From Gammaproteobacteria bacterium (GTDB lineage Bacteria; Pseudomonadota; Gammaproteobacteria; Pseudomonadales; Azotimanducaceae_A), in NCBI GenBank assembly GCA_012960755.1, contig DUAT01000012.1:123085-169560 (forward strand): DNA of 46,476 nt. Direction: 5' to 3'. Below the pieces are notes generated by a model, which searched no databases, had not been told where the DNA came from, and was given only the letters and a program-made list of their open reading frames with translations. Within the stretch, counting starts at the first letter, position 1, and each line of letters opens with the position of its first letter. The position numbers were made by a program, and so were the translations under genes. Positions 1 through 46,476 of the stretch are shown here, in pieces.

Positions 1-2
1 GG

Positions 3-581
3 GTGCGGGTTTTGCTGGATCGATACGGTGTCCTGTTTCGTGAACTCCTGCAACATGAGCTCTTCGCCCTGCAATGGCGGCAGTTGTTCCGGTCCCTGCG
101 ACTGATGGAACTCGCCGGTGAGGTCTACTCGGGCTATTTCTTCGCCGACATTCCCGGTCCGCAGTTTATTTCCCCTGCCGCGCTTCGATTTATTCAGGGT
201 CACAAAAACGACGCTGTTTTCTGGATCAATGCGGCCGATCCGGTTTCCAGTTGTGGCCTGCCCTTCGACAAGATTCGTGCGGTCCTGCCGCGCCGGGTTA
301 TGTCCAGTCACCTGACCTATCACGGTAAGGATCTGGTCATGGTATCAACCAGAAACGGAAAAAGTCTGGATATCAGGGTAAAGCCAGATCATCCACTACT
401 TGACCAATACCTCGGCAGCTTTCGACACCTGCTTTATCGAGCATTCCAGCCGCTCAACAAGATCACCATAGAATCCATTAACGAGGAAGCGGCCAGGCAG
501 AGCCCTTATTTTGGAGTTTTTGAACAAAATTTTGATGTCGTTTCCGATTACAAAGCCATCTATTTACAACGCAGAATCTAG
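3..581 (+). CDS. Lhr-type ATP-dependent helicase, C-terminal fragment
   Basis: This is the last ~192 residues of a gene that begins before the window; the frame is open to the left edge, so the GTG at position 3 is not a real start. The pattern RYGVLFRELL, followed by a short helical segment, MELAGEVYSGYF and GPQFISPAAL, matches the C-terminal region of large Lhr-type superfamily 2 helicases, which follows the helicase core and winged-helix part. Such proteins unwind nucleic acid during DNA repair. The helicase motifs themselves lie outside the window, so the call rests on the C-terminal pattern alone. It ends in TAG, 38 nt before the next gene on the same strand. Confidence 0.7.
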   Translation: MRVLLDRYGVLFRELLQHELFALQWRQLFRSLRLMELAGEVYSGYFFADIPGPQFISPAALRFIQGHKNDAVFWINAADPVSSCGLPFDKIRAVLPRRVMSSHLTYHGKDLVMVSTRNGKSLDIRVKPDHPLLDQYLGSFRHLLYRAFQPLNKITIESINEEAARQSPYFGVFEQNFDVVSDYKAIYLQRRI

Positions 582-619
582 TGTAGAGTTTGCACAGGTA
601 TCTTACAAAAAGGTCCTAA

Positions 620-1537
620 ATGAAAAGCCTGCTTATTTCTCACCCTGATTGCGCCCGGCACGCAATGGATGGGCATCCTGAAAGGCCGGAACGCCTCGCT
701 GCTGTCATGGACAGGCTTGAGTCTTCAGGACTGGTAAAGGATATGGAACAGATATCAGCCCGGGAAATCTCCTCTTCCCAGTTATCTCTCGCCCACTCGG
801 CAGACTACGTCAATACCGTGGAAACCAGCGAAGTGCAGAACGAAGTCGTTCGACTGGACCCTGATACTTTTTTGGGACCGGGAAGCCTCCGTGCCGCAAA
901 ACTAGCTGCCGGTGCTGTCGTGCAGGCCACAGAGCAGGTGATTCAAGGAATCACAAAAAGAGCCTTCTGTGCCATTCGCCCTCCCGGGCATCATGCCGAA
1001 CTTGCCGCAGCAATGGGTTTTTGTATATTCAATAACATCGCTGTGGCTACCAGGGTCGCCTTGGAAAATCCTGCGATCAAAACGGTCGCAATTTGCGATT
1101 TCGATGTTCACCATTGCAATGGCACTGTTGACATATTCAAGGACGACGAAAGAGTGTTGGTCTGTTCCAGCTTTCAGAATCAGTTTTACCCGCACCGCTA
1201 TCTTGACTTTACCAACGAACACATCGTCAATACGCCACTTGAACCTGGGACAGAAGGTCTAAGCTTTCGTCATAGCATCGAGAACAGCTGGCTTGCCAAA
1301 CTCCAGGAACACAAGCCTGATATTATTTTTATCTCAGCCGGTTTCGATGCCCACAGAGATGACCCTCTGGCAGAAATCTGCCTGTTGGAAGATGACTACC
1401 GGTGGATTACCGGGATGATCACTGACCTGGCTGAAAATTATTCCCAGGGCCGGATCGTTTCTACACTGGAGGGAGGATACAACCTTGAATCATTGGCCAG
1501 TTCCGCCCTGGCGCATGTTGAACGTCTATGCGAATAG
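620..1537 (+). CDS. Histone deacetylase family protein (class II-like deacetylase / acetylpolyamine amidohydrolase type)
   Basis: A 305-residue protein of single-domain arginase-deacetylase length. It shows the family's signatures in order: an N-terminal HPERPER block (19-25), the paired active-site histidines in RPPGHH (H124, H125), the zinc site DFDVHH (D162, H164), a third zinc ligand in SAGFDAH (D243) and the LEGGYNL loop carrying the catalytic tyrosine. It should remove acetyl groups from a lysine, polyamine or similar small amine in the cytoplasm; the substrate cannot be read from sequence. An AAGG-type ribosome site lies about 6 nt before the ATG. It converges on the HD-GYP gene, with a long hairpin between the two stops. 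Confidence 0.9.
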   Translation: MKSLLISHPDCARHAMDGHPERPERLAAVMDRLESSGLVKDMEQISAREISSSQLSLAHSADYVNTVETSEVQNEVVRLDPDTFLGPGSLRAAKLAAGAVVQATEQVIQGITKRAFCAIRPPGHHAELAAAMGFCIFNNIAVATRVALENPAIKTVAICDFDVHHCNGTVDIFKDDERVLVCSSFQNQFYPHRYLDFTNEHIVNTPLEPGTEGLSFRHSIENSWLAKLQEHKPDIIFISAGFDAHRDDPLAEICLLEDDYRWITGMITDLAENYSQGRIVSTLEGGYNLESLASSALAHVERLCE

Positions 1538-1541
1538 CGAT

Positions 1542-1601
1542 GGAACCTCTGGTTGGTACGGCACACCGAGATGCGGCACACCGACCTTAATCAGAGGTTC
1601 C
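1542..1601. terminator. Long intergenic hairpin between convergent genes (possible bidirectional terminator)
   Basis: GGAACCTCTG (1542-1551) is perfectly complementary to CAGAGGTTCC (1592-1601). Inside it GTTGGT can pair with ACCGAC allowing one G-U. The right arm overlaps the last codons of the HD-GYP gene. The loop holds an 11-nt exact direct repeat, CGGCACACCGA, at 1559-1569 and 1574-1584. There is no T tract, so it is not a textbook intrinsic terminator. Confidence 0.4.
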
Positions 1602-3359
1602 CTTCAGGTATTCCTGAATATCCACACTGTCGATTTGGCTGGACCGGAGGAATTTATTTGCATAATCCATATAAACCCCACTGGTTAAGAAGAGCTTAAA
1701 CAGGTCCGGATCCAGATGATGATCAAGTACCATTTTGCCCATTATCCTGATGCTGGTGCTAAGTGTTTTTGCCGGTTTATAGGGCCTGTCGGCAGCAGTC
1801 AGGGCTTCGAAAACATCAGCAATAGCCATAATTCTGGCGGGAATCGACATGTCCTTGCCGTGAATCCCTTTCGGAAACCCAGTTCCGTCCATCTTTTCGT
1901 GATGACCACCGGCGATTTCCGGCACCTGTTCAAGATGTTTTGGAAATGGCAGGCTCTCCAGCATGACAATCGTCTGCACGATATGATCATTGATCTTGAA
2001 TCTTTCTTCCTTCGTTAAGGTGCCGCGGCTGACACTCAAATTGTAAACCTCACCCAGGTTGTACTTGTATTCCGGCACGTCGACTTTAAAACCGTATGAA
2101 TTATTCGGGTCAGAAGAATGAATAACGACATCATGTTCAACAATGTGATCGTGACGATCCTCCAGTAGCAACTCCGAACAAGGAACCTGTTTCTGGCGGG
2201 TGCGATTCTTGCGGTTTGTTTCGTCAAAGGAGATGCCCAGGCGATCATCCAGTGTTCGGGTCCATTTAATTTCTGCTATTTTCCTGACCCGCTCGATTCG
2301 GTCCTCCGCCATAAATTCACCGCCGACATTGCATTCGGCGATGAACGCGAAGTCTTCGTCTAACGAGACAAGCTTCGCGTCTAACTCATCTTTTAGTTCC
2401 TCTGGATTTGCAGCACCGTCCAACAATTTTTTCTGGTACTCAATCATGTGTTCAGCTTTAACGAGTTCAAATCGCATTCGAATCTCGTGAATGCGGTCGG
2501 TAATGGTTTCAAGTTTGGTAGATTTGTCGACCACGTGCTCCGGGGTGATTATCTTGCCGCAATCATGAAGCCAGGCTCCAATATGCAATTCATACCATTG
2601 CTCATCGTCAAGATTGAAAGTCTTAAACGGTTCTGCGTTGGAATCACAAGCGGCTGCTGTCAACATCTCTGTTAATTCCGGTACGCGTTGACAGTGACCT
2701 CCCGTATAGGGTGACTTGGCGTCCACGGTACTTGCCATCAGGCTAATAAACGAATCCAAAAGATTCTTCTGGGAATCAAGTAAATTTTGATTTTCCAACG
2801 CAATTGCAGCCTGGGAAGCCAGGGCTTCTATCAACGGTTGGCTCTCGATCGAAAATGAGCAGACCTGCCCCGTTTCCGGGTCAAGCGAATTTATCAGTTG
2901 TAATACGCCGATTACATGGCCAGTGTTGTTTTTTAACGGCACCGCAAGGAGTGATTTGGACCGATACCCCATCGTGTCATCAAATATTTTGGCGCTTGTA
3001 AAATCGAACTCTTCCGTCGCGTAGGCGTCAGCGATATTGATTGTTTCACCCGTATTCGCCGCGTAGCTGACAATTGCCTTGAGATTCGGGTTGTCGGCGG
3101 TGTCGAACATCTCAATGGGTGCCATTGATATTTCTGTCCCGCTGGTACCGCCTTCGGCAATGCCCAGGGAATCTGTCCTCAACATTTCGAACTTGAGTGC
3201 ATCCTCCCTGGTGCGAATGTAAAGCGTGCCCCCGTCTGCGTTGGCTATGTCCTTGGCCTCAAGCAGAATCCGCTCCATCAGGCGATTGACATCTTTCTCA
3301 GCAGACAACGCGATCCCGATATCAATCAACCGTTTAAACGAAATCTGCTCGGAAGTCAT
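1587..3359 (-). CDS. GAF domain / HD-GYP domain protein (putative cyclic-di-GMP phosphodiesterase)
   Basis: A 590-residue cytoplasmic protein. Residues ~8-195 form a GAF sensor (RLIDIGIALSAEK start, GVLQLIN core). The HD-GYP part begins at GHCQRV (H222), with HDCGK at 265-269 and HHEKMDGTGFP around 486-496. The loop reads GFP rather than GYP, a common variation. All metal-binding histidines and aspartates appear present, so c-di-GMP hydrolysis is plausible. Unusually, about 160 charged residues (~285-445) lie between the HD motif and the TLTKEER helix; in compact HD-GYP domains these are almost contiguous. The ribosome site AGGG lies 6 nt before the ATG, inside a tandemly duplicated 13-mer. 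The SDR gene 45 nt upstream is probably co-transcribed. Confidence 0.9.
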   Translation of the reverse strand: MTSEQISFKRLIDIGIALSAEKDVNRLMERILLEAKDIANADGGTLYIRTREDALKFEMLRTDSLGIAEGGTSGTEISMAPIEMFDTADNPNLKAIVSYAANTGETINIADAYATEEFDFTSAKIFDDTMGYRSKSLLAVPLKNNTGHVIGVLQLINSLDPETGQVCSFSIESQPLIEALASQAAIALENQNLLDSQKNLLDSFISLMASTVDAKSPYTGGHCQRVPELTEMLTAAACDSNAEPFKTFNLDDEQWYELHIGAWLHDCGKIITPEHVVDKSTKLETITDRIHEIRMRFELVKAEHMIEYQKKLLDGAANPEELKDELDAKLVSLDEDFAFIAECNVGGEFMAEDRIERVRKIAEIKWTRTLDDRLGISFDETNRKNRTRQKQVPCSELLLEDRHDHIVEHDVVIHSSDPNNSYGFKVDVPEYKYNLGEVYNLSVSRGTLTKEERFKINDHIVQTIVMLESLPFPKHLEQVPEIAGGHHEKMDGTGFPKGIHGKDMSIPARIMAIADVFEALTAADRPYKPAKTLSTSIRIMGKMVLDHHLDPDLFKLFLTSGVYMDYANKFLRSSQIDSVDIQEYLKGTSD

Positions 3360-3362
3360 TCT

Positions 3363-3388
3363 TTACCCTAGACTGTTACCCTGGACTG
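3363..3388 (-). repeat. Tandem 13-nt duplication containing the ribosome binding site of the HD-GYP gene
   Basis: Plus-strand copies TTACCCTAGACTG (3363-3375) and TTACCCTGGACTG (3376-3388) differ at one base. On the minus strand each copy carries AGGGTAA, and the one nearest the gene sits 6 nt from the ATG, so the Shine-Dalgarno element has been duplicated in place. Confidence 0.75.
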
Positions 3389-3404
3389 TTAACTCATAAC
3401 GCGG

Positions 3405-4160
3405 CTAGCTACCACCATTAACATAGAGTCTTTCACCGGTTACGTAAGAGTTTTTGTCAGAGACAAGATAGCGCACCACATTTGCTACATCCTCAGGCTG
3501 ACAAACCCTGCCGAATGGCATATGTTCGTCCAAATCTCTCAAATCTTCAACGCCCTGCGTCGCGAGAACCAACCGTTTACCCATTTCTGTCTCAACCAAT
3601 CCAGGCGCGACAACATTGACGCGAATGTTGTGCTTCAATTCTTCCTTGTAAAGGGTCGCTGCCAGCGCTTCAAGTGCTGCTTTGCCCATATTGTACGGGG
3701 CGCCGTTGGCAGACAAACCCTTGGTTGCGACGCTGGAAATCATGATTATGTCGCCGCGTTCACCGGTTCGCATTGAGGGTAATACCAGTTGCGCCAAATA
3801 ATGCGCCGCGAAGGCATGAACGCCCACAACTTTGACAAGCTCTGCAGGGTCAGTATCGATCACGGCCCTACCTTTACTGGCTATACCGGCGTTGTTGACC
3901 AGTATGCCAATGGGACCCATTTCCGCATTAATGCGCTGCACCATTTCTTCATCCTGAGCATAATCCTGCACAGAAGCCTGGTAGGCGTTGGCTTTTCGCC
4001 CCAGTTTTCTGACCACCTCAACAGTTTCCGCGGCAGCGTCCGCATCCCTGGAATAGTTCACGGCAATATCTGCACCATCCTCCGCCAGACCAATCGCTAT
4101 TGCTCTACCTACCCCACGACTTGCACCACTGATGAGTGCCAACCTACCTTCTAATGACAT
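3405..4160 (-). CDS. Short-chain dehydrogenase/reductase, FabG-like
   Basis: A 251-residue classical SDR. The NAD(P)-binding motif is SGASRGVG (11-18), the NNAG motif is at 89-92, and the catalytic Ser (142/143), Tyr156 and Lys160 (YNMGK) are in place. The C-terminus YVTGERLYVNGGS is typical of 3-oxoacyl-ACP reductase-like SDRs. It should reduce or oxidise a hydroxy/keto group on an acyl thioester or small alcohol; the substrate cannot be told. There is no fatty-acid synthesis cluster nearby, so an accessory role is more likely than housekeeping FabG. AGGA lies 7 nt before the ATG. The HD-GYP gene follows 45 nt downstream on the same strand. Confidence 0.9.
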   Translation of the reverse strand: MSLEGRLALISGASRGVGRAIAIGLAEDGADIAVNYSRDADAAAETVEVVRKLGRKANAYQASVQDYAQDEEMVQRINAEMGPIGILVNNAGIASKGRAVIDTDPAELVKVVGVHAFAAHYLAQLVLPSMRTGERGDIIMISSVATKGLSANGAPYNMGKAALEALAATLYKEELKHNIRVNVVAPGLVETEMGKRLVLATQGVEDLRDLDEHMPFGRVCQPEDVANVVRYLVSDKNSYVTGERLYVNGGS

Positions 4161-4228
4161 CTTGTTTTCCTATAGATTTTACCGTAGTTTAGGATTTTTT
4201 CCGTTGCTTGTCATTTCACCCTAGTCTT

Positions 4229-4245
4229 CGCTGGCGAGGCCAGCG
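4229..4245. repeat. Perfect 7-bp inverted repeat in a divergent promoter region
   Basis: CGCTGGC-GAG-GCCAGCG lies between the divergently transcribed SDR and MBL-fold genes. It has no T tract. It could be an operator or an incidental palindrome. Confidence 0.35.
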
Positions 4246-4326
4246 CCGATCCTATAAGCTCCATAGGTTTGAATATTTATCACTAAACCAGTTCTTGTAC
4301 CGGAAATAGACCGGAACTCACCAGCA

Positions 4327-5253
4327 GTGCCTGCCCGGAAATACATCACGATGAAAAAAATACCCTTTACCTATAAATATGATCTTGAATACGGCGAGCT
4401 GCAACAGCTCACTCCCTTGATCCGCAGAATTACTGCCAGGAACCCCAGCGGGTTTACTTACCGTGGCACCGGCACTTACGTTGTCGGCAAGGGTAAAGTC
4501 GCGGTTATCGATCCGGGACCGTTGATGCCAGATCATATTGAGGCACTTAAACAGAGTCTCAAAGGGGAAGAAGTCACTCATATTCTAATCACTCACACGC
4601 ATCTGGATCACTCACCGGCTGCGAAACAGCTAAAACAGTATTGGCAATGTGAAACAGTGGGTTACGGACCCCATGGCGCTGGAAAAATAGCGCAAGGTGT
4701 ACCCATTGAAGAAGGTGGTGATATGGATTTTCAACCTGATATTGAAGTCCGTCATGGCGATGTTATCAATGGCGAGGGTTGGACTATCGAGTGCGTCTAT
4801 ACCCCAGGACACACCTCTAACCATATCTGTTTTGCGTTAACCCAAGAGAAGGCATTGTTCACCGGTGACCATGTTATGGGCTGGTCGACGACGGTGATCG
4901 GTCCTCCCGATGGTGACATGTCACAGTACATGGCAAGCCTCGACTTGCTTTTGACCAGGGACGATGAGATCTACTGGCCAACACACGGAACCAGCATCAC
5001 CAACGTGAAAAGTTTTGTCCAGAGTTACATCGATCATCGCAGGGAACGGGAGGATCAAATACTCCAGTGCCTGAACGATGAGGTCGGGATCATTTCAGAA
5101 ATGGTACCGATTATGTATATCGATACCGACAAGAGTCTGCACGGTGCAGCGGGCCGATCGGTACTGGCAGCGATGGAACGCCTGGTGGCCACGGGTCGAG
5201 TGGAATGTTCGGACGAGAAACCTGGGATAAGTTCAAATTACTCACTGCGATAG
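4327..5253 (+). CDS. MBL-fold metallo-hydrolase (LACTB2-like)
   Basis: A 308-residue metallo-beta-lactamase-fold protein counted from GTG 4327; the ATG at 4351 (MKKIPFT) is an equally likely start, as neither has a strong ribosome site. The zinc motif HTHLDH is at 90-95, followed by a TPGHTSNH block and the FTGDHVMGW loop with its bridging aspartate. A C-terminal helical extension of about 80 residues resembles the winged-helix tail of LACTB2-type hydrolases, whose members cleave thioesters, RNA or related bonds. It stands alone, transcribed divergently from the SDR and convergently with the lipoprotein gene. The fold is certain; the substrate is not. Confidence 0.85.
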   Translation: MPARKYITMKKIPFTYKYDLEYGELQQLTPLIRRITARNPSGFTYRGTGTYVVGKGKVAVIDPGPLMPDHIEALKQSLKGEEVTHILITHTHLDHSPAAKQLKQYWQCETVGYGPHGAGKIAQGVPIEEGGDMDFQPDIEVRHGDVINGEGWTIECVYTPGHTSNHICFALTQEKALFTGDHVMGWSTTVIGPPDGDMSQYMASLDLLLTRDDEIYWPTHGTSITNVKSFVQSYIDHRREREDQILQCLNDEVGIISEMVPIMYIDTDKSLHGAAGRSVLAAMERLVATGRVECSDEKPGISSNYSLR

Positions 5254-5314
5254 ATAGGCTACCCTAAGCACACACTGAAATCGCTACGAATGCGGTACAT
5301 CTTTATCTGAGCCT

Positions 5315-6136
5315 CTAACGTGCTAACTCTGCCAGGTGATGCCAGCCTAGTAATCTAACCGCTGGTTCCCCCCGATACCGAACCGCACTGAATTCTCCTG
5401 CATCAAGTAGTAAATCATCCTTGGCCCAGAGTTCTGCAGCGTTGAATCCCCTCGCGGTCAGTTCGGCATCGCCAGACTCAAGCTCCATCGCATTATAACG
5501 ACCATGGCCGTTGATTTTTATACGCTGATCGAGGGTAGTACCGGACAGTTTGATGTCGCCATGGCCCTGCATGGATACTTCCACGAGAGCAGACTCGATC
5601 CGACCGACGCGAATTTTTCCATGGCCTTTCATACTCAGTTGCAGACGGTCACTGACCACTTCGCCAACATCTAAATTGCCATGTCCATCCATTCGAATAC
5701 TAACCACCTGTAGATCAATTTTGTCAATTTTGAGACGTTGATGTTCATTCAGGCTGACCAGCAGGCGAGTTTCCTGATCTTGGTTTTCTAGTGGATTCGC
5801 ACTGTGGATAGTCAGCCTATCCAGGGCTTGCGTCCGTACGTAAGCAGTGAGAGAACCTGATCCCCGTGACTCGATAATAAGCTTGTCACCCTGTCGGACA
5901 ACCCGGACCTGGTCGGAGGTTGGTTGCTCACCCACTATTTCCAAAAAATTTCCACCACCTTCGACGAGATGCAACTGCCCGGTTATTTTGAACTCGACCT
6001 CACTCACCCCATCAACATTAATCTGTTGGCTAACCAACAGATTCGGGTATAGAACTGAATTCAATTCTCTGCCGGATTCACTTCGAAGCGTGCAACCTGA
6101 TGACAATAGGATCAGGGTAAATAACACGGATCTCAT
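5315..6136 (-). CDS. GIN-domain (DUF2807-type) lipoprotein
   Basis: A 273-residue exported lipoprotein. The N-terminus MRSVLFTLILLSSGC is a short signal peptide ending in a lipobox with Cys15 as the lipidation site. The body has the beta-helical pattern of putative auto-transporter head GIN domains: spaced GHG repeats (GHGNLDVG, GHGKIRVG, GHGDIKLSG, GHGRYNA), each followed by a hydrophobic strand. Such proteins are predicted to be cell-envelope attached; their function is unknown. It follows no obvious operon partner, and the 230 nt upstream contain one 7-bp inverted repeat. Confidence 0.8.
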   Translation of the reverse strand: MRSVLFTLILLSSGCTLRSESGRELNSVLYPNLLVSQQINVDGVSEVEFKITGQLHLVEGGGNFLEIVGEQPTSDQVRVVRQGDKLIIESRGSGSLTAYVRTQALDRLTIHSANPLENQDQETRLLVSLNEHQRLKIDKIDLQVVSIRMDGHGNLDVGEVVSDRLQLSMKGHGKIRVGRIESALVEVSMQGHGDIKLSGTTLDQRIKINGHGRYNAMELESGDAELTARGFNAAELWAKDDLLLDAGEFSAVRYRGEPAVRLLGWHHLAELAR

Positions 6137-6284
6137 AAACTACCTCGCAGACAACAACCTGATGGACATTCGATATCGTGCATTCTATTTCGAAGATAAA
6201 GCACATTACGTGCCATACTCTATCCGGTTGTTTTAACTGATCTTTTTATCTGTCAGGGTTGTTTGGGGGTTATGTCTACACTAA

Positions 6285-6307
6285 CTATTGGTAAAATACG
6301 CCAATAG
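6285..6307. repeat. 7-bp inverted repeat in the ACAD-lipoprotein intergenic region
   Basis: CTATTGG (6285-6291) and CCAATAG (6301-6307) are perfect arms around a 9-nt spacer, in the 230-nt stretch upstream of the lipoprotein gene and downstream of the acyl-CoA dehydrogenase gene. A regulator site is possible. Nothing else was seen in that stretch. Confidence 0.3.
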
Positions 6308-6366
6308 AAATAGCACTCACAAAACTATCTACGGACAAGAAGCGGATTAGCAACACCCCGAATTGC

Positions 6367-7389
6367 CTATGCCGCATCTGTGATCATCGACCACAGGTTG
6401 TCAGCACCTGTTTGACATATGGCTTCACCTAGTTGAGTTTGCCAAAATGTTTCGTTGCCATACTCATCACGCCAGTCCCAGAGACGCCGGGTACGAAGAT
6501 TCAAAGGATGTTCCATGGTGTACCCCATCGCCCCGTGCACCTGGTGAGATATATTGGCAACATTGGTCACTGCTTCACCGACGCGCGCTTTGGCTACCGC
6601 AATATCGAACGGCGTCGGATTATCCAGAACCGAATCAGCCGCACGCTGGCAGGCTGCGACCTCACCTGCCAATATGGCCAGCTGTTGCTGAATAGCCTGA
6701 AACCGGGAAATAGGTCGCCCAAACTGCACCCGCTCCAGTGCAAAACCGACAGAAAGGTCGAGAATTGATGTCATCGCTCCGGACATCATATTGACCCGGG
6801 TTCTGGCACCCAGATGCAAGGCCTCTTTCGCGGCATCGGGAAGCGCATATTCCTCGACGCCCGTTATCAGCTGATTCAAATCTGCCAGAGACCTGTCTTC
6901 GCCGGACAAACTCCGGTTGGTTTCGAGTGGCAGTGCCTCTGCAGGTACCAGACACACAGACCCATGGGACACCAGCAACACATGCTCACTTTGCCGTGCA
7001 AAGGCGACGTCATTGATCATACCGGTGATATACACGCCTGTAGCTTCAGGCTTAAACGTTAGGTTACCACTAGCCACAGTGATCACCCCCGGGGGACATT
7101 TCTGCCCAGCCTGCACCAGTAGTGTTGCGGCGATAAAGGTTTCTGCCAGGGGCAGAGGTGCGGCAAAAGACGCTGCTTGCCTGATTACAAGCAGCGAGTC
7201 CGCCATTGATCCATCAGAACCACCGGCAATCCCAGGAATTCCGGCCAGGGTCATCCCTGATTCTTCCAGCGTCTGCCATAAATTACGCGGCCATTGACCC
7301 TGCTCGGCGGCATCAACAACTTCCTTCGTGCATAAATCAGTAAAGATTCGTCTTGTTGTCTCGATGATGAGTTGTTGTTCCTGATTCAT
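6367..7389 (-). CDS. Acyl-CoA dehydrogenase, second subunit of a pair
   Basis: A 340-residue acyl-CoA dehydrogenase-family flavoprotein. The ATG at 7389 (MNQEQQLII) is preferred over the longer open frame from 7494, because the longer form would overlap the upstream gene by about 80 nt and has an unrelated N-terminus; AGGAG lies 11 nt upstream. The C-terminus HQVHGAMGYTMEHPL, then RRLWDWRDEYG, is typical of the divergent ACADs encoded next to a conventional one. It is shorter than the usual ~380-400 residues. The partner ACAD gene ends 25 nt upstream. By analogy with heteromeric ACADs of sterol side-chain degradation the two may form one alpha2beta2 enzyme oxidising a bulky acyl-CoA; this is inference. 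Confidence 0.85.
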   Translation of the reverse strand: MNQEQQLIIETTRRIFTDLCTKEVVDAAEQGQWPRNLWQTLEESGMTLAGIPGIAGGSDGSMADSLLVIRQAASFAAPLPLAETFIAATLLVQAGQKCPPGVITVASGNLTFKPEATGVYITGMINDVAFARQSEHVLLVSHGSVCLVPAEALPLETNRSLSGEDRSLADLNQLITGVEEYALPDAAKEALHLGARTRVNMMSGAMTSILDLSVGFALERVQFGRPISRFQAIQQQLAILAGEVAACQRAADSVLDNPTPFDIAVAKARVGEAVTNVANISHQVHGAMGYTMEHPLNLRTRRLWDWRDEYGNETFWQTQLGEAICQTGADNLWSMITDAA

Positions 7390-7414
7390 AAGCCCTGACA
7401 CTCCTGATAAGTTC

Positions 7415-8575
7415 CTAACGTAATCCCAGTCCACGGGCGATAACTCCCCGCAAAATTTCCCGTGTTCCACCGCGAAGTGTGAATGATGGCGCATGCAACA
7501 GGCACTGGTTCAAGGTTGCCCTGAACCTTGGCGATACGTTCGTCGGTGCTAACAATCGTATGACCTCGGGAACGAGGCGTTCATAATCGTTCCCCAGATC
7601 TTTGATCAGAGCAGCTTCGACCGTCGGCGTTTTGCCCTGCTCCAGCATGCTAGCGACGGATATTGACATCCGACGCAGCGTGACCAGGTGAGATGAAAGT
7701 CGGCCTATCAACGCGAGTTGCGCAGGGTCGGGATTTCCTTCGACTTCCCTAACAAACTCCAGCAACACTCGGTAAGCACTCAGGAATCTTTCTGGACCAC
7801 TTCTTTCGTAGCCCAGTTCACTCATTACCTGCTCCCAACCATTTCCCGCTTCACCCACTACATTTTCATCGGGGATAAATACATCGTCAAAAAACACCTG
7901 GTTGAAGTCACGATCACCAGAGAGGTTCTGAATCCCGGTGATCGTCACATTCGAGTCAGCCAGATCAACCACAAACTGGCTGAGACCTGCGTGACGATTC
8001 TCGGATGCTTTTTCGGTACGAACCAGCGTGATCATGTAGTGATTCATATGAGCACCTGAAGTCCAGATCTTACTGCCATTTAGCAGCCAGCCGCCTTCTA
8101 CCTTCACGGCACTGGTCCGTATGGAAGCCAGATCAGAGCCGGAGTCCGGCTCACTCATACCAATGGAAAAAAAACACTCACCCCTTGCTATTCTTGGCAG
8201 GTATTCCTGTCGCTGCTGCTCTGAGCCAAATTTAAGGAACAAGGGGCCGCTCTGCCGGTCAGCGATCCAATGTGCTCCAACCGGAGCACCTGCAGCGAGC
8301 AACTCTTCTGTGACGACATAGCGTTCCAGAAACGAACGTTCACCACCCCCGTATTCTTTCGGCCATGTCATTCCAATCCAGCCCTGTAGCCCTAGCTTTC
8401 GGCTGAACTGCAGCGATTCTCCGGCATTGAAGTCAGAATTTGGCAGATAGCTTTGAGAATCATTTTCGGCAGTGCGACTGCTTAGTTCAGACTCGATGAA
8501 TTTCCGGACCTGCAATCGTAATACACGTGTTTCGTCAGGTAATTTAAGTGCCTCGAACTGAAGACCCTGAAACAT
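7415..8575 (-). CDS. Acyl-CoA dehydrogenase, first subunit of a pair
   Basis: A 386-residue flavoprotein of normal ACAD length. The N-terminal helical domain is followed by the FAD/substrate block FFSIGMSEPDSGSDLASIRT, then NGSKIWTSGAHMNHYM, and the C-terminal FAD loop RGGTREILRGVIARGLGLR. ERSGPER in the C-terminal half is a plausible site for the catalytic glutamate. It introduces the alpha,beta double bond in an acyl-CoA and passes electrons to ETF. AGGA lies 8 nt before the ATG, and the second ACAD follows after 25 nt. It is divergent from the dikinase gene across a 178-nt region with two palindromes. Confidence 0.92.
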   Translation of the reverse strand: MFQGLQFEALKLPDETRVLRLQVRKFIESELSSRTAENDSQSYLPNSDFNAGESLQFSRKLGLQGWIGMTWPKEYGGGERSFLERYVVTEELLAAGAPVGAHWIADRQSGPLFLKFGSEQQRQEYLPRIARGECFFSIGMSEPDSGSDLASIRTSAVKVEGGWLLNGSKIWTSGAHMNHYMITLVRTEKASENRHAGLSQFVVDLADSNVTITGIQNLSGDRDFNQVFFDDVFIPDENVVGEAGNGWEQVMSELGYERSGPERFLSAYRVLLEFVREVEGNPDPAQLALIGRLSSHLVTLRRMSISVASMLEQGKTPTVEAALIKDLGNDYERLVPEVIRLLAPTNVSPRFRATLNQCLLHAPSFTLRGGTREILRGVIARGLGLR

Positions 8576-8651
8576 GAGGCTAATCCTATATCAAAAAAGA
8601 TACACCGTAATTGTTTGCTCTTTTCATTGCAATGCGGCCTTATATAGCCTC

Positions 8652-8683
8652 AATCGGCCGATTCATCGGGTGCGTACGACGCA
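8652..8683. promoter_or_regulatory. Two adjacent palindromes in the ACAD/dikinase divergent promoter region
   Basis: AATCGGCCGATT (8652-8663) is a perfect 12-nt palindrome. Seven nt later TGCGT-ACG-ACGCA (8671-8683) is a second dyad. Both sit in the 178-nt region between two divergent starts and are candidate operators. No regulator gene is adjacent. Confidence 0.4.
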
Positions 8684-8753
8684 GCAGTTTCTCAGCTGAT
8701 ATCCTGAGTCTCCATAACAATCAAGCACGACCAAAAACACAACCAGGAATAAG

Positions 8754-11345
8754 ATGCCACAAATGACCGCTGTTGTTTCCCTGAATGAAGTAACTAAGAA
8801 AGATATCGAGTCCGCTGGTGGCAAGGGAGCCAATCTTGGTGAACTAATCCAACACGGATTCCCGGTTCCTCCAGGTTTTATCATTACTGCGGGTGTCTAC
8901 GCCGGTTTCATCAAAGACTTGAACTTGCCCGAAGCGATTAACGTATCTGACTGCGCTGCCATTCGGGCCCGGATTCTGGCAGCCGACATCCCAGCCAATA
9001 TTGTTGATGGTATCGCCTCCCACCACAAACAGATCCAGTTGGCCACCCATACGGATGTCATCTACGCGGTCCGATCTTCTGCTACCGCTGAGGATCTGGG
9101 TGATGCAAGTTTCGCAGGACAGCACGATACCTATTACTACGTTAACGAACCCCGACTCCCGCTGATGATCAAACAGTGCTGGGCATCACTATGGTCCAAC
9201 GCCGCGTATTCCTACCGTGAAGCACAGGGTATTGAACATAGTGCAGTCAACATGGCGGTCATCGTACAGGAGATGATTCAGTCGGACATATCCGGCGTTA
9301 CTTTTACCGCAGACCCACTGACGGGAGATGCCGGTGTTGTGGTCACTGAGTCAAGTTGGGGTATGGGCGCTGCCATTGTCGATGGTCGAGTGTCACCCGA
9401 TCAGTACGTCACCGACAAGGATTCCGGGGTCGTTAAGTCCAAACGTATCGCAGACAAAAAATTCATGGTTCCGGCCCAGGTCGAGGATAACGAATCGAGA
9501 CTGGTACCGGTACCGGCAATGTTGCGACGCAAAGAGACATTGCCTCCCCGGAAAATCGAAACGGTAGTCCACTGGGCCAGGCGTTCTGAGGTATTTTTTG
9601 GCGACTGCCAGGATATTGAATGGACTTTCCGGGATGATGAATTTTTCATCCTCCAATCTCGCCCCATCACAGTCATGGGTAGCAAACAGGACGAAGTGCC
9701 GGAGGGAGAATATGTTTTATTCAAACCCCTCGCAGAAAATTTCACCGAACCACTATTACCCCTGTCCCAGGATATTTTTATTCGCCTGTTTCCGATCATG
9801 AGTATTATCCAGGGCAGAGTCTATCTGAGCCTGAAGTTCATTCGACCGTTTTTACCCTTCAAGATGGACAGTGAACAGGTTGCCAAACTGGCTTACCTGA
9901 GCAAAGACGACAACTTTGTTCCAAAAATATCCAAGTCGAGGCTCGTGCTTCTGGGCATCTTAGGATACATCACTTACCTGGTCGCAGGCGTCCTTTACCT
10001 GAGAACCAGAGCGCTGCCAAACGATTTTATGGATTCCTTCCGGGAGGTTTTCAACCAGGTGGTCGCGGATGAAACCCTTGATGCTTACAGCGCGCTCGAA
10101 AGACTGTTTTTTAAACCCCGCTTTTTCGATCCGGTGGGGAATATGCCGATATTCGTCAACATCAGCGCATCACGGTATATGCTCCTCATGGGGGTGTTAA
10201 CCCGTCTCCTGAAATGGTGGATACCAGATGTCAGGAACGATGCCGCGTCGTATCTCACGTCGGGCACCGAAGGCATCCTGTCCACGGAGATGGGAAAACG
10301 CATCTGGGAGCTTGCTCGACAGGCAAAGAAGCACCCGCAGGTCAAACAGACAATTACTAACTACGAACCCAAACAAGCCTTGCTGGAATTACGTGGTCTG
10401 CAAGGGGCGGAAACATTTCTTTCGGCCATGGATGAGTTCCTGGCAATCCACGGCCATCGTACCTTGAAGGAATTCGAGATCAATTCAATTCGATGGGAGG
10501 AGGATCCCACGCCGGTTATCGCGATGATAAGAAATTATATGCATTCAGATGCCAATCCGACTGAAGCCCAGGAAAAGGTTAACCAGGCTCGATATGACTT
10601 TATCAACGAGATCAAAATGTCACTGCAGCATAAACCCCTGGAGAGACAGTTCAGTTTCCGCTGGCGAATAGTCCAGTACCTCCGCAACCAGGCCAAATAC
10701 TTTATCCGGTTGCGGGAAAACTCCCGTTTCTACCACATCATGGGTTTCTATGCGGTCAGGAAAAAGATTCAGCAAATGGAAGCCGGGTTTATTCAGTCCA
10801 GGCAACTCAAATGTGAAGACGATGTTTACTACCTGCAATGGAATGAGATACTCGACCTGCACAACAGTAAGCTGCAATGGGAGGATGTTGAAGAACGAAT
10901 TCGCGAGCGCAGGATGGAGTTTATTCGTTTGTCAAAAATAAGCCCGCCACGGACCTTCGGCATTCACATTGCATCGACTGAGGAACTCGAAGTGGATCAC
11001 ATGTCGGGGCAAGGTGCCTCACCCGGTACCTACGAAGGCGTTGCCCGGGTGGTGATGGACCCTGGCATTGACGCAGAGCTCAGACCAGGTGAGATTCTGG
11101 TCGCGCCCTATACAGATCCGGCATGGACTCCTCTGTTCCTCACAGCGAGCGCCGCTGTAGTAGAAGTAGGCAGCTATTTGTCACATGCCGGTACAATTGC
11201 CCGCGAATACGGTATGCCGTGTGTTGTCGACGCCCAACACTGTACTGCACTCATTAAAAGCGGTGACCGGATCCTGGTTGATGGCAGCAACGGAACCGTA
11301 ACACTGCTACAGCCAGAACACCGTGAGGAAACAGTAAATGTTTGA
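8754..11345 (+). CDS. PEP synthase-like / rifampicin phosphotransferase-like dikinase
   Basis: An 863-residue protein with the architecture of PEP-synthase and rifampicin-phosphotransferase enzymes. An N-terminal ATP-grasp domain (~1-315: GGKGANLGEL, AVRSSATAEDLG, DIEWTFRDDEFFILQSRPITV) leads into a long helical middle region and a C-terminal phosphohistidine swivel domain, SHAGTIAREYG, with catalytic His811. The length fits rifampicin phosphotransferases rather than PpsA, because the C-terminal PEP/pyruvate TIM barrel is missing. The family phosphorylates a small molecule using ATP via a His intermediate; the acceptor is unknown. Around residue 400-420 there is an uncharged stretch (VLLGILGYITYLVAGVLYL) resembling a membrane segment, unusual for this class. 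AGGA lies just before the ATG. Its end overlaps the next gene by 8 nt. Confidence 0.85.
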   Translation: MPQMTAVVSLNEVTKKDIESAGGKGANLGELIQHGFPVPPGFIITAGVYAGFIKDLNLPEAINVSDCAAIRARILAADIPANIVDGIASHHKQIQLATHTDVIYAVRSSATAEDLGDASFAGQHDTYYYVNEPRLPLMIKQCWASLWSNAAYSYREAQGIEHSAVNMAVIVQEMIQSDISGVTFTADPLTGDAGVVVTESSWGMGAAIVDGRVSPDQYVTDKDSGVVKSKRIADKKFMVPAQVEDNESRLVPVPAMLRRKETLPPRKIETVVHWARRSEVFFGDCQDIEWTFRDDEFFILQSRPITVMGSKQDEVPEGEYVLFKPLAENFTEPLLPLSQDIFIRLFPIMSIIQGRVYLSLKFIRPFLPFKMDSEQVAKLAYLSKDDNFVPKISKSRLVLLGILGYITYLVAGVLYLRTRALPNDFMDSFREVFNQVVADETLDAYSALERLFFKPRFFDPVGNMPIFVNISASRYMLLMGVLTRLLKWWIPDVRNDAASYLTSGTEGILSTEMGKRIWELARQAKKHPQVKQTITNYEPKQALLELRGLQGAETFLSAMDEFLAIHGHRTLKEFEINSIRWEEDPTPVIAMIRNYMHSDANPTEAQEKVNQARYDFINEIKMSLQHKPLERQFSFRWRIVQYLRNQAKYFIRLRENSRFYHIMGFYAVRKKIQQMEAGFIQSRQLKCEDDVYYLQWNEILDLHNSKLQWEDVEERIRERRMEFIRLSKISPPRTFGIHIASTEELEVDHMSGQGASPGTYEGVARVVMDPGIDAELRPGEILVAPYTDPAWTPLFLTASAAVVEVGSYLSHAGTIAREYGMPCVVDAQHCTALIKSGDRILVDGSNGTVTLLQPEHREETVNV

Positions 11346-11619
11346 ATTTATTGGATTTATAGTTGGCATACAGCTTACGATGATGCTTCTGGCAGCACTC
11401 TATGGAATTCTTGATCTGTGGTATCGGATTCAGGACTTCTGGTTCGCGGTTATTGGTCGAATTTTGCTGATATCAGGGGCAATTGTCCTGGTTTATTCTG
11501 CCACCGGCGAAGGCTTTCAAAGCGGTTTTTTTGTTGGTCAGGTTTTCTTTGTAATCTTCCATATTGCGATATTCTGGCTCGGACGATTACAGATCGCCTA
11601 TATGAGACGTCAGCGCTAG
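11338..11619 (+). CDS. Small integral membrane protein, unknown function
   Basis: 93 residues with about three hydrophobic segments (~4-24, ~37-54, ~66-84) and a basic tail (YMRRQR) predicted to be cytoplasmic. It begins inside the last codons of the dikinase gene (8-nt overlap in another frame), which implies translational coupling and a shared role. I do not recognise a family. It might anchor the dikinase, which itself has a membrane-like segment, but that is inference. Confidence 0.65.
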   Translation: MFEFIGFIVGIQLTMMLLAALYGILDLWYRIQDFWFAVIGRILLISGAIVLVYSATGEGFQSGFFVGQVFFVIFHIAIFWLGRLQIAYMRRQR

Positions 11620-11689
11620 CCACTCACCTTTCGGGTTACCACCCATACTCAAAAACAATCCGTTACACCCCGTTTTACATAATCCTTGA

Positions 11690-11713
11690 ATATGTAAGGT
11701 ATAACTTACATAT
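11690..11713. promoter_or_regulatory. 9-bp perfect inverted repeat upstream of a small membrane protein gene
   Basis: ATATGTAAG (11690-11698) and CTTACATAT (11705-11713) flank a 6-nt spacer, 57 nt before the 11771 start. It is A/T-rich and symmetrical, as expected of a dimeric regulator site, or it could fold as a hairpin in the 5' leader. Confidence 0.4.
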
Positions 11714-11770
11714 CAGTTTCTGGCAGGAAGGAACCAAAGGTCGCCGAACTAACTACCAGAGGCAATTGAA

Positions 11771-12088
11771 ATGGAAATGACCACACTCATAAAATCCAGC
11801 GCAGTTTTTCTGGTACTCGCAGCCACCCTTTGTATTAACGCCGAAGATAACTTTGTTGTACGTTCAGGTTTCGACTATAGCTATGTCTACTCTTTGCTCC
11901 TGGCGTTGTTCTGCTCATCCATGATGGCATACAGAAACGTCTTCATCCTGATGGCTGCTATGGTATTTAGTCTTAACGCCAACATGCCCGTAGACTTTGA
12001 CTTGAACCTTGGCCTTGACCGGGACATGTATGGCGGCGCTATGCTGGCATTGGTGTTCCAACCCCTACTGGGTAGATTTCTGGGTTGA
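11771..12088 (+). CDS. Small hydrophobic protein, unknown function
   Basis: 105 residues. An N-terminal hydrophobic segment ending ATLCINA could be a signal peptide or membrane anchor. It is followed by a hydrophobic stretch (SYVYSLLLALFCSSMMAY), another (NVFILMAAMVFSLNA) and a last weaker one (GGAMLALVFQPLLGRFLG), separated by an acidic loop (DFDLNLGLDRD). The start could equally be the ATG two codons later; AGAGG precedes. I do not recognise the family. It has its own leader with an inverted repeat, so it may be transcribed separately from the dikinase pair. Confidence 0.55.
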   Translation: MEMTTLIKSSAVFLVLAATLCINAEDNFVVRSGFDYSYVYSLLLALFCSSMMAYRNVFILMAAMVFSLNANMPVDFDLNLGLDRDMYGGAMLALVFQPLLGRFLG

Positions 12089-12136
12089 CAACGGACATCG
12101 CTAAAATCACATCGGGCATGCCCAAACAAAACAAGC

Positions 12137-12748
12137 TTATGCGGCTGCGCTCGCCCGCTCACTGACTCGCCCATACCACGCCATGATATTCGCGTTGTCA
12201 GTATTCATCGGTTGCCCAACCTGCGCGCCGAATTCAAGGAAGCTAAACAGGTGAACGTCAGCCATGCTGAACCGATCACCACAAATAAATGTTTTGCCTT
12301 CGATGAGGCCGTCGAGCCAGGTAAGTCGTTCCTGCGCCAGAGTTTTCAGGTCATCTGCAGCAATAGGAATACAGTGAACGCGATCCTGGAATAACGCCAG
12401 ACCGTCGGAAAACCGAAACCCGTTCGTCAACGGCTCGACAATTTGTATATCGATGCGACGAGTCCACATTCTCGTCTCTGCCCGTTCTTCAGCGGTCGAA
12501 CCAATCAAACTTGAGCCACCGTTCTTTTCAGACAGGTATTCGCAGATTGCGGTTATTTCCGAAAGGCAGGATCCATCATCCAATTCCAGCACTGGTGACT
12601 GGCCCGATGGGTTCTTCTTTAGATGCTCTTCCTGACGATTTTCCCCTTTCATCAGATCGATATCGGCGGTCTCGAGCGATACACCCAGTTCAGCCACAAA
12701 CATTCTGACCATTTTTGGATTAGGTCCAACAGAATTGATTAACTTCAT
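12137..12748 (-). CDS. Glutathione S-transferase family protein
   Basis: 203 residues, the normal length for a soluble GST. The N-terminal thioredoxin-fold domain starts MKLINSVGPNPKMVRMF and carries the GSH-binding NPSGQSPVLELDDG and LSEITAICEYL blocks. The C-terminal helical domain contains FICGDRFSMADVHLFSFLEF, the usual N-capping box. The open frame extends upstream to 13018, but ATG 12748 is chosen because the GST fold begins there and GGAG lies 6 nt before it. It probably conjugates glutathione to an electrophile or acts as a thiol peroxidase. It is transcribed away from the ABC exporter operon across a 529-nt intergenic region. Confidence 0.9.
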   Translation of the reverse strand: MKLINSVGPNPKMVRMFVAELGVSLETADIDLMKGENRQEEHLKKNPSGQSPVLELDDGSCLSEITAICEYLSEKNGGSSLIGSTAEERAETRMWTRRIDIQIVEPLTNGFRFSDGLALFQDRVHCIPIAADDLKTLAQERLTWLDGLIEGKTFICGDRFSMADVHLFSFLEFGAQVGQPMNTDNANIMAWYGRVSERASAAA

Positions 12749-13277
12749 AGTCACTCCACAGTTATTGTTTTTCGCTTCAGCCAACTTCAGCATTTGCGAG
12801 CGCCGACAGTTTTTGTGCTGACGGTTTTCTTGTTTCGCTACCGCGTTATACCCAAATTCATTGCTGGAAACCACCAGGGTTATCTTTTTTCGGCATCTTC
12901 TTGTATTTTTGCTGAAAATGATTATCCCTCGACTACTGAAATAGATGGCATTGAAGTAGAAGGCAATCTGTTTCCGGCAGGAAAAACAGCAGACCAACCT
13001 TTTTGTTTCACAAACCAATGAAACGGAGACGCATGATGCATTTGACTAAACCGATACCAGCAAATTTTTGCTGAGCGGATAACGAGCATCTGAAGTCTCG
13101 CCCGCTCACCCACGAGCGGGGACATTTCTTTCAAAATTCCCAATCGCTACTGACAGAATGTTGTCAGGAGCGATCATTTAAACTTAGAACTTTCCGCTCA
13201 TCATCACACCAGAGGCTTACGCCTGGGTGTTTTATGTTAATACAGTTTTTGGGGTCACAAAGTTTATTAAAGTGGCC
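12749..13277. other. 529-nt intergenic region between divergent GST and ABC exporter genes
   Basis: I found no convincing coding sequence here; the small open frames lack ribosome sites and codon character. The half nearest the ABC operon is rich in inverted repeats (13059-13233, listed separately). The half nearest the GST gene shows nothing beyond the presumed GST promoter. Confidence 0.6.
13059..13233 (+). promoter_or_regulatory. Structured leader with four inverted repeats before the ABC exporter operon
   Basis: Four dyads occur in 175 nt. A: AGCAAA/TTTGCT (13059-13072). B: CCCGCTC/GAGCGGG (13101-13120) with loop ACCCAC. C: ATCGCT-A-CTGACA paired with TGTCAG-G-AGCGAT (13143-13174), 12 pairs with one mismatch and a 6-nt loop. 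D: CACC..AGGC-TTAC-GCCT.GGTG (13207-13229) followed by TTTT, resembling an intrinsic terminator, about 45 nt before the ATG at 13278. CACCCA in the B loop region (13107-13112) is exactly complementary to TGGGTG in the 3' arm of D (13224-13229), so alternative pairing is possible. This is the layout of an attenuator or riboswitch. It matches no class I know. Confidence 0.45.
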
Positions 13278-15197
13278 ATGTTCAGGAGCAGATTCGTGAA
13301 CGATCATCGAAAAGCCAGACTACTGTGGATGTTGACGGCAGGCTACAGGACGATGTTCTCCGGTGCTATTGCCGCGATGGCAGTCGGATACGTCTTTATG
13401 TTTGGTGTGCCGATGGTCGCCAAGTTCTCCATTGATGCAATTCTGGCTGAAGAACTCGTCGTCCCCGCCTGGATTGAAAGACTCGGCACCCTGATCTCCA
13501 GTGACTCAACTGTAGGAATGTTCGAGTACTTGAGCCTGGCCGCTGTGGCAACCGTGGGACTCACCGTATTGATGGGTATCTTTATCTATATCCGCGACCG
13601 GCTGATCGCCGTTGCATCTGAAGGGGTTATACAGCGTCTGAGAAACCAGATCTTCGACCACCTCGAACATTTACCCAGTCGTTATCACGATCAGGCCGAC
13701 ACCGGAGACCTGGTGCAGCGATGTACATCGGATATGGAAACCCTACGCGTGTTTCTTGCGGGTCAGGTGATAGAAATTTCCCGCGCCCTGCTTATGTTGA
13801 TCGTTGTATTGCCAATACTGTTCTCCCTCGACACCAACATGGCATGGTTGTCCATGGCCTCAATGCCGTTGCTGCTCATTGTCGCCGTGGTGTTTTTCCA
13901 GAAAGTAAAATCACTGTTTCTGGAAGTCGATGAGTCAGAAGCCAGGATGACAACTGTTCTTCAGGAAAACCTCACAGGTATTCGGGTAGTACGCGCCTTC
14001 GCTCGCCAACCATTTGAGACCAGCAAGTTTGCTGAAAAGAATGCCGATTTCAGGAACCAAAATACCCGCCTGATCAAGTTACTCGGTCTCTACTATGGCT
14101 TTAGTGACCTGGTCTGCCTCGGGCAGATTGGACTGTTATTACTCATTGGTTCCCACTGGGTAATCGAGGGCGCCTTAACCATAGGCACACTCTTCGCTTT
14201 TCTGACTTACGAAAGTATGATCATCTGGCCAATTCGACATATGGGGCGCGTTCTTACGGACTCCGGTAAAGCTGTTGTTTCAATGGGGCGGCTGGCCGAG
14301 ATTCTGCTGGAACCTATCGAATCCCGGCATGAGAAATTCCCGCCGATGCCTCTCCGGGGTAATATTGAAATCAAGCACCTTCAGTTCGCCTATGAGAAAG
14401 GTAAGCCCATTTTAAAAGATTTTTCCCTGAGTATTGGCAAAGGACAAACCCTCGCAATACTCGGCCCACCTGGCTCCGGCAAGTCGACCCTGATGCAAGT
14501 CCTGATGCGACTTTATGACTACAAAGAAGGATCCATTAAACTGGATGGATCTGAATTGTCCAGTCTGGCTCGAAAATATGTCAGGGGCCAGGTGAGTATC
14601 GTCTTGCAGGAGCCTTTTCTCTATTCCGCGAGCATTCTCGACAATCTGAAAACAGGCAAGCCGCATGCGACCCTGGATGAGGTAAGACTGGCAGCAAGAA
14701 GCGCCTGCATCGATGAATCTATCCAACAGTTTCCCCGCGGATACAATTCAATGGTTGGAGAACGTGGCGTCACCCTTTCAGGTGGTCAAAGACAACGCCT
14801 GGCCCTGGCGCGGGCACTGTTGAAAAGACCGCCAGTTCTTATTCTCGACGACGCACTTTCTGCGGTGGATACAGACACCGAAACCCGTATTCTCTCGGCA
14901 CTTAAATCATCGAGTGTAGAGCAAACACGTATCATCATCGCTCATCGTCTGTCCACGGTAATGCACGCTGACAAGATTGCTGTTCTACATAAAGGTAGAG
15001 TCGTCCAGGCCGGTAATCACGAAAGCCTGTCACGTGAGGAAGGTAACTACCGACAACTCTGTGAAATACAAGGTGCGATCCAGCAACAGATCGAAGGCGA
15101 TCTCGATGAGCCCTCATTATATGTACCAGGAGCCCGGGAAGCATCCAGGGAGAAAACTGCCCGAAAATCGAATCTAGTGAGAGAGCCCAATGAGTGA
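13278..15197 (+). CDS. ABC exporter half-transporter 1 (degenerate-site subunit)
   Basis: 639 residues from ATG 13278, preferred to the GTG at 13227, which lies in the terminator-like hairpin. An N-terminal six-helix exporter domain is followed by a nucleotide-binding domain with Walker A GPPGSGKST (~395), Q-loop VLQEPFLYS, signature LSGGQ (~500), Walker B LILDD (~520) and an H-loop IIAHRLSTV. The residue after the Walker B aspartate is Asp rather than the catalytic Glu, marking this as the weak-hydrolysis half of a heterodimeric exporter. Its partner overlaps its last 8 nt. Substrates of this type are lipids, drugs or peptides and cannot be deduced here. Confidence 0.9.
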   Translation: MFRSRFVNDHRKARLLWMLTAGYRTMFSGAIAAMAVGYVFMFGVPMVAKFSIDAILAEELVVPAWIERLGTLISSDSTVGMFEYLSLAAVATVGLTVLMGIFIYIRDRLIAVASEGVIQRLRNQIFDHLEHLPSRYHDQADTGDLVQRCTSDMETLRVFLAGQVIEISRALLMLIVVLPILFSLDTNMAWLSMASMPLLLIVAVVFFQKVKSLFLEVDESEARMTTVLQENLTGIRVVRAFARQPFETSKFAEKNADFRNQNTRLIKLLGLYYGFSDLVCLGQIGLLLLIGSHWVIEGALTIGTLFAFLTYESMIIWPIRHMGRVLTDSGKAVVSMGRLAEILLEPIESRHEKFPPMPLRGNIEIKHLQFAYEKGKPILKDFSLSIGKGQTLAILGPPGSGKSTLMQVLMRLYDYKEGSIKLDGSELSSLARKYVRGQVSIVLQEPFLYSASILDNLKTGKPHATLDEVRLAARSACIDESIQQFPRGYNSMVGERGVTLSGGQRQRLALARALLKRPPVLILDDALSAVDTDTETRILSALKSSSVEQTRIIIAHRLSTVMHADKIAVLHKGRVVQAGNHESLSREEGNYRQLCEIQGAIQQQIEGDLDEPSLYVPGAREASREKTARKSNLVREPNE

Positions 15198-17070
15198 ATT
15201 TTTCGATGACGAGAATTACAACGATGGATTCGACGACAGCTATAAACGCGGAATGAATCTGGAACTGTGGCGTAGGCTGTTATCCTACACCCTGAACTAT
15301 CGCTTTGAAGTGACTGTGCTCGCAACCTGCGCAGTCACCGTTGCGATTGCTGATATCGCATTTCCCCTGATAACCCGGGCAGTAATTGACGGTATCGCGT
15401 CAGAAGGCAAAGAGTTCGACTTGATTTTTTACGCCGCTCTCTATTTCGCCTTTGTAGTACTGTTGGCAACATCTGTAGCAGGATTCATCTGGTTTGGCGG
15501 TAAGATTCGCACCCACGTCAGCCACGACATCAGAAGGGACGGCTTTCTCAATCTGCAAAATCTGTCCTTTTCTTACTACGATTTCAGACCCGTGGGATGG
15601 TTGATGGCGAGAATGACATCCGATTGTGAATGGCTATCCAATATCCTTGCCTGGGGTTTGCTCGATCTGATCTGGGGCTCGACGGTGATGTTTGGTATTG
15701 CAATCGCCATGCTGTTTATGGATTTTACCCTCGCCATTGTCGTCCTGTCCGTAATCCCGGTACTGGTCTGGGTGAGCATTTTCTTTCAACGTAGAATGCT
15801 TAAAAGTGCACGTAAAGTTCGCAAAACGAACTCGAAAATTACCGGTTCCTTTAACGAAAGCATCATGGGTGTCCAGACCAGTAAGGCATTTGTTAAAGAA
15901 TCCGAGAACCTGAACAGGTTTGGAAACCTGACTGACGAAATGTATTCCGCATCAGTGCTGAACAAGGTTCAGGCAGCATTGTATCTGCCCCTGGTGTTAA
16001 TCCTGGGAGCTATCGCATCCGGACTGGCACTGGTCTATGGTGGCCTGGAAGTCGTCTGGGGTACGATAACAGCGGGAACGCTTATTGCTTTCTTAACCTA
16101 CGCCCGTCACTTCTTCGAACCCGTGGAGGAACTGGCCCATTGGTTTGCAGAGATGCAAATGGCGCAAGCTTCAGCAGAGCGCATTATCAGCTTGATAGAA
16201 GCTGAGTCAGCTATTACGGATTCGACTGAAGTCCAGCAACGCATCAGCCAGGCTCGAGCCAGTAGATTCGCAGACGGGTTAGCACTGGATGGTCTGCCGG
16301 ACAATATCTCACAAATCGAGTTTAAAAATGTCAGCTTTTCCTATGACGTCGGATCGAAGGTACTTGACGATATCAGTTTAACCATTAAGGAAGGTGAGAG
16401 CATAGCGATTGTCGGCTCGACGGGCGGCGGCAAGACATCCCTTGTTAACCTGTTGTGCCGATTTTATGAACCCACAGATGGCGAAATTCTGATCGACAAT
16501 CTCGATTACCGGGAAAGAAGCCTGGCCTGGCTTCAGTCCAACCTGGGTATCGTACTGCAATCATCACATATTTTTGGCGGCTCCATTGCAGATAACATCC
16601 GTTATGGAAAACTTACTGCTACAGACCAGGAAATCGAGGACGCCGCCTAGAGATCCTGCGCTCACCATTTCATCACGGAAATGGACATGGGTTATCAAAC
16701 CCAGGTTGGTGAGGGTGGTTCGAAGCTGTCCGCAGGAGAGAAGCAGCTTATCTCATTCGCCCGCGCCATACTGGCTGATCCGAAGATTCTCGTTATGGAT
16801 GAGGCAACATCCTCTGTTGACACGGTGACAGAACGACACATTCAGCAAGGACTGGACGAGCTTTTACAGGGTCGTATTAGTGTTGTCATCGCCCATCGAC
16901 TATCAACCATTAGAAACGCAGACCGGATCCTTGTGGTAGAGCGAGGTAAAATCATCGAGAGTGGAAGCCACGACGAGTTGTTGCAACTCAAGGGGCGATA
17001 CTCAAAGCTCTACAACCAGCAAAGCCTCTCTGAATTTTCGCAACGGGAAGAGTCCTGGGTGAGTGCGTAG
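15190..17070 (+). pseudogene. ABC exporter half-transporter 2, interrupted by an in-frame TAG
   Basis: The reading frame 15190-17070 would encode 626 residues, but codon 487 (16648-16650) is TAG. Both sides lie in the same frame. 15190-16650 gives the six-helix domain, Walker A GSTGGGKTS (~408) and the Q-loop region. 16681-17070, with ten intervening codons reading RSCAHHFITE, gives signature LSAGEKQ (~513), Walker B ILVMDEA with the catalytic Glu (~533), and H-loop VIAHRLSTI. The amino-acid pattern runs smoothly across the stop (EIEDAA, then CAHHFITEMDMG), so only one base is wrong. The signature is non-canonical, as expected for the partner of half 1. If the stop is real, the catalytic half of the exporter is lost unless TAG is read through. 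Confidence 0.85.
16648..16650 (+). other. In-frame amber codon inside the ABC ATPase domain
   Basis: TAG follows GCCGCC and precedes AGATCC. Homologous positions usually carry Lys, Arg, Gln or Leu, so a single substitution from AAG, CAG or TTG would explain it. The next base is A, not the C that favours readthrough. No recoding element is evident. Confidence 0.9.
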
Positions 17071-17071
17071 T

Positions 17072-17092
17072 AAAAGCCAACAGGGGCTTTTT
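17072..17092 (+). terminator. Intrinsic terminator after the ABC exporter operon
   Basis: AAAAGCC (17072-17078) pairs perfectly with GGCTTTT (17085-17091) around a 6-nt loop, ending in a T run, just after the stop of the second ABC gene. A weaker GCAGC/GCTGC pairing followed by six Ts lies ~45 nt downstream. Confidence 0.65.
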
Positions 17093-17165
17093 CAGCAGCT
17101 TCCTAGCTTAGCGTTTCCGCAGCTGCCTTTTTTGTCTCGGGGGATTCTTCTTCAGTATCCCCATG

Positions 17166-17211
17166 GGCACTAACCTAGGCCATTGTGTAAAGCCATAGTG
17201 CCTTTGCAAAG
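17166..17211 (+). promoter_or_regulatory. Hairpin plus palindrome upstream of the gamma-glutamyltransferase gene
   Basis: GGCACTA (17166-17172) pairs with TAGTGCC (17196-17202), with an inner GGC/GCC pairing. The 10-nt palindrome CTTTGCAAAG (17202-17211) abuts it. They lie 60-110 nt before the ATG and could be leader structure or operator. Confidence 0.35.
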
Positions 17212-17273
17212 ATTATGGGAAGATTAATGGCACACAACGACGAAAAAACCTTTAAAAAGAGAGACTGAACCCT

Positions 17274-18857
17274 ATGCCATTCAACTGGGATTATCCCTAC
17301 CCCTCGACTCGTTCACCTGTGTTTGCCAGGAATGTTGTCGCAACCTCCCAGCCACTGGCCACCGAGGCCGGTATTGCAACCATGAGATCCGGGGGTAATG
17401 CAGTGGATGCCGCGATAGCCACGGCCGTTACACTGACCGTTGTTGAGCCGAACAACAATGGCATAGGCAGCGATGCTTTCGCGATTATATGGGACGGTTC
17501 AGAGTTACATGGCCTGAATGCTTCGGGGCGATCACCAGCGGCCTGGACCGCGGAACATTTTGCAGGCATGACACAGATGCCTGAACTTGGCTGGGATGCT
17601 GTGACAGTGCCAGGAGCCGTGAGCGCCTGGCGAGAAATGTCGAGCAAATTCGGCAGGCTACCCTTCGATAAGTTATTTGAACCAGCGATTCACTATGCTC
17701 AGCACGGCTACCAGGTTGGCCCTAAAACCGGATTCTACTGGCAATTCGCGAAACGTCGATACGAGGATTTCAAGGACTTTGGCAACACATTCCTCCCCGG
17801 CGGGCAGCCACCAGCGATTGGCTCAAAAATTACACTCCCGGATCATGCCCGGAGCCTGCGAATAATTGCCGACTCTAAGGGAGAGGCTTTCTATAAAGGC
17901 GAGCTGGCAGAAGCCATGGTCGCTGATTCCAGCCAGCATGATGGTTTGTTAACCATGCAGGATCTTGAATCACACCAGTGTGATTGGGTTGGCACCATAA
18001 AGCAGTCCCTGGGTGATGTAGATCTGCATGAAATCCCACCAAGTGGGCAGGGTTTAATGGCACTCATCGCCCTCGGCATCATTGAAAAGCTGGAGCCAGA
18101 GCAGTACGCGCTGGATTCCCTGGATTCTGTCCACCTTCAGATAGAAGCCACCCGTCTTGCCTATGCCGAAATCGAGCGTCATCTGGCAGATATCGACCAT
18201 ATGCGGGTGACACCCGACCAACTGTTATCGGCAGACTATTTGTCCCGACGCGCCTCATCTATCAGCCTTGTGTCAGCCAATCCTTCACCCCCCAGCCTCG
18301 GCGCAAGTGCCGATACGGTATATCTCACGACAGCGGATGAATCGGGCATGATGGTTTCCATGATCCAGTCCAACTACAGGGGTTTTGGGTCAGGTATCGT
18401 CGTACCGGGTACTGGCATCAGTATGCAAAATCGAGGTTGTGGGTTTACCCTCGAATCCGGCCATGCAAATCAGGTGGCTGGTGGCAAACGACCTTATCAC
18501 ACCATTATTCCGGGATTTGCCATGCGCGGTAATCAGCCGGTGATGAGTTTTGGCGTTATGGGTGGGCACATGCAGGCACAGGGTCATTTGCAAATGATGA
18601 TCAGGGTTTTTGTTTATAACCAGAATCCGCAAACCGCTTCGGACGCACCACGTTGGCATCTCAGGCAGGATGGTAAGGTTTGCCTGGAGCGAGGATTCAG
18701 TGCGCGAATCGCGTCGGGTCTGGAACAGCGGGGACATGAAATCATCATTGACGCTGCGGAGCACACTTTTGGTGGTGCACAGCTTATTTATCAACTGCAG
18801 GATGGGTATGTTGCGGGCTCTGACCATCGCAAGGAAGGCATGGCGAGCGGTTTTTGA
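17274..18857 (+). CDS. Gamma-glutamyltransferase family protein
   Basis: A 527-residue Ntn-hydrolase of the GGT family, which cleaves itself into large and small subunits. The N-terminal GGNAVDAAIATAVTLTVVEP block and PPSGQG (255-260) are diagnostic. The predicted nucleophile is Thr348 in DTVYLTTAD, the new N-terminus after self-cleavage. GTGISMQNRG follows. It transfers or hydrolyses gamma-glutamyl groups from glutathione-like compounds. No signal peptide is visible, so this copy is probably cytoplasmic, like many bacterial GGT-like acylases. The spacing DTVYLTT differs from the usual TTH, so substrate range may differ. The stop overlaps the start of the aminotransferase gene (TGATG), implying coupling. 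Confidence 0.9.
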   Translation: MPFNWDYPYPSTRSPVFARNVVATSQPLATEAGIATMRSGGNAVDAAIATAVTLTVVEPNNNGIGSDAFAIIWDGSELHGLNASGRSPAAWTAEHFAGMTQMPELGWDAVTVPGAVSAWREMSSKFGRLPFDKLFEPAIHYAQHGYQVGPKTGFYWQFAKRRYEDFKDFGNTFLPGGQPPAIGSKITLPDHARSLRIIADSKGEAFYKGELAEAMVADSSQHDGLLTMQDLESHQCDWVGTIKQSLGDVDLHEIPPSGQGLMALIALGIIEKLEPEQYALDSLDSVHLQIEATRLAYAEIERHLADIDHMRVTPDQLLSADYLSRRASSISLVSANPSPPSLGASADTVYLTTADESGMMVSMIQSNYRGFGSGIVVPGTGISMQNRGCGFTLESGHANQVAGGKRPYHTIIPGFAMRGNQPVMSFGVMGGHMQAQGHLQMMIRVFVYNQNPQTASDAPRWHLRQDGKVCLERGFSARIASGLEQRGHEIIIDAAEHTFGGAQLIYQLQDGYVAGSDHRKEGMASGF

Positions 18858-20128
18858 TGAAAAACCTGATTGAAATCCAGCAAATGCTGGCAGGCCAATG
18901 GTCTGGTATCAACAGCCGCGATCTGGTCAACGATGCAACAGGATCATTACTCAATGACCCCGGGGATTGGGATCCACCTCGAGGAATTACACCCAGGATA
19001 AAAACCATTCCCCTCGCCATCGGCATTCCGGATGGTGCATCGTTACCAAAAGAAGAACTGTCTCAACTTGCCTCCAAAGTCATCACCCGGCCAGGAGAAG
19101 CTGCGTTTGTGTATGGTTTTGGCGTGGGGTACAGAGCATTGCGAGCCCAGCTCGCGCAGAAATACACGGCTGATCGAGGGCTTGAAGTCAACGAAGAATG
19201 GTTCCAGTTGTGCAACGGTTCTTCCGGCGCTATTGATCTGGTGTGTCGTACCCTGGTTCAACCTGGCGATGTCATCATCACGGAAGCACCAACCTACATG
19301 GGCACACTGCGTAACTTCAAGGCAGTTCAGGCAGACATTCGCGCCGTTCCCATGGACAAGGACGGCTTGCTGATTCCTGACCTCGAAGCCGCTATTCAGC
19401 AAGCGCTGGCAACCGGAAAAACCATTAAGTTTATTTACACCATATCGACATTCCAGAATCCAACCGGAGCAACTCTTTCAAGGAAGAGGAGAATCGAGCT
19501 GCTAAAACTCGCCGCAAAGTACAAAATCCTCATTCTCGATGATGACGCTTACGGCGATTTGTACTTCGATCAACGACCACCCGAGAGCCTGACGTCTTTG
19601 AGTGGCGGTTATGGCGTACTCACCGTGGGCACCTTCTCCAAAACTATCGCTACCGGGCTAAGAATTGGCTGGATTCATGGCCACCCCTCCCTCATCGGTT
19701 TGTTTGGGAAAATGCGTTTTGCCATGGGTTTGAACCAGATGATGGTAAGAATTATCTCTGCCTATATCGAAGACGGTTACCTGGAGCATCACGGTAAACT
19801 GGTGCGCAGTATCTATCGCGAAAAAATGGAGACCCTGGCGAATGCACTGGACAGACACGCCGCTGATTTCATCGATTATGATCGACCACAAGGTGGATTT
19901 TATCTTTGGATCAGGCTGAAAAACGGAATCAAAGCACAGGATCTCTGGCGCACGGCTGCGGAAGAAGGCGTAGGGTTCACCCAGGGAATCAATTTCTTTC
20001 CCAACCGCGTCGATCCGGAGCAACATATCCGCATTGCATTCCCATGGACTCAACTCAGCCAGATGGAAGAGGCAGCAACGAGATTCGGTCGGGCCTGTGC
20101 GCGGGTGTCAAAGGGAGACATAGCGTAG
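18857..20128 (+). CDS. PLP-dependent aminotransferase, fold type I (2-aminoadipate/MocR-type aminotransferase)
   Basis: 423 residues from the ATG at 18857, which overlaps the previous stop; an in-frame TTG at 18854 is less likely. GGYGVLTVGTFSKTIATGLRIG carries the PLP lysine (K262), and NPTGATLS (201-208) and DDDAYGDLYF are the cofactor-binding blocks. There is no N-terminal GntR DNA-binding domain, so it is an enzyme rather than a MocR regulator. It moves an amino group between an amino acid and a 2-oxo acid. Coupling to the GGT gene suggests the two act on the same compound, for example an amino acid released from a gamma-glutamyl conjugate. Confidence 0.9.
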   Translation: MKNLIEIQQMLAGQWSGINSRDLVNDATGSLLNDPGDWDPPRGITPRIKTIPLAIGIPDGASLPKEELSQLASKVITRPGEAAFVYGFGVGYRALRAQLAQKYTADRGLEVNEEWFQLCNGSSGAIDLVCRTLVQPGDVIITEAPTYMGTLRNFKAVQADIRAVPMDKDGLLIPDLEAAIQQALATGKTIKFIYTISTFQNPTGATLSRKRRIELLKLAAKYKILILDDDAYGDLYFDQRPPESLTSLSGGYGVLTVGTFSKTIATGLRIGWIHGHPSLIGLFGKMRFAMGLNQMMVRIISAYIEDGYLEHHGKLVRSIYREKMETLANALDRHAADFIDYDRPQGGFYLWIRLKNGIKAQDLWRTAAEEGVGFTQGINFFPNRVDPEQHIRIAFPWTQLSQMEEAATRFGRACARVSKGDIA

Positions 20129-20150
20129 CAGACTGCTAGGCACCAGCTAG

Positions 20151-21359
20151 TTAAGCGGTTTTGGACTCTATTTCGGTCCAGGCAACAACCCGGTTTCGAC
20201 CGAGTGATTTGGCTTTGTACATGGCCTTGTCTGCCTGGGATATCAAGTCCCTGGATAACAGTTTTTCGGTCGGGATTACTGTGGCATGACCAAGGCTGAT
20301 GGTCACACCAATCTTGTGCCCATCTGCATCTATCTCTAAATTTTCAACATGCACCCTGACCTGTTCGGCCATCTGATGTGCATTATCGGCTTCAATATAA
20401 GGCAGAATCACAACAAACTCCTCCCCACCATATCGGGCAACAATATCCGACGGCCTGTGAAACATGCCCTCGACAGCACCTGCGACTGCGGCGAGGCACT
20501 CATCCCCGGCGAGATGACCGTGGCTGTCATTGACGACTTTGAAATGATCAATATCAATCAATATCAGGGTGACCGGATAACGCTGACGCAACGCACGCCG
20601 CCATTCCTGTTCAAACGACTGGTCGAAATACTGACGGTTTCGAATCGACGTCACTGGGTCAATGGTCGTGAGATCTTTAAGGATCACGTGGGCCTGGGTA
20701 AGTTTATCCAGGGCTTGTTTCAACTGGGCTGTACGTTCATCAACCTCGACTTCCAATTGCTTTCTCAGTTCAACCTGCTCATCCAGCAGATTCCGGTTTT
20801 CAAGCGCTACACTGGCCTGGGACGCAAGTGCTTCAACAAGGGGTATCACAGCTGAAGAGAAAGGGACTACCTTACCGCTGGTGCTCTTTGCATTTAATAA
20901 CTGTAAGACGCCGATGGTCTCTTCCAGGGAGTTCCTCAAAGGTACAGTCAGAAATGACTTTGACTTATAGCCGGTAAGTTCATCGAATTTCCGGGTTGCA
21001 GAGCCGTTGATACTGGATTCAAGATAGATGTCTTCAATGACGATGGTCTCACCGAGATTTGCAGATCGTGCGGCGATGGTACCCATATTATGTTCGCCGT
21101 CGGAGTTAACCAACGGCACATCTGGTAGTGTCGATGCGCCCACATTTCCGCTCTGGGAAATATTCAGAGTGTCGTTAATGACAATAGCGAACGACAGGCT
21201 GGCTTGACCCGTCGCCAGATAGACTGTACCGGCGTCCGCATTGGTAAGCGTCTTGGCTTCCATCAGAATCCGTTCGAGTAAACTGTCTATGTGCTTCTCT
21301 GCACTTAAAGCAAGGCCAATATCGATCAAACGTCGATAAGCGCCTGAGTCAATTTTCAC
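20151..21359 (-). CDS. GAF-GGDEF diguanylate cyclase
   Basis: A 402-residue cytoplasmic protein. The N-terminal GAF domain (~10-195) opens with RLIDIGLALSAEK and closes with ALASQASVALENRNLLDEQ, nearly the same words as the HD-GYP protein at 1587-3359. A coiled coil (~195-228) links it to a GGDEF domain with active site GGEEF (311-315). The product-inhibition I-site RxxD is intact (RPSD, 302-305), so the enzyme should make c-di-GMP and be feedback-limited. It lies downstream of the TRAP genes on the same strand but 229 nt away, probably with its own promoter. It converges with the aminotransferase gene, the two stops being 22 nt apart. Confidence 0.93.
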   Translation of the reverse strand: MKIDSGAYRRLIDIGLALSAEKHIDSLLERILMEAKTLTNADAGTVYLATGQASLSFAIVINDTLNISQSGNVGASTLPDVPLVNSDGEHNMGTIAARSANLGETIVIEDIYLESSINGSATRKFDELTGYKSKSFLTVPLRNSLEETIGVLQLLNAKSTSGKVVPFSSAVIPLVEALASQASVALENRNLLDEQVELRKQLEVEVDERTAQLKQALDKLTQAHVILKDLTTIDPVTSIRNRQYFDQSFEQEWRRALRQRYPVTLILIDIDHFKVVNDSHGHLAGDECLAAVAGAVEGMFHRPSDIVARYGGEEFVVILPYIEADNAHQMAEQVRVHVENLEIDADGHKIGVTISLGHATVIPTEKLLSRDLISQADKAMYKAKSLGRNRVVAWTEIESKTA

Positions 21360-21451
21360 GTTCTACACTCAACCTGGTACCTCCATGCACATAGTGTTTG
21401 TCACTTCCCTTTGCTAATTCGTGCGAATTTCGTGCCAATACTTTAGATTAA

Positions 21452-21487
21452 CTAGTTCCTATAACCCATTGTTTTTATAGATACTAG
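21452..21487. repeat. Two-part inverted repeat between dctM and the GGDEF gene
   Basis: CTAGT and CTATAA (21452-21456, 21459-21464) match TTATAG and ACTAG (21475-21480, 21483-21487) with a symmetrical 2-nt internal loop and a 10-nt hairpin loop. No T tract follows on either strand. It is ~90 nt before the GGDEF start and could be a regulator site or RNA structure. Confidence 0.4.
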
Positions 21488-21588
21488 ATAGCATGTTATC
21501 AATCGTGCATGATCTCATGACGATGGGCCTGACCCCTGGGGTTCACAATTACCAATATTTGTCACCTTCACTGATACCTGAGATAGAG

Positions 21589-22872
21589 CTACCGGTCGAG
21601 AAAAATCAGACTGACTTCAGGGACATAAGTGATAATAATCAACGCAACTAATAACACTAACATAAAAGGAATGGTCGCTTGATACAATTCAGTGATTGGA
21701 CGTTTGAAGCGGTAGCTGGCAATAAACAGATTCATGCCAATAGGAGGTGTGAAATAGCCTATCTGCATATTGGCCAGGAAAATGATGCCAAGATGCACTG
21801 GGTCAATACCAAAGCCCATCGCTACTGGCACGATCAACGGAATCATGATCATCGTGGCAGAAAAAATATCCAAAATCGCACCGAGAATAAGCAGGGCGAT
21901 ATTCAGGATAACCAGAAAGGTGTACTTACCTTCGACGTAGATCTGAATCCACTCGAACAGCTGCTGTGGAATCTCGGCATCCACCAGATAGTTATTAAAG
22001 GCCAGAGAAACACCTAAAATAAGCAGTATCCCCCCCACCATCACCATTGACTCACGGATCACACCGGGAAGTTGTGAATACCTGACTTCACGATGAATCA
22101 TGACCTCGACAATAAACACATAAAAGGCTGTGACAGCGGCAGCTTCGGAAACCGCGAAAAATCCTGAATAGATACCCCCAAGAATGATAAAGGGCAGAGG
22201 AATCTCCCACTTAGCGTCTTTCAGCGCGTCGATTGCGTCCCGGCGATTGTATGAGCCTGTTTCAATTACCTGGTCACGATTACTCCAGATGCTATAGGCT
22301 GTTAACAACACGATCATCAGAAATGCAGGTAATATCCCGGCGATAAACAATTCCTGAATGGTAAAAGAGTTAGGAAGATTCATTTGCTGAACAATTATGC
22401 CATACAGAATTAGTGGCAGTGATGGCGCCAACAGCAAACCGAGGCTTCCGGAAGTGGTCACCAAGCCAAGACTGAACTTGTCCCGGTAGCCTGCTTCAAC
22501 CAGGGCTGGATACAAAAGTGCACCCACGGCCACAATGGTCACACCTGAGGCACCGGTAAATGCGGTGAAAAATGCACAGGTAACGAAAGCTACCACCGAC
22601 AGGCCCCCGGGAAGCCACCCGAGGAATACCTGGGTCAATCGAACCAGCCGAGAAGACAGTTTACTTTCCGCCAACAGGTAACCGGTAAAGGTAAATAACG
22701 GTAATGCCAGCAACAGCGGACTGTCAACCAGTCTGTATATTTCAATGGTGATCACCGTCAGGGGAATATCCGCGAAATAGAATCCCAGCATGGCCGCAGC
22801 CAGGATAACCACGAACAAAGGAGTGCCCAGAAGAGCGAACAATCCAATCAGTACCGAAGCGACGGCAGCCAT
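21589..22872 (-). CDS. dctM: TRAP transporter large permease, DctM family
   Basis: A 427-residue, very hydrophobic protein of the usual DctM length with about 12 membrane segments. SPLLLALPLFTFTGYLLAES, GASGVTIVAVGALLYPAL and FFTPPIGMNLF-like motifs (GYFTPPIGMNLFIASY) are typical of the large TRAP subunit. It is the sodium-driven channel that takes an organic acid or similar solute from the periplasmic binding protein. Its ATG overlaps the stop of the small permease by 1 nt. Co-transcribed with tatT, dctP and dctQ. Confidence 0.95.
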   Translation of the reverse strand: MAAVASVLIGLFALLGTPLFVVILAAAMLGFYFADIPLTVITIEIYRLVDSPLLLALPLFTFTGYLLAESKLSSRLVRLTQVFLGWLPGGLSVVAFVTCAFFTAFTGASGVTIVAVGALLYPALVEAGYRDKFSLGLVTTSGSLGLLLAPSLPLILYGIIVQQMNLPNSFTIQELFIAGILPAFLMIVLLTAYSIWSNRDQVIETGSYNRRDAIDALKDAKWEIPLPFIILGGIYSGFFAVSEAAAVTAFYVFIVEVMIHREVRYSQLPGVIRESMVMVGGILLILGVSLAFNNYLVDAEIPQQLFEWIQIYVEGKYTFLVILNIALLILGAILDIFSATMIMIPLIVPVAMGFGIDPVHLGIIFLANMQIGYFTPPIGMNLFIASYRFKRPITELYQATIPFMLVLLVALIIITYVPEVSLIFLDR

Positions 22873-23372
22873 TACTCAGGAGTTCCTGTTTCAACCGAAT
22901 TTCTGATGCCGGTAAAACCGGCAATAAAGAATCGAAGCGCCATTACCGAGAAACCCACGGGAATAATAGACTGGCAAACCCATGTGGGGACAATCCCAAA
23001 GGCGATCGTGCCATCCTCGTACTCGAACTGTACAAATTCATAGGCATAATACGCGACCACGCCGCAGATCATTGCAGAGAACAGGGCAATGACGACGCGA
23101 GACACCTGCTTGATCGTGGGTCCCAGATACCTGGACAGGGCATCGATGCTGATGTGGTTTGACTCCCGCGTCGCGACCATTGCCCCTAACATCGCTATCC
23201 ATAACACGAGGATGCGTAGAAGGGACTCCGCCCAAAGTAAACCTGCATCGAAAAAGTTACGCAGGCAGATTTGGACCACCGCCATGACCAGCATTGAAAC
23301 CAGCGCAGAAACCAGCACCGTGTCTTCAAACCGGTGAATAGAGCGAAGTATGGCCTGAATATTTGAACCCAT
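22872..23372 (-). CDS. dctQ: TRAP transporter small permease, DctQ family
   Basis: 166 residues with four predicted membrane helices. The central LLWAESLLRILVLWIAMLGA, then ATRESNHISIDAL, is the DctQ signature. It supports and couples the large permease to the binding protein in the inner membrane. It lies between the binding protein gene (12 nt upstream) and dctM (1-nt overlap). Confidence 0.92.
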   Translation of the reverse strand: MGSNIQAILRSIHRFEDTVLVSALVSMLVMAVVQICLRNFFDAGLLWAESLLRILVLWIAMLGAMVATRESNHISIDALSRYLGPTIKQVSRVVIALFSAMICGVVAYYAYEFVQFEYEDGTIAFGIVPTWVCQSIIPVGFSVMALRFFIAGFTGIRNSVETGTPE

Positions 23373-23384
23373 TGCCGTTATTAT

Positions 23385-24413
23385 CTACTCACCGGCTGTA
23401 TCCGCACCATTTGACCGGATGGTATCGAGGTACTGTAGGAATAAATCGACACTTTCCTGACTGAGTTCATGAGATGCAACGAGTGAATCAACTGAGGCTC
23501 GCGCCGTCTTCCGCCAGGATTCCAGCTGACCCAACTGCGGTCTTATCTCGTTCAAACCCTGGGTAAGCAACGCCGCGTAGGCTTTGTCGTTGTCGGCGCG
23601 ACTATCGGCGTCAACCTGCTGAAAAATCCTGTCCATCACTTCCCGGACGACATTCTGGTCTGCTTCAGCCATGGAATTGAACGCTCTTTTATCCATCGTC
23701 AGCATTGAATAGATGTACATTATCGGAATGTTCGTCACATATTCGACGTGATTGTGCCACTGCAGGGCCAGCGCAACGATGGGTGGCACCATGACGGCGT
23801 CAATCAGACCAGTCTGTAATCCGGCGAGAACATCGGTGATAGGCAGCGGGATTGGGCTGATGCCAAAGGATTGAATCTGTTTGGCAGCAATTGGATCACC
23901 ACTGGGCACCCACATCTTGGATTTTCTCAATTCAGCAACGCTGCTGATGGGTTTTTTCGTTAACAGATATGCAAATCCGGTTTCTGTCAGGGTAAAACTG
24001 ACCACGCCACTGTCATACAAGCCTTTGACGATGCGCTCATCCATCCTCTGCCGGACATAGTCGACTTCCTCATTACTGCGAAATTGCAGAGGTAAATTGT
24101 AAACCTGCAGATCCGGGTAGAAGCTGGTCAGAGAACTCGCTGCGAGTATGCCGCCATGGAGCTGGCCAATACGTATTTTGCGTAGAACCGTATAATCGTC
24201 ACCCATGACACCGCCAGGGTATATTTTGAATTTTATCCGACCTTCGGTTCTGAGGTTGATTTCTTTCGCGCCACTTCGCAGTTGCTTCATCCATCCCAGC
24301 CCATCGGGTGAAATCGTGGCAATTTTGAACGTTTTGGCTTCAACCGGTGACATCGTGACGAGCGCTGCCATCGTGCAGATCATTACGGGTTTCGAAAATA
24401 AAGTTCTGAACAT
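23385..24413 (-). CDS. dctP: TRAP transporter solute-binding protein, DctP family
   Basis: 342 residues from ATG 24413. A longer open frame begins at 24479, but this start has AAGGAAA 7 nt upstream and begins directly with a signal peptide ending MSPVEA before KTFKIATISP. FKIYPGGVMGDDYTVLRKIRIGQ is the DctP opening and MWVPSGDPIAAKQIQSFG the ligand-contact region, although the usual Arg-centred sequence is altered there. A periplasmic receptor for an organic solute; the ligand is unknown. It works with a TatT-type lipoprotein encoded 13 nt upstream, which suggests a ligand other than a simple C4-dicarboxylate. Confidence 0.93.
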   Translation of the reverse strand: MFRTLFSKPVMICTMAALVTMSPVEAKTFKIATISPDGLGWMKQLRSGAKEINLRTEGRIKFKIYPGGVMGDDYTVLRKIRIGQLHGGILAASSLTSFYPDLQVYNLPLQFRSNEEVDYVRQRMDERIVKGLYDSGVVSFTLTETGFAYLLTKKPISSVAELRKSKMWVPSGDPIAAKQIQSFGISPIPLPITDVLAGLQTGLIDAVMVPPIVALALQWHNHVEYVTNIPIMYIYSMLTMDKRAFNSMAEADQNVVREVMDRIFQQVDADSRADNDKAYAALLTQGLNEIRPQLGQLESWRKTARASVDSLVASHELSQESVDLFLQYLDTIRSNGADTAGE

Positions 24414-24426
24414 TAACGCTTTCCTT

Positions 24427-25290
24427 CTAAAAATAGTCATCAGACTCCGCCAGCAACTCTTCTGCCTGCTGTTGAGCAAACATGTTGGTCAGGACCATTC
24501 CTTCGACCTCCGGGTCGGCTGCGAGTACTTCGTTCAATAATTGATCGTGCAGCTCTTTGTCAAAAGCCTGCTTTGCATACAACTCCGCGAACATGACTTT
24601 TGCCATGAGGAATTTACCCCCGGACAACTCAATTGCCTTCTCAAAATGCATCCTGCCTTCATCAAACCTGCCGCCCATCGAGGGTGGTAAGGCTGTTTCC
24701 AGCCCACCGAGATACAAGTGGGGACCACCATTGTCGTAATTCTCGTCCAGCAAAACGATCTTCGCCATCAGATACTTCACCTTACCCAATTGGGCGATCG
24801 CGTTAAAATCTGAACTATGTGCCTGCATCCAGCCTGTCCATGCAACACCGAGGGCATAGGCAACCCGGGTATCCGTCTTATCAAGACCGTCCACAATACC
24901 CGTATATTCCTTGAACCGCAGCTCCCTGAATCCGCACAAGGTTTTGTTCTCGATACACGCAGCTCGAGACGCGTAGTCAAGACTTTTTGTGGTCAAAATT
25001 TCGCTGCGAGCTTCTGTTGTAAAGATACTAAAGGCACCATTCAAACTCGACGCGGCGAGCAGCAAATCCGAATTGTCGGGACTACTGCGAAGAAAACTGT
25101 CAACCATCAGGAGATACGCAGGGATTCCTTCCCTGACTGTCTCTATATCGTTGCTGTTCAAAATCGTCTCTGCGAGGTCATCGGCGAGTCCGGATGTGAC
25201 CGAAGACATCATGCTGGCGCAACTTCCGAGTAATAATACAAACGGCAGGAGATAGAGAGGTGAAATCCGGAAATTCAAGAGCTTAGCCAC
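24427..25290 (-). CDS. TatT-type TPR lipoprotein of the TRAP system
   Basis: 287 residues from a GTG start. The signal peptide ends in a lipobox LLLGSC, so it is a lipid-anchored periplasmic protein. The body consists of helix pairs resembling TPRs, with LGVAWTGWMQAHSSD and PHLYLGGLETALPPSMGG in the middle, a pattern of TRAP-associated TatT (T component) proteins. TatT oligomers bind the DctP-type receptor and are thought to add a hydrophobic-ligand cavity. It is the first gene of the TRAP operon. The 107 nt upstream, to the GloB-like gene, show no clear promoter. Confidence 0.85.
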   Translation of the reverse strand: MAKLLNFRISPLYLLPFVLLLGSCASMMSSVTSGLADDLAETILNSNDIETVREGIPAYLLMVDSFLRSSPDNSDLLLAASSLNGAFSIFTTEARSEILTTKSLDYASRAACIENKTLCGFRELRFKEYTGIVDGLDKTDTRVAYALGVAWTGWMQAHSSDFNAIAQLGKVKYLMAKIVLLDENYDNGGPHLYLGGLETALPPSMGGRFDEGRMHFEKAIELSGGKFLMAKVMFAELYAKQAFDKELHDQLLNEVLAADPEVEGMVLTNMFAQQQAEELLAESDDYF

Positions 25291-25397
25291 ACAGTTTCGG
25301 ATCCCACTTATCAGGAGTATTCATTTTGGTTGCGAACATTATAACTTACATTCCATAATTCCGTCCTGTACCTTGTTCCTGCCCCGAAACAGACCTA

Positions 25398-26060
25398 TCA
25401 GAGCCCTGCGCCAAAGAAAGGATTGGCCTGTCGTTCAAATTCCAGGGAAGTCCGGGGACCATGCCCGGTGATCACAACGGCGTCTCCATCGAGACCAAAT
25501 ATTCGCTCAACGATTGAAACTTCAATTTCCTGGTAACTACCACCCGGCAAATCTGTGCGACCAATCCCCATTTGGAACAAAGTATCTCCGGCAATCAACA
25601 GGCGATGATCCTCGAACCAAAAACTCATGGAACCGGGCGTATGTCCGGGTGTGTGCAGCGCAACACCATTGCAGCATGAGAGGCTTTCGTCATCCTTAAG
25701 CCAATTGTCGGGTTCCGGTGTGGACTGATAAGGCACACCAAACATCGCACACTGCTGCTCGAGACTGTCCCACAGGAACTTATCCCCCTTATGCAGGTAC
25801 AGACGCGCGCCGGTTCGTTTTCTTATCTCACCGGAAGCAAGAATGTGATCCAGATGGGCATGGGTGTGAATAATAGCGACGATACTTAAGTCATGTTGCT
25901 GCACCAGCGACATGATACGTTCCGGATCTCCACCTGGATCAACCACGATCCCTTTCCGGCTGATTGGATCGCCAAGAATCGTGCAGTTACACTGCAAAGG
26001 ACCCGCAGCAAAGGATTCGAAGATAATGTTTCCTTCAATTTCAGTGGCTGGCGGCGGCAT
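25398..26060 (-). CDS. MBL-fold hydrolase, glyoxalase II-like
   Basis: 220 residues, the short glyoxalase-II-like class lacking the long C-terminal substrate domain. Zinc ligands are in HTHAHLDH (65-72), with HTPGHTPGSMSFW and LIAGDTLFQMGIGRTDLPGG further on and a final GHGPRTS. Members hydrolyse thioesters such as S-lactoylglutathione or related sulfur compounds. AAAGG lies 6 nt before the ATG. It is divergent from the acyltransferase gene. Confidence 0.9.
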   Translation of the reverse strand: MPPPATEIEGNIIFESFAAGPLQCNCTILGDPISRKGIVVDPGGDPERIMSLVQQHDLSIVAIIHTHAHLDHILASGEIRKRTGARLYLHKGDKFLWDSLEQQCAMFGVPYQSTPEPDNWLKDDESLSCCNGVALHTPGHTPGSMSFWFEDHRLLIAGDTLFQMGIGRTDLPGGSYQEIEVSIVERIFGLDGDAVVITGHGPRTSLEFERQANPFFGAGL

Positions 26061-26065
26061 TAGGA

Positions 26066-26094
26066 ACCTTTAAGGTAAAATTCAATGTTATAAT
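26066..26094 (+). promoter_or_regulatory. Possible sigma-70 promoter for the acyltransferase gene
   Basis: TATAAT at 26089-26094 is a consensus -10 box, 35 nt before the ATG at 26129. The -35 region at ~26066 (AACCTT) is weak, so the element is only suggestive. Confidence 0.35.
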
Positions 26095-26128
26095 CGGTTT
26101 TCCTTTACAAAGATGTGCAAATCCCGGA

Positions 26129-26885
26129 ATGTTAAAGCGTTTACTGCATCGCCTGATCGCGATTCTGCTTATCCTGTTTATCTCCTTCACTTCGATTCTG
26201 TTTTTTCCAGTAGCATTTGTTATCTGGCTGGCGACCTATCCATTTGACCGCCAAACCCGTCTATTGCACTTATTCACCTGCTTCTGGGCAAGCCTTTATA
26301 TCTGGGTATTTCCACCCTGGAGCGTTAGTGTAACAGGACGATCGCAAGTCGATCCAAAACAAACTTACATCATTGTCTCCAATCACCAGTCCTCCATCGA
26401 TATCCTGGTGGCGTTTACGCTGTTCATTCATTTCAAGTGGGTTTCCAAGGCAGAATTGTTCAATATCCCATTCATCGGCTGGAACATGTATCTCAACCGT
26501 TATGTCCGATTAAAGCGGGGAAAAACCCACAGCATCCGGCGCATGTATCGCGCCTGTGAAAAACACCTGAAACGCGGCAGTTCCGTTTTCCTCTTCCCTG
26601 AAGGTACCCGATCAACAACGGGTAAACTGCGTGGTTTCAAAGAAGGTGCCTTCGTCCTGGCAAAACGATTGAATCTGCCGGTGTTACCCGTCGTCATTAA
26701 CGGTTCGAAAGACGAAAGCGCACGCAGTGCCAAAGAGCAGCCTCAACTTTCACGGCCAGAGTCACATTACAGTGGAAATTCTTTCCCCGGTGCTGCCAGG
26801 TGATGATATTTCGGTTCGGGACCTCAGAGATACTGTGAGAGAGCAGATTCGCCTGCGGGTCGCCGAAGAGATACCGCAGGCCTGA
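26129..26885 (+). pseudogene. 1-acyl-sn-glycerol-3-phosphate acyltransferase (PlsC family), frameshifted near the 3' end
   Basis: The frame from 26129 encodes a membrane-anchored acyltransferase: N-terminal hydrophobic helices, the catalytic NHQSSID (HX4D), then FLFPEGTRS and PVLPVVINGS. From about 26714 the frame continues as an unlikely tail to a stop at 26803. The +1 frame instead reads AVPKSSLNFHGQ, then SHITVEILSPVLPG and a helical end to TGA at 26883-26885, exactly the expected PlsC C-terminus. An extra A in the GAAAG run at 26714-26718 explains it. The intact length would be ~251 residues. It makes phosphatidic acid from lysophosphatidic acid. This stop touches that of the convergent DUF2726 gene. 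Sequence error and true pseudogene are both possible. Confidence 0.8.
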
Positions 26886-27638
26886 TCAGATACGGGCCAT
26901 TCCTTTGCAACCGGGGAATGATTTACAGACCCAGAACTCTTTACCATCATTTTTTCCACGGGTTGCCTTGCGAATGCGCATCTTCTCCCCGCATTTGGGA
27001 CACCAATGATCTGCTGGCTGCTTCTTTTGGATCACAGACAATCCCTCGTGAATCTCGTCTTCACTCAGTTTATCTGAGTCAACAAACAGGATCAGGGGTT
27101 TACAGATGTCTTCAAACAGGCTACGCAGGAGCGTTTGTTTTCTTGAACTCTCGTTCGCCTTCTCGTCATCAAAAACAAAGTCGATACCGGCTACCACCTG
27201 GTGATAGTTCTGGTCACAAACCAGGAAACTGATTGAATGCCTACGCAGATCATCATCTTCTCCCGCTACGAAGTCTGACCAGGGTATATTAATCAAGATG
27301 CCATGGGATTCAGACAAATCTTTCCTGAGCACCTTCAGTACAAGTCGATAGTGCTCTGGCAGGATCCTGCCTCGAACTTTATGCTTTCTGGCACCAACTG
27401 CAGGGGCATCAGCAGCAGGCAGTGCCACTACACCTGCTTTCGGATAATCCTTCTCAAGATAGGCATGGGCTCTGGCAAGTAACGGGTCGACGGGCGCCTC
27501 ACCGGGTGCTGGTTCTGAGAGCTCAAGTGGATCATCAAAGGCCGAGTCAAGAAACGACTCGACCTCCTTCAACCGCAAACGCCTCATAAACCAGACAAAC
27601 ACGACGATAATGCAAGCAAAAAAGACAAAGCCTTCCAC
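26886..27638 (-). CDS. DUF2726 protein with membrane anchor and C4 zinc ribbon
   Basis: 250 residues from a GTG at 27638. The frame is open to 27836 but that would run through the divergent promoter and into the SDR gene; the chosen start gives one N-terminal membrane helix (VFFACIIVVFVWF) and RRLRLKEVE. A central DUF2726 region (~85-200) has the pattern of restriction-endonuclease-like nucleases (VAGIDFVFDDE). The C-terminus is a topoisomerase-type zinc ribbon, CPKCGEKM...WVCKSFPGC. Together this points to a membrane-linked nucleic-acid-binding protein of unknown role. The start is uncertain; ATG 27584 would remove the helix. Confidence 0.75.
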   Translation of the reverse strand: MEGFVFFACIIVVFVWFMRRLRLKEVESFLDSAFDDPLELSEPAPGEAPVDPLLARAHAYLEKDYPKAGVVALPAADAPAVGARKHKVRGRILPEHYRLVLKVLRKDLSESHGILINIPWSDFVAGEDDDLRRHSISFLVCDQNYHQVVAGIDFVFDDEKANESSRKQTLLRSLFEDICKPLILFVDSDKLSEDEIHEGLSVIQKKQPADHWCPKCGEKMRIRKATRGKNDGKEFWVCKSFPGCKGMARI

Positions 27639-27727
27639 CGTGTTGTTGTTCCCTGTAACGCCTAAGAAGTACCATACTACTGGAAAAGCGCCCAGGCGCT
27701 GCACTGAAAAAGACAAGGGAACAAAAA

Positions 27728-28522
27728 ATGAGACTGGAAAACAAAATCGCAATCGTAACCGGGGCTGGGCAAACACCCGGTGAGACCATCGGCAATGGTC
27801 GCGCGACCGCGCTACTGTTCGCCAGAGAAGGCGCAAAACTGCTCCTCACAGACAAGAATCTGCAGTCTGCCGAGGAAACCCGGGAAATGATCCGGGCAGA
27901 GGGTGGAGAAGCTTCAGTGCTGGAAATGGACGTTGCGAATGAAGATGACTGCAAGCAGATGGTAAAGACCTGCATGGAAATCTATGAGCGTATCGACATT
28001 TTACACAACAATGTTGGCATCGGATTTAAGGATGGCGGCGTGACGCGTTTAGCGCTTGAAAACTGGCAACGTATCATGGACGTCAACCTGACCAGTATGT
28101 TCCTGACCTGTAAACATGTGGTGCCCATAATGCGTGAGCAGGAAAGCGGTTCAATCATCAATATCTCCTCCGTGGCAGCCATTGCATCGACCGGCATGCT
28201 CGCCTATAAGACCTCCAAGGCCGGGGTGCTGGCGCTGACAGAGAATGTCGCCATGGGAAATGCCAGGTACGGCGTCAGGGCAAATTGCATCATGCCCGGA
28301 CTGATGAACACTCCAATGGCAATCGAAGGTTACAGCGCCGCTCAGGGCAGGTCTCGTGAAGACGTGATACAGGCAAGGGATGAACGCGTTCCGCTCAGCA
28401 AGAAAATGGGTAGCGCATGGGATGTTGCTTATGCCGCTTTATTCCTGGCCAGTGAAGAAGCGAAATTCATCACCGGCGTTACGCTGCCAGTCGACGGCGG
28501 CCAAAGCATCCGCATCGGCTAA
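27728..28522 (+). CDS. Short-chain dehydrogenase/reductase
   Basis: A 264-residue SDR. The NAD-binding loop is enlarged: TGAGQTPGETIGNGRA (11-26), rather than the compact TGxxxGxG. HNNVG (93-97) replaces NNAG. Ser147/148, Tyr160 and Lys164 (YKTSK) form the active site. The tail FITGVTLPVDGGQS is standard. A dehydrogenase of a hydroxyacyl or cyclic alcohol substrate is likely. AGGGA lies 8 nt before the ATG. The enoyl-CoA hydratase gene follows 37 nt later, so the two are probably one acyl-CoA operon. Confidence 0.9.
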   Translation: MRLENKIAIVTGAGQTPGETIGNGRATALLFAREGAKLLLTDKNLQSAEETREMIRAEGGEASVLEMDVANEDDCKQMVKTCMEIYERIDILHNNVGIGFKDGGVTRLALENWQRIMDVNLTSMFLTCKHVVPIMREQESGSIINISSVAAIASTGMLAYKTSKAGVLALTENVAMGNARYGVRANCIMPGLMNTPMAIEGYSAAQGRSREDVIQARDERVPLSKKMGSAWDVAYAALFLASEEAKFITGVTLPVDGGQSIRIG

Positions 28523-28559
28523 GCAACAGAGTATTTGATACAACAACCGGAGATAACAG

Positions 28560-29360
28560 GTGTCTGACGTTCTAATCAAGGAAACAATCGACTATATCAC
28601 TACGGTGACGCTAAACCGTCCCGAACATCTCAACGCGCTGTCTTCAGAGCTGCGGCAGGTCATCACTGAAACATTTGTCGCTCTCAAGGACGATCCAGGG
28701 ACCCGGGTGATTATTCTGACCGGTTCAGGCAGAGCATTTTCAGCAGGGCTCGATTTGAAAGAACTGGGCAAGACTGGCCTGGACAGCAGCCAACCAAATC
28801 AACCGGTCGACAATACAGCGAGAGTCCAGACTGACCTTCATGATGCCCTGCGATCTGTTGGCAAACCGCTCATCGGTGCCATCAATGGGTTTGCCATTAC
28901 TGGCGGTTTTGAAATCGCCCTGATGTGCGACATTCTGGTTGCGTCGACCCAGGCGAAATTCGCCGATACTCATGTTCGCATGGGCGTTGTTCCCGGTTGG
29001 GGTCTGTCACAACGGTTAGCACAGCTGATCGGTTCGTCCCGGGCAAAGGAACTTAGTTTCACGGGAAACTATCTCGATGCCGAGACCGCGGAACGCTGGG
29101 GATTAGTCAACCGAATTCTGGAGCCAGAGGATCTGCTCCCGCACTGTCAGCAATTGGCCAGAGATATCTGCAGTGTTGATCCCGCGACGTTGAAAACAGT
29201 CCACAAGCTCATTGATTTTGGATGGGAGCACACCCTGGGTGAAGGTCTGTTTGAGGAAAAAACAAGGAATACTGACCAAAACGGCGACATATCACCAGCG
29301 GCACTGGATCAACGCAGGTCTGTCGTTATGTCGCGGGGTCGGGATCAGACTGGCTCCTAG
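28560..29360 (+). CDS. Enoyl-CoA hydratase/isomerase family protein
   Basis: 266 residues, normal for the crotonase family, from a GTG with GGAGA just upstream. The oxyanion-hole blocks SGRAFSAGLDLKEL and INGFAITGGFEIALMCDI are present. The first catalytic glutamate is kept (E118) but the second, aligned with Glu164 of rat mitochondrial hydratase, is His138 (FADTHVRMG). It may therefore be an isomerase, hydrolase or altered hydratase rather than a standard crotonase. It follows an SDR in the same operon, which fits a beta-oxidation-like step. Confidence 0.88.
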   Translation: MSDVLIKETIDYITTVTLNRPEHLNALSSELRQVITETFVALKDDPGTRVIILTGSGRAFSAGLDLKELGKTGLDSSQPNQPVDNTARVQTDLHDALRSVGKPLIGAINGFAITGGFEIALMCDILVASTQAKFADTHVRMGVVPGWGLSQRLAQLIGSSRAKELSFTGNYLDAETAERWGLVNRILEPEDLLPHCQQLARDICSVDPATLKTVHKLIDFGWEHTLGEGLFEEKTRNTDQNGDISPAALDQRRSVVMSRGRDQTGS

Positions 29361-29374
29361 GTGAAAGCCAGAAA

Positions 29375-29953
29375 TCAACGTAAATGAACGTGTTCATTGA
29401 GGCTGATAACGGACATCTCACCTGAGCTTGCAGCCATAAATCGATTGATGCTCGTGTAATTGGGATTAAAGAACATCTTCGCTTCAAACCCTATAACGCG
29501 GGCTGTCCAGACGTTGATAACACCTCCATGGCAAGTCACGGCCACCCGTCTGCCCCTGTTCTCGGCTACAATCTCGTCCAAGGTATCGCAGACGTTTTTT
29601 GCAAACGCCGGGAAATCGATATCGACCTCCCCTTTCATCAGTCGCAACCAGCGCTCGTAATCCTGCTCTTTTAGTTGTTCAACGGGGATATAGTGTTCGG
29701 ATTGCTGGTCATATTCCGCAACCCCGTCCCGTACCCGGACCTCCAGGCCTTTCAGCGATGCGAGAGGCGCCGCCGTCTGCATCGCACGCTGCATGGGGCT
29801 CGAGTAGAGACAATCGATCTCCAGATCTGCGAGCCAGTCTGCCATCTTATCGGCTTGCTGCAGACCCGTTGATGACAATGGAGGATCGGCAGGAGAGCCA
29901 TCGTCATTAACGATCTTCTCTGGTAAACCATGCCGAATTAGAATAAGTTCCAT
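29375..29953 (-). CDS. Histidine phosphatase family protein
   Basis: 192 residues of the phosphoglycerate-mutase-like superfamily. The phosphate-accepting histidine lies in IRHGLPE (R7, H8), with LYSSPMQRAMQTA carrying the second arginine and VTCHGGVIN the second histidine. It is a broad phosphatase; the natural substrate is unknown. GGAGG lies 7 nt before the ATG. It converges on the enoyl-CoA hydratase gene (14 nt between stops) and is separated from exbD by a terminator. Confidence 0.9.
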   Translation of the reverse strand: MELILIRHGLPEKIVNDDGSPADPPLSSTGLQQADKMADWLADLEIDCLYSSPMQRAMQTAAPLASLKGLEVRVRDGVAEYDQQSEHYIPVEQLKEQDYERWLRLMKGEVDIDFPAFAKNVCDTLDEIVAENRGRRVAVTCHGGVINVWTARVIGFEAKMFFNPNYTSINRFMAASSGEMSVISLNEHVHLR

Positions 29954-29996
29954 TTCCCGCCTCCAAAAGGCCTTAACAAGCCTTTAAATAGGCCTT

Positions 29997-30027
29997 TAAA
30001 AAAGCCCCGCAATTGCGAGGCTTTTTC
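29997..30027. terminator. Intrinsic terminator between exbD and the histidine phosphatase gene
   Basis: A stem of twelve positions with one C-A mismatch (arms 29999-30010 and 30015-30026) closes over an AATT loop, with a run of As on one side and Ts on the other, so it can work in both directions. For the minus-strand exbD it gives a G/C stem followed by at least six Ts. Just upstream (29966-29996) are short imperfect repeats of a GCCTTTAAA-like unit. Confidence 0.75.
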
Positions 30028-30079
30028 GTCAAGATTGTAGTCAATAGTTTATTAAGTAGCCGTTGGCCAACTATCCAGC

Positions 30080-30490
30080 CTAGGTCGCCGCGATCGATAC
30101 ATTGTAAACACCTGCCTCTCGGGCAGCGTCCATCACATGCACCATGATTTCAGTCGTGCTCTCCGGATGTGGCTGAACAACTACTGGAGCATCGGGATTC
30201 TCCGCATGGAGTCGCTCGATATTGGCGCGCACTGCACGAAAATCGATGTCGCGGTTTCTGATCTTGATTCGATCACGGCTGGTAATCTGGATAACGATGC
30301 TCTTTTTGTCCGCATCCTTTACGTTCTGGTTCTTGTCCGGGCTGTTGACATCGATGCCAATCTCTTTGACAAACGTTGCGGTGACGATGAAGAAGATCAA
30401 CATGATGAAGACGACATCCAGCATGGGAGTCAGGTCTACCTCGTCTTCTTCCTGGGATTTACCGCTGCCAGTAATTCTGTGTAAAGCCAA
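30080..30490 (-). CDS. exbD: ExbD/TolR-family biopolymer transporter
   Basis: 136 residues. A short cytoplasmic tail leads to one membrane helix with the proton-carrying aspartate (VDLTPMLDVVFIMLIFFIV), and a periplasmic domain ends in a beta-strand region. It partners ExbB to power TonB-type outer membrane uptake. The start is a TTG with GGAG 9 nt upstream; a stop codon three codons further up rules out a longer form. No exbB gene is adjacent: the next gene upstream is a RAYT, so this copy is orphaned here or the cluster was split. An intrinsic terminator lies ~55 nt downstream. Confidence 0.9.
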   Translation of the reverse strand: MALHRITGSGKSQEEDEVDLTPMLDVVFIMLIFFIVTATFVKEIGIDVNSPDKNQNVKDADKKSIVIQITSRDRIKIRNRDIDFRAVRANIERLHAENPDAPVVVQPHPESTTEIMVHVMDAAREAGVYNVSIAAT

Positions 30491-30591
30491 AGTTTCTTAC
30501 TCCAGAAGCAATGAGTAGTAAATATGAGTACTTAAATAGAGTACCCAATTTTTTTATTATTCGATTTTAGTTGTTTTACAAGGATACAGCG

Positions 30592-30605
30592 ACCCCGACC
30601 GGGGT
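30592..30605. repeat. REP-like palindrome beside the RAYT gene
   Basis: ACCCCG-AC-CGGGGT is a perfect 6-bp stem with a 2-nt loop, ~37 nt beyond the 3' end of the RAYT gene. RAYTs act on REP elements of this shape. On the minus strand a GTAG tetranucleotide, often seen before REPs, lies ~20 nt before it. No second copy was noticed in this window. Confidence 0.4.
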
Positions 30606-30641
30606 ACAAGTCATATACCCGCTACAGCTTAACCAGGTTTG

Positions 30642-31481
30642 CTAGCGATTCACGACCTTACTGACCGTGGTGTAGTGAAGACCCAGGAAATCGCCAATCT
30701 CCATCAAAGTGTAAGAATGGCCAATATGCGCCCGACAAATAAGTTCATTACGCTCGGACCTAGGCTTGCCATTAACATTCTTGAATAGCGCTGTCAGGCT
30801 TCGACGCCGACGCACTTGACGTGGCCCCCGTTTAGCCAATTTTTCACCATTTAGTATCGGTTGCATTTCGCCAATAAACCTTGGCGAACCGAGTAGCACC
30901 TGGCTGTTTCGATTCATTAATGGTGAGGGCTCATTAACCCCTGCTTTGATATAGGTCCGGTATTTTCGCTGGTTCTCTTTAAGCCGTTTTCCAAAAGAAC
31001 ATAAAACAGAATCCGTATGTAAAAAGTCAGGTGTTTTTATTGAACCACACATGGCCCGGTGACTGCTCCATCGATAGGTCTGCACAGAACTTGAAGCACC
31101 AACCCTCACCGGGTTTAGAACCACATGACGACACAGCGGCAACAGATAGGTCTCGGCCTCAAACAAGATGCTTTTGAATCGACCTTGAAACAAAGGCCCA
31201 TCCTCATCGTGTCGTCGATTAAAATGTTGCGTATAAACGCCGTTGAGTTGCCGCATCCCCTTAGACAAATTGGCTTGAGGACACTCTAGAACAAGATGGT
31301 AGTGGCCATCCATAATCACATAACTATGTAATAACCACTCGAAACGACTGACAACCGTGCCGAGTACATTTAAGAAAACCTTTCTGTCTTCGGTATCGGC
31401 AAAAACCGGCCTGTCTCGTATTCCTTTGCTCGTCACATGGTAGTGCGCGCCTGGAAACTCAATACGAACCGGTCTTGACAT
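30642..31481 (-). CDS. REP-associated tyrosine transposase (RAYT, TnpA_REP)
   Basis: 279 residues from ATG 31481 (MSRPVRIEFPG); the open frame to 31616 has an unrelated N-terminus. The HUH nuclease motif is HYH (13-15), MDGHYHLVLE forms the core strand, and Tyr83 in NGVYTQHFNRRH is the predicted catalytic tyrosine, with GPLFQGRFKS after it. The C-terminus (IGHSYTLMEIGDFLGLHYTTVSKVV) is a helix-turn-helix typical of longer RAYTs. It cuts single-stranded DNA at REP palindromes and is usually a single-copy domesticated gene rather than an active element. It sits between exbD and a hydratase operon, next to a REP-like palindrome. Confidence 0.9.
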   Translation of the reverse strand: MSRPVRIEFPGAHYHVTSKGIRDRPVFADTEDRKVFLNVLGTVVSRFEWLLHSYVIMDGHYHLVLECPQANLSKGMRQLNGVYTQHFNRRHDEDGPLFQGRFKSILFEAETYLLPLCRHVVLNPVRVGASSSVQTYRWSSHRAMCGSIKTPDFLHTDSVLCSFGKRLKENQRKYRTYIKAGVNEPSPLMNRNSQVLLGSPRFIGEMQPILNGEKLAKRGPRQVRRRRSLTALFKNVNGKPRSERNELICRAHIGHSYTLMEIGDFLGLHYTTVSKVVNR

Positions 31482-31777
31482 GTGCCTTGTTATTCCTTGA
31501 ATTATTTTATTTTTATTGTAACTTTTTATGCCTAACCTAATTTTACGTGTTTGCCCTGCAGATCGTTTCACGTAAAGGGGGGAACAGATAGTACATTGCG
31601 CTAGTGGTCGCCTCAAGCAGAAATGTCAAAAAGGTAAAATAATTTCATTCATACGCGGATGCATTCCTGCAGCAGACAAAGCAACCAACATTAACAGCAC
31701 TTGACTGGACAGTATGACTGTTAGTAAGTTGGCCCAGCTATTATACGATAGATTAATTCAGACAATGGGAGATCAAA

Positions 31778-32272
31778 ATGGCAGCCGATAAATTCCCGGT
31801 TGAAGCCGGGCATATCATGATGTTTGCGCGTTCAATTGGCGACGCAAACGAAATTTACTACGACGATGAGTACGCGAAGACAACAGAACCCGGTTGCACT
31901 ATAGCACCGCCGACGTTTGTCCAGGCGAGCGCACAATTTGACTCTAACTATTTCTTGCGACCGAAGATCGGTGAAGAATGGTTTGGATCTGCAAAGGAAG
32001 CGACCGGTATCAGCAAGCGAGAAGGTGGTGGCGGTGGTGGCGGTGGCGGTGGCTTACACGCTGAACAACACTACGTTTATCATCGTCAAGTGCAAGCCGG
32101 AGATGTTCTCACCGCGACAACCAAACCAGGTAATTCCTGGGAAAAAGAGGGCCGTCGAGGCGGCAAGCTCAAGTTCAGCGAATCCGTTACTGAATACCGT
32201 GATTCAGCCGGAGAACTCGTTGTTACTGCAACCAGCGTTGGTGTTCAGACTGAACGCCCCGCAACATCATAA
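31778..32272 (+). CDS. MaoC/FAS1-like dehydratase subunit, non-catalytic partner
   Basis: 164 residues of the hot-dog-fold N-terminal dehydratase type found in HadA/HadC-like subunits. The position that carries D-x4-H in active MaoC hydratases reads GDANEIYYDDE, so the catalytic histidine is missing and the subunit is probably structural. A run of ten glycines (32024-32053) precedes LHAEQHYVYHRQVQAGD, a conserved block of this family. GGGAG lies 7 nt before the ATG. The catalytic partner begins 13 nt after the stop. The 296 nt between it and the RAYT gene show a short ACAGT/ACTGT dyad and no gene. Confidence 0.85.
   Translation: MAADKFPVEAGHIMMFARSIGDANEIYYDDEYAKTTEPGCTIAPPTFVQASAQFDSNYFLRPKIGEEWFGSAKEATGISKREGGGGGGGGGGLHAEQHYVYHRQVQAGDVLTATTKPGNSWEKEGRRGGKLKFSESVTEYRDSAGELVVTATSVGVQTERPATS
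32024..32053 (+). repeat. Ten-glycine GGN codon tract
   Basis: Ten consecutive GGT/GGC codons in the dehydratase subunit gene. Trinucleotide tracts of this kind can change length by slippage in units of one glycine. Confidence 0.9.
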
Positions 32273-32285
32273 AAGGAGTATCGAC

Positions 32286-32708
32286 ATGGCATTAAATGCA
32301 AGTGAACTTAAAATCGGCGATACCTATGAAGAAGAAGTATGTCGCAATCTTTCCCGAACGCAGATCGTCCAGTATGCCGGTGCATCAGGTGACTACAACC
32401 CCCTGCATAGTGATGAGGTGTTTACTACACAGATTGCGAAATACCCTTCAGTATTCGCTCACGGTATGCTATCCATGGGCATGACAGGCAAAATGCTGAC
32501 AAATTATGTCGGTGATGGCAGATTGAAAAGCTATGGTGTGCGATTTACGTCACAGGTTTTCCCCGGAGCAACACTCACAGCCTCAGCGACCATTACGGAC
32601 ATCCGGGAAGAGGATGGAGAACATATCGCTGACATCACTGTTTCAACAAAGGACGACGCGGGTACCGAAGTCATTAAGGGGCAAGCCAGCGCGCGCCTCG
32701 ACCCTTAG
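32286..32708 (+). CDS. MaoC-family enoyl-CoA hydratase/dehydratase, catalytic subunit
   Basis: 140 residues from ATG 32286, with AGGAG 7 nt upstream. The hydratase-2 motif is complete: ASGDYNPLHSD with Asp and His, followed by FAHGMLSMGMTGKML. It adds water to a trans-2-enoyl-CoA (R-specific) or removes it from a hydroxyacyl thioester. Together with the preceding non-catalytic subunit it resembles HadAB/HadBC- and ChsH1/H2-type heterodimers that accept long or bulky acyl chains. A strong terminator follows. Confidence 0.92.
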   Translation: MALNASELKIGDTYEEEVCRNLSRTQIVQYAGASGDYNPLHSDEVFTTQIAKYPSVFAHGMLSMGMTGKMLTNYVGDGRLKSYGVRFTSQVFPGATLTASATITDIREEDGEHIADITVSTKDDAGTEVIKGQASARLDP

Positions 32709-32733
32709 TCTTTATCCGGTAGAAAACGACAAG

Positions 32734-32756
32734 AAGGGTGCAGTTGCACCCTTTTT
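32734..32756. terminator. Intrinsic terminator, bidirectional
   Basis: AAGGGTGC (32734-32741) pairs perfectly with GCACCCTT (32746-32753) over an AGTT loop, followed by a T run to 32756. It separates the convergent hydratase operon and yyaL-like gene. Confidence 0.9.
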
Positions 32757-32765
32757 ATTGCAATT

Positions 32766-34973
32766 TCACAGGCTCAGCGTCAGCTCTTCCACAGCGAGGC
32801 AAACAGCTTCACTGCATGCCTGCAGGCGAATCTTTACTTCTCGCACGACACCTTCAATCGTCAATTCCACATCGCCCCGGTACACATCAAGCGCTTCGTG
32901 CTGGAATCCAGACAGGAGTTTTTCTCCCGGCGGATACAGCACCTGAAACTGCCCCAATACCTGTGTTGGAGTTAGTCGCGATGCAGATGAAACATGACTG
33001 TTAATGTGCCAGGAATCTGAGATGCTGATAGTCACCCGGGTTACAGTACCTTCACGTCTCGCGAACACGCGCACGTGGCCATCAGCGCAAAACTGCACTT
33101 TCGAATTCGGTTTTTTAAATAAACTATCCGCGGCGATGATCATGGTTGCGAAAGCCGCTGGCGTTGCTTCAATCAAGCCGGTGAATGCGGTCAGGCACTG
33201 GCCGATCAGCACTTCCACTCGCTTGTCGCCAGTCGCCTGGAACAGCAGCACCAACGCCGCCAAAGCCGTTGCATTACCTGATGGCATTGCGCCATCCGTC
33301 GGGCTTTTTGGGCGGGTAATCAATGGTCCTTCATCGTTTTCCAAACTCAGAAAAAATCCGCCCCGGTTCTGATCCCAGAACAACTCGAGCATATCATCTA
33401 CCAGTCGTCGACCCCGTGTTAACCACTCGTCAGTACCGGAATATAGATGGAGTGTGAGAGTGGCCTCTGCGAGACAGGCGTAATCTTCCAGATTGCCCGG
33501 GATCGACACCTGACCCTGATAAGAGATACGCCACAACCGATGCTGTTGATTCGCCGCAGCAGAGTAATTTGTTCGCCAGATGAATTCTGCCGCCTGCTCT
33601 GCAACTATTAAATAATCCGGTCGATCAAGGCTCCAGCTGGCATTAACCAGGGCAGTGATCATCAGTCCGTTCCAGGCGGTGATAATCTTCTCATCCCGCA
33701 ATGGATGTACCCTTAGTTCCCGACGTTCGTAAAGCTTTTTGTGAATGCTGGAAATTCGATCCGGAAGGTCCCCTGCCCGCCAGTCGTCACCACGGCTGTC
33801 TTTTCCAGGAAAGTTCCCCGGAAAGCCTTTAAGCGAGCCGCTAAGCATGTCCTCGATCGAGTGGGCAAGGTGCAGAATATTACGGCCTTCGAAATTACCG
33901 ATAGCCGTGACACCGTATAGTTTCGCAATAAATTCAACATCTGGCCCCGACAGGACCGATCGCAGTTCATCCAGTGTCCAGGTGAAAAACCGACCCTCCT
34001 CACCTTCGGAATCCGCGTCTGTGGCTGAGTAAAAAGCACCGTTGGCATCGGACATATCCCGTAGCAGGTAATCCACCGTTTGCTCAACTATTCGACGATA
34101 GGTTGGCGAACCGGTTGTACCGAAGGCGTCACAATAGACCCGGACCAACTGGGCCTGGTTGTACAGCATCTTCTCGAAATGCGGCACGAGCCAGTACTCA
34201 TCGACTGAGTAGCGATGAAAGCCTCCGGCTATCTGGTCGTAAATTCCACCCTGGCCTATCTTGTCCAGGGTCAGGCACACTGCATTCAACGCTGCCTGAT
34301 TGTCGTTGCGTCTGTATTGTTCCAGGGCCAGCAGCAACTGGGATTCATTCGGAAATTTTGGAGGCCCGCCAAATCCGCCCTGCTTCTTGTCGAATCGCGT
34401 CAACAATTCCCCGACTGCCTTTTCACCCAGATCATCATCGAGGTTTTCTGAGTCACTGACAGCACTGGTGTATTGCGCGATAGATTCAGATATCTGTTCT
34501 GCCTGACCCAGGACCTCCTCCCTTCGATTTCGCCATAGGTCCTGAATTTGTCGCAACAAGTTCATAAATCCATCAGGAGGATAGTAGGTGCCAGCATAAA
34601 ACGGCTTGCCTTCAACGGTGAGGAAATTCGACATCGGCCATCCTCCATGGCCCGTCATTAACTGGACGCCGGTCATGTAAATATCATCAAGATCAGGTCT
34701 TTGCTCACGATCCAGTTTGATGGAGATGAAATGATCATTCAGGTACTGGGCGATTTCTTCGCTATCAAAACTCTCCCGCTCCATTACATGGCACCAGTGG
34801 CAGGTGGAATAGCCGATTGATAAGAATACCGGCTTGCCTTCCCGTGCAGCGCAGTCAAAAGCCTCTTCGCCCCAGGGAAACCAGTTTACCGGGTTATGAG
34901 CATGCTGAATCAGGTAGGGCGAGCTTTCATCGATGAGTCGGTTGGTGTGCCTGGGTCCCTGCTTACTTTTCAT
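32766..34973 (-). CDS. Thioredoxin-domain protein of the YyaL/SSP411 (DUF255) family
   Basis: 735 residues, close to the family's usual ~680-750. The N-terminal thioredoxin-like domain has [13 protein letters not shown] and the active-site-like [12 protein letters not shown] (C58, C61). The rest is an alpha/alpha-barrel resembling glycosidases and epimerases ([38 protein letters not shown]). Biochemical function is unknown in bacteria. The DsbD-family gene on the same strand ends 39 nt before it, so thiol-redox proteins are paired here. It converges with the MaoC operon. Confidence 0.93.
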
Positions 34974-35012
34974 CGTCGCAGCGTAGCGCGCCGATAGCTC
35001 AGCAGGTTTTGT

Positions 35013-37097
35013 CTACAGCGCATTAAGTGCGTTCAGTAATACACCTTCCGTCAATATCTGCGGTAATACCACGGCGTCTCCGGAAGACCCTGCGTAGAGC
35101 AAATAAAGCGGAACGCCACTACGGCCATATTCTGTTAGTTTGCGAGAAATCTCCGGATCTTCATTGGTCCAGTCACCCTTGAGATAACCAATACCCCTTG
35201 ACTCGAAGGCTTGTCTGATCGCCTCCCTGTCAAGCGCAACAGCTTCATTGACTTTGCAGGTAATACACCAGGCAGCAGTGAAGTTAACAAATACCGGTCC
35301 TTGCTGCCTGAGTTCGCCGAGTCTGACTGCCGAGTATGTTTCATACAAGGGCCCGACATAGCTGGCACCCATGCCTTTGTCCGCAGACAATGCCCTTGTG
35401 CCTTCCGCCTTGACGAGCCGGTTAGGCAGGTAAATGGCACTGCCCAGGAGAGTCACCACAACGAGTTGTGTCAGCAAACGCGGTACTCGATTCGTCGACA
35501 GGTTTTTCAGGAGCCAGATTCCGAACACCAGGCACAATGCCCCAACACTGGCGAAAAGCACACCACCGGGACCAGACTGAACACTCAGTACCCAGAGCAA
35601 CCAGATCGCAGATCCGAACATGGGAAAAGACAATAGCTCTTTCGCTGTTTCCATCCAGGGTCCCGGTTTTGGCAGTCGTTTCAATAACGCAGGTGAGTGG
35701 CAAAGCATGACATAGGGAACAGCCATACCGAATCCCAGACTGGCGAAAATAGCCAGTGCGTTGATATTACTCTGTGTCAGTGCATAACCGATTGCCGAAG
35801 CCATAAATGGCGCAGTACAGGGCGCAGCAACGACTGTTGCCAGTACGCCGGTAAAGAATGAACTACCGTAGCCTCCTTCGGTAACCATGCCCTGCCCCAG
35901 GTTCATGATGCCGGTGCCAAACTCAAAATATCCGGAAAGATTCAAACCTATCAACAGGAACAGATAGGCCAGAACAGACACAACCAACGGTGACTGCAGT
36001 TGGAATCCCCAGCCTATCTCCGCACCACTCGCGCGAAGCACGATTAACACACCGGCAACTGCGACAAAACTCAGCACCACACCGGCCATATAAACCCACC
36101 CATGGCCGCGGATATGTTCCGTTTCCTGCATCAAGGACAGCACTTTGATCGACAGCACCGGAAACACGCATGGCATAAGGTTTAGTATCAGGCCACCGAC
36201 AAATGCGAACAGTACGGCAGTTAAAAAAGAAAGACCGCCAACTCCAGCGGATGAACCAGAAGCTGCCCCTAGGCCTTTCGGCTCAATCTCAAAGCTGGTG
36301 GCCAGAAGTTCCCCTGAATTTTCTCTGATGACCACAATACCGCCAAACTGACTGTCCGGGGTGTAGTCATAACCCGTTTTGGTTTTCAGCTCAAAGCCAT
36401 TATCGACCAATCGAAACTGTTGCTCCGCGGGATTGTCGACTACCCCCTCGGTATAGGGAAAATAGTCGACTGACTGAATTCTCTGCCTTACGAGGCCAGA
36501 CATTTCAACGAACAAAACCAAGGCTTCATCAATGACCTCAAATGTTGAATCGACACCGATCATCTGCGGGATCTTCTGCAACGCGGATTCAAAAAGAGCC
36601 GCGTTATCGGGGTTTTCGTGTGATTTTCCAATATCGAGTGTCAACGACAGCGGACCGCCTTCAGGGATACAGATATCAGCACAGACCAGCCATTTTCCAT
36701 TTGCCTTCAACGTCACCTGGTCAGAACCAATGATGTCGGGCGCTTGAATCTTGATTGGGAACAGAACCTGACCGTGATAACCAAAGTTCATCAATGGTCC
36801 GTATGCGACTCGCTCCGGATAGGGCCATTGCATCTCGGAGGCGCTGAAACCTTCAGGCAATTCCCAATTTAGGGCGGTTGCAGCACCAGAATCACCCGGA
36901 TTACGCCAATAAGTATGCCAACCCGGACGAATATCCTGTTTTAACAGCACGTAGAAGGACTGACCCGCCTCAATCTGATCCATGGAAGATATCAACGCAG
37001 CTTGTACGTTGTGCTGATCATCGGACTGCCCACGGGCTGCTACGGTGGTTATCAGCATCAAACTGGCCAGTAACCAATTTATTCCTACTCTAAACAC
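35013..37097 (-). CDS. DsbD-family thiol:disulfide interchange protein (ScsB/DsbD-like)
   Basis: 694 residues from GTG 37097, which directly precedes a signal peptide (VFRVGINWLLASLMLIT) and has AGGAG 4 nt upstream; the frame is open to 37259 but that start lacks sense. Three parts: a periplasmic N-terminal domain with CADICIPEGG, an eight-helix membrane domain with the redox cysteines in LMPCVFPVLS and VAAPCTAPFM, and a C-terminal thioredoxin domain with AAWCITCK. It carries electrons from cytoplasmic thioredoxin to periplasmic proteins. The long N-terminal domain is closer to ScsB than to E. coli DsbD. Its promoter lies in the region shared with the cyclase/HD-GYP gene. Confidence 0.9.
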   Translation of the reverse strand: MFRVGINWLLASLMLITTVAARGQSDDQHNVQAALISSMDQIEAGQSFYVLLKQDIRPGWHTYWRNPGDSGAATALNWELPEGFSASEMQWPYPERVAYGPLMNFGYHGQVLFPIKIQAPDIIGSDQVTLKANGKWLVCADICIPEGGPLSLTLDIGKSHENPDNAALFESALQKIPQMIGVDSTFEVIDEALVLFVEMSGLVRQRIQSVDYFPYTEGVVDNPAEQQFRLVDNGFELKTKTGYDYTPDSQFGGIVVIRENSGELLATSFEIEPKGLGAASGSSAGVGGLSFLTAVLFAFVGGLILNLMPCVFPVLSIKVLSLMQETEHIRGHGWVYMAGVVLSFVAVAGVLIVLRASGAEIGWGFQLQSPLVVSVLAYLFLLIGLNLSGYFEFGTGIMNLGQGMVTEGGYGSSFFTGVLATVVAAPCTAPFMASAIGYALTQSNINALAIFASLGFGMAVPYVMLCHSPALLKRLPKPGPWMETAKELLSFPMFGSAIWLLWVLSVQSGPGGVLFASVGALCLVFGIWLLKNLSTNRVPRLLTQLVVVTLLGSAIYLPNRLVKAEGTRALSADKGMGASYVGPLYETYSAVRLGELRQQGPVFVNFTAAWCITCKVNEAVALDREAIRQAFESRGIGYLKGDWTNEDPEISRKLTEYGRSGVPLYLLYAGSSGDAVVLPQILTEGVLLNALNAL

Positions 37098-37227
37098 AGC
37101 TCTCCTGTCGCGACTTTTCAATTTTAAATGACCCCGATGGCTATCATAACCCACACAATAGACCGAAATTGCCATAAATAAGTTACAGGCTGAAGAAACC
37201 AATAGATTAATGCGCTTGCGGTTGTTA

Positions 37228-37237
37228 CGGTATACCG
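37228..37237. repeat. 10-nt palindrome in the divergent DsbD/cyclase promoter region
   Basis: CGGTATACCG is perfectly symmetrical, 51 nt before the ATG at 37289. A possible operator; short enough to arise by chance. Confidence 0.25.
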
Positions 37238-37288
37238 CTGCATACAGGCTCGCTAGCACGAATTATCCTGTGCTCCTTTCTTGATTAA

Positions 37289-39322
37289 ATGCATAGATCT
37301 CATAACCCGGAATACTCGACATTGACCAGTATCGAAGCACTGAAAAATTATCTGCTGTCGAACTTCCTGGCGTTTTTTATACTGGCCATCCTTACCGGAC
37401 TTGTCGCCATTGTTGTTCTGGCACCTTTTAAGCTGGCCTTCCTCAATTTTTTCTTTTTACCGGTTTTACTCGCTGCCTATTACCTTAATCTGCGAGGCAC
37501 CCTCCTGGGCAGTCTGTTCACAGTCACCTGTGTTTTTCTCGCTGCTTTTTTCGCGCCAGAGTTGTTCGCCCCGGAAGAATCAACCCCTTACCTGCTGACT
37601 TTCCTGCTGAGTTGGGCAGGATTTCTGATCGCTGCGGCTCTGGTGGTTAACACCCTGCAGGAAAATTTTCTGGGAAAACTAACCTCTCTACTACCCTGGC
37701 TTAAAGATGTCTCAGCAGGCAAATTGTTACGGATGACCACAGCGGAACTAAACGACTATGTGCAGAACCTGGACGGCGGGATTGACGGTGGCACAGGAGA
37801 TGTCGAGAAGATTGACGTTGCGGCCGAAAAACAAAGGATCGAGGACGCCTTGTTCTCAACCATGGATCCTGTCGTCGCCCAGTTGTTAATCGAGAAACGA
37901 CTACGAACTGAACTCCGGCGCATTAGCATTCAGTTTTGCGACATCCAGAATTTTACCGGTTACTCCGAGAAAAACCCCGCAGAGGTCGTTATCACCAGAC
38001 TGAACAAGCATCTCGAGAAAATGGAAAACACCTTGTTCGAATACAAGGCACATATCGACAAATATTTAGGTGACGGAATCATGTCCGAGTTCGGTGCCCC
38101 GACCCACTATGACCAGCATGCACTTCTGGCAGTGGTCGCCGGAATAAAAATGCAGGAAAGCGCTGCCCGGGATGAATCGTCCTGGGCAATGCGCATTGGC
38201 ATATCCACGGGCGATACCATTACCGGGCTGATTGGACACAGACGCCAAGCCTATACGGCAATGGGAGATTCGGTGAACCTGGCTGCGAGGATTCAAGAGG
38301 TCGGCCGACTGGGTAAGGTGACTGTCGATGAAGCAACACAGCATGATACGCGCCGATATATCCGCTATCGACGAAAGTCCATCCTCCAGCCAGAAGCAAC
38401 TGCCCCTTCATTGTTACGTGAACAACTGGTCCCCATGCTGAACGCGTTGGATGGGGATCCATCTAACATAGAACATATGATGAACTGCGCTCAGATCTAT
38501 CTGCAGCTGGACGATCTACTCTCCTGCCTGGATCTCGTAAAACGGGCGCTCAACATCGACTCGGAGCACCTTGCAGCAAAGTTATTGTATGCAGAAGCTT
38601 CACTGAAAAGTGATCAAATGGACGACATCAGTCTACGCGGCCGACAACAAACGCTGCACCTTTACGAGGTCGAGGGGATTGTCAATCCACTGCACAATCA
38701 AGAAAAAATCCCCCCCCTTCTGCTGCAGCAATATGAGGAAATTGTCAGCAGTCTGGCAGCCTACCCGGAAGATATTCTGTTACCCGTCGAATGCATTGAA
38801 GGGTACGTTGGTCATTCCAGGGTCGTCGGGTTTCTTGCCTACGCTATCGCTGATCGTTTGAATCTGCCAGATGAGGTAAAACGCGATGTACTGGAGGCGG
38901 GTTATCTGGCGGACATTGGAAAGTCAATCATCCCGCATCATCTGCTGAACAGACGTGGGACTTTGAGCCGCGAGGAATTCAAGAGCATTAAAGGCCACCC
39001 GGCTGAGGGAGTCAGAAAGTTAAAACAACTGGGTTACACATCTGAAAGCGTGCTCGAAATGGTCGAAAATCACCACGAAAACTACGATGGTAGCGGCTAT
39101 CCGTCCGGCAAAGATAACGCGCAGTTCTCCATCGGTGCAAGAATTATTGCAGTCTCGGAGGCCTATGACTCAATGACGTCCTGGCGACCCTATCGTGAAA
39201 GTTGGGAACGACAAGCTGCCTTGACAGAACTGGAACAGTACTCAGGCAGGGGCAAGTTCGATCCGCGTGTTATGCAGGAACTCACACATTTATTGTCACC
39301 ACCGGCAATTAGTACAGAGTAG
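37289..39322 (+). CDS. Class III adenylate cyclase fused to a degenerate HD-GYP domain
   Basis: 677 residues. Four or more membrane helices (~22-122) form an N-terminal anchor. A class III cyclase domain follows (~205-345): metal aspartates in FCDIQNFT (D218) and GDG (D262), the adenine pair K258 and T323, and transition-state N330 and R334 in GDSVNLAAR, all as in adenylate cyclases. A TPR-like helical linker (~380-440) leads to an HD-GYP domain (~500-670) with GHSRVV (H509), HHENYDGSGYP (595-605) and AYDSMTSWRPYR. The HD pair itself reads LADIGK (541-542), Ala-Asp instead of His-Asp, so one metal ligand is gone and phosphodiesterase activity is doubtful. It may sense c-di-GMP and control cAMP synthesis. 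No ribosome site is obvious. Confidence 0.9.
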   Translation: MHRSHNPEYSTLTSIEALKNYLLSNFLAFFILAILTGLVAIVVLAPFKLAFLNFFFLPVLLAAYYLNLRGTLLGSLFTVTCVFLAAFFAPELFAPEESTPYLLTFLLSWAGFLIAAALVVNTLQENFLGKLTSLLPWLKDVSAGKLLRMTTAELNDYVQNLDGGIDGGTGDVEKIDVAAEKQRIEDALFSTMDPVVAQLLIEKRLRTELRRISIQFCDIQNFTGYSEKNPAEVVITRLNKHLEKMENTLFEYKAHIDKYLGDGIMSEFGAPTHYDQHALLAVVAGIKMQESAARDESSWAMRIGISTGDTITGLIGHRRQAYTAMGDSVNLAARIQEVGRLGKVTVDEATQHDTRRYIRYRRKSILQPEATAPSLLREQLVPMLNALDGDPSNIEHMMNCAQIYLQLDDLLSCLDLVKRALNIDSEHLAAKLLYAEASLKSDQMDDISLRGRQQTLHLYEVEGIVNPLHNQEKIPPLLLQQYEEIVSSLAAYPEDILLPVECIEGYVGHSRVVGFLAYAIADRLNLPDEVKRDVLEAGYLADIGKSIIPHHLLNRRGTLSREEFKSIKGHPAEGVRKLKQLGYTSESVLEMVENHHENYDGSGYPSGKDNAQFSIGARIIAVSEAYDSMTSWRPYRESWERQAALTELEQYSGRGKFDPRVMQELTHLLSPPAISTE

Positions 39323-39364
39323 CTGAGCTCGCCTAAAACAATGAAGACTCTCAGAACTGGCCGC

Positions 39365-39398
39365 TACGCTCAGGGCTGTCAGTTACGCTCACGGCTGT
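39365..39398. repeat. Imperfect 15-nt direct repeat at the 3' end of the EEP gene
   Basis: TACGCTCAGGGCTGT (39365-39379) and TACGCTCACGGCTGT (39384-39398) differ at one base and are 19 nt apart. The second copy overlaps the last codons of the EEP gene, the first lies in the intergenic space. It looks like a small local duplication. Confidence 0.6.
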
Positions 39399-40222
39399 TC
39401 GGCTAACGCAGAATTCAGCAGTGTCACTGTGACGATCACTGCATTATGGTCAGACACTGGATCCGGTAGAACCCGATGCCTTAGAAACGTAAATTCATCG
39501 GACACCAGTACCCAATCGATTCGCTTGTCCAGCTTGGGAAAGGTTACGAGATCCTTGCTCAGGGGCTTCCAGGCGCGCAAACCAAGTTCGTTTGTGAGGT
39601 TCCTGATCAAACCGGCTTTATGATTGAACTCGGTATTGAAATCACCCATAACAATTCTCAGGTTCTCTCTTCCTGCCAACAAATTTTTCAGTACATTTAC
39701 TTCCTGGCGTCTCTCAGACGTCGACATAAAATCCAGGTGGACTGAAATGACATCCACCTTTGTATTTTCGATTTCAGGCCAATCCACGACAGACAGTACG
39801 AAGCCTTTGCGCGGCCGGGCGAACGGCTTCCTGAATGTGATCGACATTGGATTTGAAAGCGGGTGCTTGCTCATCAGTCCGGTGCCGTAGTCGAGAAAAC
39901 CACCGGACTGGTGCGAACCTAAAAACCAGTGAATATATTCGGATTTCTCCGCGATGAGTTGAATCTGGTCAATCCTGCCAGTCCAGAATGCATTTTTGTC
40001 AATTTCCTGGAAGGCGACTATATCAGGTTGTTCACGCCTGATAAGTCGAGCGATATCATGAAGATGAGCTTCGGCTTGAACTGTTGACTGCAACATCTGG
40101 GAGACACCAGTCGCCCGGGCATGAGCAACATTCAGCGTCATCAGTTTAACCCCATCGAAACTCGATTTTGCTGCCAGCAGCGGCTGAGCCAAAAATGCCA
40201 GCGCACAAATGATAAATCTCAT
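39389..40222 (-). CDS. Secreted endonuclease/exonuclease/phosphatase family protein
   Basis: 277 residues from ATG 40222, chosen because it begins a clean signal peptide (MRFIICALAFLAQPLLAA); an open frame continues to 40279. EEP-fold residues are present: LNVAHA, FQEIDKN (metal Glu), SVHLDFM, IVMGDFNTEF and a final SDHNAV. It is a periplasmic or secreted metal-dependent phosphodiesterase acting on DNA, phospholipid or phosphoinositide-like substrates; which is unknown. It stands alone, converging with the cyclase gene. The 273 nt upstream have no gene and no clear promoter. Confidence 0.88.
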   Translation of the reverse strand: MRFIICALAFLAQPLLAAKSSFDGVKLMTLNVAHARATGVSQMLQSTVQAEAHLHDIARLIRREQPDIVAFQEIDKNAFWTGRIDQIQLIAEKSEYIHWFLGSHQSGGFLDYGTGLMSKHPLSNPMSITFRKPFARPRKGFVLSVVDWPEIENTKVDVISVHLDFMSTSERRQEVNVLKNLLAGRENLRIVMGDFNTEFNHKAGLIRNLTNELGLRAWKPLSKDLVTFPKLDKRIDWVLVSDEFTFLRHRVLPDPVSDHNAVIVTVTLLNSALAEQP

Positions 40223-40495
40223 GTTTCTTATAATTTTCAAAATTTGACGCCTATTGCATGGGCTCGTGACATCACCCAATCAACCGAGCAATTATGGCAA
40301 CCGGAGGTTAGAGGTGTTCATCCGGGTTTTAGTTCCCTTTTTCCCGAAGAATTCCATGTATGTCCCAACAAATGAGAGAAATGAGATTTAGACTGCGTAT
40401 CCTCAAAAAAGATCAACTAACACATGGGGAGACTGGTTATAGACGTTGTTCGCACGAATCGGCTGGAGAGGACACTTGAATTCACCCACTAAAAA

Positions 40496-41497
40496 ATGAG
40501 ATTGTTGCGTGAATCCAAATCAAAAGCGAAAATGACAATGGCCAAAATTGTCGGCAACCTCAAGCCAGAAGATGACTACACACATGAACTGGGGCCTGAA
40601 GAAAATTTTAATGAATCAGTGTATTTCAATTTTTTTGACCCTAAACAGAACAGGGGCGGTTTTGTTCGCATAGGTAATCGAGCCAACGAGGGTTATGCGG
40701 AAATGACCGTTATCATCTGGAATCCGGATGGTACGGCATACTTTAACTACGCTAAACCTGCAATTAGCCATAATGATGCCTGGGACGCCGGTGGCCTTAA
40801 AATAGACGTAATCACACCCGCAGAACAGATAAGAACATCTTATGAGGGTACTGCGCTTTACATGCAAGATCCGCGAGGCATGAGTGACCCCAGCAGCGCC
40901 TTCAAGGATAACCCCACACAGCAGCTCGTTATTGAATTGATCCACGACGCAGTAGGACCACTCTATGGGCATGTTGGCGAAACCGGTGACGGCAACAACT
41001 TCGCCCGTTCACATAGCGAACAGCATATGCGCGTGTCAGGCAGTGTGAAATTAGGAGATGGTGACGTCATGTCTTTCAACGGCCACGGTTTGAGAGACCA
41101 TTCCTGGGGGCCCAGATATTGGCAAGCAACACCCTCCTATCGCTGGATCACCGCTAATTTTGGTGATGACCTGGGAATGATTATTCGCACCAATAACAAA
41201 GGCGACGGCGGAGGTTTGTTTCACGAAGGAGAAGAACTCGTACGCTTCAAGACCACATCTCTGACCACGACTTACGAACCAGACACCAACTACCATACTG
41301 GTCTACGGGCAGAGTTGGTTTTAGAAGATGGCAGGAAAAGAACACTGACGGGCAAGGTGATGGGATTTATTCCTCTTCGCAATAGACGCAGCGGTACCCA
41401 TACCCATGTAGGCGAAGGCATGACGGCCTATACCCTGGATGATTCGCGTACCGGGTATGGCCTGAGCGAGTATCTAGATCAACCGGATGAAGCTTAA
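40496..41497 (+). CDS. DUF7064/DUF7065-type protein (CrtC/AttH-like beta-barrel fold)
   Basis: 333 residues from ATG 40496; ATG 40538 (MAKIVGN) may be the true start, as neither has a good ribosome site. The pattern FNESVYFNFFD, then RIGNRANEGYAEMTV, GHGLRDHSWGPRYWQ and ANFGDDLGMI is typical of the DUF7064/DUF7065 family, distantly related to hydroxyneurosporene synthase/AttH proteins with two lipocalin-like domains. It has no signal peptide. The reaction is unknown; the conserved RDHSWG block looks like an active or ligand site. An MFS transporter gene follows 50 nt later, suggesting uptake and processing of one compound. Confidence 0.75.
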   Translation: MRLLRESKSKAKMTMAKIVGNLKPEDDYTHELGPEENFNESVYFNFFDPKQNRGGFVRIGNRANEGYAEMTVIIWNPDGTAYFNYAKPAISHNDAWDAGGLKIDVITPAEQIRTSYEGTALYMQDPRGMSDPSSAFKDNPTQQLVIELIHDAVGPLYGHVGETGDGNNFARSHSEQHMRVSGSVKLGDGDVMSFNGHGLRDHSWGPRYWQATPSYRWITANFGDDLGMIIRTNNKGDGGGLFHEGEELVRFKTTSLTTTYEPDTNYHTGLRAELVLEDGRKRTLTGKVMGFIPLRNRRSGTHTHVGEGMTAYTLDDSRTGYGLSEYLDQPDEA

Positions 41498-41547
41498 CCT
41501 CATCACCCGGTGACAACCCCAGGATAAAAAAAAGAAAAAGAGAAGCT

Positions 41548-42876
41548 ATGAGCGATGCGACGTCGAACACAAACAATCTGCAGGCAGTACCAATTTCAGG
41601 GGACACTAATCACTATTCCACGACGGGCGCTAAATACTATGCCCTGATAATTCTAACGATTGTTTATAGCTTCAACTTCATCGATCGCCAGCTACTTTCG
41701 ATATTACAGGAATCAATAAAAGCCGATCTTGGCCTTTCGGATAGCCAGCTCGGCCTTCTGACAGGTTTCGCTTTCGCTGTATTTTACGTAACCGCCGGTA
41801 TCCCCATAGCACGATGGGCAGATCGTGCAAACAGGCGCAATATAATCGCAATGTCTGTGGGATTATGGAGTTTTATGACCGCTCTAAGTGGCCTGGTACA
41901 AAATTATGGCCAACTTTTGGCCGCTCGCGTCGGTGTCGGTGTTGGGGAGGCTGGCGGCAGCCCTCCCTCCCATTCAGTCATTTCAGATATATTTCCACCG
42001 GAATCCCGTGCCAGTGCAATTTCTTTTTATTCGACAGGGGTTAATATCGGAATCTTGTTCGGATTCCTGCTCGGTGGTTGGCTGAACGAATTTTTCGGCT
42101 GGCGTGTTGCCTTCGTAGTGGTTGGTGCTCCCGGAATCCTGCTCGCCATACTGGTTAGAATGACCCTCGCAGAACCTATCAGGGGATTGGCCGAAAACAA
42201 GCAGGCATCACAGCAGAGCATCCCCTTTAAAGATGTGCTCGCGATCTTGTGGAGTCGTTTATCGTTTCGGCATATGGCTATGGCAGGGGCACTCAACGCC
42301 TTTGCCGGTTACAGCACCAGCAACTGGACCGCTTCTTTTTTCATACGCAGTCATGGCATGACAACAGGTGAACTGGGTACCTGGCTGGCATTAATCATGG
42401 GGCTTGGTGGTGCAGTCGGCGTATTTTGTGGTGGCTTGCTCGCTGATCGATTAGCACCACGAGACAAACGCTGGTATGTGTGGCTACCTGCCCTTTCCGG
42501 ATTTATCTGCGTGCCATTTATGGCGGCAGTCTATCTGGTTGATAATCCGTATACCGCCCTGACTTTATCCATCGTTCCAGGTGTATTGTTTAATGTCTAT
42601 CTCGGCAATACCATTGCAACAACTCATGGCCTCGTTGGGTTACGCATGCGCGCCACCGCATCAGCCATTCTATTCCTCATTCTGAATATCATTGGCCTGG
42701 GTATTGGGCCCTGGTCGATCGGCCTGCTAAGTGATTCTTTGGCATCGAGCCTCGGTGATGAATCACTGCGTCAAGCGATGTTGTACATCATTCCACCCAT
42801 AATGTTCTGGTCGGCTTGCCACTTCTATATGGCATCAAAATCACTGCGTGATGACCTGGCGGCAGCACCTAGTTAG
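41548..42876 (+). CDS. MFS transporter, spinster-like family
   Basis: 442 residues, about 12 membrane helices. The opening FIDRQLLSILQESIKADLGLSDSQLGLLTG and the ARWADRANRRNIIA loop match spinster-type MFS carriers common in sterol- and aromatic-degrading proteobacteria. GVGEAGGSPPSHSVISD is the family's helix 4-5 signature. It exchanges a lipophilic or organic acid solute across the inner membrane; the substrate is unknown. Likely one operon with the DUF7064/7065-type gene before it. Confidence 0.9.
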   Translation: MSDATSNTNNLQAVPISGDTNHYSTTGAKYYALIILTIVYSFNFIDRQLLSILQESIKADLGLSDSQLGLLTGFAFAVFYVTAGIPIARWADRANRRNIIAMSVGLWSFMTALSGLVQNYGQLLAARVGVGVGEAGGSPPSHSVISDIFPPESRASAISFYSTGVNIGILFGFLLGGWLNEFFGWRVAFVVVGAPGILLAILVRMTLAEPIRGLAENKQASQQSIPFKDVLAILWSRLSFRHMAMAGALNAFAGYSTSNWTASFFIRSHGMTTGELGTWLALIMGLGGAVGVFCGGLLADRLAPRDKRWYVWLPALSGFICVPFMAAVYLVDNPYTALTLSIVPGVLFNVYLGNTIATTHGLVGLRMRATASAILFLILNIIGLGIGPWSIGLLSDSLASSLGDESLRQAMLYIIPPIMFWSACHFYMASKSLRDDLAAAPS

Positions 42877-42974
42877 ACCTTCGATATGTAATTGATTCAT
42901 AAACTAACTATGTTAATCAGTCGCATGAATTGTTCGAAATACATGACTTTCCGGACAGGAACTAGCTAAGCTAG

Positions 42975-44702
42975 CTAGCTGTCTGCCCAGAGGGACAGCA
43001 GCAGCGCGCCGAACAATAACGCGCTCATAGCTTGCCAGAACAGCAGTGGGTTGCGTTCCAACAGCGGCGCTTTTGCCCGTTTGTTGAGCATGTCCTGATT
43101 GGGCTTCCTCAGATCTTGCATAAACTCGGACAGCGCCTGATATCTGTCGTTAGGAGAAGGGGCTGTTGCTTTTTGCAGGCATAGATCGACCCACAGTGGA
43201 AGATCCGGGCGGAACTGCAAGATGGATCGGTAGCGCCAATCACCGAAATGTGGCTTACCATTCAGCTTGTGGGTGGGCACTTTGTACGGCAGCTCGCCGC
43301 TCAGCATTTCATATATCAATACACCCAGGGAAAAGATGTCCGACCGGTACATACCAGGCTGGTCGAGCAGATACTCAGGTGCCATGTAGCTGGTGGAACC
43401 GACCGGATATTCCTCGGCGATATGTGACGCCAACTCGTCGAGTCCCGCTACTTGTACTGTGCCAAAGTCGATCAGCTTGATGTTCAGGTCATCATCGACC
43501 ATAACGTTTTCGGGTTTCAGGTCCCGGTGCACCATGCTCAGGCGTTGAAATGCCCGCAAGGCACCGGTGATCTGTTCCGCCAGACGGCGCGTGGTTTCAA
43601 GGCTGGGGTGGTCGTTGTCTAGCATCCACTGGCTTAAATCCCCATGCGGAAGGTATTCGAACAGGTTGTACATGAAATTCGTATCGTGGGGTCTGGCTAC
43701 CACTTTCATGACGTTGAGGTGATTGACCCGCAATCCAACCCATTGTTCACGCACGAAACCCTGTAGATATTGAGGATCCTCATCGAAGTTCTGCGAGGGC
43801 GTCTTGAGCACCAGCTTTTTTGCATCCTCCGGAGACTCGACCAGATACAAGTGGCTGCGCGGGCTGGTATGTAACACCTGGCTCACCCGGTACCCGTCGA
43901 TGGAATTGCCTTCTGACATAACCGGAGGAATAGCCTGGGGATGCGCCTGCATTTCATTGTAGTTGTCCTCTGGTAAGGTATGAACCTTTAGAAACAGGCA
44001 GCTCAGGTTATCATCGCTGCCGTTCCGCAGGGCGTGGTTGGCGATGCGCTCGCCACTCCTTTCCAGGTTAGTTGTATCATCGTTTACCAGAGACTCCATT
44101 TCTCCCCGTTGCAGATAATCGTGAACGCCATCGGTCGTGAGCATGAACACATCACCTTGGCGTACCTGCACCGTGGTGTGGTCGACCTGCAGTCTGGTGT
44201 CCAGCCCCAACGCACGGGTGAGGACAGTGCGATTCCCCGCGACCGAGGCAAAGTGATCGGTAGTCAGTTGCTCGAGGACACCGGTGCGCAGCAGGTAGAT
44301 GCGGCTGTCACCGATGTGAAAAATGTGCGCCGTGCGAGACTTCACAATTACGCAACTCAATGTAGTCACCAGAGATTCAATGTTCAGATGTGGGCCGCCA
44401 TTGTGATACAACCACGAATTCATGGCATGCAACACACGCGAGGCGGACTCTCTTACGCTCCACGTATCCGGTGTGCTGAAATAATCGCTGATGAAGTGAG
44501 TGACGGCAAGCTGGCTCGCGACCTCGCTGCGGGTGCTACTGCTTACCCCATCCGCGATGACCGCAACGGCGCCCTTGAACATGTTGGCCGACTTGTTACC
44601 GGCGAGGGCAGCAAATGCATCCTGATTGACTGGCTTCAGGCCTGCTGTAGTGTGGCCACCAAAAACTACCTTGAGTTGGTTGGAACTTGCGCGTGTCATC
44701 AT
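42975..44702 (-). CDS. Bifunctional PP2C phosphatase / Ser-Thr protein kinase of the nitrate assimilation cluster
   Basis: 575 residues. The PP2C domain (~10-240) keeps the metal aspartates: NQDAF (D28), ADGVSSS (D51), TTDGVHD (D191) and DDNLS. The kinase domain (~270-530) keeps the ATP lysine (K300), HRDLKPEN (392-399), DFG (412-414) and APE. Its glycine-rich loop is degenerate (VLHTSPRSHLYLV lacks the glycines). One C-terminal membrane helix (~552-570) anchors it. The gene lies 35 nt after the nitrate transporter gene on the same strand. Such fused proteins recur in nitrate-assimilation operons of Pseudomonas relatives and probably adjust the transporter or nitrite reductase by phosphorylation; targets are not known. 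Confidence 0.92.
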   Translation of the reverse strand: MMTRASSNQLKVVFGGHTTAGLKPVNQDAFAALAGNKSANMFKGAVAVIADGVSSSTRSEVASQLAVTHFISDYFSTPDTWSVRESASRVLHAMNSWLYHNGGPHLNIESLVTTLSCVIVKSRTAHIFHIGDSRIYLLRTGVLEQLTTDHFASVAGNRTVLTRALGLDTRLQVDHTTVQVRQGDVFMLTTDGVHDYLQRGEMESLVNDDTTNLERSGERIANHALRNGSDDNLSCLFLKVHTLPEDNYNEMQAHPQAIPPVMSEGNSIDGYRVSQVLHTSPRSHLYLVESPEDAKKLVLKTPSQNFDEDPQYLQGFVREQWVGLRVNHLNVMKVVARPHDTNFMYNLFEYLPHGDLSQWMLDNDHPSLETTRRLAEQITGALRAFQRLSMVHRDLKPENVMVDDDLNIKLIDFGTVQVAGLDELASHIAEEYPVGSTSYMAPEYLLDQPGMYRSDIFSLGVLIYEMLSGELPYKVPTHKLNGKPHFGDWRYRSILQFRPDLPLWVDLCLQKATAPSPNDRYQALSEFMQDLRKPNQDMLNKRAKAPLLERNPLLFWQAMSALLFGALLLSLWADS

Positions 44703-44737
44703 CGATCCAGGGTTTACGGAATAGTAAGATTCGCGAA

Positions 44738-46210
44738 TTAGGCCACGTCAATCAACTCCACGGTGCCATCTTCGCGAATTTCAGCGATTTGGCCTCGTGG
44801 TTCGCTGAGAAAGAACAAAGCGATGAAGCCAATCACTGACGTGGCGCCGATGAAAAAGAAAAACATCTGGTAGTCGACCATTGTGAGAATGGTTAAATAG
44901 GTCACCGCGCCTACATTGCCATACGCGCCGGTCATTCCGGCAATCTGGCCGGTCAGGCGTCGCTTGATCAACGGGACCATGGCAAACACGGCACCTTCCC
45001 CGGATTGTACGAAAAACGAACATGCCATCGCTGCAAGTACGGCCAATAACACGGGCCAACTGCTGTCAATCATACCCATGACGAAGTAACCGATCGCAAG
45101 ACCGGCCGTGAGAAAAAGCAGTACACGCTTACGGCCGAAGCGGTCGCTCAACCATCCACCGCCCGGCCTTGAAGCCAGGTTCATAAACGCATAAGCGCTG
45201 GCGAGCAGCCCGGCATAAACCATGTCGAGATCAAATACATCGGAAAAGAACAGCGGCAACATGGAAATTACGGCCAGTTCTGAACCAAAGGTAGCAAAGT
45301 AAAGCACGTTGAGTACCGCCACCTGCCTGAATTCGTATCGATGCAACTCCGGCACAGGCTCTTTGAACAAAGCGCGATTCACATGCAGGACATTGCGCGT
45401 ATCATAAATATAAATCGCCAACAGCGACACCCAGATGATCCAGACCCAGGTTTCAGTGAGTAGGGTTTCACCGCGCAGAGGTGACAGGTTCCATGCCAGT
45501 AAACCGAGTACGACATACATGGGCGCTTTCATAATCAACAGCAACGCGAGATCGTCCAGACTCGTCACCTCCATTGCATGGAGGTGCTTGGGTTTGAAGT
45601 AGGTTGATCCCTTGGGAGTATCCGTAACGCTTCTGTAGAAGATAAATGCGTACACCAGGGAGAAGAGACCAGTGATCCCCACCGCATAGCGCCAGCCGTT
45701 CTCCCCGCCGAACATGACCGCGATGGCAGGCAGGGTCATGGCGGCGGCGGCAGATCCGAAATTCCCCCAGCCCCCGTATATACCCTCGGCCACGCCCAAT
45801 TCATTATGCGGAAACCACTCACTGACCATCCGGATGCCGATGACAAACCCCGCACCGGTCAGTCCAAGGAAAAACCGGGCGATGGCAAGTTGGGCGTAGG
45901 AATCCGCGAGCGCAAACAAGAAACATGGAATCGAACAGACCCCGAGCAGTACTGAATAAACCATACGGGGGCCGAATCGGTCGGTCAGCATACCAATGAT
46001 GACCCTTGCGGGAATCGTCAGGGCGACGTTCAGCGTTAGCAGAACCTTGATCTGAGCAGTAGACAGGCCGAGCGACAGGGCGATGGCTTGCATGAGCGGT
46101 GCGTGGTTGAACCACACCACAAAAGTGATGAAAAAGGCGATCCAGGTCAGATGCAGTGTGCGCATCTTGCCCGTGAATGAGAGGAGATTAAATGATTTCT
46201 CTTGGGCCAC
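44738..46210 (-). CDS. Nitrate/nitrite MFS transporter, NarK/NasA family
   Basis: 490 residues with 12 predicted membrane helices. Both nitrate signature motifs are present: GGWGNFGSAAAAM in helix 5 and AGMTGAYGNVGAV in helix 11, together with the conserved helix-4 arginine region (FFLGLTGAGFVIGIRM). It brings nitrate into the cell for assimilation. It lies 33 nt downstream of nirD, so the order is nirD, transporter, kinase/phosphatase, one operon. Confidence 0.95.
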   Translation of the reverse strand: MAQEKSFNLLSFTGKMRTLHLTWIAFFITFVVWFNHAPLMQAIALSLGLSTAQIKVLLTLNVALTIPARVIIGMLTDRFGPRMVYSVLLGVCSIPCFLFALADSYAQLAIARFFLGLTGAGFVIGIRMVSEWFPHNELGVAEGIYGGWGNFGSAAAAMTLPAIAVMFGGENGWRYAVGITGLFSLVYAFIFYRSVTDTPKGSTYFKPKHLHAMEVTSLDDLALLLIMKAPMYVVLGLLAWNLSPLRGETLLTETWVWIIWVSLLAIYIYDTRNVLHVNRALFKEPVPELHRYEFRQVAVLNVLYFATFGSELAVISMLPLFFSDVFDLDMVYAGLLASAYAFMNLASRPGGGWLSDRFGRKRVLLFLTAGLAIGYFVMGMIDSSWPVLLAVLAAMACSFFVQSGEGAVFAMVPLIKRRLTGQIAGMTGAYGNVGAVTYLTILTMVDYQMFFFFIGATSVIGFIALFFLSEPRGQIAEIREDGTVELIDVA

Positions 46211-46243
46211 AAAAAATACCTGTCTATGTAGTGGGCGTTTTTT

Positions 46244-46476
46244 TTAGGAACAGCGAATCTGCACTGAATCGTTGTGGGTGCGCACCTCAAAGACGCTCAG
46301 GCAGTGTTCGGGTTGCTCAAGACATTCGCCGGTCAGCAGGTCAAAGTGTTGCTTGTAAAGTGGTGAAGCGATAACCGGGCGCCCCTTGTTAGAGCCAAGG
46401 ATGCCACGGGACAAAACATTGGCACCCCCAACGGGATCGTAATTGGAGACCGCATACAGGTTGTCACCGATCGTTT
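46244..46476 (-). CDS. nirD: Nitrite reductase small subunit NirD, C-terminal part
   Basis: The right edge holds the last 76 codons of a minus-strand gene that starts outside the window. It reads IGDNLYAVSNYDPVGGAN, LSRGILGS, RPVIASPLYKQHFDLLTGECLE, then FEVRTHNDSVQIRCS and TAA. This is the Rieske-like fold of NirD, in which the usual iron-sulfur ligands are missing, as in enteric NirD. It is the small subunit of cytoplasmic NADH-dependent nitrite reductase and would be preceded by nirB. It confirms the downstream transporter as a nitrate carrier. Confidence 0.92.
   Translation of the reverse strand, partial: TIGDNLYAVSNYDPVGGANVLSRGILGSNKGRPVIASPLYKQHFDLLTGECLEQPEHCLSVFEVRTHNDSVQIRCS

Follow-up and report, generated by a model that had tools for sequence, protein, structure and literature searches.

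c-di-GMP and cAMP are two main bacterial second messengers, and one gene in the window, by which we mean the whole 46,476-nucleotide stretch of gammaproteobacterial DNA analysed here, raises the question whether a single protein could pass a signal from the first to the second. An earlier note, made from the sequence alone, had described its product as a membrane-anchored class III cyclase with all catalytic residues, joined to an HD-GYP domain that keeps HHENYDGSGYP and has LADIGK where HDxGK belongs, and had suggested that such a domain might bind c-di-GMP without hydrolysing it. The observation was right and describes a family trait; the interpretation is plausible rather than proved, with a structural precedent in the protein DvhD, and one branch of the family keeps the HD motif. 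Our preferred reading, to which we assign a probability of about 0.5, is that the protein is a cyclic-dinucleotide-gated adenylate cyclase whose HD-GYP domain would serve as a receptor and not as a phosphodiesterase, with c-di-GMP as the most likely ligand; the binding, the sign of the effect and the cAMP output are what we infer. If true, this would be a one-protein relay from c-di-GMP to cAMP, in which one bacterial messenger controls another.

Domain architecture and the insert in the cyclase fold

The open reading frame at 37289-39322 (plus strand) begins with ATG and encodes 677 residues, laid out as follows.

37289..39322, plus strand: whole gene, encoding membrane helices, a coiled coil, a class III cyclase with a TPR-like insert and a degenerate HD-GYP domain
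37328..37663, plus strand: four predicted membrane helices (residues 14-125; from the model, with a sub-threshold MASE1 match only)
37664..37906, plus strand: probable coiled coil and helix pair before the cyclase (residues 126-206; from the model)
37907..38383, plus strand: class III cyclase strands 1-7 (residues 207-365) with D218, K258, D262, T323, N330 and R334 (Pfam, alignment, model)
38384..38653, plus strand: TPR-like four-helix insert (residues 366-455, helices 375-444) between cyclase strands 7 and 8 (Pfam, alignment, model)
38654..38680, plus strand: last cyclase strand (residues 456-464, around HLYEVEG; Pfam with the insert omitted, model)
38759..39307, plus strand: degenerate HD-GYP domain (residues 491-673; Pfam, sequence search, model)
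38909..38911, plus strand: codon GCG for A541, at the site of the HD histidine (PmGH H221, DvhD S559; alignment)
39071..39103, plus strand: HHENYDGSGYP motif (residues 595-605; sequence)
39185..39196, plus strand: RPYR motif (residues 633-636), aligned with DvhD R650/Y652/R653 and PmGH R314/K317 (alignment)

Both Pfam matches were far above cut-off: Guanylate_cyc with E 2.6e-22 (residues 210-352) and HD_5 with E 4.8e-34 (residues 507-661). An AlphaFold2 model of the single chain, built from 92 sequences, had a mean pLDDT of 84.0 and ten-residue means of 86-98 across residues 491-670; a first model from 53 sequences was poorer (mean pLDDT 76.9). The membrane part was modelled as helices 14-24, 26-44, 48-65, 68-88 and 99-142, which gives a predicted anchor of four helices from residue 14 to about 125, in line with the membrane anchoring claimed earlier. 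The helices leading into the cyclase were placed at 99-142, 145-166, 175-191 and 194-201, with pLDDT below 50 at residues 141-150 and 164-177. Close to the N terminus (37289-37333), position 15 aligns with a methionine in at least 90% of 53 members, probably their start; in the window protein it is isoleucine (ATC), which implies either a 14-residue extension or an unusual start.

The cyclase catalytic residues D218, K258, D262, T323, N330 and R334 are all present, as the earlier note had stated, and each is kept in 308-315 of 315 aligned sequences (Thr or Ser counted at 323). In class III cyclases these positions supply two metal-binding Asp, a Lys and a Thr or Asp for the substrate, and an Asn and an Arg for the transition state. 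The model matches the catalytic-domain fold of class III adenylate cyclases; the structural match to solved cyclases spans approximately residues 205-465, of which only about 156-180 align. Strand 7 (358-365) is followed in the model by helices 375-389, 394-406, 410-423 and 428-444, and then by strand 8 (456-464). TPR-type Pfam models hit residues 386-447 below cut-off. When residues 369-444 were omitted, the end of the Pfam cyclase match moved from 153 to 175 of 183 profile positions and its score rose from 79.8 to 86.2 bits, and across all 315 sequences the stretch that aligns to window residues 366-446 ranges from 79 to 84 residues in length. The structural match, the strand order, the Pfam gain and the constant insert length thus place a TPR-like bundle between the last two cyclase strands, a feature of the cyclase fold that the earlier note had missed.

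The HD-GYP domain follows strand 8 through a linker, and the TPR-like insert inside the cyclase fold is a likely coupling element. For the strand 7-8 loop, PMC4174876 mentions packing in Rv1625c, so a coupling route through this loop is our own proposal. Such an insertion, placed between strands 7 and 8, would be a control site of class III cyclases of which we met no description in the literature searched. A PADLOC match to PycC of the Pycsar defence system (residues 203-336, E 2.3e-16) covers the cyclase part only and was not read as a sign of defence.

The family and its HD histidine

In the window protein LADIGK stands at the HDxGK site, with codon 38909-38911 (GCG, A541) in AGYLADIGKSIIP. 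The family to which it belongs is large: a protein search gave 685 matches at E <=0.001 among 7998 scored. We examined the best 120 of these, the window protein being one of them, and found both domains in 120 of 120, with alignments covering 95-100% of the window protein; the HD histidine was likewise absent from all 120. Since both occur throughout these best matches, the domain pair and the histidine loss are not due to chance. A scan of genome contigs, with a pattern that left the histidine position out, confirmed 164 stretches, and the best 80 loci were kept. In 78 of them a single frame runs from the cyclase to the HD-GYP domain (some are clipped N-terminally by contig ends), and 9 of these 78 carry a histidine at the HD position. 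A second protein search, started from a histidine-bearing Nitrospinota member, contributed 117 new proteins among the best 120 of 571 matches, 61 with the histidine and one (P0153) without an HD-GYP domain.

The search for proteins combining both domains that the earlier note had advised bore out its observation for most of the family and not for all: among 315 aligned sequences, 244 lack the histidine, 70 of the Nitrospinota type keep it and one has a gap, proportions that are not a census, as the second search biases them and some loci duplicate protein matches. On this sequence evidence, loss of the HD histidine is a family trait and not a one-genome quirk. In a tree of 86 rows the nine histidine-bearing loci, seven from Nitrospinota and two from Nitrospirota (both from isolate SZUA-226), form one branch with an SH-aLRT of 100. 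FastTree on all 315 rows, using the columns before the HD-GYP domain, split off the 70 histidine-bearers by a single branch with one change.

Record titles place members in Pseudomonadota, Acidobacteriota, Nitrospirota, Nitrospinota, Thermodesulfobacteriota, Myxococcota and Rokuibacteriota, and one of the strains with a member, Pseudoalteromonas denitrificans DSM 6059, comes from a culture collection. Sources that name a member frequently call it c-di-GMP phosphodiesterase class II or HD-domain phosphohydrolase, and in some cases adenylate cyclase; members that lack the HD histidine are probably mislabelled as phosphodiesterases. HD_5 was matched 15 times in the P. denitrificans genome, and the motif was read in 14 frames, the remaining match apparently lying in a frame already counted: ten have HDxGK, the family member has ADIGK, one has EQLGK and two yielded no motif, so that loss of the HD is an exception in this genome, yet not a unique one. 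For the locus in this genus (L083), two intact genes and one broken remnant (query 321-675, five stops) were found among 99 genomes of the genus of P. denitrificans. Another locus (L040) comes from a metagenome bin titled Bordetella parapertussis; its protein groups with the one from an uncultured beta-proteobacterium (L038), and the title may be wrong.

No neighbouring gene was common across the family branches at the 78 loci, 46 of which have 3 kb on both sides, and the genome context thus does not name a pathway. Within branches, a GntR regulator recurs at 15 loci and HlyD-type and AcrB-type genes at 14 each, all divergent from the gene; these calls rest on scanned representatives, and the nearest listed loci belong to the gammaproteobacterial branch. 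An M50 protease occurs at nine loci of the delta branch, and a frame that, read by eye, resembles trigger factor occurs at eight loci, within 225 bases at five and 3.5-5.5 kb away at three from Nitrospirota. Among six neighbours in the window, only DsbD has a partner at another locus (L001). Plasmid spread was not seen: of 1044 plasmid records with any match, none covers 80% of the protein.

The window also encodes a GAF-GGDEF protein (20151-21359, minus strand) and a GAF-HD-GYP protein (1587-3359, minus strand) with intact LHDCGK and HHEKMDGTGFP. Their GAF parts are 45% identical over 194 residues (E 6e-51); the former, a probable maker of c-di-GMP, and the latter, a probable remover, carry sister sensors. 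In the latter, the distance from HD to HHE is 221 residues, against 54 in the cyclase family, about 167 extra, which recalls the inserted HD-GYP of Leptospira LIC_11189 as described in the available part of PMC12943098. Elsewhere in the window, a Ser/Thr protein kinase is fused to a protein phosphatase 2C (42975-44702, minus strand), and the overlapping frames 31778-32272 and 31917-32708 (31778-32708, plus strand) overlap at a stretch of consecutive glycine codons, which could mean a repeat or a frame problem.

Function of the HD-GYP domain

We aligned the domain with PmGH, in which H189, H221, D222, K225 and H250 correspond to window residues H509, A541, D542, K545 and H570, H276/H277 to H595/H596, and Y285, D305, R314 and K317 to Y604, E624, R633 and R636. 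The HD motif of active HD-GYP phosphodiesterases is absent (A541-D542), while the HHExxDGxGYP motif is complete (HHENYDGSGYP, 595-605), both as the earlier note had read them. Beyond that note, the metal ligand D305 is changed conservatively to E624; E185 is also changed, to G505, and is missing throughout one active HD-GYP subfamily as well (PMC4159591). Because five of the seven ligands tested are kept (H509, D542, H570, H595 and H596) and a further one is a conservative Asp-to-Glu change, the window protein may still bind metal.

By fold, the nearest solved HD-GYP domain is that of DvhD from Desulfovibrio vulgaris (PDB 9rbz); this ranking comes from the 92-sequence model, the DvhD match of the 53-sequence model having covered unrelated residues (rmsd 5.1). 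According to PMC13090378, DvhD has its HD changed to SQ and binds c-di-GMP at about 99 nM without hydrolysis. Seven of the nine DvhD canonical-site residues (Y523, L577, K582, Y621, M646, R650, Y652, R653 and E668) are identical in the window protein, among them Y523 (Y506), L577 (L559) and R650/Y652/R653 (R633/Y635/R636); the exceptions are K582 (F564), a phosphate contact, and E668 (Y651), which confers base specificity (PMC13090378), and neither site is conserved in relatives. DvhD has lost both the HD and the double histidine, whereas the window protein lacks the HD histidine and keeps H595 and H596.

In the 244 sequences without the histidine, R633 is invariant (244), and L559 (242), Y604 (232), Y635 (232), R636 (233) and K545 (231) are kept in most. 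Five DvhD contact sites are strongly conserved; the M646 site is mostly Leu and the Y523 site mostly Ser. The metal-ligand columns hold H509 in 138, D542 in 159, H570 in 218 (Tyr in 26), H595 in 119 (Ser in 111), H596 in 238 and Asp at 624 in 123 (Glu in 119). Loss of the HD histidine is common to relatives in several phyla, for which reason the domain is probably a sensor. This loss as a family trait, the retained GYP tyrosine and R-x-Y-R, and the precedent of DvhD all favour the suggestion of binding without hydrolysis; the branch with the histidine speaks partly against it. Among the 70 histidine-bearers, Y635 is found in 26 and Arg or Lys at 636 in nine. The contrast between the two groups counts as a single event on the tree and is no more than suggestive.

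In our preferred reading, a membrane-anchored adenylate cyclase, presumably homodimeric as its class would imply, carries a C-terminal HD-GYP domain that would no longer act as a phosphodiesterase and would instead receive a cyclic dinucleotide, most likely c-di-GMP. Ligand binding would alter the HD-GYP dimer, and the change would reach the cyclase by way of the short linker that follows strand 8 and of the TPR-like bundle, altering cAMP synthesis in one direction or the other. Extended to the family, the reading becomes one of widespread, undescribed c-di-GMP-gated adenylate cyclases in Gammaproteobacteria, Acidobacteriota, Nitrospirota and the former Deltaproteobacteria, with a pseudo-phosphodiesterase HD-GYP domain driving cAMP synthesis via the TPR-like bundle in the strand 7-8 hairpin; for this we would put the odds a little short of even.

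Several results temper the receptor reading. K582 and E668 of DvhD are missing, and the best sequence scores of the HD-GYP part belong to phosphodiesterases, PmGH (E 6.8e-19) and V-cGAP3 (1.8e-18), ahead of DvhD (7.8e-17); a family profile ranked the solved structures V-cGAP3, DvhD and PmGH. We had expected the contact columns to be better conserved than the metal-ligand columns; however, in 98 non-redundant sequences without the histidine the nine contact and seven metal-ligand columns ranked alike (Mann-Whitney p 0.61). Nor do GYP and RPYR single out a receptor, since both also occur in active HD-GYP enzymes and the R314A and K317A mutations hardly lowered PmGH activity (PMC4159591). All 16 family genomes tested have GGDEF domains, and all 16 have cNMP-binding domains; the reading requires this, but it is weak support, as both are widespread in control genomes (8 of 14 and 10 of 14).

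The same pattern of losses would suit a domain that senses no nucleotide and acts as a ligand-free scaffold for cyclase dimerisation or partner docking, an explanation to which we would give about one chance in four. Metal ligands are lost in various ways (H570 to Tyr in 26 of 244, H595 to Ser in 111 of 244), two DvhD contacts are not kept, and GYP-dependent protein contacts have a precedent in RpfG, whose GYP motif is required to dock GGDEF proteins (PMC4159591). A scaffold does not account well for the invariance of R633 and the conservation of the pocket-facing Y604 and R-x-Y-R, and the nearest fold, DvhD, is a nucleotide receptor.

The domain might also be a receptor whose ligand is a different nucleotide, for example 3'3'-cGAMP or pGpG; this we regard as rather unlikely. 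Such a ligand is conceivable because the base-specificity residue E668 of DvhD is not kept, being Y651 in the window protein; one of the solved proteins nearest in sequence is V-cGAP3, which hydrolyses 3'3'-cGAMP, and DvhD itself binds 3'3'-cGAMP at about 501 nM (PMC13090378). The GGDEF domains present in every family genome tested weigh against it. GGDEF domains are the usual makers of c-di-GMP.

Still less probable, in our estimate, is that the metal centre has changed without loss of phosphodiesterase activity, giving a protein that would make cAMP and remove c-di-GMP. The window protein keeps H509, D542, H570, H595, H596 and K545, has Glu at 624, and finds its best solved match by sequence in the active enzyme PmGH. 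Homologues of the same architecture with an intact HD, which the earlier note had named as telling against its idea if they had normal phosphodiesterase activity, do exist: they make up 70 of the 315 sequences, with the complete set of seven tested metal ligands in 28 of them. However, H221A all but abolished PmGH activity, D305A left some, and K225, the counterpart of K545, is required (PMC4159591). Further ligands are often lost from the family (H595 is kept in 119 and D542 in 159 of 244), and in the 28 seven-ligand sequences, which are one branch and not independent evidence, K545 occurs in only nine and a full R-x-Y-[RK] in none, with R633 in 27, Y635 in 25, Ala at 636 in 21 and Arg or Lys there in two. 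The intact-HD loci of this branch (L039, L041, L043, L045, L051, L056, L059, L062 and L068) fall in a group of which one part mostly has Asn at the D305 site and the other often has Asn at K545 and mostly Ala at R636; its members are possibly bifunctional cyclase/phosphodiesterases or have a different ligand.

A decaying remnant, with a dispensable and drifting phosphodiesterase half, is very improbable: the HD histidine column does vary freely in members without the histidine (rank 124 of 171), but R633 and L559 rank 5 and 12, residues such as E501, G544, L559, G582, E597, G603 and R633 hardly vary, if at all, between phyla, and in each of the best 120 of 685 matches 95-100% of the window protein is aligned.

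Relation to known systems

The earlier note knew of no described family with this combination, and our literature searches brought up none either. No cyclase/HD-GYP protein is named in the titles or abstract starts among the matches listed, which cover openly accessible articles without their supplements, and the family is not described in the available parts of PMC1183210, PMC9239204, PMC5932348, PMC12943098, PMC7288161, PMC6416229, PMC10519070, PMC8846402 and PMC6717892. The domain pair may appear in the supplementary HD_5 architecture tables of PMC8846402. LA2383 lacks HD and has HHExxDGxxGYP, and the available parts of PMC5932348 and PMC12943098 name no cyclase in it.

The class III adenylate cyclases CyaB (3r5g) and CyaC (1wc0) have neither the window protein's C-terminal HD-GYP domain nor the TPR-like helices, about 80 residues, that separate its strands 7 and 8. 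PmGH (PDB 4mcw) is an active c-di-GMP phosphodiesterase (PMC4159591), from which the window protein differs by Ala for the HD histidine, Glu for D305, Gly for E185 and Arg for K317. In DvhD the HD-GYP domain is accompanied by a PAS domain and a periplasmic dCache domain, and what the protein controls is a periplasmic protease (PMC13090378), whereas the window protein carries a cyclase; DvhD is without the double histidine that the window protein keeps, and its K582 and E668 have no counterpart there. The window protein resembles Bd1971 (PMC6717892) and XC_0249 (PMC3770947) in that one protein joins two messenger networks. In the one-protein links that we met, such as Bd1971 and XC_0249, c-di-GMP turnover responds to a cyclic mononucleotide, cAMP or cGMP; under our preferred reading, the cyclase/HD-GYP family would run in the opposite direction.
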